64,000 nucleotides of DNA from Halogranum rubrum. Its GTDB lineage: Archaea > Halobacteriota > Halobacteria > Halobacteriales > Haloferacaceae. The notes below the pieces were generated by a model, which did not search any database, had not been told where the DNA came from, and saw only the letters and a program-made list of their open reading frames with translations. This document shows positions 1 to 64,000 of this stretch, piece by piece; the stretch's first letter is position 1; each line of letters starts with the position of its first letter. The stretch covers positions 1 through 64,000 of the forward strand of contig NZ_FOTC01000006.1 of the NCBI RefSeq assembly GCF_900114455.1, written 5' to 3'. The position numbers were made by a program, and so were the translations under genes.

Positions 1-271
1 TGACAGCGGTCTCGTCGACCGCGACCCGCCTCGGCGTCGCCTTCGGCGGGTCTGAGACGCTGTCAGCCAGCCGATGTACCCACTGAAAGATTGCCTGAAA
101 CGAGCGTTCTACGCCGAGCAGCCGAAGAATCGCTTCTGTCTCTCTAAGCGACAAACCGGCAGCATGGAGTCGGACGGCGAACGCCCTGACGGGCGTCGCC
201 GTCCACTCCCGCTGCCAACATTCAAGCGTAGCGGTGTCTAAACTCTGCTTGAGCAGGTTTGAGAGTAGCAT
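1..271 (-). CDS. IS6 family transposase, N-terminal part (cut by window edge)
   Basis: The minus-strand frame opens with ATG at 269-271 and stays open to base 1, giving about 90 residues. It starts MLLSNLLKQSLDTATLECWQ and continues through SLRETEAILRLLGVERS and WVHRLAD to VAVDETAV. This is the helix-turn-helix region and the first catalytic aspartate segment (VDET) of haloarchaeal IS6-type transposases, which move DNA by a DDE mechanism. The rest of the catalytic core is outside the window. The ATG lies about 45 bases inside the putative IS end, as expected for these compact elements. Family assignment is from remembered sequence likeness. Confidence 0.75.
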   Translation of the reverse strand, partial: MLLSNLLKQSLDTATLECWQREWTATPVRAFAVRLHAAGLSLRETEAILRLLGVERSFQAIFQWVHRLADSVSDPPKATPRRVAVDETAV

Positions 272-317
272 AGATCACTAACTTTTCGACCTGCTCGTTC
301 CTTATCTAGACAGTGCC
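1..317 (-). mobile_element. Truncated IS6-type haloarchaeal insertion sequence (one end)
   Basis: Holds the first 90 codons of a transposase running off the left edge, followed outward by a probable terminal repeat. Read on the minus strand, the outer end at 301-317 is GGCACTGTCTAGATAAG, the kind of end I associate with haloarchaeal IS6-family elements. The other end and the target duplication lie outside the window, so completeness cannot be judged. Confidence 0.7.
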
Positions 318-505
318 GGCTGGACCAGCGCCCTCCAACCAGAACATGACCTTCTCCCAGAAGATTCGGTTCGAAATTGCTTCGGAGCAGACTGGTGGGG
401 ACGACACCAGACACGCAACCTCTCACAGTCGATTCGTCGTGTCGTGGTTTGGGTTGGTGACGAACTTTCTCACTCTCCGAAGGAAACGGTTCTCTGATTG
501 GCCGT

Positions 506-551
506 TATAGCTGTGAACTATAGCTACAACATATAGTTAGATGCTATAGAT
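506..551. repeat. Iteron-like array 1: four 13-bp repeats
   Basis: TATAGCT at 506 and 519, TATAGTT at 532 and TATAGAT at 545 are spaced exactly 13 bp apart. The array precedes the parA gene and is matched by a second array at 658-716. Such arrays are typical binding sites for plasmid partition or replication proteins; the role here is inferred. Confidence 0.75.
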
Positions 552-559
552 AGTGACCG

Positions 560-615
560 TATCTCGGTGTCATAGTCGTAGTCTGATCACGAGTCCCACG
601 AGTACGACCGAGATA
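560..615. repeat. Inverted repeat between the two iteron arrays
   Basis: TATCTCGGT at 560-568 is the exact reverse complement of ACCGAGATA at 607-615. Just inside, GTCGTA (575-580) pairs with TACGAC (603-608), sharing bases with the outer arm. It sits centrally between the two arrays of 13-bp repeats, so the whole 506-716 stretch looks like one compound site. Confidence 0.6.
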
Positions 616-657
616 TACTATATTTAGACACGATAGTGGAATAAGTCCGGTGTATGT

Positions 658-716
658 TATAGCTATAAAGTATAGCTCGACATTATAGCTGGCAACTATA
701 GCTATCTTTTATGGCT
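658..716. repeat. Iteron-like array 2: five 13-bp repeats
   Basis: TATAGCT occurs at 658, 671, 684 and 697, then a degenerate TATGGCT at 710, all exactly 13 bp apart. The last copy ends 17 bp before the parA TATA box, so a bound protein could both act as a centromere complex and control parA. Confidence 0.8.
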
Positions 717-733
717 GTACTGTCTGACTTACC

Positions 734-740
734 TTTATAT
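734..740 (+). promoter_or_regulatory. TATA box of parA
   Basis: TTTATAT is centred about 29 bases before the parA ATG. This places the expected start of transcription almost at the start codon and supports a leaderless or nearly leaderless mRNA and the start at 766. Confidence 0.6.
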
Positions 741-765
741 TCATTGCGTTCGACTATCGCCTATA

Positions 766-1623
766 ATGCTCACGTATGCTCCAGTTTCGGAGGCTGGAGG
801 CGTCGGAAAGACGACCACGGCGGCGACGCTCGCAGCGAGCCACGCGCGTGCTGGACACGATGTCCTTGCCATCGATATGGATACGCAGAACGGGAGTCTC
901 ACGTACTTCTTCGGTCCAGACTACGACCGTGGTGATCCAAAGGTCGACAACCTCGTTCGGCATCTCGTCGGCCGCCCGAAGGGTGACTTTCGTGACCTCA
1001 CCATCGAAGTCGAGGGTGGAATCGACCTCGTCCCCTCACACAACATGCTCGAAGACCTACACGAGTTTCTGCTGAACGAGAAGCAGCAAGCCGAGAACTT
1101 CGGCGAGTCATACAGCATGTATCATCAACTCCACCGCGTGTTGCGTGATGCAAACGTTCGAGACGAGTACGACGTTATCATCGTCGACTCCGCCGGGAAA
1201 GCGGGACCGATCCTCTACAACGCACTGGTCGCCGTCAGAAACGTCGTTATCCCGTTCGAGGCGACTGCGAAAGGGCAGGAATCGATCGAAGGTCTCGACG
1301 ATCTCGTCGACGGGTTAGAGCAGAGTATCGACGTCGACGTCGGCGTGCTCGCCGTCCTCCCGATTGGCTACAAGGATACACGAGACCAGCGAGAGATCCT
1401 CCGGGAACTCCGCGAAAGCGGCTTCCCAGTCCCCGTCGTCATCGGCGAACGTGGCTCGCTGATGGAGGGGAGTTGGATGCAGCAGTGTAGCCCGTACACG
1501 TACGTCGAGAAACACCGCGATAGGAAGCGTGAATACGAACTCGAAACGCTCGACCAGTTCGACGAACTCGCTCGCTATCTCGAGAAAGAAGCCGGACTCG
1601 AAACTCCCGAGGTGACTGCATAA
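766..1623 (+). CDS. parA: ParA/Soj-type partition ATPase
   Basis: The 285-residue protein is a MinD/ParA-type P-loop ATPase that would segregate the replicon by nucleotide-dependent binding to DNA and to a partner on the centromere. The Walker A region near residues 9-17 reads EAGGVGKTT, followed by a switch segment with VLAIDMDTQNGS. The signature lysine of the classical deviant Walker A (KGGVGKT) is alanine here, a variant I recall in other haloarchaeal plasmid ParA proteins. A later VIIVDSAG matches the Walker B region. The TATA box at 734-740 fixes the start. The stop codon overlaps the next ATG by one base, so the two genes are translationally linked. The iteron arrays lie directly upstream. 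Confidence 0.88.
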   Translation: MLTYAPVSEAGGVGKTTTAATLAASHARAGHDVLAIDMDTQNGSLTYFFGPDYDRGDPKVDNLVRHLVGRPKGDFRDLTIEVEGGIDLVPSHNMLEDLHEFLLNEKQQAENFGESYSMYHQLHRVLRDANVRDEYDVIIVDSAGKAGPILYNALVAVRNVVIPFEATAKGQESIEGLDDLVDGLEQSIDVDVGVLAVLPIGYKDTRDQREILRELRESGFPVPVVIGERGSLMEGSWMQQCSPYTYVEKHRDRKREYELETLDQFDELARYLEKEAGLETPEVTA

Positions 1624-2060
1624 TGGGACTCAAATCAGGGTCGCGGGACGCTGGTCTCGACGACTCCGAAGACGACGTCGAACCGTCTGACGAGCAGATA
1701 CAGGAGGAGCCTCGAACTGAAGACGACGCGTCTCCGACCACCTCTCCATCCGAAACGACAGACGAACAGACCGAGACGGAGCCACGCTCCAAATCGGTCT
1801 CACAGCGTCCGACGATGGAGTCGATTCCGTACAAACTCCGGCGAGACAAGGTGAACGAAGGGCGAGAGCAAGTTCCGTATTTCCTTCGAGAGGAGATTAT
1901 CGAAGCCGAGGGCGAACTGCAAGACACACTCGAAACGCTACTGGGCGAGAGTGTCTACAAATCCGATTATCGAGAGGCTGCCATGGTTGTTGCACAGCGA
2001 AACCCGGAACTCATCGCAGAAGTACTGCGCGAGTGGGGTTACGACCTTGACGCGACGTAG
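1623..2060 (+). CDS. ParA-linked partner protein, candidate centromere-binding protein
   Basis: The 145-residue product has two parts. Residues 1 to about 62 are acidic, rich in Glu, Asp, Ser and Thr, and look disordered. The C-terminal part (about 63-145) looks folded and mixed in charge, with IPYKLRRDKVNEGREQ, PYFLREE and a helical ending VLREWGYDLDAT. I do not recognise a named domain, and it does not resemble canonical ParB. Its start overlaps the parA stop by one base, and no other gene is in this operon. The position is that of the small partner of a ParA system, so a role in binding the repeats at 506-716 is a reasonable inference. Direct evidence is lacking. Confidence 0.75.
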   Translation: MGLKSGSRDAGLDDSEDDVEPSDEQIQEEPRTEDDASPTTSPSETTDEQTETEPRSKSVSQRPTMESIPYKLRRDKVNEGREQVPYFLREEIIEAEGELQDTLETLLGESVYKSDYREAAMVVAQRNPELIAEVLREWGYDLDAT

Positions 2061-2159
2061 TTCGTGAACTGTTCGAGCTATCGGGTTCGGTGTCGCGTGA
2101 AATATTCCGTTAGAGAGCCGAAAGAGATGCGGAATCGATTAGACAATAGGGAGTTCCAT

Positions 2160-3476
2160 CTACTCCTGAGAGGTCCCTCTCTCGAACGCAGCAGCGAGTT
2201 GTTCTCGCATGTACTCTCGCCGTAACTTCCGCGCACGTGCGTCCGAGAGATAGTTCTGTAGGACTACGTCGGCGCTTGCACTTCCTTGTTCAGCCGCGAT
2301 TTCGTCGAGACTCCCGAGAACGACGTCGAGCGACGACGAATATGCGTCGTACCAGAACCGCCGTCCCATCTTTGGCGACGGAGATTCCCCACCGATTGTG
2401 TCGGGTAGCCCGGCACGATCGGCGAGTTGCTTAAATCGGTTCCAGACCGTCCAACGAGAAATGTGTCCGCCAGAAGCGTGTGGCGACGGAAACAGATAGC
2501 CGTCCCACTCGTCGCCGTCGGCAATCGCAGCGAGACAGTCTGCGAGAACATCCCGCCCGTAGAGAAGTGACACCTCACCGGGTCCGTTCTTCCGCTCTTC
2601 GAAGGCGATGACCGGAACGTCGCCGTCGTCCGGGTCGAGAACGAACTGGTGGGTGTGGAGTCGAGCGACCTCACCTGGTCGAAGCCCCCACGCGCAGAGC
2701 GCAAGCACGAGCAGTCGCTCTTCGTCGTCGACTGCCACAGTGTAGAGCGCCCGAACGTGCGCTGCGTCGAGACAGGGTGTATCGGCGTCGCTGCCACCGC
2801 TCCCGTTCGACCAGTCGAACTCGTCGTCGAGTCCGTCAGCCGGATTTATCGCAGCCCATTTCCGTCGAACCAGATGCGCATACCAGTTCGAGACCGCCAG
2901 ATGGATGCGACGTTTCGTCTGACCGCCGTCAAGTTCGTCGTGAAGGCGGTCGAAAGCCGCCCAGCAGCCATCGACTGCCTTGTATGCCGGCACGTCGCTC
3001 TCGCGACCGATGGGTGTCACGAGATCGTCTGTCTCGTTCTCGTCTCGGTAGGCACTCACGTACCGATTCAACCGATAACGGAGCGTCTCGATCGACGATT
3101 TGGCGAGTCCTTTCCGCTCGCGGCGTGACATCAGGAAAGATTCGAGTGCCTCGATGGTCCGTTCGTGCTCAGTTGCCCAGTCGTAGCCGGTCTCTGCAGG
3201 TTCGAGCCCCAGGTCTTCGGACCAGAAGTCTCCGAACGTGGTGTCGTGGTACGCCCGAAGCGCGTAGAGCAGCGGTCTGAAGTCGTGTTTACGCAACCAG
3301 TTGTGCGTTGGCTTCTCTCGTGTCGAATCGAGGCCGTCAGCCTCCAACGCCGGTGCGACGACCTCCCAATACGCGTCGACGAGTTCCTCGCGGTCGAGGA
3401 GCGTCCAAGAGACGTCGTCGGCATCGTTCCAGTCTCGGTTTTGAGACGAGTGTGCTGGCTCACTCACGGTCGGCAC
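2160..3476 (-). CDS. Tyrosine recombinase/integrase (XerC/D-like)
   Basis: The 438-residue protein has an N-terminal SAM-like core-binding region (about 115-230, with ERKGLAKSSIETLRYRLNRY) and a C-terminal catalytic domain (about 255-430). The first catalytic arginine lies in WGLRPGEVARLH, the second arginine region is GRRFWYDAY, and the likely nucleophile tyrosine is in QNYLSDARARK. The enzyme would cut and rejoin DNA at specific sites, for dimer resolution or integration. It faces the parA operon tail to tail with a gap of 99 bases. The start is GTG at 3476 or a second in-frame GTG nine bases inside; no in-frame ATG is close. Together with parA and the IS it marks this end as plasmid-like. 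Confidence 0.85.
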   Translation of the reverse strand: MPTVSEPAHSSQNRDWNDADDVSWTLLDREELVDAYWEVVAPALEADGLDSTREKPTHNWLRKHDFRPLLYALRAYHDTTFGDFWSEDLGLEPAETGYDWATEHERTIEALESFLMSRRERKGLAKSSIETLRYRLNRYVSAYRDENETDDLVTPIGRESDVPAYKAVDGCWAAFDRLHDELDGGQTKRRIHLAVSNWYAHLVRRKWAAINPADGLDDEFDWSNGSGGSDADTPCLDAAHVRALYTVAVDDEERLLVLALCAWGLRPGEVARLHTHQFVLDPDDGDVPVIAFEERKNGPGEVSLLYGRDVLADCLAAIADGDEWDGYLFPSPHASGGHISRWTVWNRFKQLADRAGLPDTIGGESPSPKMGRRFWYDAYSSSLDVVLGSLDEIAAEQGSASADVVLQNYLSDARARKLRREYMREQLAAAFERGTSQE

Positions 3477-3915
3477 ACCATCGGTTCTGGTAAATCCGGC
3501 CCTGAATCGTCGGTAGCCGCCTCAGTGAGTGAGTTCCTGATTCTAAGCGCGTCATTAGCTGGTGAAAGAGACTACTACTTGGATAGATTATATATTTTGG
3601 GAACAAACTGACCGCTGGGGTCTGTGTGAACACCAAAAATAACGACTCGCGACGTATCGTACTTCATAAACTGCATTGTGCTACATCAAACTCTGGTCCT
3701 CTTCGTCCCCAGAGGTTCAGAGGATTGGCCAAGTTTTGGGCCGAATCGTCGGTCATCGAAGTCGTATGTTGTCGATGTAACTCTTCGATTCGGTCTTTGA
3801 CCCAGTTACGATTGGAGCATGGACAGAATCGACTGCTTGGCGTCGACGCACCGTCCACATCGGTGTCTCTAAACGATACTGTCTCGACCCGGTCGGATCG
3901 AGAACGTCCGACCGG
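3477..3915. other. Intergenic, no supported gene
   Basis: About 440 bases between the integrase start and the end of the oxidoreductase gene. An AT-rich patch at 3585-3605 (gattatatattttggg) looks like a promoter, but I find no convincing frame after it. The 13-mer GTCTCTAAACGAT at 3865-3877 recurs at 54938-54950 before an ABC permease. Open frames here lack any recognisable protein character. Confidence 0.5.
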
Positions 3916-5016
3916 TCACTCGTCGTCCACAACCGCCGGGGTGAGGTCGCCATCCTCGACCATCGCTTCGAGCGGGTTGTCGTCGAGGTCCAGTGGGAGG
4001 TCGACGCGGCCGCGCGAGCGGACCGACTCGAACCCTGCGAACAGAATCTCGGCCGTGTTGAGCCCACGCTTCCCGCTCAACACCGGTTCGCGTCTCTCGT
4101 CGAGCGCGTCGAGAATCTCCGCGACGGCACGGTCTTGGAAGTGCGACCCGAACCGCCCCTCCTCCTCGCCGGTGTGGTGCATCGTCTCGCTGCCGACGTC
4201 GACCGCCTCACGCTCGCCGGCACGCTCCAGTTCGAGCATCGGCCCGTCGTCGACGTCGATGCGGATGGCGCCTTCGGTACCGCGCAGCAGGAATGCGGCG
4301 TCGTGGATGTCCGAGCCCGCGCCGGTCGAACAGACGCCGTAGACGCCGTTGTCGTAGCGCCATTGTGCCCACATCTGGTTCTCTTGGTGGCTACCGAACC
4401 GGATGTCTTCCTCGCGGTAGTCGAGTCCCGCGAGCACCCACTCGGCGGGGCGCTCGTCGTTGAACATCCCTGCGAGGTCGACGGTGTGGGCGCCAGTGTC
4501 GTAGAAGTCGCCCCACGCGATCTCAACGCGCTGGAGGCTGCCGATCTCGCCTTCGTCGAGTAGCCTCTTCGCCTCGGTGAAGGGCTTGCCGAACCGACGC
4601 TGGCGGTTGAACGTCAGTTGGACGTCCTGTCGCCAACACTCTTGGACCATCGTCCGGGCGTCGGCGAACGTGTCTGCCATCGGCTTCTCGCAGTGGATCG
4701 CATCCACGGCGCCGCTCCGAGCGCAGTCAACGACGACACGGCGGTGAATGGCCGGCGGGACACAGACGCTCACCACGTCTGGGTTGAGCGACGCGAGCAG
4801 TTCTTCGTAGTCGGTGAAGGCGGCCTCGTCCGGGAGGTCGAACTCCTCGGCGAAGGCCGCCACGTTCTCCGGGACGATGTCGGCCGCGCCGACAAGTTCC
4901 GACCGGTCGTCGACCGCGTACGCCTCCGCGTGTCTGTAGCCCATCGCGAACCCCTGAACGCTAGGGTTCGAAGGATCAGGGCCGGTACCGATGACTGCGA
5001 CAGTGTAAGTGCTCAT
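3916..5016 (-). CDS. Gfo/Idh/MocA family NAD(P)-dependent oxidoreductase
   Basis: The 366-residue protein starts with a Rossmann fold (VAVIGTG at residues 6-12) in which a short insert (PDPSNPSVQGFAMG) separates the dinucleotide motif from the next helix. It then carries the family signature CEKPMADT near residue 110, whose lysine acts in catalysis and cofactor binding. The rest is the alpha/beta substrate domain typical of sugar or inositol dehydrogenases. The true substrate cannot be read from the sequence. It lies 87 bases downstream of a sugar isomerase-like gene on the same strand, and the pair recalls inositol/sugar-acid catabolic gene pairs. Start ATG at 5014-5016. Confidence 0.85.
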   Translation of the reverse strand: MSTYTVAVIGTGPDPSNPSVQGFAMGYRHAEAYAVDDRSELVGAADIVPENVAAFAEEFDLPDEAAFTDYEELLASLNPDVVSVCVPPAIHRRVVVDCARSGAVDAIHCEKPMADTFADARTMVQECWRQDVQLTFNRQRRFGKPFTEAKRLLDEGEIGSLQRVEIAWGDFYDTGAHTVDLAGMFNDERPAEWVLAGLDYREEDIRFGSHQENQMWAQWRYDNGVYGVCSTGAGSDIHDAAFLLRGTEGAIRIDVDDGPMLELERAGEREAVDVGSETMHHTGEEEGRFGSHFQDRAVAEILDALDERREPVLSGKRGLNTAEILFAGFESVRSRGRVDLPLDLDDNPLEAMVEDGDLTPAVVDDE

Positions 5017-5103
5017 CCGTCGGCTATCCCTGTGTCGGGATGTCGTATAGTGATTTCGTCTCGGGGATCGACCGAAGCGGGAACCCGATGCGGCAACGAC
5101 GAG

Positions 5104-5835
5104 CTACCAGTGCGTCTCGACGACGTCGGCGGCGTGGTCCAGCGTGTCGTAGGAGTCCGGTCGCTCCTCGGCCTCGTAGACCAGCCAGTCACAGCCGTGC
5201 TCGCGGACGGCCGCGATGGCGGCCGCGACGTCCAAGTCGCCGTCGCCGACCTCGACCACGTCGCCTGTCTCGGCATTGTAGTCCTTGAGGTGGACGATGC
5301 GCACGCGGTCGGCGTAGTCGCCGAGGACGGTGAGCGGATCGTAGCCGGCCGCGCCGACCCAGCCGAGGTCGAGTTCGAAGCCGACGTGTTCGGTCGCCGC
5401 GACGAGCGTCGACAGCGCGGGCTCGCCATCGAGGGTGGTGAACTCCTGGTCGTGGTTGTGGTAGTGGAGCGAGAGGCCGTAGTCCGCGAGGGACACTGTG
5501 GCAGCGTCCAGCCGCTCTGCCACCGCCTCGACGGCCGCGACCGATTCGAAGTGCTCTGGGCCGAGCCACGGGACGACGACGTCGTCACAGCCGAGCGTTC
5601 CGTAGGTCTCGGCGACCTGTTCGGGGTCCTCCTCGATCTCGTCGAGGCCGACGTGTGCGCCGGCGACGTCGAGGTCCGCGGCCGTCAGGGCGTCGGTTAT
5701 CTCGGTCAGGTCGTGGTCGTCCAGACCGGCGAGCTCGACGCCGTCGAAGCCGGCCGCGCCGACGCGTTCGATGACTGCGGGGAGAGGGTCGGCGACCCCG
5801 TGCAGACTGTAGAGCTGAAAGCCGATTGCTGTCAT
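5104..5835 (-). CDS. Sugar phosphate isomerase/epimerase (xylose isomerase-like TIM barrel)
   Basis: The 243-residue protein fits the AP endonuclease 2/IolE-type TIM barrel. It opens GFQLYSLHGV, has FDGVELAG on the second strand, LHYHNHDQEF as a metal-binding histidine strand, FELDLGWVGAAG as a metal-binding Asp strand, and IVHLKDYN with a further metal-ligand histidine. Proteins of this family isomerise or epimerise sugars and keto-inositols with a divalent metal. Length is slightly short for the family (usually 250-290) but complete. It is followed on the same strand by a Gfo/Idh/MocA dehydrogenase, suggesting oxidation and isomerisation of one substrate. Exact reaction unknown. Confidence 0.82.
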   Translation of the reverse strand: MTAIGFQLYSLHGVADPLPAVIERVGAAGFDGVELAGLDDHDLTEITDALTAADLDVAGAHVGLDEIEEDPEQVAETYGTLGCDDVVVPWLGPEHFESVAAVEAVAERLDAATVSLADYGLSLHYHNHDQEFTTLDGEPALSTLVAATEHVGFELDLGWVGAAGYDPLTVLGDYADRVRIVHLKDYNAETGDVVEVGDGDLDVAAAIAAVREHGCDWLVYEAEERPDSYDTLDHAADVVETHW

Positions 5836-5958
5836 ACGCGCCGTTCACCGCTCACCAACATAAAGTATCGGTGCGCGAACAGTCGTTGCCGGAAGTGCTG
5901 GCACGAACCCACTGCCGACCGGGGGTACGGCGGGGTGGGGACGAGAGCGAACCGTCGG

Positions 5959-7398
5959 TCAGTCGTCGGCCGCGCCCGGCCGGTAGGCGCGGCTGATCGC
6001 CTTCCACTTTCCGGAGCGGAAGCGATACCAGTTGACGAGCATCGAGGGAAGGCTCTCGCCGAGAAACGACAGCGAGACGGCGAACAGGCCGAGTGAGGTC
6101 GTCGTGGCGAGATAGGTCAGCGGGATGGCGAAGCCGAACATCCCGAGGGCGCGGCCGTAGAAGGGCCACCGCGTGTCACCCGTCGCGTCGAGCGCGCCGG
6201 CGATACCGTTCGTCACACCCGCGGGGACGATAGCAACGCAGGCCGCGTAGACGAAGTCGACGGCGATGGGCACCGCCGGCGAGACCGGGTCGTCGACGAA
6301 CAGCAGAACGGCCGGTCGGGCGAAGGCCGCGACGAATGCCGCCGCGAGCAGGTACGTCGCGACGGTGAAGTAGGTAATCTCGCGGCCGTAGGCCTCGGCG
6401 TTCGCCTCGTCGTCCGCGCCGAGTGCCTGTCCGACGAGGCTGCTTGCGGCGAGGCCGAAGCCCCACCCGGGCGTGTTCATCAACCCCCAGATGCGACGGC
6501 TGATGACGTAGGCGGCGACGACGTTCGGGCCGAGCAGGCCGACGAAGACGAGGATGGGGAAACGCGCGACTGTCCACACGGAGCTCCGGCCGACGACCGG
6601 CAGGCCGATGGCGAGCAGGTCGGCGAAAACCTCGCGGTCGAGATACCGCGCGGCCGGGTCGACGGTTATGGGGAAGTCACCAACGAGCGGCAGTCGGCCG
6701 GCGACGAGGCCGACGACGAACGCGGCCGTGACGAGGACGCTCGCGACGACGGTCCCGGTCGCCGCGCCGACGACGCCCATGTCGAGCCCGAAGACGAACA
6801 CGGCGTTGAGCGTGACGTTCGCGGCGGCCCCAGCAGAGCGGACGACCATCGGTGTCCACGCGTCGTCGACGCCGATGAGAACCCTGCTGCCGATCTGATT
6901 GACGATGGCGAACGGGACCGCGAGCGCGAGGATACGGAGGTAGGCGGCCCCGTAACCCACGGCGGCGGGGTCGTCGCTCAGGAGCGCGACGAGTTCGGTC
7001 GGGACGGTCCAAAAGAGCAGCGTGACCGGGAGCGCGACGAGCGTCACGAGCAGCGCGCTCGACCGGACGACACCTTCGAGGTCGTCGTGTGCGCCCGCGC
7101 CGTAGCGCTGGGAGACGAGTGCGATGGTGCCCGCGGCCATCCCGCCGCCGACGGCGAACGTCATGCCCCAGTACGGCCCGGCGAAGCCCATCCCGGCGAT
7201 GGCTACGGGGCCGACGGCGACGCCGACCATGGCCGCGTCGGCGACGCTATTCGACATCCGCGCGAGGCCGGTCAGGATGCGCGGCCACGCGAGGTCGGTC
7301 GTCTCGCGGGCCTTCTCGGGCGTGACGAGGCCGAGTTTGGCGAGCACCGCGCCGACACCGACGAGAAACAGTCTGAGGGGGTTTCTGTCCCGTACCAC
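5959..7398 (-). CDS. MATE family multidrug/toxin efflux transporter
   Basis: The 479-residue membrane protein has about twelve hydrophobic segments and the two-fold repeat of MATE transporters. Typical features are LARMSNSVADAAMVGVAVGPVA near the N terminus (helix 1 of the first bundle) and GGGMAAGTIALVSQRYGAG. The second half begins near PVVGRSSVWTVARFPILVF. It would export a small molecule in exchange for sodium or protons. There is no clear link to the sugar genes beside it apart from sharing their direction. The start is GTG at 7398; the nearest in-frame ATG would remove the first helix. Translation ends 123 bases before the isomerase-like gene. Confidence 0.85.
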   Translation of the reverse strand: MVRDRNPLRLFLVGVGAVLAKLGLVTPEKARETTDLAWPRILTGLARMSNSVADAAMVGVAVGPVAIAGMGFAGPYWGMTFAVGGGMAAGTIALVSQRYGAGAHDDLEGVVRSSALLVTLVALPVTLLFWTVPTELVALLSDDPAAVGYGAAYLRILALAVPFAIVNQIGSRVLIGVDDAWTPMVVRSAGAAANVTLNAVFVFGLDMGVVGAATGTVVASVLVTAAFVVGLVAGRLPLVGDFPITVDPAARYLDREVFADLLAIGLPVVGRSSVWTVARFPILVFVGLLGPNVVAAYVISRRIWGLMNTPGWGFGLAASSLVGQALGADDEANAEAYGREITYFTVATYLLAAAFVAAFARPAVLLFVDDPVSPAVPIAVDFVYAACVAIVPAGVTNGIAGALDATGDTRWPFYGRALGMFGFAIPLTYLATTTSLGLFAVSLSFLGESLPSMLVNWYRFRSGKWKAISRAYRPGAADD

Positions 7399-7498
7399 TA
7401 CCCTCGTGTCGGTGTCGGCACGGAGTTAACTGTTGGTGTGACGGCGACGACTGCAGGCCGCGAGACGAACTGCCGCTCCCGCCGGGCAGAACGCGCGG

Positions 7499-8548
7499 TC
7501 ACGGCGACGCGGAGACGATGCTTTGCAGTCGACGGGCGAGACCGTCGCCGATGGCGCGCATCCCCGCGTCGCCCGGATGAAGCAGGTCGGCGGCCAGCCC
7601 GGAGACGGGCAACAGCGCTGGCCCCTCGACCAGCGAGAGGTTGTCGTGCGGCGAGGCGGCGACGATCTCACGGAGCGTCTCGCGGTACGCCTCCGCGTGG
7701 TCGGCGTCGCCGGCATCGGTCAGGTCGTCGAAGTAGGAAAACAAGGTGATACAGACGACCGGCTTGTCGGGGTGGGCGGCCGCGACGGTGTCGACGAAGG
7801 GTTCGGCGCGGGCTTCGAAGGCCTCGACCGAGAAGCCGCCGGTGTTGGCCATGTTGACCGAGAGTGCGAGCGTCGCCACGTCCCAGTCGTCGCGAGCGGC
7901 GATATGTTCGGCCATGGCGGCCTCGCAGTAGGCCGACCCCGAGCAGCCGAGATTGAGTGCGTCGTAGCCACAGTCGCGAGCGGCCTGTGTCACGTAGTTG
8001 GTCTGCGGAGCCGACGACGTTGCCCCCTCGGTGATGGACGTGCCGTAGGCGAGATATCGCGTCTCGGGGCGTTCGTCGTCGGCCGGCGGCCGGCAGTCGC
8101 CGACGACGTCGTGGACCGCGACGGGTGTGAATCGCTCGAATCGGAGCCGACAGACCCGCGAGTCGAACCGCCCGCCGAGGTCGGCGTCGGAAGCGAGGCC
8201 GGTCCCGGCGGCGAGGTCGGCCACACGCTCCGGAACACGGAGCCTGAGCGTCTCCGACCCGGGGCCGAACTCGGTCGGTTCCCACGGCTGGAACGGCCCC
8301 CAGAAGACCCGGACTCGTGTTCTTTCGGGGACAGAGAGCGTCACCTCGACCGTGGTGTCGTCGTCTCCCGGGACGAACCGCAGTTCACTCCCGGTGGGAT
8401 GTCGGACGCGGTCACGAGCCGTCTCGTTCAGGCCTGCACCGACCGTGTCGGGGACGCGACACAGCCGGTCCCCGTCGTCGGTCCACTCGGCGGGAACCGT
8501 CTCCGCGACGTTGTGCAAGGAGACGGAGGGGTAGCTGTCGGAGTGCAT
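7499..8548 (-). CDS. SGNH/GDSL-type esterase (probable carbohydrate esterase)
   Basis: The 349-residue protein has an N-terminal beta-rich domain (about 1-155) and a C-terminal SGNH hydrolase domain. Block I is YGTSITEGATSS with the nucleophile serine, block II NLGCSGS, block III SVNMANTGG with the oxyanion asparagine, and block V DLLHPGDAG with the Asp/His pair. The two-domain form recalls acetylxylan esterases of families CE2/CE3, which would suit the xylan genes, but substrate specificity is inferred. No signal peptide is visible, so it would act in the cytoplasm. I chose the ATG at 8548; a GTG at 8572 lies at a better distance from a weak TATA-like patch near 8600 and would add eight residues. 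Confidence 0.82.
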   Translation of the reverse strand: MHSDSYPSVSLHNVAETVPAEWTDDGDRLCRVPDTVGAGLNETARDRVRHPTGSELRFVPGDDDTTVEVTLSVPERTRVRVFWGPFQPWEPTEFGPGSETLRLRVPERVADLAAGTGLASDADLGGRFDSRVCRLRFERFTPVAVHDVVGDCRPPADDERPETRYLAYGTSITEGATSSAPQTNYVTQAARDCGYDALNLGCSGSAYCEAAMAEHIAARDDWDVATLALSVNMANTGGFSVEAFEARAEPFVDTVAAAHPDKPVVCITLFSYFDDLTDAGDADHAEAYRETLREIVAASPHDNLSLVEGPALLPVSGLAADLLHPGDAGMRAIGDGLARRLQSIVSASP

Positions 8549-8633
8549 ACCGGCACACTCGTGCCCGCTCACATGACGTTACTGGAAACTTCCGTATCTT
8601 ACGACCGTTTCGTGGTCAGGTCTCCCTCGTGAA

Positions 8634-8776
8634 TCGCCCACGTCGGTAGCGACCGGCTGGAACTCGTCGGTCGCGAAGGAGTAAGCCACGTACCGGCCGT
8701 AGAGCAGCTGTCCGGCGGTGGGTACGAAGTTCTGGGCGTCGTAGGAATCGACGGTGAGCTGGTGAATATTTGCAAT
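8634..8776 (-). pseudogene. Remnant of a family 5 solute-binding protein gene
   Basis: One minus-strand frame reads ANIHQLTVDSYDAQNF, then VPTAGQLLYGRYVAYSFATDEF. It lines up with the N-terminal segment of the neighbouring binding protein (QNYSWPAGRVVFAPFLKYSF, then NKDEF). The match covers about 45 residues with no start codon, no signal peptide and no downstream domain. It is therefore a leftover of a third, more divergent binding-protein gene, lying between the esterase gene and the end of the intact binding-protein gene. The remaining bases of 8573-8928 show nothing else. Confidence 0.6.
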
Positions 8777-8928
8777 GGGTCGGTTTCGAAGAATCTCTTC
8801 GACTGTTCGTTGAAGACGAAAGACGAACAGCCGAGCCGGTCGAGCGACGGTGTAGTCTCTGTCTGTCGCCGTCTCTTTGGCTCGTCTGTCGGTTCGGTCC
8901 GTCGGCTCGCTCCGGTTCGGTCGTCGAG

Positions 8929-10719
8929 TCAGTTCGGGTCGTACTGCAGGTCACCCTCGTGAACCCACCAGAACTGGGGCCACTTGACACGGCGGTTCGT
9001 GTCGTCCTCGCCGGGTTCGGTCCACTCGTCGTTCGTGGTCCACGACTGTTCGTACTTCGAGACGAGCCCGAGGAACGGCAGTTCGATGTGGTTGTGCCAC
9101 GCCGCCTGCTGGACGAACGGCCGTGCCCCCTCGTCGTCGGCCTGTTTCGCGATCTCCTCGACGGTGCTCAACGGCGTATCGAGCGTCATCTCGCCGCCGT
9201 CGCGACCGGGGATGGTCTGCGCAGACTCAGCCTTCTCGCGGTAGCCGTGACCACCGCCGATGTCCGAGGCCCACAGCTGGTAGTACAGTGGGAAGTACGG
9301 GAACGCCGAGCGCGAGCCACCGGGCAGCCAGTAGAACGAGCCCATCTTGAAGTTCCCGCCGGAGTACTGGCTGAACCAGTCGTTCGTCGGCTTGGTAGTG
9401 ACTGTGAAGTCGAAGCCGAACTCGTTGAGCTGGCTGACGACCGTCTGGGTCATCGTCGTCCAGTCGTTCCAGCCGGCCGGCGAGTAGTAGCTTCCGCCGA
9501 GGGTCTCGCCGCTATTGTCCTGCCACTTGCCGTTCTGCTTCGTGTAGCCGGCCTCTTCGAGCAGTTGCGTCGCCTTGTCGGTCTGGCTCTCGTCGACGCC
9601 GTAGGTCTCGAAGTCGTCGTACCAGTCACCGAGCCAGTACTCCTGGTCGCGCGGGGCGATGCCACAGGGGATTGGCGCAGTGAACTTCGTTCGGGGGCCG
9701 GCGTTGTCGACGATATCCTGCCGGTTGATGACGTGGGCGATCGCCTGCCGGACGGCGCGCTTGCCGAAGTCGGGGTCGTTGTGGTTGAAGACGATGCCGT
9801 AGCCCCACTTCGCCGGAATGTTGACCTCGACGACGTGGTCTGGGAACTGCTTGGCAATCTCCGGCGGCGTGAAGGAACTCGTCGCCGCGTCGACTTCCGT
9901 CCCCGACATCAGCGCCTGGTGTTGGGCGGACCCGCCACCGGTGTTCTCCAGCAGGTAGGTCTCGAAGTTGACGTTGTCGGACTTGTAGAACTCGGGGTTG
10001 CGCTCGAACTCGAAGGCCTGGCGGTCCTTGTTGACGAACCGGAACATCCCGCTCGCGACGGGGTCTTCCCACGCCCACTGGAGGAACTCGGCTTCGCCCT
10101 TGTCGAGCCACTGTTCGTGCGTCTCGGCCTTCGTGTCGACGAAGTAGTTCGTCAACTCGAAGCGAATGATGCGCGGGTTCGTCGGCCCCGAAAGCAGGAG
10201 TTTCGCCGTCTTGTCGTCGACGATTTCGAAGTCGTCGACGTAGCCGAACAGTGAACTTCCGGTCTTTTGGGCGAGTTGGAGCTGGACGTCGAGGTCCTCG
10301 GTCGTCCACTCGTCGCCGTTGCTCCACATGAGGTCGTCGCGGAACGTCAGTGTCACTTCCTCGTCGGTGATTTCGAGGTTATCCAACGCACCGTAGAGGA
10401 ACTCGTCTTTGTTGAAGGAGTACTTCAGGAACGGTGCGAACACCACACGGCCCGCGGGCCAACTGTAGTTCTGACTCGCCGAGGAGTTGAAGTGCAGGTC
10501 GACCGGGTTGCCGTCGTACGCGTTCGTAAGCGTCGCGTCGTACACTTGTCCACTCGACCCCGATGTCGCGGTGTTCGCGGTGTCGCCGCTCGACGTCCCA
10601 CCACTATCTGTGCTAGCACAGCCGGCGAGTGCAGCCACACCCGACGAGCCAGCCGCGGCCAACATCTGGCGACGGCTGATCGACTGAGCAAAATTGTCTC
10701 TGACGCTGTCTTCGGACAT
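8929..10719 (-). CDS. ABC transporter substrate-binding lipoprotein, family 5 (orphan copy)
   Basis: The 596-residue protein is a periplasmic-type binding protein of the oligopeptide/oligosaccharide family (SBP_bac_5). Its signal has a twin arginine in SRRQMLAAAGSSGVAALAGC ending in a lipobox cysteine, so it is Tat-exported and lipid-anchored. The mature part contains VTLTFRDDLMWSNGDEWTTE, typical of the family. It is a close paralogue of the protein at 21560-23359; both contain AETHEQWLDKGEAEFLQWAW. Unlike that copy it has no permease or ATPase genes beside it, and probably feeds the importer encoded at 17270-21526. In Thermotoga and Pyrococcus this transporter class carries oligosaccharides. 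The start is ATG at 10719; an open frame extends upstream without homology. A TATA-like gatttaatc lies just upstream on the minus strand. Confidence 0.9.
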   Translation of the reverse strand: MSEDSVRDNFAQSISRRQMLAAAGSSGVAALAGCASTDSGGTSSGDTANTATSGSSGQVYDATLTNAYDGNPVDLHFNSSASQNYSWPAGRVVFAPFLKYSFNKDEFLYGALDNLEITDEEVTLTFRDDLMWSNGDEWTTEDLDVQLQLAQKTGSSLFGYVDDFEIVDDKTAKLLLSGPTNPRIIRFELTNYFVDTKAETHEQWLDKGEAEFLQWAWEDPVASGMFRFVNKDRQAFEFERNPEFYKSDNVNFETYLLENTGGGSAQHQALMSGTEVDAATSSFTPPEIAKQFPDHVVEVNIPAKWGYGIVFNHNDPDFGKRAVRQAIAHVINRQDIVDNAGPRTKFTAPIPCGIAPRDQEYWLGDWYDDFETYGVDESQTDKATQLLEEAGYTKQNGKWQDNSGETLGGSYYSPAGWNDWTTMTQTVVSQLNEFGFDFTVTTKPTNDWFSQYSGGNFKMGSFYWLPGGSRSAFPYFPLYYQLWASDIGGGHGYREKAESAQTIPGRDGGEMTLDTPLSTVEEIAKQADDEGARPFVQQAAWHNHIELPFLGLVSKYEQSWTTNDEWTEPGEDDTNRRVKWPQFWWVHEGDLQYDPN

Positions 10720-10877
10720 GTCGTATTGTGTTAAAAATTGCCATAGATTAAATCTTGTGCATCGGACAAGACCCAGATACGTCCTTCCGTGCCCGTCGGA
10801 CGCGACAGCAGCACGACGCGAGTGTCGTTTTCGATGCGGTCGCTGTCGACGAACTCCGCGGTGTAGAGTCGCGACGT

Positions 10878-11804
10878 TCAGCCGAAGTTCGGGCCGGCCA
10901 CGTCGGCGTCCGCAGCCTCGCGCCACGTGTGTTCGGGAGCCCAACCCAACTCTCGTTCGGCCTTGACTGTCGTGAACGCCGAGTCGTCACCCGTGACCGG
11001 GCACGGCGGCGCGTCGTCGTAGAGTGCGTCGATCAGATCACTCGTCGCGACGCCGAGGTAGTTCTCCGCGGCGTGACAGAGATACGCCTCGTGGCCCGAG
11101 ACGTCCGCGGTCAGCGCCGCCGAGACCATCGAGACGAAATCCCGAACGTCGATGTACGACCAGAAGTTCCCCGCACCGCCGCTCGGGGACCTGCCCGCTG
11201 GCAGCGCTGCCAACTCGTCGAGGTCGAACGCCTCACGGTTGGTCGTCGCTTGGTACGCACCGGGGTACTGCACCCACGACGGCCGGATCGATGCCACCGG
11301 GACGCCATAGCGTCGGGTAGTCATGCCCGCGAGCGCCTCGCCGGTGACCTTCGAGACGCCGTAGGGGTCCTCGGGCCGTAGTGGGTGGGACTCGTCGATC
11401 GGGAGGTAGTCGGGAACGAGGAGGTTCTGTGCGAACGGGAAGCCGTACGCCGACTCACTAGACGCTTGGACGACGCGCGCACCAGCCCGGCCGGCCGCGT
11501 CGAGGACGTTGTACGTACTCAGGACGTTGTTCGCGAACACGCGGCTGCCGGCGTGGTTCGTCGGGTCGGGAATCGCCGCGAGATGGACGACGGCGTCGGG
11601 CTCGAACGTGGAGAGGAGCTCTGCCGTCTCACCTCGGTCGGTCAAGTCGACTTGGAAGAAGTCCGCGTCGTCGGGGCCGCCGTCCGCGGGGAGTCGCTGG
11701 TCCAGTCCAACGACGTCGTAGCCGTCGGCGAGCAGTCCGTCCACAGTCCACTGGCCGGCACCACCGAGCGCTCCGGTGACGACGACACTCGTACATTCGG
11801 ACAT
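10878..11804 (-). CDS. NAD-dependent epimerase/dehydratase family protein, possible uronate dehydrogenase
   Basis: The 308-residue extended short-chain dehydrogenase has [15 protein letters not shown] (glycine-rich NAD site, residues 7-21), [12 protein letters not shown], and the catalytic YxxxK in [11 protein letters not shown], with the partner serine in [10 protein letters not shown]. Uronate dehydrogenases, which oxidise glucuronate or galacturonate to aldarolactones, belong to this group and share the short length and the VHLAAI and YGVSK segments. A sugar-nucleotide epimerase is the alternative. It is divergent from the IclR regulator at 11950, and the 145 bases between them contain an operator-like palindrome. 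The context favours uronic acid breakdown. Start ATG at 11804; the upstream open frame is arginine-rich and not credible. Confidence 0.75.
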
Positions 11805-11902
11805 CACACCTGTACGGACGGCGAACAGCCACTTGAACCCACGGAACCGAGCGACTGCGTCACGTCGTCGTCGACGAACGGCGGTCACTGTGACGACATC
11901 CT

Positions 11903-11919
11903 GTTCTCTAAACCAGAAC
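11903..11919. promoter_or_regulatory. 17-bp palindromic operator candidate (site 1)
   Basis: GTTCTCTAAACCAGAAC forms GTTCT-N7-AGAAC. It ends where the TATA-like gtttatcg begins, about 31 bases before the IclR ATG. A protein bound here would overlap the BRE/TATA region, which fits autoregulation and control of the divergent epimerase gene. Confidence 0.7.
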
Positions 11920-11949
11920 GTTTATCGCCTTGAAGTGCTAGTCAATAGC

Positions 11950-12705
11950 ATGGACGCCAAGCACCCGGTGCGAACCACCGAGAAGACACTCCTGCTGATA
12001 GAGCAACTGATGGAGGCAGGTCCGTGTGGAGTGACGGAACTGTCGAATCGGCTCGACATAGGGAAGAGCGCCGTCCACAACCACCTGACGACGCTCCAGA
12101 GTCACGGCTACGTGCTGAAGACCGACGGCGAGTACCGCCTCGGGCTGAAGTTCCTCGAAATCGGCGGTCACATCCGAAAGTCGATGGAGCTCTACGAGGT
12201 CGCCGAGCCCGAGGTCAAGTCTTTGGCCGCCGAGACGGGCGAACTCGCCAACCTGCTCGTCGAGGAACGGGGACTGGGCGTGTATCTCATGCGGGCGAAG
12301 GGTGACGACGCCGTCGACCTCGACACTTACGCCGGCCTGCGGACGAACCTTCACACGACCGCACTCGGCAAGGCCATCCTCGCCAACCTCCCGAAGTCGC
12401 GCGTCGAAGAGATCATCGACCACCGCGGGTTGGAGCAGAAGACGCCGAAGAGTATCGGGACACGTGAGGAACTGTACGACGTTCTCGACGACGTCCGCGA
12501 ACGCGGCTACGCTATCGACGACGGCGAACGACTAGAGGGACTGCGCTGTCTTGCCGCCCCGGTCAAGGCCTCGTCGGGCGAGGTGTTGGGTGCGATCAGC
12601 GTCTCGGCCCCCGCGAGCCGCGTCAGCGACGAGGACCTCTACGAGGCGCTCCCCGAACGTGTCCTCAGCGCCGCTAACGTCGTCGAACTCAACATCAACT
12701 ACTGA
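11950..12705 (+). CDS. IclR family transcriptional regulator (copy 1)
   Basis: The 251-residue protein has an N-terminal winged helix-turn-helix (about 8-70, recognition helix [11 protein letters not shown]) and a C-terminal IclR effector-binding domain (about 80-250, with [11 protein letters not shown] and GLRCLAAPV). Such regulators sense sugar acids or aromatic acids; in Haloferax volcanii an IclR protein (XacR) controls the xylose/arabinose pathway. The start is ATG 11950 because a TATA-like element near 11919-11926 leaves no room for a leader, and the upstream open frame is not conserved in character. The operator-like palindrome at 11903-11919 abuts its promoter, and two variants lie behind the gene. 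Copy 2 at 38029-38790 has an identical recognition helix. Confidence 0.92.
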
Positions 12706-12709
12706 ACTC

Positions 12710-12730
12710 TGTTTTCTATTTCAGAAAACA
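12710..12730. promoter_or_regulatory. Inverted repeat, variant of the 17-bp operator (site 2)
   Basis: TGTTTTCT (12710-12717), a 5-base spacer, and AGAAAACA (12723-12730) form a perfect repeat four bases behind the IclR stop codon. Bases 12711-12727 match 14 of 17 positions of the site at 35671. It could be an operator or, as a stem followed by no U-run, a weak terminator. Confidence 0.55.
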
Positions 12731-12844
12731 CCGCTCGGACAGGGAGACGGCGTTCTGCTCACACCCACCGCCTGTTCTGTTCTCTACACAGCCCCCGTTA
12801 CAAACCTAACAGTGTAATCTTCTGCTGACGAACGGTTCCTCGGT

Positions 12845-12861
12845 GTTCTGATATAGAGAAA
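12845..12861. promoter_or_regulatory. 17-bp operator candidate (site 3)
   Basis: GTTCTGATATAGAGAAA, whose reverse complement TTTCTCTATATCAGAAC fits the motif seen at 11903, 35451 and 35671. No intact promoter is evident beside it. The only gene it could serve in this orientation is the broken SDR/mannonate dehydratase remnant, so it may be a relic. Confidence 0.5.
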
Positions 12862-12982
12862 TTCGTTCTCGCCGTCACGGCGTGACGGTATCTGCGTCAC
12901 GGCTGGTGGCGGCTCGTGACGAGTACGGTGGTCGGTGTGTCGAACCTGCGGCCCAATACGGGTCGCAAGGAGGAGAGCGGCG

Positions 12983-13145
12983 TCAGTCCGACGTCGTATC
13001 CCCTTCGCTACTGGTCGCCCGTGCCCAGCCGTAGGCCTGCCAGCCGCCGTCGGCGTAGAGCACCTCACTGGTCACGAAGCCGGTCTGCGCGACTTCGTCG
13101 GCGCGCTTCTGTGAGCGAGAGTTGACGACGACGTTCGCACCCATC
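12983..13145 (-). pseudogene. Fragment of an SDR dehydrogenase gene with large internal deletion
   Basis: The minus-strand frame gives MGANVVVNSRSQKRADEVA, the second beta strand and helix of a short-chain dehydrogenase, joined directly to QTGFVTSEVLYADGGWQAYG, the C-terminal end of the same fold. The stop codon is at 12983-12985. The NAD glycine motif and the catalytic tyrosine/lysine are missing, so it cannot be active. In uronate pathways an SDR of this type reduces fructuronate to mannonate and sits beside mannonate dehydratase, whose fragment adjoins here. Confidence 0.65.
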
Positions 13146-13469
13146 GCCGAGGAAGTACTCGAGGTTCGACCAGAGTTCGCCTTCGCTGATGTCGACGGGG
13201 TAGTCGGGTGCGCGTTCGGACTGCTCGTGGCAGTAAGCGGTCGTCCGCGAACCGCCCCGCAACGGAACCGAGCCGGCGGTGTGAATCACGCCGCCGGGGT
13301 TCTCCGTCCAGACCCAACGAGTAGATGCCGATGCCGATGTCGATGCGACCCATGTTCCGGAGCAGTCGCTCGACGGTCGCGATCTCCTCGTCACGGTCCT
13401 CCCGACCGAGCACAGTCTTCGTCGTCGGTCGGTTCTCGGCTACTCGCTCGGGTGGCGGGTCGGCCGTGG
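13146..13469 (-). pseudogene. Frameshifted internal fragment of mannonate dehydratase (UxuA-like)
   Basis: Two minus-strand frames carry successive parts of the enzyme. One reads LGREDRDEEIATVERLLRNM, matching the LxGRDEEI...LRxxGRAGI segment of mannonate dehydratases. After a frameshift near 13290-13310 another frame gives VPLRGGSRTTAY and then PVDISEGELWSNLEYFL, matching the SVPxRGGS and SEExLWxxxEYFL segments. It then fuses to the SDR fragment near 13145. Both ends of the gene and the metal site are missing. Recognition is from memory of the UxuA family; a translated search would confirm it. Confidence 0.6.
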
Positions 13470-13925
13470 TCAGCTCATCCGCGTGGTCACGTAGCCCGGG
13501 AAGTTGAGGATGAGTCGTTGGGTCGTGTCGCCGAAGACGGCCTTCCCCGTCGGCGACCGCGGGTTGCCGAGCGTGAAGACGTGGTCACAGTCGTGTTCCT
13601 CGGCGATGTCGACGATGTGGTCGGCCGTCCGCTCCTCGACCACGTCGGCGACGATGGTCCACTCGACGTCCATGTCAGCCAGCGCGTCGTTCGCGAGTTC
13701 GCGGGCGAACGTGAACGCGACGCCGAGCGCCTGGTCGTCGCCGTACTCTCGGTTCTCCACTCGCCCGATCTCGTCGAGCGTCTCGGCGGTCTCTTCGTAC
13801 TGTTCTGTGGTCAGCGGCGAGTAGAGCACGAGTTCGCTGTCTGCGCCCTTCGCGTACATGGCTGCCTCACGGAGCAAGTCGGCACAGGCGTCTCTGTCCT
13901 CTAATACGACGAGTGCGTCCTCCAT
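13470..13925 (-). CDS. UspA-type universal stress protein
   Basis: The 151-residue single-domain protein opens EDALVVLEDRDACADLLREA and has the long middle helix with ARELANDALADMDVEWTI and ADHIVDIAEEHDCDHVFTLG. The usual ATP-binding loop GxxG(9)G(S/T) is only partly kept (LGNPRSPTGKAVFGDTTQRL), which still offers G, T and R positions. Universal stress proteins bind ATP and modulate other proteins under stress. It has its own start (ATG 13925) and appears unrelated to sugar use. Its end runs into the decayed mannonate dehydratase fragment, so the deletion stopped at this gene. Confidence 0.8.
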   Translation of the reverse strand: MEDALVVLEDRDACADLLREAAMYAKGADSELVLYSPLTTEQYEETAETLDEIGRVENREYGDDQALGVAFTFARELANDALADMDVEWTIVADVVEERTADHIVDIAEEHDCDHVFTLGNPRSPTGKAVFGDTTQRLILNFPGYVTTRMS

Positions 13926-14102
13926 ATCCCCGTGTTCGACAGCCCCCTATATAATTACTCGGTGATTCACGGGGAGTCGAGTCCGAAAAAGTCGTCGTCG
14001 GGGTGGAAACCGTCGTGGTGAGGTGGCGTGACTGGGGGTGCCGGCGCGGGACTGTCGCCGACGGGGTGGTGTGTCGGTCGTGCGTCACGCGGTCGGTCGT
14101 AC

Positions 14103-15551
14103 TCAGTAGTTGTCGTAGACGGTCTTCTCGATGGTGTAGAAGTCGAGGCCAGCGTCGCCCTGTTCGCGCCACGTCTCCGAGGAGGAGCGCTTGAAGCCGC
14201 CGAACGGGACGTGGAGTTCGAGACCGGTCGTCTTCTCGTTGACTTTCACGACGCCGGCTTCCGCCTCGTCGACGAAGCGGTTCGCTTCGGTGTGGTCGTC
14301 GGTGACGACACTGGCCGAGAGACCGTAGTCCACGTCGTTGGTGACGGCGAGTCCCTCCTCGAAGTCGCTGACCTTCAGCACGGCGACGACCGGGCCGAAG
14401 ACCTCCTCTTGGGCGATTCGCATGTCACTCTCGACGTCGGTGAAGACGGTGGGTTCGACGTAGTAGCCCTCCTCGACCGCCTCACCTTCGGGTCGGCCGC
14501 CACCTGCGGCGAGTGTCGCGCCCTCGTCTTTCGCGATTTCGATGTAGTCGAGTGTCCCCTCGAGTTCGCTCTCGCTGGCCTGCGGCCCCATCTCGTGGTC
14601 GTTGCCGGGGCCGACGTCGATGGACTCCGCTCGGTCGACGAGTTCCGCGACGAAGTCGTCGTAGACGTCCTCGTGGACGATGGCGCGCGAACAGCCGGTA
14701 CACGACTGGCCTGTCGTCCCGAAGGCGCCGGTGGCGACGATGTCGGCCGCCTCGGCGGGGTCGGCCGAGTCGGTGACGAGCGTCGGGTTCTTCCCGCCGA
14801 GTTCGGTCTGGACGCGCTTGCCCGCGTCGGTCGCCTGTTCGTAGACCATCTCGCCGACGTGACTGCTACCGGTGAAGGAGACGGCGTCGGTGCCTTCGTT
14901 CTCGATAAACTCGTTGCCGACCGTGCTGCCGGGGCCGGTCACCACGTTCAACACGCCGTCGGGCAGACCCGCCTCATCGAGTGCCTCGGCTACGTCGAGG
15001 ACGACACCCGGGGCCTGCGACGCCGGCTTCAGGACGACCGTGTTACCCGCGGCCAGCGCCGGCGCGAGCTTCCAGACCGGGATGGCGATTGGGTAGTTCC
15101 ACGGCGTAACCAGGGCGGCGACGCCGACGGGCTCTTGGCGGATGTAGAGGTTCTTCCGGCGCCCGCTCGGCGACTTCGTCGTCCCGCCGAGGTCGGCGGC
15201 TTTGGTGGCGAAGTAGTGGAAGATGTCGATGGCGCGCTGGACCTCACCGGCCGCTTCGGGGCGCGCTTTGCCCTCTTCGGCCACCAGCGAGTCGGTCAGT
15301 TCCTCTTTCCGCTCTTGGAGGATAGTCCCCGCCTCTCGGAGGATACGGCCGCGCTCCGGTCCGGGTGTCGTCGCCCAGTCGTCTTGGGCGTCGACGGCGG
15401 CGTCGACCGCCTCGGCCGCGTCGGCGGCGCTGGACTGTTGGTAGCGCGCGACGACTTCGCTCGGGTTCGCGGGGTTCTCGACGTCGATGGTCTCGCCCGT
15501 CTCCGAGGAGACCCACTCTCCGTTCACGTAGTTGGCTCTCGTCTCTGTCAT
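14103..15551 (-). CDS. xacF: Aldehyde dehydrogenase, probable alpha-ketoglutarate semialdehyde dehydrogenase (copy 1)
   Basis: The 482-residue protein carries the ALDH superfamily features: [20 protein letters not shown], the active-site glutamate in TELGGKNP, and the catalytic cysteine in [10 protein letters not shown]. It matches the haloarchaeal enzyme that oxidises 2,5-dioxopentanoate to 2-oxoglutarate, the last step of oxidative xylose/arabinose breakdown (XacF in Haloferax). It is divergent from the xylose dehydrogenase gene across 114 bases, which supports this role. Start ATG 15551; a GTG at 15566 is also in frame. A second copy of nearly the same length lies at 62534-63985, so the two may serve different substrates or inducers. 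Confidence 0.85.
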
Positions 15552-15665
15552 CAGCCACGTGTTCACGGTTCACGCATACTACTCTTACGGTTCCCCAACT
15601 ACCTGCCGACTGCGACTCTCACCCCGTCCACTACACTTTTGCCACTCGCCGAGTACCCTCGTAGT

Positions 15666-16763
15666 ATGTCACTCGACGACCTACTGCAGGGTGTCCGCGC
15701 CCGTGACTGGGAAGCACTGGACTCCGGAACGCTCAGACTCGCCATCGTCGGCCTCGGCTGGTGGACCCGTCAACAGGCGATTCCGGCCATCCAGAACTCG
15801 AAGTTCTGTGAAGCGACCGTCGCCGTCAGCAGCAGCCACGAGAAAGCCGGCGAGACCGTGGCGGCGACACCGACAATCACGACCGGCCTCACCTACGACG
15901 AGTTCGTCGAGGGTGAGGCCACTGACGAATACGACGCCGTCTACATCTGTACGCCGAACGCACTCCATCTCCCCTACGTCGCCGCGGCCGCCGAACACGG
16001 TAAAGCCGTCCTCTGTGAGAAGCCCGTCGAGGCGACGCTCGAACGCGCCGAGGAACTCGTCGACACAGCCGAAGATGTGCCGCTGATGGTCGCCTACCGG
16101 ATGCAGACCGACCCGCAGGTACGACTGATGCGGGATCTCGTCGCCGAGGGGGCCATCGGCGATCCGGTGGCCGTCCACGGCCACATGGGCCAGCAGATGC
16201 TCGACGTCGTCTCCGGGGACCCCGACCAGTGGCGGCTGAACCCCGACCTCGCGGGCTACGGCGCGACCGTGATGGACCTCGGCATCTACCCGCTCAACAC
16301 CGCGCGGTTCGTCCTCGGGGCCGACCCGGTGAGCGTGACCGCCCAGATGCACTCCGAGGACGAGGCGTTCCGCGACGTCCCCGACCAACACGCCACGTTC
16401 ACTATCCAGTTCGACGACGGCACCTACGCTGCCTGTACGGCGAGCCAGCACTCGCATCTCTCGGGGCATCTCCGACTCGTCGGTACCGAGGGTGAACTCC
16501 TGCTGGAACCGACGTTCCTCGGCGAGTCGCCACAGACGTTGACCTACCGGACGCTCGACGGCCGCGAGGTCGAACTCGACGACGGCCGTCGCGACGTCTT
16601 TGCCGACGAGATGACCGAGGAGTTCGACTACTTCGCCGACCACGTCCTGCGAGACGAGCCACTGACGCCCGACGGCGACCACGCGCTCGTCGACATGCGT
16701 TCGCTCGCTGCGATCTACGAGGCAGCCGAGACCGGTCAGGAAGTCACGCTCGACTCGCTGTGA
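15666..16763 (+). CDS. D-xylose 1-dehydrogenase (Gfo/Idh/MocA family, haloarchaeal XDH type)
   Basis: The 365-residue protein has a short N-terminal extension ([19 protein letters not shown]) before the Rossmann strand [19 protein letters not shown], then LCEKPVEAT with the family lysine, and [21 protein letters not shown] in the substrate domain. This extension and these motifs are those of the haloarchaeal xylose dehydrogenase characterised in Haloarcula and Haloferax, which oxidises xylose to xylonolactone with NADP+. It opens the oxidative pentose pathway completed by the dehydratases at 30444 and 31871 and the aldehyde dehydrogenases. Start ATG 15666; a much longer open frame upstream is antisense to the aldehyde dehydrogenase gene and not real. 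Confidence 0.9.
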
Positions 16764-16812
16764 GCGGTCCGAACCGATCGGAACGGGTTGTCTTGGCTCT
16801 GCGAAACGCGTC

Positions 16813-17163
16813 CTACGAACTGCCCTGTCGTTCGAGAATCTCGACCAGTTGATTGGCGAACTCGACCGTCCGGGTAGGAAGGCCGTATCTATCCGTCGAC
16901 ATATCGTAGTCGGCGAGTTCCGAGACCATCTCCTCGGTGTGTGACATGGTCGTCACCACCTCACGAACGTCGATTTCGAGGACGCCGTCGTCCGTATCCA
17001 GCCACGGCTGGGCCTGTTGTTTGTCGTCGTACTCGATGACGTACGTCTCGCCGCCGACAGCGTCGACGATGTCGTCGACGGTGCCGACCTCGATACGGGT
17101 GCCGTCGTCCTCACTGACCAAAAAGAGGGTGTCGTCCACGCACTCCGGAGTGTACCGTGTCAT
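16813..17163 (-). CDS. Conserved-looking haloarchaeal hypothetical protein, 116 aa
   Basis: The product is acidic (many Asp and Glu) and soluble, beginning MTRYTPECVDDTLFLVSEDD, with ETYVIEYDDKQQAQPW in the middle and a helical end VEFANQLVEILERQGSS. I recognise no domain. Its composition is that of a real haloarchaeal protein. It lies tail to tail with the xylose dehydrogenase gene. The start codon is buried in the palindrome CATAGT-ATCG-ACTATG at 17161-17176, which could let the protein or another regulator control its own translation or transcription. The start at 17163 was chosen because the upstream frame is arginine/serine-rich shadow sequence. Confidence 0.7.
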   Translation of the reverse strand: MTRYTPECVDDTLFLVSEDDGTRIEVGTVDDIVDAVGGETYVIEYDDKQQAQPWLDTDDGVLEIDVREVVTTMSHTEEMVSELADYDMSTDRYGLPTRTVEFANQLVEILERQGSS

Positions 17164-17176
17164 AGTATCGACTATG
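17161..17176. promoter_or_regulatory. Palindrome over a start codon
   Basis: CATAGT (17161-17166), ATCG, ACTATG (17171-17176). The left arm contains the start codon of the 116-residue gene read on the minus strand. Candidate operator at the transcription or translation start. Confidence 0.45.
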
Positions 17177-17269
17177 CTAGTGTGGGTAGTAATAGCTTGT
17201 CGGTGTCTCGGTGCGATGGCGATTCGGCTACTGGCCGAAATCAGGGCGAGAAAGAGAGCGGCCGCGCGC

Positions 17270-19510
17270 TCAGTGCTGTTCGAGGCCTTCGGGGTTCTCG
17301 GCCGCGCCGTCGAGCGGTTCGCTGTTCCAGTACGCGTGGTTCGGGTCCTCGCGGAAGCAGGCCGCGGCACCGTCTCCGTCGTCGAGTTCCGCCAGCTTCG
17401 GCTGCTCTTCGCGGCAGGCCTCACGCGCCACCGGACAGCGCGTGTGGAACCGACAGCCCGACGGTGGATCCACCGGGTCGGGGACGTCGATCTCGCGAAT
17501 CGGCGGATCCTCGGCGTCCATCGCGTCGAGGTCGAGGTTCGGCGTCGCCCACCGCAACACTTCCGTGTAGGGATGTCGCGGGTCGTGGATGAGCCGCTCG
17601 GCGGAGCCGATCTCGACGATCTCGCCGAGATACATGACGGCGATGCGGCCGTCGCCGTGCTCGGCGAAGTACCGCGCGTTCGAGAGGTCGTGGCTGATGA
17701 ACAGGAACGACGTGTCGAACTCAGCTTGGAGTTCGAGCATCAGATCCATGATGCCGATACGGAGACTCACGTCGACGGCGCTGATGGCCTCGTCCGCGAG
17801 GATGGCGTCGGGGTCCATCAACAGCGCCCGCGCGAGGGCGACACGCTGTTTCTCGCCGCCAGACAGCTGATGCGGGTAGCGTTCGAGGAAGTCGCCCGCG
17901 GGTGTCATCCCGACCCGTTCGAGCAGCGAGTGCATCCGGTCGCGACGCTCGGCACGGCCGATGTTCGGGTGAGTGTGGCGCAGCGGCTCCGTGAGGATGT
18001 CGGCGATGCGCCGGTTGGGGTTGAGCGCGCTGCCGGGATCCTGGTGGATGATCTGGAGCGCCGAACGAACCTCCTTGTAGGGGATGTCGGTGTTCCCGGC
18101 TTTCGCCTCCCAGATGTCGTGGCCGCGGTACTCGATCGATCCGCCGGTCGGCTTCTGGAGGCCGATCATCGTCTTGCCGAGCGTCGTCTTCCCACAGCCG
18201 GACTCGCCGAGCAGACAGACGAGGTCCTGCTCTTCGATGTCCAGCGAGATGCCGTCAACAGCGCGGACGACCGTCGGGTCCTGCGTGAACCGCTCGATGA
18301 GGCTCTGTTCCTCCCCGAAGTGGACTTCGACGTCGTCGAGCGACAACAACGGCGTGTCGCTCGTCGTCTCGAGAGTGGCCGTCGAACCGGCGTTCGGGCC
18401 GTCCGTCGGGTCGGAGACGAGTTGCTGGTCGAAATCCTCGGCCGTCTTGCCGAAGTTGAGCGGGATCTCTTCGCGGGCCTCCTCGCGGTAGTGACAGGCC
18501 GAGCGGTGGCCGCCCCCGCCGTCGACCGGCGAGAACGGCGGGTCGTCGGTCCGACACTTCTCGGTCGCGAGTTGACAGCGCGGATGGTAGCGACAGCCCG
18601 AGGGGACGTTGACGGGTGCGGGCCCCTCGCCCTCGATGGGTTGCATGTCCTCCAGCGGCGCGTCGAGGTTCGGTGTCGAGTTCAGTAGTTCCCGTGTGTA
18701 CGGATGTGCGGAGTTGCCGATGATCTCGTCGCGCGGCCCGATTTCGGCGAACTGGAACGCGTAGATGATGGCCATCCGGTCGGCCAGCGACGCGACCAGC
18801 GGCAGGTCGTGCGTGATGAAGATGATCGTCAGGTCGTACTCGCTCTGGAGGTTGTCCAACAGTTGCAGAATCGACCGCTGCATCAGCAGGTCGAGTGCGG
18901 CTGTCGGCTCGTCCATAACGAGGACCTCTGGGTCGAGCACCATGCTCAGCGCGATGAGCGCGCGTTGTTGCATCCCGCCAGAGAGTTCGTGTGGGTAGGA
19001 GTCGAGCACGCGCTCGGGTTCGAGATAGAGGTTCTCCAGCAGTTCACGGGCGAACTCCATCCCCTCCGAGACGTTCTTGTCGTGGGTCCGCAGCGTCTCC
19101 TTGAAGTGCGAGCCGACCTTCATCGTCGGGTTGAACGAACTCATCGCCCCCTGGAAGACCATCGAGATCTCCTCCCAGCGGAACTGCCGCAGTTCCTCGT
19201 CGCTCATCTGGAGGATGTCGACGGTCGAGCCGTCCTTGCGGTTGTAGTGGATCTTCCCGGTGAGGAGCCCGGGATCCGGGACGGCGTCGAGCAGTGCGGA
19301 GGCGAACATCGACTTTCCAGAGCCGCTCTCGCCGACGATGCCGAGCACCTCGTGGCGGTCGATGGTGACGTTGACGTCTTCGAGGACGTAGGTGTCGCCT
19401 TCACTGTAAGTGACGTTCGTGTCCTCGATTTCGAGGATTGGGTCGTCGACGACCCTTTTCGATGCCGTGTCGTCGGTCGGTGACGTGTTCGTGTCTGTGT
19501 TGGTTGCCAT
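17270..19510 (-). CDS. ABC transporter, fused double ATPase subunit (DppD-DppF type), importer 1
   Basis: The 746-residue protein joins two nucleotide-binding domains. The first has Walker A GESGSGKS at 60-67, signature LSGGMQQ near 176 and Walker B VLVMDEPTAALD. The second has GESGCGKT at 435-442, LSGGEKQ at 549-555 and Walker B ILADEAISAVD, where the usual proline after DE is alanine. Each half ends in the Cys-rich tail of oligopeptide ATPases (GCRYHPRC and GCRFHTRC). In bacteria these halves are separate DppD and DppF proteins. It powers uptake through the permeases encoded just upstream; its ATG follows the permease stop by five bases. The cargo is inferred to be xylo-oligosaccharides from the neighbours. 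Confidence 0.92.
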   Translation of the reverse strand: MATNTDTNTSPTDDTASKRVVDDPILEIEDTNVTYSEGDTYVLEDVNVTIDRHEVLGIVGESGSGKSMFASALLDAVPDPGLLTGKIHYNRKDGSTVDILQMSDEELRQFRWEEISMVFQGAMSSFNPTMKVGSHFKETLRTHDKNVSEGMEFARELLENLYLEPERVLDSYPHELSGGMQQRALIALSMVLDPEVLVMDEPTAALDLLMQRSILQLLDNLQSEYDLTIIFITHDLPLVASLADRMAIIYAFQFAEIGPRDEIIGNSAHPYTRELLNSTPNLDAPLEDMQPIEGEGPAPVNVPSGCRYHPRCQLATEKCRTDDPPFSPVDGGGGHRSACHYREEAREEIPLNFGKTAEDFDQQLVSDPTDGPNAGSTATLETTSDTPLLSLDDVEVHFGEEQSLIERFTQDPTVVRAVDGISLDIEEQDLVCLLGESGCGKTTLGKTMIGLQKPTGGSIEYRGHDIWEAKAGNTDIPYKEVRSALQIIHQDPGSALNPNRRIADILTEPLRHTHPNIGRAERRDRMHSLLERVGMTPAGDFLERYPHQLSGGEKQRVALARALLMDPDAILADEAISAVDVSLRIGIMDLMLELQAEFDTSFLFISHDLSNARYFAEHGDGRIAVMYLGEIVEIGSAERLIHDPRHPYTEVLRWATPNLDLDAMDAEDPPIREIDVPDPVDPPSGCRFHTRCPVAREACREEQPKLAELDDGDGAAACFREDPNHAYWNSEPLDGAAENPEGLEQH

Positions 19511-19515
19511 GTTAT

Positions 19516-20538
19516 TTACACCCACGCGGACGTGTTTTCGTTGTCGCTCTCCTCTTCGACGGACTCGGACTTACCGGTGAGGCGCGTCCGCACCCGCGGG
19601 TTGAAGATGCGATCCATGCCTTGACTGACTAGAATGAGCCCGAATGCGAGGCCGACGATGGCCACGATGGGCACGAGCAGCCAGTGGAGCGCTTCGAGAG
19701 TGAACAGCCCACCCTGGTTGTACGCGTTGTTCAGCGTGACGCCCCAGTTCTGTCCCGTGTAGGGCAGGACGCCGATGAAGTACAGCCCGACGGACGCGAA
19801 GATGGTGTACCGTGCGGCGAGCACGAAGTTGACCATGACGTACGGCATGATGTTCGGCAACACGTCCTTCAGGATGATCCGATGCGTACTCGTCCCCATC
19901 GTCCGCGAGGCTTCGACGTAGCTGGCCTCGCGGATCGAGAGGACCTGCGACCGGATCGACCGGCCGAGGCCGGCCCAGTAGTTGATCGTCAGGATGACGC
20001 CGAGCAGGATCGGGTTCTCCGGACTCAGCGCGATCGCTAAGATGATGATGAGCGGCAGTCCCGGAATCGCCATGAAGAAGTCCGAGATAGACGTGATGAC
20101 GGTGTCGACGGTACCGCCCTTGTAGCCGGAGATGGTACCGACGACGATGGCGACGCTGGTCGCCCAGACGCCGCCCGCGAGCACCATCAACAGGATGAAC
20201 GGCGTCGAGTCGACGATGAGCGCGAACAGGTCGACGCCGGACTGCGTCGTCCCGAGCGGATACTGCATGTTCACGAAGGGGGCGAGCAGCCGCGGTGCCT
20301 GGTTCGGAGCCGGGTTGCGCCACAGCCCGAGCACCTCGACGAGCGCCATCAGCAGGTAGACGCTCAGGATGACGATACCGAGTCGGGTTCGCACGTCGGA
20401 CCACGCGACGACGGCGGGTTCGTAGATGCTCTGCTCGTAGAACTCCGCCAGTCGGTCGCGCTGGCTCATCTCGGCCGAAGAGGTCTCCGAGCGCCAGTCG
20501 ATATCGTCCGGGGACGAGGAGTCGGTTTCAGTAACCAT
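19516..20538 (-). CDS. ABC transporter permease (DppC type), importer 1
   Basis: The 340-residue protein has a hydrophilic N-terminal stretch of about 60 residues, then roughly six membrane segments. The coupling-loop EAA motif reads EASRTMGTSTHRIILKDVLPN, which touches the ATPase. TTQSGVDLFALIVDSTP is the usual DppC segment after the first helix. It forms the channel with the DppB-type partner. The gene overlaps the upstream permease gene by 11 bases and is followed after five bases by the ATPase, so the three are one operon. Start ATG 20538; a GTG three codons earlier is possible. Confidence 0.9.
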   Translation of the reverse strand: MVTETDSSSPDDIDWRSETSSAEMSQRDRLAEFYEQSIYEPAVVAWSDVRTRLGIVILSVYLLMALVEVLGLWRNPAPNQAPRLLAPFVNMQYPLGTTQSGVDLFALIVDSTPFILLMVLAGGVWATSVAIVVGTISGYKGGTVDTVITSISDFFMAIPGLPLIIILAIALSPENPILLGVILTINYWAGLGRSIRSQVLSIREASYVEASRTMGTSTHRIILKDVLPNIMPYVMVNFVLAARYTIFASVGLYFIGVLPYTGQNWGVTLNNAYNQGGLFTLEALHWLLVPIVAIVGLAFGLILVSQGMDRIFNPRVRTRLTGKSESVEEESDNENTSAWV

Positions 20539-21526
20539 CGGAATCACCTGCGCTGATGCGGGGGTCGATGAGCCCGTAGGTCAGGTCCGCGATGTACACC
20601 GCGATGACGAGCGTGACCGTGATGACGAGGAAACAGCCCATCATCAGCGGGTAGTCGTTCGCGTTGACCGCGGAGATGAGGTAATAGCCCAGCCCGGGGT
20701 ACGAGAAGATCTGCTCCAGGACGACGGTTCCGCCGAGACGGAAGCCGATGAGAAGCAACAGTCCCGTGTACATCGGGAGGATGGCGTTCTTCGCGACGTA
20801 CTTCGTCGCGATACGGCTGTCGGGCAGTCCGCGTAGCCGGGCGACTTCGACGTACTCCTCGCCGAGCACCTGGATCCCGTTGCCGCGCATGTTGAGCGCG
20901 GTCGAGCCGACGCCGCCGATGGTGAACGCGATGATCGGCAGCGCGGCGTGGTGGAGCACGCTCAGGAAGTACTCCGCGCTGAGGGAAGCTTCGATCCCCC
21001 GTTCGACCGCGTTCCCGGTCGGAAAGAGGTTGAGCTGGAACGAGAGGAAGAACAGGAAGAGGACGGCGAAGATGTAGTACGGGACCGCCATCAGGAAGAT
21101 AGAACTCCCCGAGGCGACCTTGTCGAACCGTGAACCTTCCTTGTACGCCTGAATCGCGCCGATGAGGACGCCGATGACGAACATCAGAACCGTCGACGTC
21201 ACGACGAGAAAGACCGTCCACGGCAGTGCACGCGCGAGGATTTCGATCACGGGTGCGTTCAGCGAGATCGACCGGCCGAGGTCCAACTGGGCCACGCCGA
21301 TGAGGTAGTCGAGATACTGTTGCCAGAGCGGTGCGTCCGGCCTGATGTTCTGAAGCGCTTCGATGCGAGCGTTGACCTGCTCGGCCGGGACACCCTGACG
21401 GATGAGCTGGATACGCAGTTGCGTGAACGGGCCACCCGGGAGAAGGCGAATCAGCCCGAAAGTGAATGTCGCGACCGCGAGGATGGTCAGGGGGATTCTG
21501 ACCGTTCGTCTGAGGTAGTAGTTCAT
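20528..21526 (-). CDS. ABC transporter permease (DppB type), importer 1
   Basis: The 332-residue protein begins MNYYLRRTVRIPLTILAVAT with the first membrane helix, then FGLIRLLPGGPFTQLRIQLI, the large outer loop of DppB permeases, and has EYVEVARLRGLPDSRIATKY as the EAA coupling motif. About six membrane segments are visible. It pairs with the DppC-type permease and overlaps its start. It is preceded by the binding-protein gene 33 bases away on the same strand, completing the usual gene order for this importer class. Confidence 0.92.
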   Translation of the reverse strand: MNYYLRRTVRIPLTILAVATFTFGLIRLLPGGPFTQLRIQLIRQGVPAEQVNARIEALQNIRPDAPLWQQYLDYLIGVAQLDLGRSISLNAPVIEILARALPWTVFLVVTSTVLMFVIGVLIGAIQAYKEGSRFDKVASGSSIFLMAVPYYIFAVLFLFFLSFQLNLFPTGNAVERGIEASLSAEYFLSVLHHAALPIIAFTIGGVGSTALNMRGNGIQVLGEEYVEVARLRGLPDSRIATKYVAKNAILPMYTGLLLLIGFRLGGTVVLEQIFSYPGLGYYLISAVNANDYPLMMGCFLVITVTLVIAVYIADLTYGLIDPRISAGDSDGY

Positions 21527-21559
21527 TGTTGAAGTTAGTGGGTTTTTGGATGGGGTGTC

Positions 21560-23359
21560 TTATCCCTGGTACTGCAGTTCGCCCTCGTGGACCCACCAGA
21601 ACGGGGGCCACTTGACCTGGCGGTTCGGGCTGTCCTCGCTGGCGACCGTCCAGTCGTCGTTGGTCACCCAGGACTGTTCGTACTTCGAGACGAGTCCGAG
21701 GAACGGCAGTTCGATGTGGTTGTGCCACGCTGCCTGCTGGACGTACGGCCGTGATTCGTCGTCGTTCGGCTGTCGAGCGATTTCCCGCGTGACCTCCAAC
21801 GGGGTGATGGTCGTCTCCCCGCCGTCGCGACCGGGGATTGTCTGCTCGGACTCGGCCTTCTCGCGGTAGCCGTGACCGCCGCCGATGTCGGTCGCCCACA
21901 GCTGGTAGTACAGTGGGAAGTACGGGAACGACGAACGCGAGCCACCGGGCAGCCAGTATAACGAACCCATCTTGAAGTTGCTGTTGGAGTACTGGCTGAA
22001 CCAGTCGTTCGTCGGCTTCGTGCTGATTGAGAAGTCGAAGCCGAACTCGTTGAGCTGGCTGACGACCGTCTGGGTCATCGTCGTCCAGTCCGTCCAGCCC
22101 GACGGCGAGTAGTACTCCCCGCCGAGGGTCTCGCCGCTACTGTCCTGCCAGGTGCCGTTCTGCTTCGTGTAGCCGGCCTCTTCGAGCAGTTGCGTCGCCT
22201 GCTCGGCTTGAATCTCGTCGGCACCGTAGGTCTCGAAGTCGTCGAACCAGTCGCCGAGCCAGTATTCTTGGTCACGCGGGGCGATACCACACGGCGTCGG
22301 GGCGACGAACTTCGTCTCTGGGCCCGCGTTGTCGACGATTGCCTGCCGGTTGATGACGTGGGCAACCGCCTGGCGGACAGCGCGCTTGCCGAAGTGCGGG
22401 TCGTTGTGGTTGAAGACGATGCCGTAACCCCACTTCGCCGGGATGTTGACCTCGACGACGTGGTCCGGGAAGCGGTTGGCGATCTCCGGGGGTGTGAACA
22501 GACTGGTCGACGCGTCCACCTCGCTGCCGGAGATGAGCGCCTGGTGCTGGGCGGTGTTGCCACCGTAGCTTTCGAGCAGGTAGGTCCCGAAGTTGACGTT
22601 GTCGGACTTGTAGAACTCGGGGTTGCGCTCGAACTCGAAGGCCTGCTGGTCTTTGTTGACGAACCGAAACATCCCGCTTGCGACGGGGTCTTCCCACGCC
22701 CACTGGAGGAACTCGGCTTCGCCCTTGTCGAGCCACTGTTCGTGTGTCTCTGCCTTCGTGTCGACGAAGAAGTTCGACAGCTCGAATTGGATTATCTGTG
22801 GATTCGTCGGCCCCGAAAGCAGGAGTCGCGCGGTCTTGTCGTCGACGATCTCGTACTCATCTAGATAGCCCCAGAGCGAACTCCCGGTCTTTTGGGCGAG
22901 TTGGAGTTGAACGTCGAAGTCCTCGGTCGTCCACTCGTCACCGTTGCTCCACATGAGGTCGTCACGGAACGTCAGTGTCACTTCCTGGCCGTCGATCTCG
23001 AGATCCGAGAGCGCCCCGAGAATGAACTCCGACTTGTTGAACGAGTACTTCAGGAACGGCGCGAAGACCGCCCGTCCGGCGGGCCACGCGAAGTTCTGAC
23101 TCGCCGAGGAGTTGAAGTGCAAGTCGACCGGGTTGCCGGTGTAGGCGTTGACGAACGTCGCGTCGTTGACCGCGCCCCCCGAGTCACCCGACCCACTCGT
23201 CGAGTCTCCCGAGTTCGACCCCGAACCCGACTCGGTCGGATTGGTGTTTCCGCTGGAACAGCCGGCGAGTGCGGCGACGCCCGAGGCCCCGGCCGCTGCC
23301 AGCACCCTTCGACGACTGATGTATCTGTCGTACTCTTCCCGCCTGCTATCAGATGGCAT
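21560..23359 (-). CDS. ABC transporter substrate-binding lipoprotein, importer 1
   Basis: The 599-residue family 5 binding protein has a Tat lipoprotein signal (YISRRRVLAAAGASGVAALA before the lipobox cysteine) followed by a Ser/Gly-rich linker. It shares long identical stretches with the orphan copy at 8929-10719, such as VDLHFNSSASQN and EFLQWAWEDPVASGMFRFVN, so the two arose by recent duplication. It captures the substrate outside the membrane for the permeases encoded directly downstream. Start ATG 23359; a TATA-like tttataat lies about 30 bases upstream on the minus strand. It is divergent from the GH67 glucuronidase gene, which links the importer to xylan fragments. Confidence 0.92.
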   Translation of the reverse strand: MPSDSRREEYDRYISRRRVLAAAGASGVAALAGCSSGNTNPTESGSGSNSGDSTSGSGDSGGAVNDATFVNAYTGNPVDLHFNSSASQNFAWPAGRAVFAPFLKYSFNKSEFILGALSDLEIDGQEVTLTFRDDLMWSNGDEWTTEDFDVQLQLAQKTGSSLWGYLDEYEIVDDKTARLLLSGPTNPQIIQFELSNFFVDTKAETHEQWLDKGEAEFLQWAWEDPVASGMFRFVNKDQQAFEFERNPEFYKSDNVNFGTYLLESYGGNTAQHQALISGSEVDASTSLFTPPEIANRFPDHVVEVNIPAKWGYGIVFNHNDPHFGKRAVRQAVAHVINRQAIVDNAGPETKFVAPTPCGIAPRDQEYWLGDWFDDFETYGADEIQAEQATQLLEEAGYTKQNGTWQDSSGETLGGEYYSPSGWTDWTTMTQTVVSQLNEFGFDFSISTKPTNDWFSQYSNSNFKMGSLYWLPGGSRSSFPYFPLYYQLWATDIGGGHGYREKAESEQTIPGRDGGETTITPLEVTREIARQPNDDESRPYVQQAAWHNHIELPFLGLVSKYEQSWVTNDDWTVASEDSPNRQVKWPPFWWVHEGELQYQG

Positions 23360-23601
23360 AACATGGCGTAGTATTCTATAGTTGATTATAAACATTGTGT
23401 ATTATAATGGGGTTATATCTCATGAAATATGCTCGAGATGGAACTTCTCCCTCGTCACACCGACCGGATTTAGTTCGAGAATCTGCCAATATGGTGTCGT
23501 GAGGAAACTGTGTGTCTCGGTACTGTCGGTTCCCGCCTCCTCGATCGTTCGGTCGAGGACTAGCGTTTTAGTCCCGGGTGTCGACTGCTCAGTCAGATAC
23601 G

Positions 23602-25668
23602 ATGAACGAGTACGACAGTTGCTGGCTTCGGTACGAGTGCGTTCCCGACGACCGTCTCGACGCGTACCGGCGTCGGTGTCGACACGCCTACGTCGCCGAG
23701 GAGGCACCCGAACTGAGTGCGGTCCGCGACGAACTCCGACGGGCGCTCCCGGCTCTCCTGGGAACGGATCCGCATCTGTGGCAGCATCCGCCGACGACGG
23801 CCGAGGGCTTTCTCGCCGTCGGCACGCCCGACGACATGGCGATGATCGCCGAGTCAGTTCCGACCGACGTCGTCGACGACCTCGCCGACGGCGGCTACCT
23901 GCTGAAGTCGGTGACGTGGAACGGGCAGGACTGTCTCGTCGTCACCGCGTCGACGGACCGAGGGTTGGTGTACGGGACGTTTCACCTGTTACGCCTCCTG
24001 AATACGCACGAACCCGTCGCCGACCTCGACGTACGCGAGGAGCCGGCTTACGAAAACCGCCTGCTCGACCAGTGGGACACGCCCTTCCACCGGTCGGTCG
24101 AGCGCGGGTACGGCGGCGAGTCCATCTTCGACTGGGAGCGACTGCCTGACCTCCGGCCGCGCTACGAGGACTACGCGCGACTGCTCGCCTCCGTGGGTGT
24201 GAACGGAGTCGTCTTCAACAACGTCAACACGACGAAGCCGGCGCGGCCGAGCGCGAACGTGGCCTTCGACGCCTTCGAGGGCTGGCAACTGCTCGAACCA
24301 CGCCGACTGGAGGCTTTTACCAGCCTCGCCTCGGTGTTCCGCCGCTACGGGATTCGGCCGTATCTCTCGGTGAACTTCGCCGCGCCGATGCTCGTCGGCG
24401 ACCTCGACACGGCTGACCCGCTGGACGAAGACGTTCGCGCGTGGTGGCGTGCGAAGGCCGACGAGATCTACGAGCTCGTCCCCGACTTCGGGGGCTTCCT
24501 CGTCAAGGCCGACTCGGAGGGCCAGCCCGGGCCGTACGACTATGGCCGCGACCACGTCGACGGCGCGAACGCTCTCGCCCGCGTGTTAGAACCACACGGT
24601 GGCCGGGTCTGGTGGCGCGCCTTCGTCTACGGCACCCACGAGGACCGCGCGGTCCAGGCCTACGACACCTTCGAGCCGCTCGACGGCGACTTCGCCGACA
24701 ACGTCACCGTCCAGGTCAAGAACGGCCCCATCGACTTCCAGCCGCGCGAGCCGGTCTCGACGCTGTTCGGCGCGATGCCCGAGACGGACCTCGGGTTGGA
24801 GCTGCAGATTACGGGCGAGTACACCGGCCAAGGCGTTCATGCGACATACCATCTCCCGATGTGGAAGGAGATACTCGACTTCGACACCCACGCCGACGGG
24901 CCGGGGTCGCCGGTCGGGTCGCTGTTCCGCGACGACGGCGAGGGTATCGTCGGCGTCGGGAGCGTCGGCGAGGACCACAGTTGGACGGGTCACTACCTCG
25001 CGCAGGCGAACCTCTACGCCTTCGGCCGGCTGGCGTGGGACCCCGAGGCGTCGGCCGAATCGGTGACCGAAGAGTGGGTCCATCAGACGTTCGGTGCCGA
25101 CGAGCAGGTCGGCGATACAGTGACTCGAATCCTCCACGACTCGTGGGAGGTCTGCATCGATTACGAGACGGGCGGACTCGGCCTGATGCACATGATGCAC
25201 AACGCCGAGGAGTATCTGGAGAACCACTACGACCCCGCACCCGAAGAGTGGCCAGGCTACCACGGCGCGACCGAGGAGGGCATCGGCGTCGACCGGACGA
25301 GTACGGGCAGCGGCTACGCCGGCCAGTACCGCGACCCGGTCGCCCAGCGTTACGAGTCCGTCGCCGACTGCCCCGAGGAGCTCCTCTTGTTCTTCCACCA
25401 TCTGCCGTGGACCCACGAACTCGACGACGGGACGACCGTCGTCCAGCGGCTCTACGACAACTGCTTCGCCGGCGTCGAGGAGACCAAGCGACTCCGCGCG
25501 GAGTGGCAGTCGCTCGACGGGAAGGTCGACGAGCGACGGTTCCGACACGTCGCCGAACGGTTCGACGAACAGGTCGCGCAGGCCGAACGCTGGCGTGACG
25601 TCCTCACGGACTACTTCTACAGTCACTCGGGCGTTCCGGACGAGCAGGGTCGCGTCGGCGACGACTGA
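23602..25668 (+). CDS. Alpha-glucuronidase, glycoside hydrolase family 67
   Basis: The 688-residue protein removes (4-O-methyl)glucuronic acid from the end of xylo-oligosaccharides. It shows the GH67 N-terminal domain (about 1-140), the TIM barrel opening YENRLLDQWDTPFHRSVERG, and the active-site segments: GFLVKADSEGQPGPYDYGR with the presumed acid glutamate, VKNGPIDFQPREP with the presumed aspartate, and LQITGEYTGQGVH with the second glutamate. The C-terminal helical domain follows. There is no signal peptide, as in other GH67 enzymes, which act inside the cell on imported oligosaccharides. The start ATG 23602 is about 34 bases after a TTTTA box; a GTG at 23578 is too close. It is divergent from importer 1. 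Confidence 0.93.
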   Translation: MNEYDSCWLRYECVPDDRLDAYRRRCRHAYVAEEAPELSAVRDELRRALPALLGTDPHLWQHPPTTAEGFLAVGTPDDMAMIAESVPTDVVDDLADGGYLLKSVTWNGQDCLVVTASTDRGLVYGTFHLLRLLNTHEPVADLDVREEPAYENRLLDQWDTPFHRSVERGYGGESIFDWERLPDLRPRYEDYARLLASVGVNGVVFNNVNTTKPARPSANVAFDAFEGWQLLEPRRLEAFTSLASVFRRYGIRPYLSVNFAAPMLVGDLDTADPLDEDVRAWWRAKADEIYELVPDFGGFLVKADSEGQPGPYDYGRDHVDGANALARVLEPHGGRVWWRAFVYGTHEDRAVQAYDTFEPLDGDFADNVTVQVKNGPIDFQPREPVSTLFGAMPETDLGLELQITGEYTGQGVHATYHLPMWKEILDFDTHADGPGSPVGSLFRDDGEGIVGVGSVGEDHSWTGHYLAQANLYAFGRLAWDPEASAESVTEEWVHQTFGADEQVGDTVTRILHDSWEVCIDYETGGLGLMHMMHNAEEYLENHYDPAPEEWPGYHGATEEGIGVDRTSTGSGYAGQYRDPVAQRYESVADCPEELLLFFHHLPWTHELDDGTTVVQRLYDNCFAGVEETKRLRAEWQSLDGKVDERRFRHVAERFDEQVAQAERWRDVLTDYFYSHSGVPDEQGRVGDD

Positions 25669-25677
25669 CGGGGGCGC

Positions 25678-25930
25678 TTACTCGACGAGGCCGAGAGGCT
25701 CTTCGAACTCCACGAGGACGCCTGCACGCTACGGCGTGGTCGGCGTCGCCGTAGGGAAACCGGAAGACACGCGCCGGCCAGTCGGCGCCGACCGTCTCGT
25801 AGATGTCATCGAGGAGTATCTCGGTCCACGCCACTTCCTCGCGGAATTTCGCCGGCGAGAACGATGGCGACATCGGCATTGTAACCGTCGAGCCGGAGTC
25901 GCCCGGCAATGGTGGGGACAACGGAAACGG
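25678..25930 (-). pseudogene. Remnant of a polysaccharide deacetylase (NodB-like) gene
   Basis: The minus strand contains FSPAKFREEVAWTEILLDDI followed by YETVGADWPARVFRFPYGD. This is the segment of NodB-type deacetylases that leads to the RxPYG motif near the active site. The frame then breaks, and another frame ends EFEEPLGLVE before a stop at 25678. The N-terminal metal-binding Asp-Asp and His motifs are absent. An ancestral enzyme of this class could have removed acetyl groups from xylan or another polymer. It lies just behind the GH67 gene, tail to tail. Confidence 0.55.
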
Positions 25931-26034
25931 TAACCGCCCCGGGAACTGAACCGACGACTGGAGGGTCGACTCAGCCGAGTCGGGACGTCGACCCGACCGC
26001 TGGCTTTTTTTAGTGTGTCTACGGACCACGTACC

Positions 26035-26268
26035 ATGTCGAACACGTCGGTGCTGGTCGATATCGTCTGCTCGCAGCGCGAGCGGATCAAGATACTGCTC
26101 GCGTTGCTCATCGCATCGGCGCTCTTTCTCGGTCTGTCGGCGCTCTTCGTCGAACCGGGCGACCAGGCGTACCCCATCCTCGTCATCGACATCGTCCTCG
26201 TCGTCGTCCTGTTCGTCTTCTTCAGCGTGCTCTACTGGTACTGTACCAAGCGCGCGATGGACATGTGA
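26035..26268 (+). CDS. Small membrane protein, 77 aa, two transmembrane helices
   Basis: The protein has an amphipathic N terminus with RERIKI, a first helix LLALLIASALFLGLSALFV, a short loop EPGDQAYP, a second helix ILVIDIVLVVVLFVFFSVLY, and a short basic tail. A run of T residues at 26001-26010 could serve as its TATA/BRE region. I recognise no family. The design (helix, PG-acidic-Tyr loop, helix) resembles that of the 65-residue protein at 54567-54764. Confidence 0.7.
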   Translation: MSNTSVLVDIVCSQRERIKILLALLIASALFLGLSALFVEPGDQAYPILVIDIVLVVVLFVFFSVLYWYCTKRAMDM

Positions 26269-26295
26269 ATCGTCTCCGGCTTCCGGGTTCAGTTC

Positions 26296-27210
26296 TCACG
26301 GCTGTGCCGTCTCGACGATGAACTCGGCCGTGTCGGCCGCGAGTTCCCGCACGTCCTCGTCGTCGTCGGTCTCGGCTACCTCCCGGAGCGCCGGGACCGT
26401 CGACTCGTCGCCGAGATAGCCGAGCGCCCGGATGGCCCGCGCGCGAACGAGGCTGTGACCGTGATTCAGACAACCGACGAGTCGGTCGGCGACTGGCGCG
26501 ACGGTCTCGGGGTGGCTCGTTGCGAGTTCACCGAGTGCGTCGACCGCACCGCCAGCGACCGAGGGGTCTACGTCGTCGAGGAGCGTGAGGAGGTCGTCGA
26601 CCGCGTCGGCCGCTGCTTCGGGGTCGGTCTCGGCGACAGCAACGACGACGTTGACCAGGGTGCGACGGCTGGACAGCCACCGCTCGCGCTCGCCCTGTTC
26701 GTGTTCTTGGAGCGTCCGTCGGGTCACGGGGTCAGAGACGACCTCAGCGAAGTTCGGGGGGTTCTCGTCGATTTCGGTTTCGTGAATCGCCACGACGAGC
26801 TCTCGGACGTACGGGCTGACGAGGTCCGGTTCCTCGACGACGAGCGTCGCGAGGAGCTTCCCACCGGTCAGTTGGACGTCGACGAGTTCGGTGTCGAGCA
26901 CACTCACGAGATGGTCGAGCCGGCCGTCGAGCCGCGTCGGGTCGGTAGCCGCGATAGTGTCGAGGACGCCGATGGCCCCCAGCGCGATGGCGACGTTGTT
27001 GTCGGCGGCCGCCGCGGCGACTTCGTCGAGGAAGGGGTCGACGGCGTCGAGGTCCTGGGCGGCCAGCGAGTCGAGGACTTCGACGCCGCGCTGGCGAACC
27101 AGCGGACTGGACGAGGCGAGTGCGGCGCGTATCTCCGCGTCGTCGACGTCGCCCGGCGTCGTCTCTTCGGGGGTGATACCGTCGAGTGGCTTCGACGAGT
27201 CCGTCGTCAT
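26296..27210 (-). CDS. HEAT-repeat protein
   Basis: The 304-residue protein is made of helical pairs. Repeats are visible in ASSPLVRQRGVEVLDSLAAQ, DPSVAGGAVDALGELATSHP and HSLVRARAIRALGYLGDEST. The repeats form a curved solenoid that binds other proteins; no catalytic part is present. An acidic N-terminal stretch of about 25 residues precedes them. It converges with the small membrane protein gene (27 bases) and is divergent from the Tat lipoprotein gene at 27344. The start is ATG 27210; the longer open frame upstream crosses the AT-rich promoter region and is rejected. Function unknown. Confidence 0.82.
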   Translation of the reverse strand: MTTDSSKPLDGITPEETTPGDVDDAEIRAALASSSPLVRQRGVEVLDSLAAQDLDAVDPFLDEVAAAAADNNVAIALGAIGVLDTIAATDPTRLDGRLDHLVSVLDTELVDVQLTGGKLLATLVVEEPDLVSPYVRELVVAIHETEIDENPPNFAEVVSDPVTRRTLQEHEQGERERWLSSRRTLVNVVVAVAETDPEAAADAVDDLLTLLDDVDPSVAGGAVDALGELATSHPETVAPVADRLVGCLNHGHSLVRARAIRALGYLGDESTVPALREVAETDDDEDVRELAADTAEFIVETAQP

Positions 27211-27343
27211 GGCCCTACGATGCGAAGCGGGAGATAAATACGTGGGGGTTGCTCCGAGGCTCCGGAACCGTGACGCCAGTGCGCCGAACATCTCCCAAAT
27301 ATGATAAAAAATCATTTACTGGTCAAGTCGCAACAGAGAGAAG

Positions 27344-28654
27344 ATGACGTCAGAGAACTCGCGCGGACTCTCGCGCAGAGCGCTGGTCAGGTCGGCGCTC
27401 GCCATCGGTGGGACGAGCGCCCTCGCCGCCTGCCAGGAGGCCGAACGGTCGCCGGACGCCGAGACGCCCGACCCGCCGGAGTATCCACGGGGCACCGACG
27501 ACCGGTCGGCGCTGCCCGACCGCCAACACGCCTGGGACGACTATCTCGTCAACAGCGCCCACGGGACGGTGACTCAGAGCCAACACCAACTGCTGCTCGG
27601 CCTCTCTCACGAGGGGTCGGTGCCGCCGACGGAGGCAGAGCGCAGAGAGGTCGAGGACGCCTTCCGCCTCCTCGAACGCGCCTTCCAGTGGGGCAGCGGC
27701 CTCGACACGAGCGGTAGTATCAACAACGGACTCCTCTTTCTCGTCGGCTACGCGCCCCAGTATCTCGAACAGGTCGACATCGACCTACCCGAACTCCAGA
27801 CGCCCGAGACGGTGCTGGAGGAACTGGGCGAAGACCCCTCGTTGGCTGCGAACTTCGACGCGCTCCTGTTGCTCGACAGCGACTACGCCTCGATCCTGCT
27901 CGCCGCCGAGGAGGCGCTGTTCGGGGAGAAAGAACAGCTCAACGGCGTCGACGTCGACAGCCGACTGTCGGGCGTGTTCGAGGTCGTCGAGCGTCGGTCG
28001 GGCGTCCTCGGCAAGGGCCGGCCCGCCCAGGAGATCGGTCACGAGGACATCCCGGAGGAAGCCCCGCTGTCGATGGGCTTCCGCGCGGGGTTCGACAACA
28101 GCCTACCGCCGGAGGACACTGCGACGTTCGACGAGGGGCCGTTCGCGGGCGGGACGACACTCGCCGTCTCGCGCATCCGCACCTCTCTCGACGACTGGTA
28201 CGACCAACCGCACGAACAGCGGACGAAGGAGATGTACTGTCCGGCTCACGACTACGACGACGTGGGCGACATCGGAGACCGGATGGGTAGCCACAGCGGG
28301 ATCACGGAGGAGAACGTCGAGAACATGGAGGAGTTGGCAGCCGAACACGGCATCGTCGGCCACGCCCAGAAGGTCGCCACGGCACGCGACGAGGAGTTCC
28401 AGACGCAGATTCTCCGCCGTTCGGAGGGCGTCGCCACCGACGACGTCGAGGGGTCGACGTTCAACTTCTCGTCGGTCCAAACAGACACCCGGAAGTTCGT
28501 CTCCGTGCGGAAGGCGATGAACATCGACGAGTACGACCTCGACGCCGACGTCCCTGACGACAGACACGGTATCGTCGACTACCTCGGGACGCTCTCACGG
28601 AGCACCTATCTCGTCCCACCGCGCGCAGACCGCGCGCTCCCGAGTCGACGATGA
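27344..28654 (+). CDS. Tat-exported lipoprotein-like protein of unknown function (DUF7405-like)
   Basis: The 436-residue protein has a Tat signal (LSRRALVRSALAIGGTSALA, then ACQ, which may be a lipobox). The mature part includes NGLLFLVGYAPQYLEQ, LSMGFRAGFDNSLPPEDTAT and CPAHDYDDVGDIGDRMGSHS. GFxxGFDN and the late RRSEG segment faintly recall dye-decolourising (DyP) peroxidases, but the usual heme histidine context is not clear. I recall similar proteins next to CRTAC1 proteins in other haloarchaea. Its stop overlaps the next start (ATGA), so the two are translated together. An AT-rich patch at 27298-27318 supplies the promoter. Confidence 0.75.
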   Translation: MTSENSRGLSRRALVRSALAIGGTSALAACQEAERSPDAETPDPPEYPRGTDDRSALPDRQHAWDDYLVNSAHGTVTQSQHQLLLGLSHEGSVPPTEAERREVEDAFRLLERAFQWGSGLDTSGSINNGLLFLVGYAPQYLEQVDIDLPELQTPETVLEELGEDPSLAANFDALLLLDSDYASILLAAEEALFGEKEQLNGVDVDSRLSGVFEVVERRSGVLGKGRPAQEIGHEDIPEEAPLSMGFRAGFDNSLPPEDTATFDEGPFAGGTTLAVSRIRTSLDDWYDQPHEQRTKEMYCPAHDYDDVGDIGDRMGSHSGITEENVENMEELAAEHGIVGHAQKVATARDEEFQTQILRRSEGVATDDVEGSTFNFSSVQTDTRKFVSVRKAMNIDEYDLDADVPDDRHGIVDYLGTLSRSTYLVPPRADRALPSRR

Positions 28655-30339
28655 CGGAACGGCCCGACCGAACCGGACGACCCAGACACCGACGAACCCT
28701 CACGCTCGCGACCCTCGCGCTCGTGCTTCTCGTCGTGAGCGCGGGCTGTCTCGGCTCGATGGGCGGGGCGAGCGTCGACACCGAGATTCAGTTCCGGGAA
28801 TCGACCGAGTCCTCGGGGCTCGACTACCGAACCGACGGCGGCGGCGCGGGCAACGGCGACGACGGTATCTACGTTGCCGACTACGACAACGACGGCTGGC
28901 AGGACGTGCTGGCCGTCGGCGGCGAGCGCCCGGCGCTGTTCCACAACACCGGCGGCGAGTTCGCGCGCGTGGATGGGTTCCCGGAGTTCGGCGACGCGGT
29001 CAAAGGCGCGCTCTTCGTCGACTACGACGGCGACGGCTGGGAGGACCTGCTCGTCCTGCGCTCGCACGCCGAACCGGTGCTGTTGCACAACGACGACGGG
29101 GTGTTCGAACAGTCGGGAACCGACCTCGGCAACCTGACCTATCCGATGGGGGCGACCGCGGCCGACTACGACCGCGACGGCGACGCCGACATCCTGGTCT
29201 ACCAGTCGGGCGACTGGGTCGACCGCAAGCCCGAGGGCTACTTCAGTCTCTACCAGTTCGTCGACGAGGACAACGGCAACCAGAACGTCCTTTACGAGAA
29301 CACCGACGACGGCTTCGAGCGCGTCGAAGACTCGGGGCTGGGCGCGGCCGACCGGTGGAGTCTCGCAGCGAGCTTCGTCGACCTGAACGACGACGGCCTG
29401 CCGGACGTCCACGTCGCCAACGACTACAACACCGACGCAGTGTACCTCAATCAGGGCGACGGTCGCTTCGAACAGCGCGTCCTGCGCGGCAACACCTCAC
29501 GCAACGGAATGTCCTCGGAGATCGCCGACGTGAACGGCGACGGTCGCCAGGACGTGTTCACGACGAACATCTACCTTCCGCTCGACGAGGTCGAGGACGA
29601 CGAGCGCCACGAACGGCTCAGGCTGCTGTTCGGCAACGTCATCAAATCTGGACGGACGAAGGGTAACACCCTGATGCTCAACGACGGCTCGGGCAACCTG
29701 ACTGACCGCGCCGTCGCCTACGGCGTCCGGCAGGGTGGCTGGGGCTGGGCAGCAAGCCTGACTGACCTCGATAACGACGGCGACCGCGACCTGATCCACG
29801 CGACCCAGTACGTCACTCAGATCAACCCCGACGACCCGCACTACACCTACCCGATGCTGTTCGAGCGCGAGGGCGAGTCGTTCGAGAGCCTCGATGCCTC
29901 CGAGCGCAACCTGACTGAACACGACGGCCGCGGGCTGGTGACGCTCGACTACGACCGCGACGGCGACCGCGACGTCATCGTCGCGCCCTACGACGGGACG
30001 GTGACGGTCTACGAGAACGTCGGCGTCGGTGCCGACGCCAACAGCATCGCGTTCCGCGTCGTCGACGACGCGGGCTCGACCGTCTACGGCGCGGAGGTCA
30101 CCGCGACGACGCCCGACGGGGAGACGGTCGTCCAACAGACGGTGCAGTCGGACTTCCTCTCTCAAGAGAGCCGCGTCACCCACCTCGGCCTCGGGAGTCG
30201 CGAGCGGGTCGACCTGACCGTCACCTGGCCCGACGGAGAGGAGCGCACCTACGAGGACGTCGCAGCCGACCAGCAAGTACGACTCACGAGAGACGGCGTG
30301 GAGACCATCGTCGACTACGGTACGAACGAGTCGAACTGA
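28651..30339 (+). CDS. CRTAC1 family protein (FG-GAP/VCBS beta-propeller with UnbV domain), lipoprotein
   Basis: The 562-residue protein has a signal peptide with lipobox (LVLLVVSAGC) and is likely lipid-anchored outside the cell. From about residue 70 it carries repeats of the FG-GAP/VCBS kind with calcium-binding DxDxDG loops: DYDNDGWQDVL, DYDGDGWEDLL, DYDRDGDADIL, LNDDGLPDVH, LDNDGDRDLI and DYDRDGDRDVI. These form a seven-bladed propeller. The C-terminal 90 residues are the ASPIC/UnbV domain, with VTWPDGEERTYEDVAADQ. It overlaps the preceding lipoprotein gene by four bases. Role unknown: adhesion, or partner of the upstream protein on the cell surface. Confidence 0.88.
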   Translation: MTERPDRTGRPRHRRTLTLATLALVLLVVSAGCLGSMGGASVDTEIQFRESTESSGLDYRTDGGGAGNGDDGIYVADYDNDGWQDVLAVGGERPALFHNTGGEFARVDGFPEFGDAVKGALFVDYDGDGWEDLLVLRSHAEPVLLHNDDGVFEQSGTDLGNLTYPMGATAADYDRDGDADILVYQSGDWVDRKPEGYFSLYQFVDEDNGNQNVLYENTDDGFERVEDSGLGAADRWSLAASFVDLNDDGLPDVHVANDYNTDAVYLNQGDGRFEQRVLRGNTSRNGMSSEIADVNGDGRQDVFTTNIYLPLDEVEDDERHERLRLLFGNVIKSGRTKGNTLMLNDGSGNLTDRAVAYGVRQGGWGWAASLTDLDNDGDRDLIHATQYVTQINPDDPHYTYPMLFEREGESFESLDASERNLTEHDGRGLVTLDYDRDGDRDVIVAPYDGTVTVYENVGVGADANSIAFRVVDDAGSTVYGAEVTATTPDGETVVQQTVQSDFLSQESRVTHLGLGSRERVDLTVTWPDGEERTYEDVAADQQVRLTRDGVETIVDYGTNESN

Positions 30340-30443
30340 GCGACGTCCGCACCACCTCTCGTTTTCGCGTCTCACTTCTCTGTCTGGCAGAATCGCTACC
30401 GACCCACAAGCTTTAGTATCGGGTTTCGGGATATACGAACGCA

Positions 30444-31685
30444 ATGGTCGAGTACGCGAAGCTTAGCGACCCGAACGCAGAGTACACGATGCGGGACCTG
30501 TCGTCGGAGACGATGGGTATCACCAACGAACGCGGCGGCGTCCGCGACGCGGAGATCACGGATATTCAGACGACGATGGTCGACGGGAACTATCCGTGGA
30601 TCCTCGTTCGCGTCTACACGGACGCGGGCGTCGTCGGCACGGGTGAGTCGTACTGGGGCGGCGGTGACACAGCTATCATCGAGCGGATGAAGCCGTTCCT
30701 CGTCGGCGAGAACCCGCTGGATATCGACCGACTCTACGAGCACCTGATCCAGAAGATGTCCGGCGAGGGCTCTATCTCCGGGAAGGCCGTCTCGGCCATC
30801 TCGGGTATCGAGATCGCGCTCCACGACGTCGCTGGCAAGTTACTCGACATCCCGGCTTACCAACTCGTCGGCGGGAAGTACCGCGACGAAGTTCGCATCT
30901 ACTGTGACCTCCACACAGAAGACGAGGCTAACCCCCAAGCCTGCGCTGCCGAGGGTGAACGTGTCGTCGAGGAACTCGGCTACGACGCCATCAAGTTCGA
31001 CCTGGACGTTCCGTCGGGCCACGAGAAAGACCGAGCGAACCGTCACCTCCGCGGCCCGGAGATCGACCACAAGGTCGAAATCGTCGAGGCGGTCACCGAG
31101 GCCGTCGGCGACCGCGCCGACGTCGCCTTCGACTGCCACTGGTCGTTCGCCGGTGGAAGCGCGAAGCGTCTCGCGGCGGCCATCGCTGACTACGACGTCT
31201 GGTGGCTCGAAGACCCCGTCCCGCCGGAGAACCACGACGTCCAGCGTGAAGTGACGTTTTCGGCACCGACGACGCCAATCGCAGCGGGTGAGAACGTCTA
31301 CCGGAAACACGGCCATCGCCGACTCCTCGAAGAACAGGCGATCGACATCATCGCACCCGACCTCCCCCGCGTCGGCGGGATGCGTGAGACGCGGAAGATT
31401 GCGGACATGGCCGACACCTACTACGTCCCAGTCGCGATGCACAACGTCTCCTCGCCAATCGGGACGATGGCGTCCGCGCAGGTCGCCGCCGCTATCCCGA
31501 ACTCGCTGGCCGTCGAGTACCACTCCTACCAACTCGATTGGTGGGAGGACCTGGTCGAAGAGAACGGCCTCATCAGTGAAGGTCGCATGGAGATTCCCGA
31601 AGAACCCGGTCTCGGCCTAACGCTCGACCTCGACGTCGTCGAGGAGCACATGGTCGAAGGTGATACGTTGTTTGATGAAGCATAG
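30444..31685 (+). CDS. xacD: D-xylonate dehydratase (enolase superfamily)
   Basis: The 413-residue enzyme turns xylonate (and probably arabinonate) into 2-keto-3-deoxypentonate. It has the capping N-terminal domain with VRVYTDAGVVGTGESYWGGG, then a TIM barrel with KxD (IKFDLD), the metal ligands in VAFDCHW, WWLEDPVPPE and AGENVYRK, and the base histidine in VAMHNVSSPIG. Length and motifs match the xylonate dehydratase of Haloferax (XacD). A TATA-like ctttagta near 30411-30418 lies about 28 bases before the ATG, so the transcript should have little or no leader. The next enzyme of the pathway follows 185 bases downstream, behind a row of hairpins. Confidence 0.9.
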   Translation: MVEYAKLSDPNAEYTMRDLSSETMGITNERGGVRDAEITDIQTTMVDGNYPWILVRVYTDAGVVGTGESYWGGGDTAIIERMKPFLVGENPLDIDRLYEHLIQKMSGEGSISGKAVSAISGIEIALHDVAGKLLDIPAYQLVGGKYRDEVRIYCDLHTEDEANPQACAAEGERVVEELGYDAIKFDLDVPSGHEKDRANRHLRGPEIDHKVEIVEAVTEAVGDRADVAFDCHWSFAGGSAKRLAAAIADYDVWWLEDPVPPENHDVQREVTFSAPTTPIAAGENVYRKHGHRRLLEEQAIDIIAPDLPRVGGMRETRKIADMADTYYVPVAMHNVSSPIGTMASAQVAAAIPNSLAVEYHSYQLDWWEDLVEENGLISEGRMEIPEEPGLGLTLDLDVVEEHMVEGDTLFDEA

Positions 31686-31796
31686 TTTCATCAAGTAGGA
31701 AAATCTCTGATTTTCCGTGTTCGACGAAGAGTAACTTCGTCGTGCTCACAGAGCCTCGCTCTGTGTTGTTCGACGAGGAGTGAAACGACTCGTCGA
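31672..31796. repeat. Five consecutive perfect hairpins between xacD and xacE
   Basis: TTGATGAA/TTCATCAA (31672-31679/31687-31694, across the xacD stop codon). GGAAAATC/GATTTTCC (31698-31705/31709-31716). CGACGAAG/CTTCGTCG (31722-31729/31735-31742). CACAGAGC/GCTCTGTG (31747-31754/31758-31765). TCGACGAG/CTCGTCGA (31770-31777/31789-31796). All stems are 8 bp and perfect. Transcribed, they would fold into a chain of stem-loops that could stop transcription, protect the xacD mRNA end or bind a protein. Confidence 0.8.
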
Positions 31797-31841
31797 GCCA
31801 GAACATTTCTGATTCGTCGGTTCATTCAGGGCGACGATACA

Positions 31842-31849
31842 CTTTTAGT
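31842..31849 (+). promoter_or_regulatory. TATA-like box of xacE
   Basis: CTTTTAGT about 26 bases before the xacE ATG suggests that xacE has its own promoter and a leaderless transcript, independent of xacD and lying just after the hairpin row. Confidence 0.5.
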
Positions 31850-31870
31850 GGTCTGTAATCATCATCGGGT

Positions 31871-32755
31871 ATGCGGTACTATCGACTTCCCGGCGGAGAG
31901 CATCAGTCATCGTCCGAGTCACTCGTCGTCATCGACGACGAGGGCGACGCGTACGACCTGACGTCAGCGTCCGAGGACCTCGGTTCGTTCACCGAACTCG
32001 CGCGGGCGGCCAACGCCAGCAACCAGAGCATCGACGCCATCGCCCGCGACCGAATCTCCGAAGCGGACCAGCGCAACCTCGACGACATCGAAGCCAACGC
32101 CCTGCGGCCGGTCGTCCCGGACGAGGTGTGGGCGGCGGGTGTGACGTACAGTATCAGCGAGAAAGCCCGAAAGGCAGAGAGTGGAAAACCGGAGGTCTAC
32201 ATCGACGTCTACGAGAGCGAGCGCCCCGAACTGTTCTTGAAGGCGACACCCTCGCGGACGGTCGGCCCGTACGATTCGATCGGTGTTCGCGGCGACTCGG
32301 ACTGGGACGTGCCGGAACCGGAACTAGGTATCGTTCTCCACCGCGGCGAGGTCGTCGGATACACCGTCGGCAACGACGTATCGAGCCGTGACATCGAAGG
32401 CGAGAACCCGCTCTACCTCCCGCAGGCGAAGGTCTACGACCGCTGTTGTTCCGTCGGCCCCTGCGTCTCGACTTCCGAAACCGTCGAGGACCCCCACGAC
32501 CTGACGATGTCGCTCACTATCGAGCGCGACGAGGAGATTGCCTACGAGGACTCGACTTCGACGAGCGAGATGGCGACTTCCTGTGAGACGCTGGTCGAGT
32601 ATCTCCGACGGCACAACACCCTCCCCGAGACGCTCGTGTTGCTAACGGGCACGGCACTCGTTCCGCCAGAGACGTTCACACTCGAAGAGGGTGACAGAGT
32701 CTCTATCGACATCGACAACATCGGTCGACTCGTCAACGACACCGTCATCGTCTGA
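31871..32755 (+). CDS. xacE: 2-keto-3-deoxyxylonate dehydratase (fumarylacetoacetate hydrolase superfamily)
   Basis: The 294-residue enzyme removes water from 2-keto-3-deoxyxylonate to give alpha-ketoglutarate semialdehyde. It has an N-terminal small domain (about 1-75) and an FAH core. The core opens VWAAGVTYSISEKARKAESG, carries metal-binding acids in DVPEPELGIVLHRGEVVGYT and YTVGNDVSSRDIEG, and has LPQAKVYDRCCSVGPCV. This matches the KDX dehydratase of Haloferax (XacE). It follows xylonate dehydratase on the same strand and feeds the aldehyde dehydrogenases at 14103 or 62534. Confidence 0.9.
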   Translation: MRYYRLPGGEHQSSSESLVVIDDEGDAYDLTSASEDLGSFTELARAANASNQSIDAIARDRISEADQRNLDDIEANALRPVVPDEVWAAGVTYSISEKARKAESGKPEVYIDVYESERPELFLKATPSRTVGPYDSIGVRGDSDWDVPEPELGIVLHRGEVVGYTVGNDVSSRDIEGENPLYLPQAKVYDRCCSVGPCVSTSETVEDPHDLTMSLTIERDEEIAYEDSTSTSEMATSCETLVEYLRRHNTLPETLVLLTGTALVPPETFTLEEGDRVSIDIDNIGRLVNDTVIV

Positions 32756-32895
32756 GCGGCGCGACGACATCGACGAGAACGACATCGACGAGAACGAACC
32801 CGACGAAACCAAGCGATCCGTATACTGCACCCTGTCACCGTCGAACCTGAAAGAACTCGAGAACAGAACCGGTCGACTGCCGGCCGTGAGACCCC

Positions 32896-35232
32896 CTATT
32901 CGAGGGCCGTGACGTCCGTCTCGCTGAAGTACGTCCGGCCGTTCGACGGCACTTCTTTCGTCGCCGTAACCGCGAGCGACGCCGTCGACGTGATGTCGGC
33001 CGCGGAGTGGCCGACGCGGAACTCGTAGGGACCTTCCTCGACCGTGAGGTCCATATCCCGGTCGTGGTAGGCGAGTTGGTCGGCCGCGACTTCGAAGTCG
33101 ACCTGCACCGTCTCACCCGCTTCGAGACGGACGCGCTCGAAGCCGACGAGTTCCTGGACCGGCCGCGCTTGGTCGGGGTTGACCGCGCGGGCGTAGAGCT
33201 GGACCACGTCGTGGCCAGCGCGGTCGCCGGTGTTCTCGACGGTCACGGTTGCCGTCACCGTCCCCGCGGGCGGCAGTTCCTCCGTCGACAGTGTGAGGTC
33301 GCCGTACTCGAACTCGGTGTAGGAGAGGCCGTGGCCGAAGGAGTAGAGTGGGTCGCTCTCGGTGTAGACGTACTCCTCGTTGGCCGTGTTGGGCTTGCGG
33401 TTGTAGTGAACCGGAAGCTGGCCGACACTCCGCGGGATGGAGACGGGCAGGTGGCCGCCGGGGTTGTGCTCGCCGAAGAGTACCGAGGCGACGCCCTCGC
33501 CGCCACGCTCGCCGGGCAGCCACGCTTGGACGACCGCTGGCACCGACTCGGCGATGGACTCGATGGAGTGGGGTTTCCCGCTGACGACGACGACGACGAG
33601 CGGCGTGTCCGTCTCGCCGAGCCGTCCGACGAGTTCCGCCTGAACGCCCGGCAGCCCGAGGTCGACCACGTCACAGCCTTCGCCGCTGGTGGCGACGCTC
33701 GGCATGTTGACGCGCTCTCTGTCGGAGTCCGAGAAGTCGACGGCCGAGCGGGCACCGACGAACGCGAGCGCGACGTCGGCGTCGCTCGCGGCGTGGGCCG
33801 CGGCGTCGAAGCCGTCCGTCTCCGGCCCGGTCGTCGTACAGCCCTGCTCGTGCAGGACGTCGAAGCCGTACTCCTCGCCGCGGGCGCGGAGGGCGTCGAG
33901 CGGCGTCGTCGCGTCGAACTCGACTTCTTCCTCGGGGTAGTGAGCAGGGTAGGCGTAGTCGCCCATGAGTTCTTGGGCGTCGTCAGCTTTCGGGCCGACG
34001 ACCGCGACCGAGTCGGTGTCGTCGCCAACGAGCGGCAGGAGGTCGTCCTCGTTCTTCAGGAGCGTCATCGACTCGCGTGCCGCACGCGTCGTGAGGTCGT
34101 CCGCCTCCTCGGTGCCGAACGGCTCGGCGGCCGTCTCGGGGTCGACCGTCGCGTCGTCGAGGAGACCTTTCTCCGCCTTCATGCGGAGGACGCGACGGAC
34201 CGACTCGTCGAGCGTCGCCTCCGAGAGGACGCCGGCCTCGACGGCGTCGACGAGATGCTCGCCGTAGCAGTCAGTGTAGGGGAGTTCGACGTCGATTCCG
34301 GCTTCGACGGCGGCGACGCCCGCCTCCTGCTCGTCGGCGGCGACGCCGTGTTCGCTGCGGAGGAACTCGACGCTGTAGTAGTCGGAGACGACGGTGCCGT
34401 CGAAGCCCCACTCGCCGCGAAGGACGTCGGTCAGCAGCCACTCGTCGCTTGCACAGGGGATGCCGTCGACGTCGTGGTAGGCGTTCATGACCGACTCGGC
34501 GTCGGCCGTCCGGATCGTCGCCTCGAAGGGGAACATGTGGGTCTCGCGGAGCTCGCGTCGGCCGATATTGACCGAACTGCGGTTCTTGCCGCCCTCGCCG
34601 GCGCTGTGGCCGACGAAGTGTTTGAGCGTCGCCGAGATGCCGTCACCGTCGCCTTGGAGCCCGCCGACGTAGCCGCAGGCCATCGCCGCGACGAGGTAGG
34701 GGTCCTCGCCGAACGTCTCCTCGACACGGCCCCACCGGAGGTCGCGCGCGACGTCGAGAACGGGCGAGAGCGCGTGGGCGGTGCCGATGGCTTCCAGTTG
34801 CTCGCGAATCGTCCCGGTGACCGTCTCTAACAGCTCGGGCGACCAGGTGCTCGCCATGCCGATCATCTGCGGGAACGTCGTCGCCTCGGGTCCCATGTAG
34901 CCGCTGAGACACTCCTCGTGTGGGGTCGCGGGGATACCGAGTCGCGTCTCCTCGCGGAGATACGTCTGAAGCTCGTTCGTCCGCTCGGCCGCCTCGCGCG
35001 GGGGGAGACTCCCCTCGCCTCCGATGCGTGTCAGATGGCCGATACCCGCCGAGAGATGTTCGTCGACCGCGTCCTCGTCGAGCGTGCCGTCGTCGGTGAG
35101 GAGCTTCTCGGCGTTGACCGACCCGAGCTGTGCGGCCTTCTCCGCGAGCGTCATTCGTTCGAGGAGGTCGGCGACGCGTCGTTCGATGGCGGGTGAGTGA
35201 ACTCCGCCGTCTGAACCAGTGTGCATCATCAT
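32896..35232 (-). CDS. Glycoside hydrolase family 3 (beta-xylosidase/beta-glucosidase)
   Basis: The 778-residue protein has the three usual parts: an N-terminal TIM barrel with KHFVGHSAGEGGKNRSSVNI and the nucleophile aspartate 284 in GTVVSDYYSVEFL, a middle alpha/beta domain with VAVVGPKADDAQELMGDYAY, and a C-terminal fibronectin III-like domain with TVTATVTVENTGDRAGHDVV. Such enzymes release xylose or glucose from the ends of beta-linked oligosaccharides. There is no signal peptide. The start could be any of three tandem ATG codons at 35226-35232. The gene converges with xacE. Two operator-like palindromes lie in the gap before it, at 35451 and 35671. Confidence 0.92.
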   Translation of the reverse strand: MMMHTGSDGGVHSPAIERRVADLLERMTLAEKAAQLGSVNAEKLLTDDGTLDEDAVDEHLSAGIGHLTRIGGEGSLPPREAAERTNELQTYLREETRLGIPATPHEECLSGYMGPEATTFPQMIGMASTWSPELLETVTGTIREQLEAIGTAHALSPVLDVARDLRWGRVEETFGEDPYLVAAMACGYVGGLQGDGDGISATLKHFVGHSAGEGGKNRSSVNIGRRELRETHMFPFEATIRTADAESVMNAYHDVDGIPCASDEWLLTDVLRGEWGFDGTVVSDYYSVEFLRSEHGVAADEQEAGVAAVEAGIDVELPYTDCYGEHLVDAVEAGVLSEATLDESVRRVLRMKAEKGLLDDATVDPETAAEPFGTEEADDLTTRAARESMTLLKNEDDLLPLVGDDTDSVAVVGPKADDAQELMGDYAYPAHYPEEEVEFDATTPLDALRARGEEYGFDVLHEQGCTTTGPETDGFDAAAHAASDADVALAFVGARSAVDFSDSDRERVNMPSVATSGEGCDVVDLGLPGVQAELVGRLGETDTPLVVVVVSGKPHSIESIAESVPAVVQAWLPGERGGEGVASVLFGEHNPGGHLPVSIPRSVGQLPVHYNRKPNTANEEYVYTESDPLYSFGHGLSYTEFEYGDLTLSTEELPPAGTVTATVTVENTGDRAGHDVVQLYARAVNPDQARPVQELVGFERVRLEAGETVQVDFEVAADQLAYHDRDMDLTVEEGPYEFRVGHSAADITSTASLAVTATKEVPSNGRTYFSETDVTALE

Positions 35233-35450
35233 TGTTCACTCAATCCCGTGTCTTAACCGTTCGGACTGACCGACCGGCGTACGTCTGAAGCGTGTCGCCG
35301 TGGGCACGAGCCTCGACTGTAGAGCAGTTCCCAACGAGAGAACACGCGTCGATAGCCGAGAGCGGACGACGCGGTGGGGTAGCCACAGGCTGAAAATACT
35401 GAGTGACACTGAGAGGCCTCCACAAAACCAAATTCGGCAGCCACCGAGAC

Positions 35451-35467
35451 GTTCTGATTTAGAGAAC
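35451..35467. promoter_or_regulatory. 17-bp palindromic operator candidate (site 4)
   Basis: GTTCTGATTTAGAGAAC, perfect five-base arms; its reverse complement GTTCTCTAAATCAGAAC differs from the site before the IclR gene (11903) at one base. It lies 219 bases before the GH3 start. The 554-base gap 35233-35786 holds this site and the next but no supported gene. Confidence 0.65.
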
Positions 35468-35670
35468 TAGGCGCCGTGAATGAGGCAACCCCCCTCGTCG
35501 CGTGCGTCGTAGCGAGTGACAGGGAGGGACCAGGAGAAACGTTACACTACTACGACTGTAATTCACCTCCCGCCTGAACAGGAACGCTCGTCCAGTCGGC
35601 GTGTATCGCGCCCGTCGAGCGCGTAGAATTGGTCGAGGACCGCGAATCGTGACCACGCGACCCGGGCATA

Positions 35671-35687
35671 GTTCTCTATCTCAGAAC
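35671..35687. promoter_or_regulatory. 17-bp palindromic operator candidate (site 5)
   Basis: GTTCTCTATCTCAGAAC, perfect five-base arms around seven bases, exactly 220 bp from site 4 and about 100 bases before the aldo/keto reductase ATG. Confidence 0.65.
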
Positions 35688-35786
35688 AGACTCGCGAACA
35701 GGAAGAACGCACCGGTGATAGAGGGGAACCGACGGACCAGTTGCCGATTCACTGAACTATAACTGAGAGAACGTCAGCCATGTGCT

Positions 35787-36758
35787 ATGGAGTACACAAC
35801 CCTCGGGTCTACCGGCATGGAAGTCAGCCGCATCTGTCTCGGCTGTATGAGCTTCGGCAGCGGGAGCGACTGGATGCTCGACGACGAGGAAGGCGCAGAG
35901 ATCATCGAACGGGCCATCGACCTCGGTATCAACTTCTTCGACACGGCCAACGCGTACTCGAACGGTGAGAGCGAGGAGATTCTGGGCGAGACGCTCGCGG
36001 GCTACGACCGCGACGAGCAGGTCGTCGCAACGAAAGTCCGGTTCGACCCGGGGACGGACCATCCGAACGCCTCGGGGCTGTCGCGGAAGACGGTCGAACA
36101 GGAGCTAGAGAACTCGTTGGAACGCTTAGGGATGGACACGGTCGATCTCTATCAGATCCACCGCTGGGACGAGCAGACACCCATCGTGGAGACGATTCGG
36201 GCGCTGGACGACGCCGTCCGACGTGGAAAGATCCGCTATCTGGGGGCGTCGTCGATGTGGGCCCATCAGTTCGCCGACGCGCTCCACACCGCAGACAGGT
36301 TGCACGCCGAGCGATTCCAGACGATGCAGAACCACTACAACGTCGTCTACCGTGAGGAGGAGCGCGAGATGAACCCGCTGTGTCGGAACGAAGGCGTCGG
36401 GCTGATTCCGTGGGGACCGCTCGCACAAGGATATCTCGCGCGTCCACACGAGGAACTGTTCGAGACGGTGCGTGGCGACCCCGACCAGAAGCACAACCCG
36501 AACCCGGAGTATCGCCGTGCCGGCGGGACGGAAATAAACGAACGCGTGGCCGAACTCGCCGAGGAGAAGGGGTTGACGATGGCGCAGGTCGCCATCGCCT
36601 GGCTGCTGCACAAGGACGTCGTCGATGCACCGATCATCGGGACGACGAGCGTCGACCATCTAGAAGCCGCGGTCGAGGCCGTCGACGTGACGTTGAGCGG
36701 TTCGGAACTCGACTATCTGGAGGAACCCTACGAACCGGTCCCGGTCTTCGGCCACTGA
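35787..36758 (+). CDS. Aldo/keto reductase
   Basis: The 323-residue TIM-barrel oxidoreductase has the catalytic tetrad: Asp and Tyr in INFFDTANAYSNGESEEILG, Lys in VVATKVRF, and His in LYQIHRWDEQ. The opening MEYTTLGSTGMEVSRICLGC and the later IPWGPLAQGYLARP are standard. It would reduce a sugar aldehyde or ketone (or act in reverse) with NADPH. The acidic insert and length fit the haloarchaeal members. Its upstream gap contains two copies of the 17-bp palindrome, so it may be induced with the sugar genes. The substrate is not evident. Confidence 0.9.
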   Translation: MEYTTLGSTGMEVSRICLGCMSFGSGSDWMLDDEEGAEIIERAIDLGINFFDTANAYSNGESEEILGETLAGYDRDEQVVATKVRFDPGTDHPNASGLSRKTVEQELENSLERLGMDTVDLYQIHRWDEQTPIVETIRALDDAVRRGKIRYLGASSMWAHQFADALHTADRLHAERFQTMQNHYNVVYREEEREMNPLCRNEGVGLIPWGPLAQGYLARPHEELFETVRGDPDQKHNPNPEYRRAGGTEINERVAELAEEKGLTMAQVAIAWLLHKDVVDAPIIGTTSVDHLEAAVEAVDVTLSGSELDYLEEPYEPVPVFGH

Positions 36759-36809
36759 TGGGGGCGAGAAGAGAGGACGGAGCGACCTGCCACACGGTCG
36801 ACCACCTGC

Positions 36810-36917
36810 TCAGTCCGCACCCCGCGGGACGAAATATCCGCATCGGTCGCAGACGAACTCGCTGTCGTAGAACTCATCGTGGACGGTAAGCGTGTGACTA
36901 CACTCTGGGCAACGCAT
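36810..36917 (-). CDS. 35-residue zinc-finger microprotein
   Basis: The frame reads MRCPECSHTLTVHDEF in its first part and then VCDRCGYFVPRG. The two CxxC pairs (residues 3-6 and 23-26) form a four-cysteine zinc ribbon. Many haloarchaea carry such very small CxxC proteins, several of which affect stress or biofilm traits. ATG at 36917, stop at 36810. It converges with the aldo/keto reductase gene. It is too short for most gene finders, but the spacing of the cysteines is not likely by chance. Confidence 0.6.
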   Translation of the reverse strand: MRCPECSHTLTVHDEFYDSEFVCDRCGYFVPRGAD

Positions 36918-37214
36918 ACACAACAAGCTGTCTACGACATCTACTTAATTCTAACTACGACAATCGTCGTATTCGTGCCAATGATTCGTACCGGGTGGCA
37001 ATACTTTCACTAACATCGTCTTTTGTGTATGTCCAGTACAGAGGAGTAGACGGCCCGAGACAGAGGGCCATGTGTGAGTGTCTCCAATCATTACACCCTC
37101 ACAGCGTCGACGGGAGGAACACGTCTGTCCCCACCGCTCGTGAACAGTCCTCTCGTGGCCGTTTTCTGTGGACGAGCTCTCTCACCGACGAGCGTCGCCG
37201 TCGGCCGACCGGAG
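36918..37214. other. Intergenic, no supported gene
   Basis: 297 bases. A small inverted repeat, TACGAC-AATC-GTCGTA (36956-36971), and AT-rich stretches near 36940-37025 suggest promoter DNA for the zinc-finger gene. Nothing else is recognised. Confidence 0.4.
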
Positions 37215-37544
37215 TCACCCGCCACGCTCGTCGCGTGGCTCGAAGACGAACCGCGTCTCGTTCGTGACGACAGCACCGTCGACAGTATCTTCGACGCGAA
37301 GTGTGATGTCGCGTGTCGTCCCACAGCCGCAGCTGACGAACTCCTCGAACTCGTCGCCGACCGCGACCGGACCACGCCGCGTGCGACAGAGATACGTGCG
37401 GTACGACTCCGCGCTGAGTGCCGTCGCGACCCGTTCCGTCGCCGGAGCGTACGAGAGGACGACCGTCGTCGCGGTCGCTGCATCCGCTCGGTCCGCTGGC
37501 GCAAGGGATTCTGACTGCCGCCCGTTCGCCTGTTCGTCGTTCAT
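37215..37544 (-). CDS. Hypothetical protein, 108 aa
   Basis: The product starts MNDEQANGRQSESLAPADRA, has a folded-looking middle (TTVVLSYAPATERVATALSA) and ends with FVSCGCGTTRDITLRVEDTV and TNETRFVFEPRDERGG. The CGC pair could bind metal. Acidic composition and the alternating hydrophobic pattern in the last 50 residues look like a real small beta-rich protein. I recognise no family. The longer open frame upstream is arginine-rich and was not used. No operon partner is evident. Confidence 0.55.
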   Translation of the reverse strand: MNDEQANGRQSESLAPADRADAATATTVVLSYAPATERVATALSAESYRTYLCRTRRGPVAVGDEFEEFVSCGCGTTRDITLRVEDTVDGAVVTNETRFVFEPRDERGG

Positions 37545-37702
37545 CGCCCGACCGTTGCCGTTCGGGAGGGATAAACGCCGGGGGCGACGGTCGAAACGTC
37601 GGCCACGTGAGTACGGGCGGTCCGAAGCTACTGCCCACAAGCGCCCGAGAACCCACGAGGACGAGAAACTGATACCTCCGGTACGCTGCCTTCGTCGTGC
37701 GA

Positions 37703-37720
37703 TTATACTGCTCAGTATAA
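37703..37720. promoter_or_regulatory. Perfect 18-bp palindrome
   Basis: TTATACTG-CT-CAGTATAA. It contains TATA-like halves and lies in the 484-base gap 37545-38028, 159 bases before the 108-residue gene on one side and 309 bases before the IclR gene on the other. Apart from this and the IclR promoter I find no gene in the gap. Confidence 0.55.
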
Positions 37721-38000
37721 CTCGTCGATTTGTCTCGGGGTCTCAGAGCTGCTGTCGGTGTTTTTGTCGCCGGCCGGCCGGGCACACCGGCACACCTCGT
37801 GGGCAGACTGTCGAGCGCCGAACTCTGCTCCGGGTAGCCGTCGCGGACGCCCCACGAGAGAAAGCCCGACACCCAGTCGAATCGGTGTGTACCGTCGTCG
37901 CCTCGATGTGGCCCTCGGCGCTACAGCGTCGGAGCCGCTAAATCCACTCAGGTTCGTGGAGATTGCTGTAGAACGGCTATCGGGCGAGACAGAACAAGCT

Positions 38001-38008
38001 ATATATAA
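38001..38008 (+). promoter_or_regulatory. TATA box of the second IclR gene
   Basis: ATATATAA is centred about 26 bases before the ATG at 38029. This implies a leaderless mRNA starting at that codon and rules out the in-frame ATG at 38008, which overlaps the box. Confidence 0.7.
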
Positions 38009-38028
38009 TGTACGTTCGTGCGAAACGT

Positions 38029-38790
38029 ATGGCCGGACCGAAGCATTCGGTGAGGGCGGTAGATCGAACGCTCGAAATCTTGGAGATAATCCAAGAGCTC
38101 GACGGGACCGGCGTCTCAGAGATTGCAGCCCGCGTCGACATCGGCAAGAGCGCCGTCCACAACCATCTGAGCACGCTGGAGAACCGAGAGTACGTCGTCA
38201 AGCACGGCGACGAGTACCAAATCGGACTGTCGTTTCTCGGTCTCGGGGCGTACGCACGGAACCGGACGGAGATCTACAAGACTGCACAGCCCGAGGTGGA
38301 GAAGTTGGCCGCAGAGACGGGCGAACTGGTCAACCTCATGGTCGAGAAGAACGGGCGTGGGGTCTACCTCTCGCAGGCGAGAGGAGCGAACGCGGTCCAA
38401 CTCGACACCTACGAGGGAAAGCGCGTCGCGCTCCACTGCACCGCGCTCGGAAAGGCCATCCTCGCGTTCCGCTCCCGCGAGGCGGTCTTAGACGTCGTCG
38501 AGCGCCACGGGCTGCCACGGACGACGGAGAACACCATCACCGACAGGGACGAACTGTTCGAGGAACTGGACCGCACCCGGGAGCGGAAGTACGCCATCGA
38601 CCGCGAGGAACGACTCAATGGGCTGCGCTGTCTCGCCGCTCCCATCACCGACGACCGTGACCGGAGTATCGCCGCGATCAGCGTCGCCTGTCCCGCACAC
38701 CGAGTGGACGACGAACGGTTCGAGAACGAACTCCCCGACGCGGTGCTCGGGACGGCGAACGTCGTCGAACTGGAACACAACTACTCGTAG
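38029..38790 (+). CDS. IclR family transcriptional regulator (copy 2)
   Basis: The 253-residue protein has a winged helix-turn-helix with recognition helix [11 protein letters not shown], identical to that of copy 1, and an IclR effector domain with [33 protein letters not shown] and GLRCLAAPI. The two regulators probably bind related operators but sense different ligands, since the effector domains differ clearly. The start is set by the TATA box at 38001-38008. It lies 78 bases tail to tail from the GH43 gene, with three GTTCTC repeats between. Likely regulator of the xylan/pentose genes, as XacR is in Haloferax. Confidence 0.92.
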   Translation: MAGPKHSVRAVDRTLEILEIIQELDGTGVSEIAARVDIGKSAVHNHLSTLENREYVVKHGDEYQIGLSFLGLGAYARNRTEIYKTAQPEVEKLAAETGELVNLMVEKNGRGVYLSQARGANAVQLDTYEGKRVALHCTALGKAILAFRSREAVLDVVERHGLPRTTENTITDRDELFEELDRTRERKYAIDREERLNGLRCLAAPITDDRDRSIAAISVACPAHRVDDERFENELPDAVLGTANVVELEHNYS

Positions 38791-38813
38791 GCCCGCACCG
38801 GACGAACTACGCC

Positions 38814-38841
38814 TGTTCTCTCCTGTTCTCTATTGTTCTCT
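38814..38841. repeat. Three TGTTCTCT repeats at exact 10-bp spacing
   Basis: TGTTCTCT at 38814, 38824 and 38834, between two convergent genes. The last continues as GTTCTCTATTTCA, the left two thirds of the 17-bp palindromic motif. The pyrimidine-rich plus strand could also act as a terminator for the IclR gene. Confidence 0.6.
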
Positions 38842-38868
38842 ATTTCACTAGTAGACGTACCGTCCGAC

Positions 38869-40395
38869 TCACACGTCTCGCGCCGGATCGTAGACGAACG
38901 AGTCGACGGCCGCAGGTGACGTCGCTTCCACACCGCTCGTCGCGTACGGCCCGACGTACACGCCGGTGAATGCCCCGGTGACTTCGGTCGCGAGATACTT
39001 CGAAGACGTGGTCGCCGCCACCACGTAGTCGTCCCCGTCGCAGTAGCCGAGTTTGTACTCCTCGGGCGTCGCGTCGACGCGGAGCGAGTGCTCGGAACCG
39101 TCGACCCGCTCGGTGACCGTCTCCGTGGCGTCGCCGATCCGCAGTCGGACGATAGCGACCAGAGTGCCGTCGCGGCGGGTGACACCGACCTCGTAGTGGT
39201 GACGCTCGTCGGCGACGACGGCCAGTCCGGCCTCCGCACCCTCCCCCGGGTCGAAGCTGACCCGTGTGTCGATCTGACAGTCGAAGTGTGCCTGTCGGCG
39301 ACCGACGAACGTCGCGCCGGGGTCGTCGAGACTGTCGGTCCGTCCCCGAAGCGTCAGGCTCCCCGGTCGCTCGGTCAGCGAGTAGGCGGCGTCGTCGGGG
39401 TTCCGACGGTATTCGAACGCCGGGTCGAGAGTCTCACCGTCGAAAGTGGCTCGGGTCGCCTGTACCGGGGCGGCGGGGTCGGGTTCGGAGTCGTCGCCGG
39501 GGAGTGTGTCGACGGTCATCTGAGGGGTCACGAGGTCGCCGCCATTGACGACGGGCCAGCCGTCGACCCACTCGACGGGTGCGAGAAACGTCTCGCGGCC
39601 GAGCTGGTGCCACCCGGGATGGCCCCCCTGTTGACGGATGCCGAGGAAGATGAGCCACCACGAGCCGTCGGGGGCGCTGACCATGTCGCCGTGGCCGGCC
39701 GCTTTGATGGGTTGCATCGGATGACCACGGTGAGAGAGAATCGGGTTCGAGGGGCAGGGCTCGAACGGCCCTGTCGGACTGTCACTCCGAGCGGCGACGA
39801 CCATGTGGTTGACGTGGGTGCCGCCCTCGGCGGTGAGCAGGTAGTAGGTCCCATCGATCTCGTAGAGGTGGGGTGCTTCGGCGAACGTCCCCTCGATGCC
39901 GCGCCAGATTTCACGCGGCTCGCCGACCGCACCCGTATCGAGGTCGACAGTCGCCTGCTTGATCGTCGTCTCGGGGAGCGTCGGCCCGTGGGCGTAGGAG
40001 AGATACGCAGTGTCGCCGTCGAAGAAGAGGTCAGGGTCGAAGCCGGGCGCGTCGAGCCGTGTCGGTTCCGACCACTCGCCCGCGGGGTCGTCGGCCGTGA
40101 GGAGGACGTTACCCTGTCCGCCGACGTCCGTCGTCACGAGGTAGAAAGTTCCGTTGTGGTGGCGAAGCGTCGGCGCGTAGATGCCGTCGGAGCTGTCGGT
40201 CTCGCGAAGGTCGAGTTGGGACTCGCGGTCGAAGCAGTGGCCGACCCGCTCCCACGAGACCAGGTTGTCGCTGCGGTACAGCGGCACGCCGGGAAAGTAC
40301 TCGAAGGAACTCGTCGCGAGGTAGAACGTCGAGCCGACGCGGCAGACGCTCGGATCCGGATGTGTCCCCGGGAGAACGGGGTTGTGATACTCCAT
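38869..40395 (-). CDS. Glycoside hydrolase family 43 (beta-xylosidase/arabinofuranosidase)
   Basis: The 508-residue protein has a five-bladed propeller with the catalytic base Asp in GTHPDPSVCRVGSTFYLATS, the helper Asp in APGFDPDLFFDGDTAYLSY, and the acid Glu in GTFAEAPHLYEIDGTYYLL. A C-terminal beta-sandwich (about 320-505; QIDTRVSFDPGEGAEAGLAV, HYEVGVTRRDGT) is typical of GH43 xylosidases and closes the active site. It would release xylose or arabinose from oligosaccharides. No signal peptide. Start ATG 40395, with a TATA-like gctttact about 27 bases upstream; the longer frame is rejected. It is divergent from the GH10 xylanase gene. Confidence 0.92.
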   Translation of the reverse strand: MEYHNPVLPGTHPDPSVCRVGSTFYLATSSFEYFPGVPLYRSDNLVSWERVGHCFDRESQLDLRETDSSDGIYAPTLRHHNGTFYLVTTDVGGQGNVLLTADDPAGEWSEPTRLDAPGFDPDLFFDGDTAYLSYAHGPTLPETTIKQATVDLDTGAVGEPREIWRGIEGTFAEAPHLYEIDGTYYLLTAEGGTHVNHMVVAARSDSPTGPFEPCPSNPILSHRGHPMQPIKAAGHGDMVSAPDGSWWLIFLGIRQQGGHPGWHQLGRETFLAPVEWVDGWPVVNGGDLVTPQMTVDTLPGDDSEPDPAAPVQATRATFDGETLDPAFEYRRNPDDAAYSLTERPGSLTLRGRTDSLDDPGATFVGRRQAHFDCQIDTRVSFDPGEGAEAGLAVVADERHHYEVGVTRRDGTLVAIVRLRIGDATETVTERVDGSEHSLRVDATPEEYKLGYCDGDDYVVAATTSSKYLATEVTGAFTGVYVGPYATSGVEATSPAAVDSFVYDPARDV

Positions 40396-40520
40396 ATCAC
40401 GGCATCCGCTCCGTTGAGAGTAAAGCTTCGGGTCGTCGCAACGATTTGGGTCGTCGCGTCGACAGCCACCCGAGCGAGGAGCGTTTTGCGGGCGTAGCTT
40501 TTTGGCGCTCTTGTGTGCAC
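40396..40520. promoter_or_regulatory. Divergent promoter region between GH43 and GH10 genes
   Basis: 125 bases. The minus-strand gctttact (about 40420) serves GH43 and the plus-strand agcttttt (40496-40503) serves GH10, each at leaderless spacing. No copy of the 17-bp palindrome is present here, so the pair may be controlled differently. Confidence 0.5.
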
Positions 40521-41504
40521 ATGGAGACGATGCCGTCCGACAAGTCATTGAGACAGACAGCCGACGAGCGCGGGTTCAACTTCGGTGTCGCCGTCGACCC
40601 CGACGCGCTCCGTAACGACGTGAGCTACCGTGCACGCGTCCGCGACGAGTTCAACACGCTGACGCCGGAGAACGCACTGAAGATGGGGCCGCTCCGTCCC
40701 AGCCCGGAGACGTACGACTTCGGCGACGCCGACGCCATCGTGAACTTTGCGCGGGCGAACGACATGGATGTACGCGGTCACACGCTGGTCTGGCACAACC
40801 AGACGCCGACGTGGTTCCAGCCGTGGGACTACACGGACGACCAGCTCGAACGGTTTCTCCGCGAGCATATCCAGACCGTCGTCGGCCGCTACCGACGGAC
40901 GGTCGACGTCTGGGACGTCGTGAACGAGGCCGTCGCCGACGACGGGACGATGCGCGAGACCGTCTGGTACGACGCCATGGGCGAGACGTATCTCGACCGT
41001 GCCTTCGAGTGGGCCCACGAGGTCGACCCCGAGGCTGACCTCTACTACAACGACTACGGAGCCGACGCGATCAACGAGAAATCAGATGCCGTCTACGACC
41101 TGCTCGAACGGCTCCTCGACCGTGGCGTCCCCATCGACGGTGTGGGACTCCAGCTACACGCGCTCGGCGAGTGGCCCGACTGCGAGTCCATCGCGGAGAA
41201 CATCCGACGGTTTCAGGCGCTCGGGCTCGACGTCCAGATCACCGAGATGGACGTGGCCTTCCCCGCCGGCGAGGCCCCCGAGGATGCCCTCCAACGGCAG
41301 GCGGCGTTCTACCGGGACGTCGTCGAGGTCTGTCTCGATACCGGCGTCGACACACTCGTCACGTGGGGGGTCGGCGACGCGAATTCGTGGATTCGGGTTT
41401 TCCGAGACTTCTCGGAGCGGTACACGGGTGACCCGCTGCTGTTCGACGACCGCAACCGGCCGAAGCCGGCCTACGACGCCGTCATAGACGCGCTCGACGG
41501 CTGA
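40521..41504 (+). CDS. Endo-1,4-beta-xylanase, glycoside hydrolase family 10
   Basis: The 327-residue protein is a bare GH10 catalytic domain. It shows FGVAVDPDAL, TPENALKMGPL, VRGHTLVWHNQTPTW, the acid/base Glu136 in WDVVNEAV, and the nucleophile Glu242 in VQITEMDVAF, followed by TWGVGDANSW. It would cut xylan or long xylo-oligosaccharides. No signal peptide or binding module is attached, so it looks cytoplasmic; intracellular GH10 enzymes that trim imported oligosaccharides are known from Geobacillus. The start is ATG 40521, or ATG 40530 three codons inside. A leftover piece of a ricin-type lectin domain lies just behind it. Confidence 0.93.
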   Translation: METMPSDKSLRQTADERGFNFGVAVDPDALRNDVSYRARVRDEFNTLTPENALKMGPLRPSPETYDFGDADAIVNFARANDMDVRGHTLVWHNQTPTWFQPWDYTDDQLERFLREHIQTVVGRYRRTVDVWDVVNEAVADDGTMRETVWYDAMGETYLDRAFEWAHEVDPEADLYYNDYGADAINEKSDAVYDLLERLLDRGVPIDGVGLQLHALGEWPDCESIAENIRRFQALGLDVQITEMDVAFPAGEAPEDALQRQAAFYRDVVEVCLDTGVDTLVTWGVGDANSWIRVFRDFSERYTGDPLLFDDRNRPKPAYDAVIDALDG

Positions 41505-41529
41505 GTTCGGTAGCGCCGTCGGTCGTGGT

Positions 41530-41652
41530 ACTGTTCTCGCCATTGTCGCTGCCGTCACGTCGTGCGCGACGTCGACCGAAGACGGTGCCACCGTCCAGCA
41601 GTGGGCCTGGAGCGGGGACGGAAACAAGCTCTGGACGTTCGAGTCAGTCTGA
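41530..41652 (+). pseudogene. Leftover C-terminal piece of a ricin-type (CBM13-like) lectin domain
   Basis: The frame reads CATSTEDGATVQQWAWSGDG, then NKLWTFESV and a stop at 41650-41652. The QxW signature (QQW) followed by GxxNxLW is the closing repeat of ricin B-type carbohydrate-binding domains. It has no start codon and begins 26 bases after the GH10 stop. It is probably the end of a former multi-domain glycosidase. Confidence 0.55.
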
Positions 41653-42629
41653 GAACGCCCACGGCCGAGCACGTCGTCACGGCCTTCCGTGGAGAGGTCT
41701 CGAACGGCGCTTTCTGTGGATTCTGTCGGTCTACCGCCCCAAGACGAACTGAGCGGAGTGTCGACCACGTCACTCTGTAGTGCCGGCCACCGGACGGAGA
41801 CGTGCCGGTCGATTATCGGCGAGGGTCGTACCGCTTTTTCGCCGGCTGTGTTCCCTCACAGAGAAAGCCGTTCAGTGTGGGAGCTGCTTACAGCTCTCGC
41901 TCACGACGACGAGCCACTGGCGTGCAAGCAGCTGGCGGGGTCTCTGGAACTCCGAGTCTATGGACCTGGCCGGGTGCGTCGGCAGCGAATCCGGTTCGTG
42001 AGAGCCGAGAGTTGTTCACCATGAGACAGGCGCTGTTCAGTAAGAAGCGAGGGTCGTTACGCTGCAATTCGGATGGTGAACCGGCGCTCCAAGTTACAGG
42101 CTTAGATTTGTAATGTAGGGGAGCTCCGAACTACCAAGCAGCGATTTGAATACAGAGTACATTGGATTTATCGAGCCCGTTGCCGTCTAAACGGACCAAC
42201 AGGTGTCTGAAGAGAGAACTAACATAACGGGGGCGACGAAGTCGAGACGACAGAGAGTAAACAGGCTCGACGAAATCGTGTCTAAGACGCCCCGAGGAAG
42301 AGAAAAAGGGGCGTAATCGTTGGGGCAGTAGTCCTATTCTGTTCGACGAGGTGACGGTCGTGGGCCACGCCGCTCGACAAAGGGGATGCCGTGCTCTCGG
42401 CTCAAGTCGGCGGCGAGAGCGGTCCTGACGAGCCACCGACGGCTCCGTGTCTATCGGAACCGTCGATAGGTGATGGCGTCAGCAGCGATGAGATTCGCAC
42501 CCGACGAAGCGAGTCTATTAGTCCAATAAATTTCATACACAACATCTCACCTCCAAGATGGATAACCCATCGAGGGCCCGGTGGACGGACGCCAACTCAG
42601 GAGAACAATCAGTTAGTGACTCAGAACGC
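41653..42629. other. Long gene-poor stretch
   Basis: Almost 980 bases without a credible gene. Several frames are open for 60-110 codons on both strands but have irregular composition and no recognisable motif. AT-rich runs occur near 42100-42180 and 42510-42560 (ccaataaatttcatacacaac). With the lectin fragment at its left end this looks like a deletion or insertion scar. Confidence 0.5.
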
Positions 42630-43295
42630 TCACGCACGAGTGAGCCATCGGATAGCATTCGCAATCAACGAGCGGACGTCTCCGTTCGTGAGAGAGGCCT
42701 CGTCGTGACCGAGTGAACAGTAGAAGACCTTCCCTTCCTCGTAGTTGTGCGTCCAGACGACGGGCATGTCGGCGTGGTCGGGATGGTCCATACGCGCGAG
42801 AACGCGAACATCGTCGTCTACGTCGAGGACGTAGGGTTCATCGTAGACACGGAGGTCGCTCAGGTTCGCCGTCACTGGATGGAAGTGATCGACGATACGG
42901 ACGTCGAACGTGGTCTGTTCAGGGTGGGTGCGGAAGTGCCCACCGACGAGTTCACGAAGTGCCGAGAACGGTTCGTCGCGATGTGTGATGTGGGAGTCTG
43001 GGTCGTCGCTGACGATGCTCGTCAGGTCCGCAGCACAGTGTAAACCGAGATACCCACCACCCTCTTCGACAAACGTGAGAAGCCCTCTCTGTTGAGCGTC
43101 AGTGAACGTGCTGTCAGTGAGGTAGTCTACCACTGCGTCGTACTCACTGAGGTCAGTGAGACTCTCCTTCTCCGTCGTGAGCGTCACATCGAACGCGTCG
43201 GGAATCATGTCCGCGATCAGCGAGCCGTGTACCTCGAATCGATGGAAGGGAAAGCGATTCCCGCCGATCACCAAGACGTGCCGTGAGTTCTCCAT
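42630..43295 (-). CDS. ThuA domain protein
   Basis: The 221-residue protein has a glutamine amidotransferase-like fold as in ThuA (trehalose utilisation). Recognisable segments are VLVIGGNRFPFHRFEVHG at the N terminus, EGGGYLGLHCAADLTSIV, GGHFRTHPEQTTFDVRI, and PVVWTHNYEEGKVFYCSLGH near the end. ThuA proteins occur beside Gfo/Idh/MocA dehydrogenases in sugar operons and have been linked to 3-keto-sugar metabolism; the exact reaction is not settled. A Gfo/Idh/MocA gene starts divergently 90 bases away, consistent with that link. Confidence 0.88.
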   Translation of the reverse strand: MENSRHVLVIGGNRFPFHRFEVHGSLIADMIPDAFDVTLTTEKESLTDLSEYDAVVDYLTDSTFTDAQQRGLLTFVEEGGGYLGLHCAADLTSIVSDDPDSHITHRDEPFSALRELVGGHFRTHPEQTTFDVRIVDHFHPVTANLSDLRVYDEPYVLDVDDDVRVLARMDHPDHADMPVVWTHNYEEGKVFYCSLGHDEASLTNGDVRSLIANAIRWLTRA

Positions 43296-43384
43296 ACCGA
43301 CTGCTCGATTGTCACGAGATTAGCTTTTGTGGTCGGCTCCCCGACCCAAACGTTAAGCGATAGTCTGTAGCCATCTCTTGTACG

Positions 43385-44497
43385 ATGGCCTCTATACCGA
43401 CTGGCGTCCTAGGGTGTGGAACGATCAGCGACAGGTACTTCGACGCCGCAGAGCGTTTCGACGAGTACGAGATCGTGGCGTGTGCGGATATCGACGAAGA
43501 ACTCGCTCGGGCGAAAGCCGAGAAGTACGATTTAGAGCCCCACGACCCGGAGGGGCTTCTCGATTCAGCCGTCGAGATCATCGTGAACCTCACACCGCCG
43601 TCGGTACACGCGGAGACGTGCGAACAGGCTCTCGACGCTGGAAAGCACGTCTACGTCGAGAAACCGCTCGCACCGAGTCTCGCCGAGGCTCAGCGCATTC
43701 TCGATAAAGCGAAAGATGCCGGGCGACGAGTAGGGGCCGCCCCAGACACGTTTCTGGGGGCTGGTCTACAGACGTGCCGGCGAGTGCTCGACGAAGGACG
43801 GATTGGCGATCCGATCGGCGCGACCGCCGTGTACACCTCGTCCGGCCACGAGTCGTGGCATCCGAATCCCGACTTCTACTACCAAGAGGGAGGCGGCCCA
43901 CTCCTAGATATGGGGCCGTACTACGTGACGGCGCTCGTCTCCCTCCTCGGTCCGGTCGACCGTGTCACCGGGTCGGTAACACGACCACACGACGAGCGGA
44001 CGATTACGAGTGCCCCCCGACACGGCGAGAAAATCAGCGTCGAAGTCCCGACCCACGAGACGGGTATCTTAGAGTTCGCCGATGGACCGGTCGCGACGAT
44101 TACGACATCCTTCGACGTCCAAGACTCGACGTTACCTGAACCGACCTTCGAACTCTACGGAACCGAAGGGACGCTCGCACTCCCGGACCCGAACCACTTC
44201 GAAGGACCCGTTCGCGTCTCGACACACGATAGCGATGGTTTCGAGGAAGTCGAACTCACGCACGAGTATACGGCCGGACGCGGTGCGGGGGTCGCCGACC
44301 TCGCTCGTACGATCCGCGACGGCGAGTGGAGCCATCGGACGAGCGGTGATTTCGCGACCCACGTCCTCGAAGTCCTGACGAGCGTCCGTGCTGCTTCCGA
44401 GCAGGAAACCCATCTCACGACCGATCGCACCCCAGAACGGCCGGAACCACTTCCACAGACGTTCCCGAACGAGTCTTCGAGACCGTCTCTCGATTGA
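43385..44497 (+). CDS. Gfo/Idh/MocA family oxidoreductase
   Basis: The 370-residue protein has GVLGCGTISDRYFDAAERFD as the Rossmann start, the motif YVEKPLAPSLAEAQ with the family lysine, and PLLDMGPYYVTALVSLLGPV with the catalytic-site Asp and Tyr. The substrate domain contains DGPVATITTSFDVQ and an antiparallel sheet. It is divergent from the ThuA gene and converges on the CBM9-like gene (14 bases). Together these suggest a role in oxidising an uncommon sugar or sugar acid, probably from pectin. Substrate unknown. Confidence 0.87.
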   Translation: MASIPTGVLGCGTISDRYFDAAERFDEYEIVACADIDEELARAKAEKYDLEPHDPEGLLDSAVEIIVNLTPPSVHAETCEQALDAGKHVYVEKPLAPSLAEAQRILDKAKDAGRRVGAAPDTFLGAGLQTCRRVLDEGRIGDPIGATAVYTSSGHESWHPNPDFYYQEGGGPLLDMGPYYVTALVSLLGPVDRVTGSVTRPHDERTITSAPRHGEKISVEVPTHETGILEFADGPVATITTSFDVQDSTLPEPTFELYGTEGTLALPDPNHFEGPVRVSTHDSDGFEEVELTHEYTAGRGAGVADLARTIRDGEWSHRTSGDFATHVLEVLTSVRAASEQETHLTTDRTPERPEPLPQTFPNESSRPSLD

Positions 44498-44511
44498 ACT
44501 GTTTAGTGTCT

Positions 44512-45195
44512 CTACTCGAAGTCGATACGGCCGAAGAAGCGCGGAGAGTGATACACCGGCGTCGGGAGGCCGATACGGTTCCACGTCCCTTTCGCTTCGT
44601 CCGGGACGCCACTCCGATAGAAGTTCCCGCGCCACACCGTCTCGGAGTCGGGTCGAAGCGAGAGGTCGGTGAGCGAACGGAGCGTCGACCAGGGAATCCG
44701 TGCTGCGAGCCACCACGAGACGTCGTCCGGCGAAGCGGACTTCGTCGGCCCGGGGACGGACGTCTCGACGGTGACCGAAGCAGCAGCGGCGGGAGAGACG
44801 AGACTGCGACCGATTTCGCGTTCGCGCCAGTTCGGTTCCTGCCACGCCAGTTTGAACGTCCCACAACAGTTCGCCTCGAAGTTGAAGTAGTTCCCTGGAT
44901 CCTCGTTCGTCGCTGGGGCCGGCGTGGCGAAGAACTCGACGGAGCTATCGGCGAACGTCGGCCCGTTCAGTTCGGTTACGTCCGCAGTTATCTCGGTGTC
45001 GTCGGCGTGAAACTGGAGGTAGAGAGCCTCCGTATCGTAGAGGACGCGAGCGGTCGTCGATGGACCCGGTTCGTCGCCCCACGGATACTGGTCGAGTCGT
45101 GCTACGCGTGCGTGCTGCCACACCGTCTCGTCGACGTCGCCGGTCAACGGCACCGTCGTCTCCGCGTCGACGCGGCGAACCTCGTACGCTGTCAT
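44512..45195 (-). CDS. Carbohydrate-binding family 9-like protein
   Basis: The 227-residue protein matches the CBM9-like fold found as stand-alone proteins or attached to secreted glycosidases. It has LTGDVDETVWQHARVARLDQ, ARVLYDTEALYLQFHADDTE, FADSSVEFFATPA with the conserved binding acids, and NYFNFEANCCGTFKLAW, ending WNRIGLPTPVYHSPRFFGRI. No signal peptide is evident, so it would bind a saccharide in the cell. Start ATG 45195. It follows the pectate-lyase-like gene on the same strand after 131 bases, so the two could share a message. Confidence 0.8.
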   Translation of the reverse strand: MTAYEVRRVDAETTVPLTGDVDETVWQHARVARLDQYPWGDEPGPSTTARVLYDTEALYLQFHADDTEITADVTELNGPTFADSSVEFFATPAPATNEDPGNYFNFEANCCGTFKLAWQEPNWREREIGRSLVSPAAAASVTVETSVPGPTKSASPDDVSWWLAARIPWSTLRSLTDLSLRPDSETVWRGNFYRSGVPDEAKGTWNRIGLPTPVYHSPRFFGRIDFE

Positions 45196-45326
45196 GGACG
45201 ACAGTACCAGAGTCGTCCGCAATAAGCTTCCGGCGCTCTCCCGACGGTCGAGCCGGTTCGCGACGGTGGCGACAGATCTCACACAACTGTGGCAACGACC
45301 GGCCAAAGACGGTCGCAGCGGCAGGT

Positions 45327-46877
45327 TCAGATTCCGCCGGTCGGTGTCCGACGGTCGCCCACCGGTGTCGGAAGGGCGGTTCGCTCACCGTCACGAAGTA
45401 CCGTCGCGAGGTGGAGCAACGCCAACGGCCGTGGGTCGTCGAGCAGAATCCGCCCGCGTTCGTCGACGAACGCTCCGGCCGAGTCGTCGAAGCCGGTCGC
45501 GTGCAGTTCGCGACCGACGGTCGCAGCGGCTTCGAGATAGGGGTCGCGACCAGTGGCTTCGTAGAGTTCGAGGAGACCGTACAAGGTCGAGAAATCCAGC
45601 GGCTCGGCGGTGTCAGTCGGGTGAATCTCTGGCGAACCAGCTTGCGGGCCGAGATGCCCTAAACCGAGACCGCGGGCGATATCCAGAACCATCTGCCAGC
45701 AGACCGAGTCACCCGTAGCTCGATACGCTTGTGCGTACAGCCAGAAGAAGTCGGAACCGGCTTCGATGGGGCCGACGATGCGTCCTTTGGGTCCGAAGTA
45801 TCCGTCGCGACGGCAGACGAACCCCTCTAAACTGAACCCGTCCGTGAGCATCGGTTCGAAGTCGTTCGTCTCGGGCCGATACGCCGCTTGACGCCACGCA
45901 CGAAGCTCTTCGACCGCCCACTGCGTAAACGACGTGCCCCGCTCACCGAGTCGTTCGCCGAGCGTCAACTGTTGCCGTTGGACGATTGGTCTCGGCCGAA
46001 AGAGCGTCCCCTCGTACACGAGGTGATCCCCGTGGATGTACGGAGCAAACTGATACTGGGCACGGTCACCACGAATCGACGGGCCGTCACAGTAGCTCGG
46101 ATGCTGACTGAACTGATAGCCGCTGATTCCCGGCTCTTGTCGCGTCTCGACGTACCGTCGAGCCAGGTTCTCGCTCCACGCCAGTGGTCCGTCGTCGTCG
46201 GTGAGGGAAGCGAGTACGCCCGCCGCGTAGTAGAGGTCACTCCCCGTATTGACGAAGGTCAATCCGTCGCCCCAGAAGAAGACGTCACCACCCTCGTATT
46301 CGTGGTTCCACGGCGACGGTACCTCAGAGGTGGCATCCACGTCAGGTTCGTCGGTCCACGCCCCGTGTCGATTGAAGTCGAGCGTCTCCCACTCTCGGAC
46401 GTGAGCCTCCCAGAACGTCTCGATGAACTGTCGCGTACGCGCTTCGTCGACCTCCCAGAGGAACTCGTAGAACGGATACTCGAACTTCAACTCGTGGCTG
46501 TCTTTGTGGACGACGACCTCGTCCCTATCGAGGTCGTAAGCGGCGTGGCCGCCCCAGTAGACGAGTCCGGCGTCGTCGGTCAACTCGTCGAAGACCCAGG
46601 TGACGATGGTCGCCGCCTCCTCGGAGTACTCTCTCGTTCCGGTGAGACGAGTGAGGCCGACGAGTACCCGGAGGAACTCCTGTTGGAATGCGAAGTTCGA
46701 GAGTCGGCGGTCGCCGTCGACGTCGCGCGCGTCGTACGGGAGCGCCTCCATCGTCTCCCCGTCGAGAGCGTCGGCCAACAACGGCGTTCGTTCGTCACCG
46801 TATCGGTCGCGTCCGTGTTCGACAACGGTGTCGGCGTGGGTCCTGATGGAGTCGACGAGCGTCGCTGGTAGTGTCAC
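45327..46877 (-). CDS. Alpha/alpha-barrel protein, probable pectate-lyase-like enzyme
   Basis: The 516-residue protein is rich in paired helices. Segments such as SNFAFQQEFLRVLVGLTRLT, GLVYWGGHAAYDLDRDEVVV, HELKFEYPFYEFLWEVD, LDFNRHGAWTDEPD and DFSTLYGLLELYEATGRDPY recall proteins annotated as pectate lyases in planctomycetes and verrucomicrobia, and more loosely polysaccharide lyase family 2/10 barrels. No signal peptide is visible. The start is GTG at 46877; no nearby ATG is in frame. GTTCTCTA, half of the operator motif, lies at 46880-46887. The pectin-related neighbours support a pectin role, but another uronide-processing activity is possible. Confidence 0.65.
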   Translation of the reverse strand: MTLPATLVDSIRTHADTVVEHGRDRYGDERTPLLADALDGETMEALPYDARDVDGDRRLSNFAFQQEFLRVLVGLTRLTGTREYSEEAATIVTWVFDELTDDAGLVYWGGHAAYDLDRDEVVVHKDSHELKFEYPFYEFLWEVDEARTRQFIETFWEAHVREWETLDFNRHGAWTDEPDVDATSEVPSPWNHEYEGGDVFFWGDGLTFVNTGSDLYYAAGVLASLTDDDGPLAWSENLARRYVETRQEPGISGYQFSQHPSYCDGPSIRGDRAQYQFAPYIHGDHLVYEGTLFRPRPIVQRQQLTLGERLGERGTSFTQWAVEELRAWRQAAYRPETNDFEPMLTDGFSLEGFVCRRDGYFGPKGRIVGPIEAGSDFFWLYAQAYRATGDSVCWQMVLDIARGLGLGHLGPQAGSPEIHPTDTAEPLDFSTLYGLLELYEATGRDPYLEAAATVGRELHATGFDDSAGAFVDERGRILLDDPRPLALLHLATVLRDGERTALPTPVGDRRTPTGGI

Positions 46878-47068
46878 GGGTTCTCTAGCAAGTAGCCCAC
46901 GTACGGAAACATGAACTTTCGGGTCGGGTTGGGTAATCCCGTCTTGACGTCGTCGGTCGCGTCAGTCCGAAAGATGGTTTCTAGCGTCGCGCGGAGACGA
47001 TATCTCTAGTCGATATTGCCACAACATTTATGCACTATTGGTATCACCTTTTCGTCGGAGTTCACACA

Positions 47069-49177
47069 ATGAAGTCCAACAGACGGACGTTTCTGCGAGC
47101 GATCGGAGCGGGGAGCATCGGCACTGCCGCGTTACCGCTATCGGGCGGGACTGCTACGGCGGCAACGATAATCACGATTCAGGGAGGAGGTGCGGACATC
47201 TGGAACAGAGAAGACGCGTTCCACTTCTACTATCAGTCGCTGACAGGTGACTTCGACGTGGTGGTACAGAACGCCGAACTCGAACGGACCGACGCTAACG
47301 CGAAGACGGGACTCATGGTCCGAGAGTCGCTCGACGCCGACGCGAAGAACGTGATGCTTCGCCGAACGCCCGACGGGATGGTCTCGCTCCAGTGGCGGCC
47401 GGAGGCGGGCGCAGACACGCTGAGTACGACCTCGGGCGGCGAAGACGAGAGCGACGTCGAAGGGGGCGGTATCGAAGCCGATTGGGTACGGCTGAAGCGG
47501 AGCGGTGACACTGTCGAGGCGTACGGTTCCACGGACGGGAACGACTGGACACGAATCGCACAGCTCGGCACAGAGAACCTCGAACTCGGATCGAGTACGT
47601 ACGTCGGCGTGCCCGTCACGAGTCACAAGGTGGGGACGCTCTGTACCGCCAAACTCCGCAACCTCTCTGGAATTTCACCCACGACCAATCGAGACATCGG
47701 CGAGATAGAGGTCGCCGGAAGCGTCTCCGTCGAAGAGGGTGTTCCCCTCGTCTCGACCGGGTCACCGACGGACGTGACCTCGGGGTCGGTGACGCTACGC
47801 GGAGAACTGACAAACTTCGGCGGCGCAGAGACCGCCGACTGTTACTTCGAGTATCGGGAAGTGCCGACGGAGTCGTGGACGGCGACGGCGACGCAGACCC
47901 GTTCCGAGACGGGCGAGTTCTCGGCTGACGTCGACGAGCTGACCAGCAGACGGTACTACGAGGTGCGGGCAGTCGCCGACGTGAGCGACGACGACGTGGC
48001 GACGGGGTCGACGCGTACGTTCGGGACGCCCAGTCGCTCGAACGGAAACGGCGGACACGGACCATCGAGTGTCTCGGCGTTCGATCCGGGTGACGGGTTT
48101 GCAGACGTCGCCCCGTGGCTCGACAACGACACACCGGTCATCAAAATCACCGAACCGACGCGTCGGCAACTCGAGGCGGCGACCAGCGTCGACGGACCAC
48201 GACTCGTGGTCTTCGAAACCAGCGGTACGATCGACCTCGAAGCCCAACGGCTCACCGTCGGCAACGACCAGTTGTATCTCGCGGGGCAGACGGCCCCGTC
48301 GCCGGGAATCACGCTGATTAGGGGTGGTCTCTGGTTGACCGCCGACGACTGCGTGGTCCAGCACCTCCGCGTCCGACCGGGCGACGCCGGTCAGGACACG
48401 GGGTGGGAACCCGACGCCATCCAGACAGGCGACGGGACGTCGAACAACGTCATCGACCACTGTACCGGAACGTGGTCGGTCGACGAGAACATCAACGTCG
48501 GTTACGACACCACCGACACGACGATTTCGAACTGTCTGATCGCAGAACCGCTGAACGACGCGACCCACTCGAAGGGCGAACACGGCTACAACTCTATCAT
48601 CGGGGACGGTGCGAAGAACGTCGCGTACGTGGGCAACGTCCTCGCCTACGCGACCGACCGCAACCCCCGACTGAAGGAGGGGACCGAAACCGTCGTCGTC
48701 AACAACCTCATCCACCGGTACGAAGACGGAATGTGGGCCGACCCCGACACGGCACACAGCATCGAAGGGAACGTCTTCCAGTGGCCGACCAGCGACAAAG
48801 CGAACATCTTCGGCGAGGGAAGCGTCTACGCCGCAGACAACGTCCTCGACGGAGACGCCGACGTCGCCATAGTGGGTGACGAAATCACCAGACTCGACTC
48901 GCGACCCCTGTGGCCAGACCGGCTAGAGCGCCTCGAGACGGGTCGCGTTGCGGAGCACAACCTCGAAAACGCGGGTGCGCGTCCCGCTGACCGGACCGCA
49001 CAGGACAGTCGAATCGTCGAGAACGTCCGAACGAGCGGAGGAAGCGTCATCGACAGCCAAGAGGAGGTCGGTGGCTATCCTGAACTCCCGGAGCAAAGTC
49101 ATCAGTTAGACGTACCGCAGGCGGGCACACGTGCGTGGCTCCGGTCTTGGGCCCGAGAAGTCGAAGCGGCCGACTGA
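47069..49177 (+). CDS. Tat-exported pectate lyase-like protein (PL1-type beta-helix) with N-terminal beta-sandwich
   Basis: The 702-residue protein has a Tat signal (NRRTFLRAIGAGSIGTAALP, then cleavage near TATAA) and no lipobox, so it is secreted. Residues about 35-195 form a DUF1349-like sandwich (FYYQSLTGDFDVVVQNAELE, DWVRLKRSGDTVEAYGS). A fibronectin-like linker follows (about 225-320). From about 350 a right-handed beta-helix begins: LVVFETSGTIDLEAQRLTVG, YLAGQTAPSPGITLIRGG, VVQHLRVRPGD, IDHCTGTWSVDENINV, LIHRYEDGM. These are PL1-type pectate lyase features. It would cut pectate outside the cell. Start ATG 47069; TATA-like catttatg at 47025-47032. Confidence 0.85.
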   Translation: MKSNRRTFLRAIGAGSIGTAALPLSGGTATAATIITIQGGGADIWNREDAFHFYYQSLTGDFDVVVQNAELERTDANAKTGLMVRESLDADAKNVMLRRTPDGMVSLQWRPEAGADTLSTTSGGEDESDVEGGGIEADWVRLKRSGDTVEAYGSTDGNDWTRIAQLGTENLELGSSTYVGVPVTSHKVGTLCTAKLRNLSGISPTTNRDIGEIEVAGSVSVEEGVPLVSTGSPTDVTSGSVTLRGELTNFGGAETADCYFEYREVPTESWTATATQTRSETGEFSADVDELTSRRYYEVRAVADVSDDDVATGSTRTFGTPSRSNGNGGHGPSSVSAFDPGDGFADVAPWLDNDTPVIKITEPTRRQLEAATSVDGPRLVVFETSGTIDLEAQRLTVGNDQLYLAGQTAPSPGITLIRGGLWLTADDCVVQHLRVRPGDAGQDTGWEPDAIQTGDGTSNNVIDHCTGTWSVDENINVGYDTTDTTISNCLIAEPLNDATHSKGEHGYNSIIGDGAKNVAYVGNVLAYATDRNPRLKEGTETVVVNNLIHRYEDGMWADPDTAHSIEGNVFQWPTSDKANIFGEGSVYAADNVLDGDADVAIVGDEITRLDSRPLWPDRLERLETGRVAEHNLENAGARPADRTAQDSRIVENVRTSGGSVIDSQEEVGGYPELPEQSHQLDVPQAGTRAWLRSWAREVEAAD

Positions 49178-49261
49178 GAACCTACAGGAGACCGCCCGTC
49201 TTCTGGCCGGCGAACCGTTCTTGGCGTAACGTTTATCCCCACACTCCGAAACCATCGACTG

Positions 49262-50812
49262 ATGTCAGACTTAGCGACCTCCCCGTACGACGTGCGCGAA
49301 TACGGGGCGACGGGCGACGGGGACGCACTCGAGACAGATGCGCTTCAGCGTGCGCTCGACGATTGTGCCGAGAACGGAGGCACCGTACACGTGCCGCCGG
49401 GGACGTATCGCACCGAACCGCTTCGCGTCGGCGACGACACGACGCTCCATCTCGAAGCCGGTTCCACACTGCAGTTCGCACGGGATTACACGGCGTTTCC
49501 GACGGTCGAGAGTCGATGGGAGGGGTGGAACCAAGCCGGATTCCACCCCTGTCTACTCGTCGACGACGCCGAGAACGTCGCCGTCACCGGTCGAGGAGTA
49601 ATCGACGGACAGGGCGACTACTGGTGGGAGTTCTACGACATGCCCGACTCCGAGTATCCCGACGGACTGAAAGAGCGACTGGCCGAGTTCGACGCCCTGA
49701 ACGACAAAGCCGACGACGTGAGCAGTTTCACACTTCGTCCGCCGCTGTTTCAGGTCTCGGAGTCGGAGAACGTCACCGTCTCGGGTGTGACGCTTCGGAA
49801 CTCGCCGTTCTGGAACACTCACATCGTCTACTCGAAGAACGTCACGCTCCACGACGTCAACGTCGAGAACCCAGCGGATGCTCCCAACGGAGACGGAATC
49901 GACATCGACTCCTCACGGTTCGTCCGCATCAGCGACACCTACATCAACGCCGGTGACGACGCCATCTGCATCAAGTCGGGGAAGAACGCGGAGGGACGAG
50001 AGGTCGGTCGCCCGGCCGCTCAGATTACGGTCACGAACTGTACGGTCGAGGCTGGACACGGTGGAATCGTCATCGGCAGTGAGATGTCCGGGGACGTACG
50101 GGACGTCACCGTCACCAACTGTACGTTCACGGACACCGACCGCGGCGTCCGTATCAAGACGCAACGTGACCGCGGTGGTGTCGTCGAGGACCTTCGCTTC
50201 GACAACATCGTGATGCGGCGGGTGACCTGTCCGTTCGTCATCAACGGGTACTACTTCATGGACATCGACAGCGACCCGGTCCCCGTCGACGAGACGACAC
50301 CGATGGTCCGGAACGTCCACTTCCACAACATCACCGCTCGTGATGTCTCGTACGCGGGATTCTTCGCGGGGTTGCCGGAACAGCCGTTCGAGGGACTCTC
50401 GTTCAGCAACGTCAGTATCGACGCGACGCGCGCGCTCGACGCGACGGATATCTCGCCCGCGATGGCGGAGAACTACGACGCGTCGCACACCTTCTACTGC
50501 AAGTCACTCGGGGACGTCTCGTTTCGAGACGTCGAGATTACGGTCCCCGAGAGCCCCGCACTGGCCTTCGAGGAAGTCGAGTCGGTCTCTATCGACGGCC
50601 TTCGACTCCGCGGCGACGGACACACACCGGCCGTGACAGTGAGAGACGTCGGGACGACGCGGATTCACGGCTGTCATGTTCCCTCCTCGAGTGGACCGTT
50701 CCTCAGGGTCGGTGGATCGTCAACTCAGACAGTGACGCTCTCTGGAAACGACGAGAGCCTCGACGAGCGTATCGAACTCACCGAGACGGCAACCGAGACG
50801 ACTGTCCAGTAG
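49262..50812 (+). CDS. Polygalacturonase-type hydrolase, GH28
   Basis: The 516-residue right-handed beta-helix protein begins with the pectate-lyase-3-like opening YDVREYGATGDGDALETDAL. It carries the GH28 active-site motifs in order: NGDGIDIDSS (NTD variant), AGDDAICIKSG (both aspartates), AGHGGIVIGSE (HGG) and GVRIKT (RIK). It hydrolyses galacturonan chains or oligomers. No signal peptide is present, unlike the lyase gene before it on the same strand, so it likely finishes imported oligogalacturonides. A TATA-like cgtttatc at 49229-49236 lies about 30 bases before the ATG. Confidence 0.92.
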   Translation: MSDLATSPYDVREYGATGDGDALETDALQRALDDCAENGGTVHVPPGTYRTEPLRVGDDTTLHLEAGSTLQFARDYTAFPTVESRWEGWNQAGFHPCLLVDDAENVAVTGRGVIDGQGDYWWEFYDMPDSEYPDGLKERLAEFDALNDKADDVSSFTLRPPLFQVSESENVTVSGVTLRNSPFWNTHIVYSKNVTLHDVNVENPADAPNGDGIDIDSSRFVRISDTYINAGDDAICIKSGKNAEGREVGRPAAQITVTNCTVEAGHGGIVIGSEMSGDVRDVTVTNCTFTDTDRGVRIKTQRDRGGVVEDLRFDNIVMRRVTCPFVINGYYFMDIDSDPVPVDETTPMVRNVHFHNITARDVSYAGFFAGLPEQPFEGLSFSNVSIDATRALDATDISPAMAENYDASHTFYCKSLGDVSFRDVEITVPESPALAFEEVESVSIDGLRLRGDGHTPAVTVRDVGTTRIHGCHVPSSSGPFLRVGGSSTQTVTLSGNDESLDERIELTETATETTVQ

Positions 50813-51389
50813 TCGTAGTGCGCTCGTACGGGTGAGTTTCGAAAACTGACACTCGACGACCTCTCGCCGCCTCTTTGTCGTGTTTTTACCGTCGCATTCG
50901 TCCTGTAGAAGCGCGCTACGTGACCTTCTCTCCATCCTGACTAGTGGTAGCTCTCTATCGACTGTCGCTCGCGTGCCTCGACACGTACTCTTTTTCTCGA
51001 GACGACTGCTCTCGCCGCCCGCTCGAAGCCTGTCTGTTCCCCCCTCGCGAACAGTATCCTGTCGTTTACCGGCGAACACCAGTTGTCAAACGAACCGAAG
51101 GGATGGTCTCTACGTTCTCCTTCGCAAGCTGATTTGGGCCAATCCGTGTCGACAGTAGGTCTGTCTTCGGGGCAATCAGAATAATCACTCTCCACCACTT
51201 TCGGTGTCGTCGGTTGGGATTACAGTTCTAAATGTGTAATGAAGGCAGAGAGAGCGAGCGCGGGGTGTTCCCCCTTGGGGAACAAAGTACCGGGTGACCA
51301 GGCTAGCACTCCCCCTTCGCACGAGTGAATCGACAGCATCTGTGCAAAAAGCTATTATAGATCGTTCATAGAACGACAACACAGCAACA
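50813..51389. other. Intergenic with hairpin and operator-like repeat, no supported gene
   Basis: 577 bases. GTTCCCC-CTT-GGGGAAC (51267-51283) is a perfect 7-bp stem with a 3-base loop. TCGTTC (51362-51367) and GAACGA (51371-51376) form an inverted repeat just downstream of a TATA-like ctattata (51351-51358), in the position of an operator for the oxidoreductase gene at 51390. No frame looks coding. Confidence 0.5.
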
Positions 51390-52439
51390 ATGGAGAACGA
51401 AATGCATTCGGAAGGATCCCTTCGTGTCGGCCTGGTTGGGTTGGGGAGCCTGGGAATCCGTCTCGGCCGCGAGTTCGACCGACTCTCGGGAGCAGAACTC
51501 GTCGCACTCGCAGATGTCAGTCAAGAGATTCTGGGTTCGGCCGGTCGCGAACTGGGCGTGCCGATGTCCGAACAGTACGCGGAGTACGAGACCATGTTGG
51601 ACGAAGCGTCGCTCGACGCTGTGGCGATTGCGACACCCAACGGCCTCCACTACGACCAAGCGACGACGGCACTCGACCGAGGGCTCCACGTCCTCTGCGA
51701 AAAGCCGCTCTCGACGACAGTTTCCGACGCACTCGACCTGACCCGGCGGGCGGAGTCGGGCGAGGAGGTAGTGATGTTGGGCTACCAACGTCACCTCAAT
51801 CCGGCGTTCATCGCCGGGCGGGAACGTTGGGCGCTCGGCGAACTCCGTCCCACGTTCATCACGGGCGAGATTACCCACGATTGGCGTGAGTACTACGAGG
51901 AGATGACGGATTGGCGGATGGACCCGGAACTGAGCGGTGGTGGCCATCTCCTGAACGTGGGAACGCACATCATCGAGGCGATTCTCTGGATGACGAACCT
52001 CACGCCGACTCACGTCACGGCGAACATCGAATTCCACGACGAGGAGCAACTCTTCGACAAACAGACGTCCATGCTCGTCGAGTTCGAGAACGGCACCGTG
52101 GCGAACATCGCCGACACGGGTATCGTGCCGAGGACGAGAGAACACATCCACATCTGGGACGACGAAGGTGCAGTCTACTTCGAAGGTCGTGAGTGGGACG
52201 ACCGAACGGCCTACACGATAGACACCGAAGGAACGGAACACAGACCGTACCCCAGTGACTGCGGGAGCAAAGCGGCGGCGTTCGTCGAGTCCATCGCCGA
52301 CGGCACGGAACCGCCGTCGACAGCACGAGACGCGCTCTGGGCTACTATCGTCACGATGGCCGCCTACGAGTCGGGTCGGCGCGACGAGCGAATCGACATC
52401 GTCGAGCACTACCCCGCCCTCGAAGACTGCCCTCGTTGA
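51390..52439 (+). CDS. Gfo/Idh/MocA family oxidoreductase
   Basis: The 349-residue protein has RVGLVGLGSLGIRLGREFDR as dinucleotide fold, VLCEKPLSTTVSDALDLT with the catalytic lysine, and ELSGGGHLLNVGTHIIEAIL in the position of the substrate-site helix, where histidine replaces the tyrosine seen in many relatives. The C-terminal sheet includes SMLVEFENGTVANIADTGIV. It precedes importer 2 on the same strand by 106 bases, which contain a strong separate promoter. Substrate probably a sugar or uronide derivative. The start is ATG 51390; an internal ATG at codon 5 is possible. Confidence 0.87.
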   Translation: MENEMHSEGSLRVGLVGLGSLGIRLGREFDRLSGAELVALADVSQEILGSAGRELGVPMSEQYAEYETMLDEASLDAVAIATPNGLHYDQATTALDRGLHVLCEKPLSTTVSDALDLTRRAESGEEVVMLGYQRHLNPAFIAGRERWALGELRPTFITGEITHDWREYYEEMTDWRMDPELSGGGHLLNVGTHIIEAILWMTNLTPTHVTANIEFHDEEQLFDKQTSMLVEFENGTVANIADTGIVPRTREHIHIWDDEGAVYFEGREWDDRTAYTIDTEGTEHRPYPSDCGSKAAAFVESIADGTEPPSTARDALWATIVTMAAYESGRRDERIDIVEHYPALEDCPR

Positions 52440-52510
52440 GACGCTCTGGGCCGCTTCGACTGCGGAACGCGTTCTTTTTGACACGACCGTATAGGCAGAG
52501 ATAATGATAG

Positions 52511-52525
52511 TTAAATATATATAGG
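52511..52525 (+). promoter_or_regulatory. Promoter (extended TATA) of importer 2 binding protein
   Basis: TTAAATATATATAGG is the most AT-rich promoter in the window and ends about 20 bases before the ATG at 52546, giving a leaderless transcript. It points to high expression of the binding protein. Confidence 0.7.
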
Positions 52526-52545
52526 GGACTTTGTATTGTTTTACC

Positions 52546-54432
52546 ATGCCAGATTCTAGCAACTGGCGGGACGACCTGAGTACCAGACGCAGTTTCCTCA
52601 AGATGGGTGCAGTCGGCGGGGCAACACTGATTGCCGGCTGTTCCGGCGGCGAAACCCAGGGAACACCCGCACCCGGCGGCGACGGAGGGAGTAACGCGAA
52701 CGGCAGCGGCGGCGGAGGCGGACAAGCGTCGGGGAATCGGTTCCGAGTCTTCGACCCACTGACCAGCGGCGCCACCCCGACGGAGCGACACTTCAACCCG
52801 TGGAACCCATCCCAGACGGGATGTTGGCACCCGGGCGCAGCCGTCTTCGACCGTCTCGCCGTCTACAGTCCGACCCACAACGAAGCGTACCCACTCATCG
52901 CGAAGTCGTGGGAGATGGCCGACGAGAGTACGCTCGAAGTCACGCTCAACGACCAGTGGACCTGGCACAACGGCGACACGTTCGTCGCCCAAGACTGGGT
53001 GATGCAACAGGAGATGGAGCTAGCGATTCGCGCTGCGAGCGAAGACGCGTCGGAACCGCTCATCAATTCGGTCGAAGCGGTCGACGACCACTTCATCCGT
53101 ATCGGACTGAACACCGAGCTTTCGGAAATCTTCGCGGTTCAGAACACCATCGGCATCTACAACGGTAACCTCGCTCGGGGTGTGTTCACGAAGCACGACG
53201 ACGACCAGTGGGTCGACTGGCACGAACGGTTGGTCAACGGGTCCGGCCAAGAGAAGTCGGCCGCCGTCGAAGAGATTACCACGACGAAGTATCCGAAGGT
53301 TACAGACGACCCCATCGGCCACGGCCCGTTCCAGATCGCGGAGGTCGGTGACGACATCGTCATCATGGAGAAGTACGAGGACCACCCGAACGCCGACAAC
53401 ATCAACTTCGATCAGTTCTCGCTCAACCTCTTCTCGTCCAACCAGCCGACACAGCCATACTCGACGGGACAGGTCGACGCCGCGCACAAGGGGTTCCCGG
53501 TCCAAGACGACCTCAAGAGCCAACTCCCGGAAGGCCACAAACTGTTCCGCGAGGGACGGTCGAGCAACAAACTCTTCGCGTTCAACTGCGGTCACGGGGT
53601 CGAAGGGTACGATACGCCGTTCGAGAGTCCGAACGTCCGCAAGGCCGTCGCTCACGTGTTCAACCGTGAACAGGTCAAGCCACTCCTCCAAGGAGTCAAC
53701 CGGATGTTTGAGTGGGCACCGTGTCGTGTCCCCGGGAAGGTGCTCGAAGCAGGCGATCACGAGGCAGCCGAGTGGGTCGAAGACTTCACGCTATACGGGC
53801 AGAACGACACCGAACGGGCGGCAGAGCTTCTCCGAATGGAGGGCTACTCGAAGAACGGCGACAAGTGGATGACGCCCGACGGAGAGGCGTTCGGAATCAG
53901 TATCATGAACGGTGCGGACCGACAGGACATCTCGGTGCTGAAGCGGAACCTGACCGAGTTCGGCATCGACGTCACGCAGGAACAGGTCGACGACGCGACG
54001 TTCGACGAGCGGCGTAACAACGGCCGGTACGACATCATGCCCGACGGGTCGTCCGCGAACGGTGTCACAGCGCTCTGGTCGCTGGGTCTCGTTCCGGACT
54101 GGATTCAGTCGATTACGCACTTCAAGCCGGAACGCGAGGTTCCGATGCCCGTCGGCGACCCCGACGGCGGCAGCGGTACGAAGACCATCAACGTCGAAGA
54201 ACACATCCGACAGTGGCAGACGACGGGCGACTCCCAGTACCACAAGGAACTGCTGTGGTGGTGGAACCAGACGCTTCCCGAGGCAGAGATGATGTACCAG
54301 CCGGACGCCGGTGCGTACAACTCCACGAACTGGGAGATGGACGTGAGAGACGGAATCCTGAACGGCGTCGACGACGCTCTCTACATCGCACCGAAGATGC
54401 CGGACGGAGCACTGCGCTACGTGGGCGACTGA
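52546..54432 (+). CDS. ABC transporter substrate-binding lipoprotein, importer 2
   Basis: The 628-residue family 5 binding protein has a Tat lipoprotein signal (TRRSFLKMGAVGGATLIAGC), a Gly/Ser-rich linker, and the SBP_bac_5 core with TLEVTLNDQWTWHNGDTFVA and the later VRKAVAHVFNREQVKPLLQG. It is clearly distinct from the two binding proteins of importer 1. Placed after the pectin enzymes and before its own permeases and ATPase, it probably captures oligogalacturonides or related fragments outside the membrane. Start ATG 52546 fixed by the TATA element; an ATG five codons earlier is in frame but lies too close to the TATA box. Confidence 0.92.
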   Translation: MPDSSNWRDDLSTRRSFLKMGAVGGATLIAGCSGGETQGTPAPGGDGGSNANGSGGGGGQASGNRFRVFDPLTSGATPTERHFNPWNPSQTGCWHPGAAVFDRLAVYSPTHNEAYPLIAKSWEMADESTLEVTLNDQWTWHNGDTFVAQDWVMQQEMELAIRAASEDASEPLINSVEAVDDHFIRIGLNTELSEIFAVQNTIGIYNGNLARGVFTKHDDDQWVDWHERLVNGSGQEKSAAVEEITTTKYPKVTDDPIGHGPFQIAEVGDDIVIMEKYEDHPNADNINFDQFSLNLFSSNQPTQPYSTGQVDAAHKGFPVQDDLKSQLPEGHKLFREGRSSNKLFAFNCGHGVEGYDTPFESPNVRKAVAHVFNREQVKPLLQGVNRMFEWAPCRVPGKVLEAGDHEAAEWVEDFTLYGQNDTERAAELLRMEGYSKNGDKWMTPDGEAFGISIMNGADRQDISVLKRNLTEFGIDVTQEQVDDATFDERRNNGRYDIMPDGSSANGVTALWSLGLVPDWIQSITHFKPEREVPMPVGDPDGGSGTKTINVEEHIRQWQTTGDSQYHKELLWWWNQTLPEAEMMYQPDAGAYNSTNWEMDVRDGILNGVDDALYIAPKMPDGALRYVGD

Positions 54433-54566
54433 GCGATTCGGCGAAGCACACGACGACATTCGACGCGGTCCGACATCTGGCGGAACGCGCCTGTCCCTCT
54501 CTGCACCCGAGACGGTGTTTTCTGTGGCAACTGAATACTTATTAGGATTCGACCGTACCTACGCGT

Positions 54567-54764
54567 ATGGGGTTACTACAGTCGGCGTCACGAACTGTGC
54601 TGAGCATCGACGTGTTCATCCTGCTCCTGCTAGGTTTCTCGTTTCTCTATCTCCAGCCAGGGTCGAAATCGTACGTCGTCGCACAGGTGACGCTCATTCC
54701 GATTGCGCTCACGTTCATCGCGTGTATCGCCTTGATCTACACCGGGTGGGACCCGTTCGAGTGA
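54567..54764 (+). CDS. Small membrane protein, 65 aa, two transmembrane helices
   Basis: The product MGLLQSASRTVLSIDVFILL continues through a first helix (LLLGFSFLYL), a loop QPGSKSYVV, and a second helix (VTLIPIALTFIACIALIYTG), ending in an acidic tail. It lies between the binding-protein gene and the permease genes of importer 2, a place where no subunit is normally expected. The layout is like that of the 77-residue protein at 26035, including the PG-x-x-Y loop. It may be an accessory membrane protein; function unknown. Confidence 0.65.
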   Translation: MGLLQSASRTVLSIDVFILLLLGFSFLYLQPGSKSYVVAQVTLIPIALTFIACIALIYTGWDPFE

Positions 54765-54965
54765 ACCGCTCGAACTCTACTGGGTGTCGGTTCACTCGAC
54801 GCGGAGCATCGTCCGAGAGCGTCCCGCCTTCCTTCCACTAGAGTCGAGAGTTCGGAGTAGCCGACAGTAGGTCGAGTACGAATAGGTTGCTACCCAGAAT
54901 CTCAATACTGGGTTCATGAGTAACATTCATTAGGGTGGTCTCTAAACGATTTGCGTACCCACACC

Positions 54966-55970
54966 ATGGCAACAATTGACTGGCGTATAAGGCGACTAGC
55001 GCAGACAGTGTTCACTGTTTGGGCTGTGACCACGCTCTCGTTCGTTCTGGTACGGCTGATGCCCGGAAATCCGATGGGGGCGATGGTTCGACAGTTAGAG
55101 CAACAGGGCGTCGACCCGGTCCGGGCGCGACAGCTCGTCGAACTCCGGTTGACGATCGACCCCAACGAACCGATTCCGATCGCGTACGTAGACTACATCG
55201 TGAACGTCCTCTCCGGGAATCTGGGACAGTCCGTCTACTACGCAGAGCCAGTCACGCAGATTCTCGCACAGGCGATGCCGTGGACCTTGTTCGTTCTTAG
55301 CTGGTCGCTCTTCATCAGTTTCTTTATCGGTATCGTGGCCGGCGCACTGATGGCCTACTGGGAGGGCGGGAAGTTCGACGTCGGCTTGACCTCGTGGGCG
55401 ATTCTGATGGGCTCTATCCCGTACTACGTGTTGGCGTTCCTGCTCCTCATCTTCCTGGCGTACAGACTGAACTGGTTCCCGACGAGTGGGCGCGCACCGA
55501 CTGGCGTCCCAGCCGGGTTCAACTGGCCGTTCATCAAAGGAATCGTTCACCACGCCACCTTACCCGTCCTCTCGATGCTCGTCGCGTCGGGCGTCGCTTC
55601 GCTGGGGATGCGCGGAAACAGTATCCGTGTACTTGGGTCGGACTACCTCCGAGTTGCCCGTCTACGAGGACTCTCTGACACGACGATTTCGACGCAGTAC
55701 ATCGCCAGAAACGCCGTTCTCCCGATGTACACGTCGTTCCTCATCAGCATCGGCGAGATGTTCGGTGGGTCGGTCGTTCTGGAGCAGGTGTTCCAGTACC
55801 GAGGACTGGGGTACTACCTCCTGGCGGCGACCTACCAACGGGACTACCCCCTGATGATGGGTGGGTTCGTCCTGATCACGGTGGCAGTCGTGCTCGCGTT
55901 GCTGATTGCCGATCTGACCTACGGACTCGTCGACCCCCGCGCAGGAGGACAGAACAGTGACTCGTACTGA
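54966..55970 (+). CDS. ABC transporter permease (DppB type), importer 2
   Basis: The 334-residue protein starts with a helix (LAQTVFTVWAVTTLSFVLVR), then the outer-loop segment LMPGNPMGAMVRQLEQQGVD, and has DYLRVARLRGLSDTTISTQY as coupling motif. About six membrane helices are visible. It differs from the importer 1 permease but keeps the family ends (IADLTYGLVDPRAG). The start ATG 54966 was chosen because the five codons before it add only polar residues. The shared 13-mer GTCTCTAAACGAT lies 16 bases upstream. Confidence 0.92.
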   Translation: MATIDWRIRRLAQTVFTVWAVTTLSFVLVRLMPGNPMGAMVRQLEQQGVDPVRARQLVELRLTIDPNEPIPIAYVDYIVNVLSGNLGQSVYYAEPVTQILAQAMPWTLFVLSWSLFISFFIGIVAGALMAYWEGGKFDVGLTSWAILMGSIPYYVLAFLLLIFLAYRLNWFPTSGRAPTGVPAGFNWPFIKGIVHHATLPVLSMLVASGVASLGMRGNSIRVLGSDYLRVARLRGLSDTTISTQYIARNAVLPMYTSFLISIGEMFGGSVVLEQVFQYRGLGYYLLAATYQRDYPLMMGGFVLITVAVVLALLIADLTYGLVDPRAGGQNSDSY

Positions 55971-56045
55971 ACAGCGATTCGGAACCCCGAACACCTTGTC
56001 TCACCAAGAGAGTCGGGGAGTACGCGACACGGGAGAAGTGACGCC

Positions 56046-57137
56046 ATGACTGATCACACCATCGAAGACTTACTGAGCGACGACGAACCGACCGAGACGC
56101 CGGACGACGGCGACGCTCGAACCGACGGCGGCAGTGTCACCTCGCCGTTCGACGTCGTCTCACAGTACGAAGAGACACGTCGTGACCGGTACCGAAAGCT
56201 GTACGACGCCTACGTCTACGCCCCAGTCTCGATCATCTGGAAGGACTGGCGTGCACGGATCGGGTTCACCATCGTCGCCTTCTATCTGCTGATGGGGACT
56301 GTCGGTCCACTACTCGTCGACGAGGCCGTCGTCGCAGAAGGCCCGGCACTCGCACAACCGTTCGAGAACTGGGCGTACCCACTGGGAACCGACGACATGG
56401 GTCGGGACCTCTTCTCGCAGGTAGTCAACGCGACACCGGAGATGCTGAAGATGATCACCTCGGGGGCGTTGTTCACGGTCATCGTCGGTACGACGGTCGG
56501 CGGTATCGCCGGCTACAAGGGTGGAACGGCCGACACGGTGCTGAGTTCCATCACCGACGTGTTCATCAACATTCCGGCGTTCCCGCTCGTCATGGTGCTG
56601 GCGCTGTTGCTCCCCATCGGCGGCAACCCGTGGGTGATCGGCATTCTCCTCTGTGTCGCCTCGTGGGGCGGACTCGCCCGAGCGATTCGGTCGCAGGTGT
56701 TGACGCTTCGGCAGGAACCGTTCATCGAGGCCGCTCGCGCAATCGGCGTCCCGACGCCGAAGATCGTCTTCAAGGAGATCATCCCGCATCTGATGCCGTT
56801 CGTCGTCATCAACCTCACGAACGCTGCACGGCGGGTCATCTTCGAGGCGGCCGCGCTGTACTACCTCGGCATCCTCCCGTTCGAGAACCTCAACTGGGGG
56901 GTGACGCTGAACCTGGCGTACACGGCCGGCGCACACTACAGACCACAGGCGCTTCACTGGTTCATCGTTCCGATGGTTGCAATCGTGTTCATCTCCATCG
57001 GGCTGATACTGCTCGGTCAGTCGCTCGACCGAGTGTTCAACCCGCGCGTCCGGGCGCGTCACGAGAAGACGACCGAAGCGACGGAGGACCCCGAAGAGGG
57101 TGACGGAACGAACACGGATGTCGTCGGTGGACTCTAA
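56046..57137 (+). CDS. ABC transporter permease (DppC type), importer 2
   Basis: The 363-residue protein has an acidic N-terminal tail of about 60 residues, then membrane helices and the coupling motif EAARAIGVPTPKIVFKEIIP. LGTDDMGRDLFSQVVNATPE is the typical DppC segment. It follows the DppB-type gene after 75 bases and precedes the ATPase gene by 12 bases. It completes the channel of importer 2. Confidence 0.92.
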   Translation: MTDHTIEDLLSDDEPTETPDDGDARTDGGSVTSPFDVVSQYEETRRDRYRKLYDAYVYAPVSIIWKDWRARIGFTIVAFYLLMGTVGPLLVDEAVVAEGPALAQPFENWAYPLGTDDMGRDLFSQVVNATPEMLKMITSGALFTVIVGTTVGGIAGYKGGTADTVLSSITDVFINIPAFPLVMVLALLLPIGGNPWVIGILLCVASWGGLARAIRSQVLTLRQEPFIEAARAIGVPTPKIVFKEIIPHLMPFVVINLTNAARRVIFEAAALYYLGILPFENLNWGVTLNLAYTAGAHYRPQALHWFIVPMVAIVFISIGLILLGQSLDRVFNPRVRARHEKTTEATEDPEEGDGTNTDVVGGL

Positions 57138-57149
57138 CGGAGACACAAC

Positions 57150-59354
57150 ATGACTATCTCACAAACGGACTACGAAAGCAGTTCGGCGAAAGGCGAAACG
57201 ATCATGGAGATACGGAACGCGTCGGTCTCGTTCGACATGGAACGAGGTGACTCGCGTGTTCTCGACTCTGTCGACCTCGACGTCCATCGAAACGAGGTAT
57301 TGGGCGTGGTCGGCGAGTCGGGGTCCGGCAAGTCGATGCTCGCCTCTGCGTTGCTCGACGCCATCGTGGACCCGGGCGTTCTCACGGGCGACGTCACCTA
57401 TTACCCCAAGAACGAGACGCCCGTCGACGTCCTCGACCTCGACAAGCAGGAACTCAAAGAGTTCCGCTGGGAACAGGTGTCGATGGTGTTCCAGGGGGCG
57501 ATGAGTTCGTTCAACCCGGTCCGAAAGATCAGCACCCACTTCATCGAGACGTTGAACGCCCACGACTACAACGTCGAGGAGGGGATGGAGCGTGCACAGC
57601 AACTGCTTCGAGACCTCTATCTCGACCCGGAACGGGTCCTCGACGCGTACCCGCACGAACTCTCCGGCGGGATGAAACAGCGGGCACTCATCGCGCTCAG
57701 TCTCATCCTCGAACCGGAGGTGCTCGTGATGGACGAACCGACGGCGGCACTCGACCTGCTGATGCAGCGGTCGATCATCTCGCTGCTCCAACAGATTCAG
57801 GAGCGGTACGACCTCACAATCGTCTTCATCACGCACGACCTGCCGCTCATCGCGGACCTCACCGACCGTATCGCCGTGATGTACGCCTTCGAAGTCGCCG
57901 AACTCGGGCCGACCGAGGAGATGCTGGAGCGGCCTGCGCATCCGTACACGCGACTCCTGTTGAAGTCGACGCCGAACTTGGAGTCGCCGATAGACGAGAT
58001 GCAACCGGTCGAAGGGAGTGCCCCAGACCCGGTGAACGTCCCGACTGGCTGTTCGTTCCACCCGCGTTGTCCGCTCGCGGACGACACCTGCAAGATGAAC
58101 GACCCCGAGGCGTACAACGTCGACGCCACCCACCACGTCCACTGTCACCACTGGGAGGAGTCGGCCGACGCGATACCAATGACGGAGTCGTCGACGTCGG
58201 TCGAAAGCCCGACAGACCGTATCGACCGTCCGACGACCCGAGCGACGCGCAGAAGCGGCGACCAACCGTTGGTGTCGCTGGACGACGTCGAAGTCCACTT
58301 CGAGAAGGAGAAGGGTTTCTTCGACTTCTTCTCCGACCCCGAGACGGTCAAAGCGGTCGACGGCATCTCTCTCGACATCTACGAACAGGACGCGGTGGTT
58401 CTCGTCGGCGAATCCGGTTGCGGAAAGACCACGCTCGGCAAGGCGGCGGTCGGACTGCAGCGACCGACCGGTGGGAGCATCAACTACCGCGGTGAGGACA
58501 TCTGGGACGTCCACGACTCGGGCGGGAGTGGCACGCTGGATTGGGGCGAGATACGTCGCTCGCTGCAAATCGTCCACCAAGACCCCGGGAGTTCGCTGAA
58601 CCCCCACCGCCGGGTCAAGACGAGCCTCGAAGAACCGCTCAAACGCTGGCACGACGACCTCGACGGCAACGACCGGAAACAGCGAATCTTGGGACTGCTC
58701 GACCACGTCGGCATGTCTCCGCCGGAGGACTACTTCGAGCGCTACCCGCACCAACTGAGTGGGGGTGAACAGCAACGCGTCGCCATCATCCGCGCGATGC
58801 TGATGAACCCCGACCTCATCCTCGCGGACGAACCGGTGAGCGCACTCGACGTGTCGCTGCGCGTCGAGATGATGGACCTGATGATTCAGCTGCAGGAGAT
58901 GTTCGACACGTCGTATCTGTTCATCAGTCACGACCTCTCGAACGCCCGGTACATCGCCGAGAAGACCGGCGGTCGAATCGGCGTCGTCTACCTCGGCGAA
59001 CTCGTCGAAATCGGTCCGCCCGAGCAGATTCTCCACAACCCGCAGCATCCGTACACGCAGGCGCTTCGCTGGGCGACGCCAGAACTCGAACTCGCGGCCG
59101 GAATGGGCGACGACCAGACCGGCGGATCGCCGATACGGAACATCGACATCCCGGACCCGACGAACCCGCCGAGTGGCTGTCACTACCACACCCGCTGCCC
59201 CGAGGCGCGAGAGGTCTGTAAGACGGACAGCCCCGCGTCTTACCAGGCCTCGGACGCGGAGAGTCACCGCGCGGCCTGCTTCCGCACTCTTGAGGACCAC
59301 GAGTACTGGAACAGCGACTCGATCGTCGACGAGGAGGAGAGTTTCGACGGCTGA
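57150..59354 (+). CDS. ABC transporter, fused double ATPase subunit (DppD-DppF type), importer 2
   Basis: The 734-residue protein has two ATPase domains. The first has Walker A GESGSGKS at 55-62, signature LSGGMKQR and Walker B VLVMDEPTAALD. The second has GESGCGKT, LSGGEQQR and ILADEPVSALD. Each half ends in the Cys-containing oligopeptide ATPase tail (GCSFHPRC, GCHYHTRC). It mirrors the fused ATPase of importer 1 in layout, so the fusion predates their divergence. It couples ATP hydrolysis to uptake through the two permeases encoded just upstream, in one operon with them. Confidence 0.93.
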   Translation: MTISQTDYESSSAKGETIMEIRNASVSFDMERGDSRVLDSVDLDVHRNEVLGVVGESGSGKSMLASALLDAIVDPGVLTGDVTYYPKNETPVDVLDLDKQELKEFRWEQVSMVFQGAMSSFNPVRKISTHFIETLNAHDYNVEEGMERAQQLLRDLYLDPERVLDAYPHELSGGMKQRALIALSLILEPEVLVMDEPTAALDLLMQRSIISLLQQIQERYDLTIVFITHDLPLIADLTDRIAVMYAFEVAELGPTEEMLERPAHPYTRLLLKSTPNLESPIDEMQPVEGSAPDPVNVPTGCSFHPRCPLADDTCKMNDPEAYNVDATHHVHCHHWEESADAIPMTESSTSVESPTDRIDRPTTRATRRSGDQPLVSLDDVEVHFEKEKGFFDFFSDPETVKAVDGISLDIYEQDAVVLVGESGCGKTTLGKAAVGLQRPTGGSINYRGEDIWDVHDSGGSGTLDWGEIRRSLQIVHQDPGSSLNPHRRVKTSLEEPLKRWHDDLDGNDRKQRILGLLDHVGMSPPEDYFERYPHQLSGGEQQRVAIIRAMLMNPDLILADEPVSALDVSLRVEMMDLMIQLQEMFDTSYLFISHDLSNARYIAEKTGGRIGVVYLGELVEIGPPEQILHNPQHPYTQALRWATPELELAAGMGDDQTGGSPIRNIDIPDPTNPPSGCHYHTRCPEAREVCKTDSPASYQASDAESHRAACFRTLEDHEYWNSDSIVDEEESFDG

Positions 59355-59517
59355 ACTGATTTCCTCGCTGTTCTGTCACGCCGTTTCACTTGTTTCATCA
59401 CCCGTCACGTGGTCTCCTTTCCTATCGTGACGGAACCTGTACCCGAGGTGGTGGCCGCCACTCGTCATTCGGCCAAACGCTTAACCCCCCTTCAGCCGTG
59501 GCAAGACGTAGTCAGCG

Positions 59518-60651
59518 ATGAAAATCAGAGACATCGAGACCATCCGGTTCACGTATCAGTCGACGAAGGTTCGCGACGAGAAGGGACACTCCCACCCCGG
59601 TCCGCCGCGTCAGAAGACGGGGAGTATCACGCACGTCGTCGTCGAGGGCGGGCCGGACGGCTACTGCACCGGCGGCGACGAACGAGCGAACGAGTTGGCG
59701 GCGAACTATCTCTCCGGAAAGGACCCGCTCGAACGAGAACAGCTCTGGCAGCAACTCAACCGGTCGCAACGCCTCCACAAGGGGACCTTCAGCGACTCGA
59801 ACGTCTGTCGTATCGACTGTGCTCTGTGGGACGTCGCCGGGAAGCACTTCGACGCCCCGGTCTACCGACTGCTCGGCGGACACAGAGAGCGAATCCCGGC
59901 CTACGGGAGTACGATGGTCGGCGACGACGACCCCGACGGGTTGGGGACGCCGGAGGCGTACGCCGACTTCGCGCTGGAACTACTCGAAGAAGGCTATCGG
60001 GCGCTCAAACTCCACACGTGGATGCCGCCGTACGACGCCGACCCAGACCGCGTCGTCGACGCCTGTCGCGCGGTTCGAGAGGCTGTCGGACCGGACGTCG
60101 ACCTCATGCTCGACTCGCACCACTACTACAGTCGCACGGAGGCGAAACGAATCGGGCAGGCGCTCACGGACCTCAACTTCAAGTGGTTTGAAGAGCCGAT
60201 GGACGAACACTCGATGTCTTCGTACGAGTGGCTGACGAACAACGTCGACGTACCAATCGTCGGTCCCGAGACGGCCGAGGGGCAGATGTACACGCGTGCA
60301 GAGTGGATCAAACGCGGTATCGCCGACATCAGTCGGGTCGGTGTGGCGGACGTCGGGGGTCTTACACCGGCGCTCAAGACGGTCCACCTCTGTCAGTCGT
60401 TCAACGTCCCGTGTGAAGTTCACGGTGGGAACGTACCGAACCTCCATCTTCTCGGTGCGATGGCGACGCCGGGCGAGTACTACGAACGAGGGCTCCTCCA
60501 TCCGAAGTACGACTACGACGCGGCGACGCCGTGGTTAGCGGAGACACCCGACCCACTCGACGACGAGGGCTACGTCAGAGTCCCGCAGTCACCCGGCCTC
60601 GGCTACTCGTTCGACTGGGAGTTCATCGACGAGCACCGGGTCGACGCCTGA
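59518..60651 (+). CDS. Mandelate racemase/muconate lactonizing enzyme family protein (enolase superfamily)
   Basis: The 377-residue enzyme has the capping domain (1-125) and a TIM barrel. Likely catalytic residues are the lysine of KLHTWMPPYDAD (a KxH variant), metal ligands in LMLDSHHYYSR, WFEEPMDEHS and VGPETAEGQ, and a histidine in CEVHGGNVPN. Such enzymes take a proton next to a carboxylate and usually dehydrate or cycloisomerise sugar acids. Its place after the pectin importer suggests an acid derived from galacturonate, for instance aldarate or aldarolactone, but this is inference. TATA-like cgcttaac about 37 bases upstream of the ATG. It converges with the SDR gene (14 bases). Confidence 0.85.
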   Translation: MKIRDIETIRFTYQSTKVRDEKGHSHPGPPRQKTGSITHVVVEGGPDGYCTGGDERANELAANYLSGKDPLEREQLWQQLNRSQRLHKGTFSDSNVCRIDCALWDVAGKHFDAPVYRLLGGHRERIPAYGSTMVGDDDPDGLGTPEAYADFALELLEEGYRALKLHTWMPPYDADPDRVVDACRAVREAVGPDVDLMLDSHHYYSRTEAKRIGQALTDLNFKWFEEPMDEHSMSSYEWLTNNVDVPIVGPETAEGQMYTRAEWIKRGIADISRVGVADVGGLTPALKTVHLCQSFNVPCEVHGGNVPNLHLLGAMATPGEYYERGLLHPKYDYDAATPWLAETPDPLDDEGYVRVPQSPGLGYSFDWEFIDEHRVDA

Positions 60652-60665
60652 CCGGAACTACCGAT

Positions 60666-61496
60666 TCAGTTCACCTCGTCGGAGTCCGAACCGCCGAACG
60701 ATTCCCACGAGAGTCCCTTTCCGACCGCTGCGACACCGCCGTCAACGGGGATGTTCGCCGCGGTAACGAACGATGCCTCCTCGGAGGCCAGAAAGCAGAT
60801 CGCATCGGCGACTTCCTTCGGAGCGGCCGCTCGCTTGAGGACGCCCGGGCCGTCCGCGTGCGGCGTCGTCCGTTCCTCGAAGAACCGCCGAGCAGCGGCC
60901 TCGTCGTCGGGTAGGTGGTACTCCGTGATGACCCACCCCGGTGAGACGGCGTTCACCCTGATACCGTCGGCGGCGTAGTCACAGGCCATATCTTGCGTCA
61001 TCGAGACGACTGCACCCTTCGTCGCGTCGTACTGCGACCAGTTCGGACGGGCGACCGTCGCACCGTTCGATGCGACGTTGACGATAGCGCCGCCGTCGTC
61101 CATGAGCGGAACCAGATATTTACAGCAGAACGCGACGCCCTTCAGATTCACCGCGAGGATTCGGTCCCAACTCTCCTCGTCGGCTTCGGTGACCGGTCGC
61201 GGGTCGACGCGAACGGCGGCGTTGTTTACGAGTACGTCGACGGATCCGAACTCGTCGGCGACCGTCTCGGACAGCCGTCTCACCGCTGCTTCGTCGCCGA
61301 CGTCCGTCTTGACGGCGAGTGCACGCCGATCTGTCTGCGAGCGAATCTCGGCTACCGTCGTGTCGGCAGCCTCGCGGTCACAGTCGACGACGGCGACAGA
61401 CGCTCCGTGCGTCGCAAGCCGCAGACAGGTCGCTGCGCCGATTCCACTGCCGCCGCCGGTGACGACGGCGGTCGTTCCGCTGAGGCGGTCTGACAT
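60666..61496 (-). CDS. Short-chain dehydrogenase/reductase (SDR)
   Basis: The 276-residue protein is a classical SDR: TAVVTGGGSGIGAATCLRLA (cofactor site TGxxxGIG), VDVLVNNAAVRVDP (NNA motif), the catalytic serine in GGAIVNVASNGATV, and YDATKGAV (YxxxK). The ending ASFVTAANIPVDGGVAAVGK is also usual. It would oxidise or reduce a sugar acid or sugar alcohol with NAD(P). The start is ATG 61496; the long open frame upstream is antisense to the PPC gene region and lacks protein character. It is divergent from the PPC-domain gene across 118 bases. Confidence 0.9.
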   Translation of the reverse strand: MSDRLSGTTAVVTGGGSGIGAATCLRLATHGASVAVVDCDREAADTTVAEIRSQTDRRALAVKTDVGDEAAVRRLSETVADEFGSVDVLVNNAAVRVDPRPVTEADEESWDRILAVNLKGVAFCCKYLVPLMDDGGAIVNVASNGATVARPNWSQYDATKGAVVSMTQDMACDYAADGIRVNAVSPGWVITEYHLPDDEAAARRFFEERTTPHADGPGVLKRAAAPKEVADAICFLASEEASFVTAANIPVDGGVAAVGKGLSWESFGGSDSDEVN

Positions 61497-61614
61497 GGTC
61501 GTACCGTCTCCCTCGCGGGAGATAACTACTTCGTCGGATAGTCTGCTCCTGTCGTCGGTAGTTCCTACGTGAACATTTATCACAGCGGGGGCCGCACCGA
61601 CGAGTGAGAAAGCG

Positions 61615-62049
61615 ATGAAAACGTTCGAATCTGACGACGGGCACGTTATCGTCCGTCTCGACCGCGGTGACCGAGCACTCGAATCACTCACCGATGCCTG
61701 CGAGGACCACGACGTCGACACCGGCGTCGTTGTCTCGGGAATCGCGACGTTCAGCAACCTCAACATCCACTACGTCGACCGAACCGACCTCCCGGAGGAA
61801 CAAGCCGACCGAAACGTCGACGTACAGCTCGACGGGGCGTGGGAGGTGACGAACGTCGGTGGCGTCGTCGCCGACGGCGAACCCCACCTCCACGTCACGG
61901 CGTTCGACGGCGAGCGGATGGTCGGCGGCCACCTCGAAGAGGGATGCGAGGTGAACGTCCTCGGCGAGTTCACGATCCGGAAGGTAGAGGGGTTGTCGCT
62001 GCACCGTCGACCGGGCGAACACGACGTGTCTCAGCTTCAGCATCGGTAG
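61615..62049 (+). CDS. PPC domain (DUF296) protein
   Basis: The 144-residue protein is a single PPC/DUF296 domain: RALESLTDACEDHDVDTGVV near the start, then ADGEPHLHVTAFDGERMVGG and HLEEGCEVNVLGEFTI, which carry the conserved HLH and GGHL metal-type motifs. Stand-alone bacterial and archaeal PPC proteins form trimers and some bind metal or DNA; the role is not settled. Here it lies between sugar-acid enzymes, divergent from the SDR gene. TATA-like catttatc at 61574-61581 about 37 bases before the ATG. Confidence 0.85.
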   Translation: MKTFESDDGHVIVRLDRGDRALESLTDACEDHDVDTGVVVSGIATFSNLNIHYVDRTDLPEEQADRNVDVQLDGAWEVTNVGGVVADGEPHLHVTAFDGERMVGGHLEEGCEVNVLGEFTIRKVEGLSLHRRPGEHDVSQLQHR

Positions 62050-62130
62050 AGAGGTTCGAAAACACGGTTCGACGAGAGTCGGTTGACAGTTACGAAACGA
62101 GCGATACGAACGATACGACCGTAACGACGG

Positions 62131-62367
62131 CTACCGTCGCTGCAACCAGAGGAGCGTGTAGACGGTCGCCCCGAAGAGGACGAGTGCCGTCCCCCAGACG
62201 GCGAATATCGCGGCCCACACTCCAGTCTGCATGGCGAATCCGGCGAGGAACAAGACGAGACCGAACAACGCGATACAGAGTGTCACCGAGTGAGTGATAG
62301 TTCCGATTACACCTTGCCTTCGAGTTACCCACTTGTTGGCTTCACTGGTTTCTTGTACGGAGCTCAT
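62131..62367 (-). CDS. Small membrane protein, 78 aa, two transmembrane helices
   Basis: The protein begins MSSVQETSEANKWVTRRQGV, then a helix (LCIALFGLVLFLAGFAM), a short loop, a second helix (WAAIFAVWGTALVLFGATVY) and an arginine tail. The start is ATG 62367 rather than the longer frame, since an AT-rich promoter (acactataaatcgg, 62388-62401) stands just upstream of it on the minus strand. No family recognised. It converges with the PPC gene (81 bases). Confidence 0.7.
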   Translation of the reverse strand: MSSVQETSEANKWVTRRQGVIGTITHSVTLCIALFGLVLFLAGFAMQTGVWAAIFAVWGTALVLFGATVYTLLWLQRR

Positions 62368-62533
62368 TGCTAGTGTGGTACGCAATAACACTATAAATCG
62401 GTTGGGATTCGAGCGAGAGACGGACGATCGAGAGAGCGGTTCGCGAAGTATCGATACGTGAGACGACGGACAGAGCACGTTCTTGTCCCCACCAAAACAT
62501 TCGTATGGGTGGAATTAGCACTACCATACGCAA

Positions 62534-63985
62534 ATGTCGACAGAGCACGGAATCTACAGCGACGGCAACTGGATAGAGTCGGAGTCGGGAGAGACCTTCG
62601 AGGTCCGAAACCCGGCAGACACGGACGAAGTCGTCGGAACCTATCAGTCCGCGACGAGCGCGGATGCCGAGACGGCCATCGAGGCTGCAGTAGCAGCACA
62701 GGACGAGTGGGCATCCACTCCGGGACCGGCACGCGGGGCGATACTGAAAGAGACGGCCGATATCTTGGAATCGCGAAAAGAGGAGTTGACCGAACTGCTC
62801 ACCGCAGAAGAGGGGAAGACGCACGCGGAGGCCGGCGGTGAGGTCCAGCGCGCCATCGATATCTTCGGTTACTACGCGGAGAAGGCACGTGACCTCGGCG
62901 GTACGGCGAAAGCCGCCAGCGCGGAGAACAAACAGCTCTACACCAAGCCCGAACCGCTCGGGACCGTCTCGTTGATTACGCCGTGGAACTATCCGATTGC
63001 CATCCCGGCGTGGAAACTCGCGCCTGCACTCGCCACCGGAAACACCGTCGTGTTCAAACCGGCATCGGTCGCACCGGGCGTCTCTCGGGCGCTGTTCGAA
63101 GCACTCGACGAGGCCGGACTTCCCAACGGTGTCGCGAACTACGTGACCGGGTCGGGCAGCGAAATCGGGTCCGTGTTCGCCGACCACGAGGACATCGACG
63201 CCGTCTCGTTCACTGGCAGTACGGCCGTCGGAACGAGCGTCGCACAACAGGCCGCAGACGACCTCAAGCGCGTCCAGTGTGAGATGGGCGGGAAGAACCC
63301 GACCGTCGTGATGCCGAGCGGCGACCTGGAGATGGCCGTCGACAGCGTCGCCACCGGCGCGTTCGGCGTCACCGGTCAAGCCTGCACCGCCTGTTCCCGG
63401 GCAATCGTCCACGAGGACGTGTACGACGACTTCCTCGACGCGATTGTCGACCACGCAGAGACACTCGAAGTCGGCGACGGCAGCAGCGGCGTCGACATGG
63501 GGCCGCACGTCACCGAGAGTGAACTCGAGGAGACTCTGGAGTACGTCGACGTCGGCATCGACGACGGCGCGACTCTCGAGACGGGCGGTGAGCGACTCAC
63601 GGGCGACGACTACGACGACGGCTACTTCGTCGAACCGACCGTCTTCTCCGACGTGACCCCCGAGATGCGAATCGCCCAAGAGGAGGTATTCGGCCCGGTG
63701 CTGGCCGTAATCTCGGTCTCCGACTTCGAGGAGGCCGTAGAAGTCGCAAACGGCGTCGACTACGGACTCTCGGCGAGCATCATCACCCAGGACCTCTCGG
63801 AGGCGAACCACTTCGTCGACGACGTCGAGGCCGGCGTCGCGAAGGTCAACGAGAAGACGACGGGACTCGAACTGCACGTCCCGTTCGGCGGCTACAAACA
63901 GTCTTCGACGAACACGTACCGCGAGCAGGGCGACGCCGGACTCGACTTCTTCACGTCGACGAAGACGGTCTATCTGAACTACTGA
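62534..63985 (+). CDS. Aldehyde dehydrogenase, probable alpha-ketoglutarate semialdehyde dehydrogenase (copy 2)
   Basis: The 483-residue protein is a paralogue of copy 1 (14103-15551) with the same plan: [20 protein letters not shown], active-site glutamate in CEMGGKNPTVV, catalytic cysteine in GQACTACSRA, and HVPFGGYKQSS near the end. It would oxidise alpha-ketoglutarate semialdehyde or a related product to 2-oxoglutarate. In the pectin half of the window it may serve the uronate-derived branch, while copy 1 beside xylose dehydrogenase serves the pentose branch. The start ATG 62534 is divergent from the small membrane protein gene. Confidence 0.85.
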   Translation: MSTEHGIYSDGNWIESESGETFEVRNPADTDEVVGTYQSATSADAETAIEAAVAAQDEWASTPGPARGAILKETADILESRKEELTELLTAEEGKTHAEAGGEVQRAIDIFGYYAEKARDLGGTAKAASAENKQLYTKPEPLGTVSLITPWNYPIAIPAWKLAPALATGNTVVFKPASVAPGVSRALFEALDEAGLPNGVANYVTGSGSEIGSVFADHEDIDAVSFTGSTAVGTSVAQQAADDLKRVQCEMGGKNPTVVMPSGDLEMAVDSVATGAFGVTGQACTACSRAIVHEDVYDDFLDAIVDHAETLEVGDGSSGVDMGPHVTESELEETLEYVDVGIDDGATLETGGERLTGDDYDDGYFVEPTVFSDVTPEMRIAQEEVFGPVLAVISVSDFEEAVEVANGVDYGLSASIITQDLSEANHFVDDVEAGVAKVNEKTTGLELHVPFGGYKQSSTNTYREQGDAGLDFFTSTKTVYLNY

Positions 63986-64000
63986 CCGCTCTCGCCACGC

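Follow-up and report, generated by a model that had tools for sequence, protein, structure and literature searches.

In-register 13-bp repeat arrays ahead of a haloarchaeal parA operon: a probable centromere and operator of a type Ib-like partition family

The appearance of archaeal plasmid centromeres is listed as an open question (PMC5120986), and the locus described here raises it in concrete form: what is the role of two arrays of short repeats that precede a parA gene on a haloarchaeal contig? An earlier note on this DNA had proposed a centromere or iteron origin that would double as an autoregulatory site. The window that we analysed comprises bases 1-64000 of the 191,719-bp contig C13, from a haloarchaeal genome of 4.57 Mb, and the features at issue lie close to its start:

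506-551, plus strand: distal iteron array, four units (TATAGCT/TATAGTT/TATAGAT) in a 13-bp register
560-568/607-615, no strand: 9-bp inverted repeat between the arrays
658-716, plus strand: promoter-proximal iteron array, five units (TATAGCT/TATGGCT) in a 13-bp register
721-728, plus strand: TGTCTGAC box, common to parA promoters across iteron clades
733-740, plus strand: TATA element of the parA promoter (sequence TTTATAT), of which TTTAT is kept in aligned promoters
766-1623, plus strand: parA, a 285-aa ParA/MinD-like ATPase (PF13614, E 3.5e-22)
1623-2060, plus strand: partner gene, 145 aa, overlapping the parA stop by 1 base and encoding a putative centromere-binding protein

The nine TATAGCT-like units recorded in the earlier note are indeed present in strict 13-bp register, beginning at 506, 519, 532 and 545 and at 658, 671, 684, 697 and 710. 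Searching for the two-unit pattern TATAGCTN6TATAGCT with up to three mismatches returned 16 matches in the 64-kb window, 15 of them inside 503-719, against 0.21 expected and a maximum of 2 per shuffle in 100 shuffles. Autocorrelation of 480-765 ranked periods 13, 26, 52 and 39 highest, the 13-bp value being reached by 0 of 500 shuffles. Across the whole 4.57-Mb genome, exact TATAGNTN6TATAGNT occurs only in the window arrays and in a 3-unit array (TATAGTT/TATAGGT, 13-bp register) on contig C11 (C11:182816-182848; L230:1501-1533). The latter adjoins an orc1/cdc6 gene that has its own ACACTTACAATCTGG-type repeats, and no ParA of the window's class was found on C11. An Rfam scan of 250-2200 gave no match.

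The inverted repeat between the arrays, which the earlier note had taken as part of a compound site, does exist; it is absent from 15/15 close relatives and folds no better than shuffled sequence (z -1.1, with 33 of 200 shuffles equally good). Being unconserved, with folding at shuffle level, it was rejected as a functional element and is probably without function. As for the surroundings, an ORF at 2-271 resembles a transposase fragment at the contig end, and it is probably an insertion sequence at which the contig breaks off. Directly after the partner gene lies a convergent integrase-like gene (2160-3476), also the neighbour on plasmid pHLAC01. Elsewhere in the same genome, a fragment at C4:633-737 resembles a TATAGCT-clade partner (80% over 35 residues) and is possibly a decayed copy of the parA-partner operon.

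The earlier note would have abandoned its reading had the arrays been missing from other replicons carrying the same gene pair; the opposite was found. By tblastn, the parA-partner pair is present on many haloarchaeal plasmids, and arrays accompany partner homologues on other replicons wherever a close relative has the operon intact: all 15 of the close relatives from annotated genomes (ParA 86-93% identical) have TATAGCT-type arrays directly upstream of parA, and most also have at least one distal array at variable distance. No clear array was seen at two loci with a broken parA (L041, L042). Among the homologous loci at large, a few others have no clear array either (L044, L292), and that of L090 is weak. 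The proximal array keeps its distance from the gene: in 17/27 TATAGCT-clade loci, its last unit begins at position -54 to -56 relative to the parA ATG.

What is conserved more widely is the spacing. We examined the upstream DNA of homologous operons from the sampled haloarchaeal families, together with three viral contigs. The 155 distinct loci that encode a ParA of this class were scanned for periods of 6-40 bp: in 147 the top-ranking one is 13, 26 or 39, and in 149 the signal at 13 bp exceeds that of shuffles (p<=0.01); a further set of loci gives a best period of 13/26/39 in 27/29, such that nearly all of the ~180 related loci share the 13-bp spacing. The three viral contigs likewise have their strongest period at 13 bp or a multiple of it. 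Averaged over 105 loci, the best match at period 13 covers 25.75 of 39 positions versus 15.92 in shuffles, with most periods other than multiples of 13 near 16/39; within the parA gene, the best period is mostly some other value. Weaker autocorrelation peaks at 9, 17, 22, 30 and 35 bp (i.e., 13n +/- 4) are also seen at the 13-bp loci, for which the near-palindromic units account only in part.

The iteron sequence itself switches completely between clades while the 13-bp period persists. The units are TATAGCT, TGTTCATT, TCTWAGA, AGTMTAACT, CCTAAT and TCTGTWACAGA, depending on the clade, with further clades using AGTATAACT and AGTCTAACT, TGGCCAGT, TAGCTATAC or CATCAATG. In 5 of 6 clades, the units are dyad-symmetric (p<=0.022, plus strand only; e.g., TATAGCTATA, TATCTTAGATA and ATCTGTTACAGAT), suggesting one two-fold symmetric protein per unit; those of the large TGTTCATT clade are not palindromic by the same one-strand test. 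A sister ParA group with a distantly related partner has a best period of 12 or 24 in 12 of 13 partner-bearing loci. Some copies of this 12-bp class (L002, L134, L210-L221) sit on contigs of >1 Mb, apparently chromosomes, and three ParA loci that lack this partner (L005, L006, L224) show upstream repeats with a 9-bp period. It was thus misleading to regard the 13-bp spacing as an oddity among centromeres, as the earlier note did, given that it is the fixed rule of this family. Moreover, ribbon-helix-helix centromeres with a spacing off the 10.5-bp helical repeat are known, namely the contiguous 7-bp heptads of pSM19035.

The proximal array does end 17 bp before the parA TATA box (TATA at 734), and that gap holds the TGTCTGAC box, which the earlier note had overlooked. 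The TATA element lies ~26-32 bp before the ATG, the distance expected of a leaderless transcript. Exact GTCTGAC is found at -41 to -45 in 117/169 distinct partner-bearing loci, including 13/13 loci of the 12-bp group. The genome has three copies of the composite TGTCTGACN5TTTAT, all directly 5' of a parA whose partner is of this family, with three different iterons alongside; across 40 related genomes, 46 copies were counted, as opposed to one of the reversed control pattern. Of the sites inspected, 8 precede parA and 16 precede a DUF7518 gene. The composite (721-728 here; L238-L269) is an element common to several kinds of parA operon and to DUF7518 coiled-coil genes, haloarchaea-wide. CdrS was considered as the factor behind TGTCTGAC and not adopted; CdrS sites are reported from the main chromosome only (PMC8406309).

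Which protein might read such arrays? The partner is the candidate, with two segments of interest:

1623-1661, plus strand: partner N-terminal motif MGLKSGSRDAGLD, a candidate ParA-contact motif in which K4 and G6 are near-invariant in 41 sequences
1812-2057, plus strand: partner C-terminal domain, an extended segment and then helices, a putative ribbon-helix-helix DNA-binding domain

The 95 distinct partners are all built alike: the N-terminal motif, which in the family reads M(x)KSGxGxDPFADD, is joined by a low-complexity acidic linker to a C-terminal domain of ~80 residues, in which R, D/RE and WGY positions are conserved. The 145-aa protein has no credible relative in Pfam, NCBIfam, PHROG or the PDB, and a profile of 41 partners returned only one spurious match (E 0.26) among PDB chains. 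An AlphaFold2 monomer of the C-terminal domain shows the extended segment and then helices (mean pLDDT 80) with no paired strand, and Foldseek found it no PDB match with E<=0.001; the ribbon-helix-helix assignment thus rests on sequence pattern, namely an alternating extended segment (e.g., TVQLHLQ) followed by two helices, from which we infer this as the most likely fold. With its conserved N-terminal motif, acidic linker and putative ribbon-helix-helix domain, the partner resembles the centromere-binding proteins of type Ib systems. On a viral contig, a 284-aa protein (L140:1540-2391) ends in a partner-like C-terminal domain, with an N-terminal region ahead of it.

Covariation between partner and iteron points the same way. 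Residues 83/85/87/89 of the partner, which would face the DNA, read QPFR in the TATAGCT clade; the other clade with TAGCTATA-core units has QPFR or QPFQ there, even as the remainder of the domain is <50% identical between the two. Similarity at the putative DNA-facing strand residues correlates with iteron similarity once the rest of the domain is controlled for (partial rank correlation 0.35, versus 0.05 for the inward-facing residues of the strand), a correlation that is driven largely by one clade pair and is suggestive only, since the pairs are not independent.

Co-residence was examined in 45 genomes with at least two operons each. Operon pairs sharing a partner class number 2 of 73, versus 7.1 expected (P=0.017), and each of the two comes from a different draft genome, where the members of the pair are 95% identical. 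With the class threshold set at 50%, single linkage fuses unrelated classes and the figure is not meaningful. Such rarity is as expected if the partner class sets incompatibility.

Taken together, the two arrays very probably represent the centromere (parS-like) and operator of a haloarchaeal ParA-partner partition operon, and array and operon form a real, functional-looking feature, most likely of a type Ib-like haloarchaeal family. What the sequences show directly is the presence of the arrays and their co-conservation with the operon, the near-invariant period, the turnover of iteron sequence, the dyads in most clades and the conserved geometry of the promoter. From these, we infer DNA binding by the partner, autoregulation and a partition function of the operon. 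Of the earlier interpretation, the centromere and autoregulatory site is well supported by comparison, whereas the iteron origin is not sustained. Mechanistically, the C-terminal domain of the partner, most likely as a ribbon-helix-helix dimer, would bind each near-palindromic unit, with neighbouring dimers in contact every 13 bp; we propose that spacing would thus be set by the protein, and the sequence of the unit by its DNA-reading strand. The nucleoprotein array so formed would display the partner N-terminal motif to nucleoid-bound ParA, which would in turn move the plasmid, and occupation of the proximal array, ending just before the TGTCTGAC/TATA promoter, would repress the operon.

The nearest described systems are the bacterial type Ib modules (PMC5016525, PMC3235114) and SegAB (PMC5120986, PMC12284271). 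Like pSM19035 delta/omega, TP228 ParF-ParG-parH and pB171 par2, the operon encodes a small ParA with no evident HTH domain and a small downstream protein, which in type Ib has a mobile N-terminal tail and a C-terminal ribbon-helix-helix (predicted here); repeat arrays lie 5' of the operon and overlap the promoter region (PMC5016525, PMC3235114), and the upstream array found here would accordingly be assigned a centromere role. The 285-aa ParA falls within the ~190-310 residues of type Ib ParA/MinD ATPases that have no N-terminal HTH: its Pfam AAA_31/CbiA match starts at residue 7-10, no extra DNA-binding domain is evident, and Soj and further segregation ATPases are among its PDB relatives. 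Unlike type Ib, the partner has no detectable sequence relation to the known proteins, the units are 13-bp near-palindromes, and the family is confined to haloarchaea in the samples searched. The ParA P-loop also differs, reading SEAGGVGKTT with no signature lysine, where type Ib has the deviant Walker A motif KGGxxK[ST] that includes it. This position is A or S in 197/197 ParAs paired with this partner and K in 3/4 ParAs that lack it; one sub-clade has a P-loop that is also altered (SGGTYKT). Typical partition ParAs use the signature lysine, and its absence counts against a partition role. Because this lysine is missing and the partner fold is putative, we do not file the family under type Ib itself. 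A known exception is McdA, in which the signature lysine is likewise replaced (SGGQGKT, versus A/SGGVGKT here) (PMC9178275); unlike the present ParA, McdA positions carboxysomes and has no link to a centromere array.

SegAB (Sulfolobales and some Euryarchaeota) also pairs an archaeal ParA with an overlapping downstream gene, the product of which, SegB, is an archaea-specific DNA-binding protein with a ribbon-helix-helix domain (putative in the partner). Single SegB sites are 13-bp palindromes, TCTAGASTCTAGA (PMC12284271). Unlike the arrays here, these are scattered singly over the chromosome, with one conserved sequence and no in-register arrays; in the window's genome, a survey restricted to in-register unit pairs found only the operon and the one 3-unit array. 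The 41-partner profile detected no sequence similarity to SegB, and a relation at the level of the fold is possible. The AspA-ParB-ParA system of pNOB8 is similarly an archaeal plasmid partition system with a ParA and a small centromere-binding protein, with three proteins (PMC9178275) as opposed to a two-gene operon. As reported by Dam and Gerdes 1994 (cited in PMC5016525), groups of direct repeats flanking the par promoter constitute the type II centromere parC of R1. Groups of direct repeats at a par promoter are shared with our locus; the R1 system differs in its actin-like ParM motor, and the two arrays of our locus both lie on the upstream side of the promoter.

Might the arrays instead be a transcriptional operator alone, with the partner as parA autorepressor and no centromere role? 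The proximal array abuts the promoter at a fixed distance, and repeats 5' of an operon for a small DNA-binding protein would fit autorepression. However, several arrays per locus, some of them distal, with up to 12 units and a reach of >200 bp upstream, exceed the needs of repression, and the ParA homology and the rarity of same-class co-resident loci argue for more, making this account improbable. In type Ib systems, centromere and operator functions coincide; an operator-only role would thus be a subset of the centromere-operator reading.

More improbable still is that ParA itself or a host-coded protein reads the arrays, leaving the partner some other role. ParA sequence too diverges with iteron class, and the shared TGTCTGAC promoter box suggests a common factor at these promoters; against this, the ParA has no evident additional domain for DNA binding, the iterons are linked to putative strand residues of the partner, and ten different iteron sequences could hardly be read by a single host factor. 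Least credible is a replication origin, i.e., iterons bound by a Rep or Orc protein: direct repeats lie close to an A+T-rich stretch, an orc1/cdc6 gene is near the operon in one plasmid and the TATAGTT array on C11 adjoins orc1, but iteron class tracks the partner and not a Rep gene, no initiator gene lies beside the operon in pHLAC01 or in the window (cdc6 genes are at 87.6 and 117 kb on its contig), and the C11 origin carries its own repeats of another kind (ACACTTACAATCTGG). It is parA and partner with which the arrays are conserved; orc1/cdc6 adjoins them in some replicons only, and elsewhere none is nearby.

The centromere-operator reading would apply to a sizeable group of replicons. The partner is present in 251/392 sampled genomes of the class; a sample of 393 genomes from across the phylum gave 47 with a match, every one of them from the window's own order. 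In the open-licence PMC literature, we found neither the family nor 13-bp arrays at haloarchaeal parA genes described, and our comparisons point to a large family of archaeal DNA partition sites that is apparently undescribed.

Ultimately, a family found in those 251 genomes gains a testable rule for the position of the site, the unit used by each lineage and the expected reader protein, which would let haloarchaeal plasmid incompatibility groups be predicted from sequence. It also provides a natural series: a single protein family that has kept its spacing fixed through many changes of DNA target. We would go further only tentatively, giving slightly less than even weight to the possibility of a haloarchaeal partition class with a protein-set ruler (13 bp, or 12 bp in the sister group), freely exchangeable iterons and ParAs that all dispense with the signature lysine, in which operons, despite belonging to different incompatibility classes, have one TGTCTGAC box in common that also precedes DUF7518 genes, such that partition of the plasmid may be tied to a host programme through a shared host factor.
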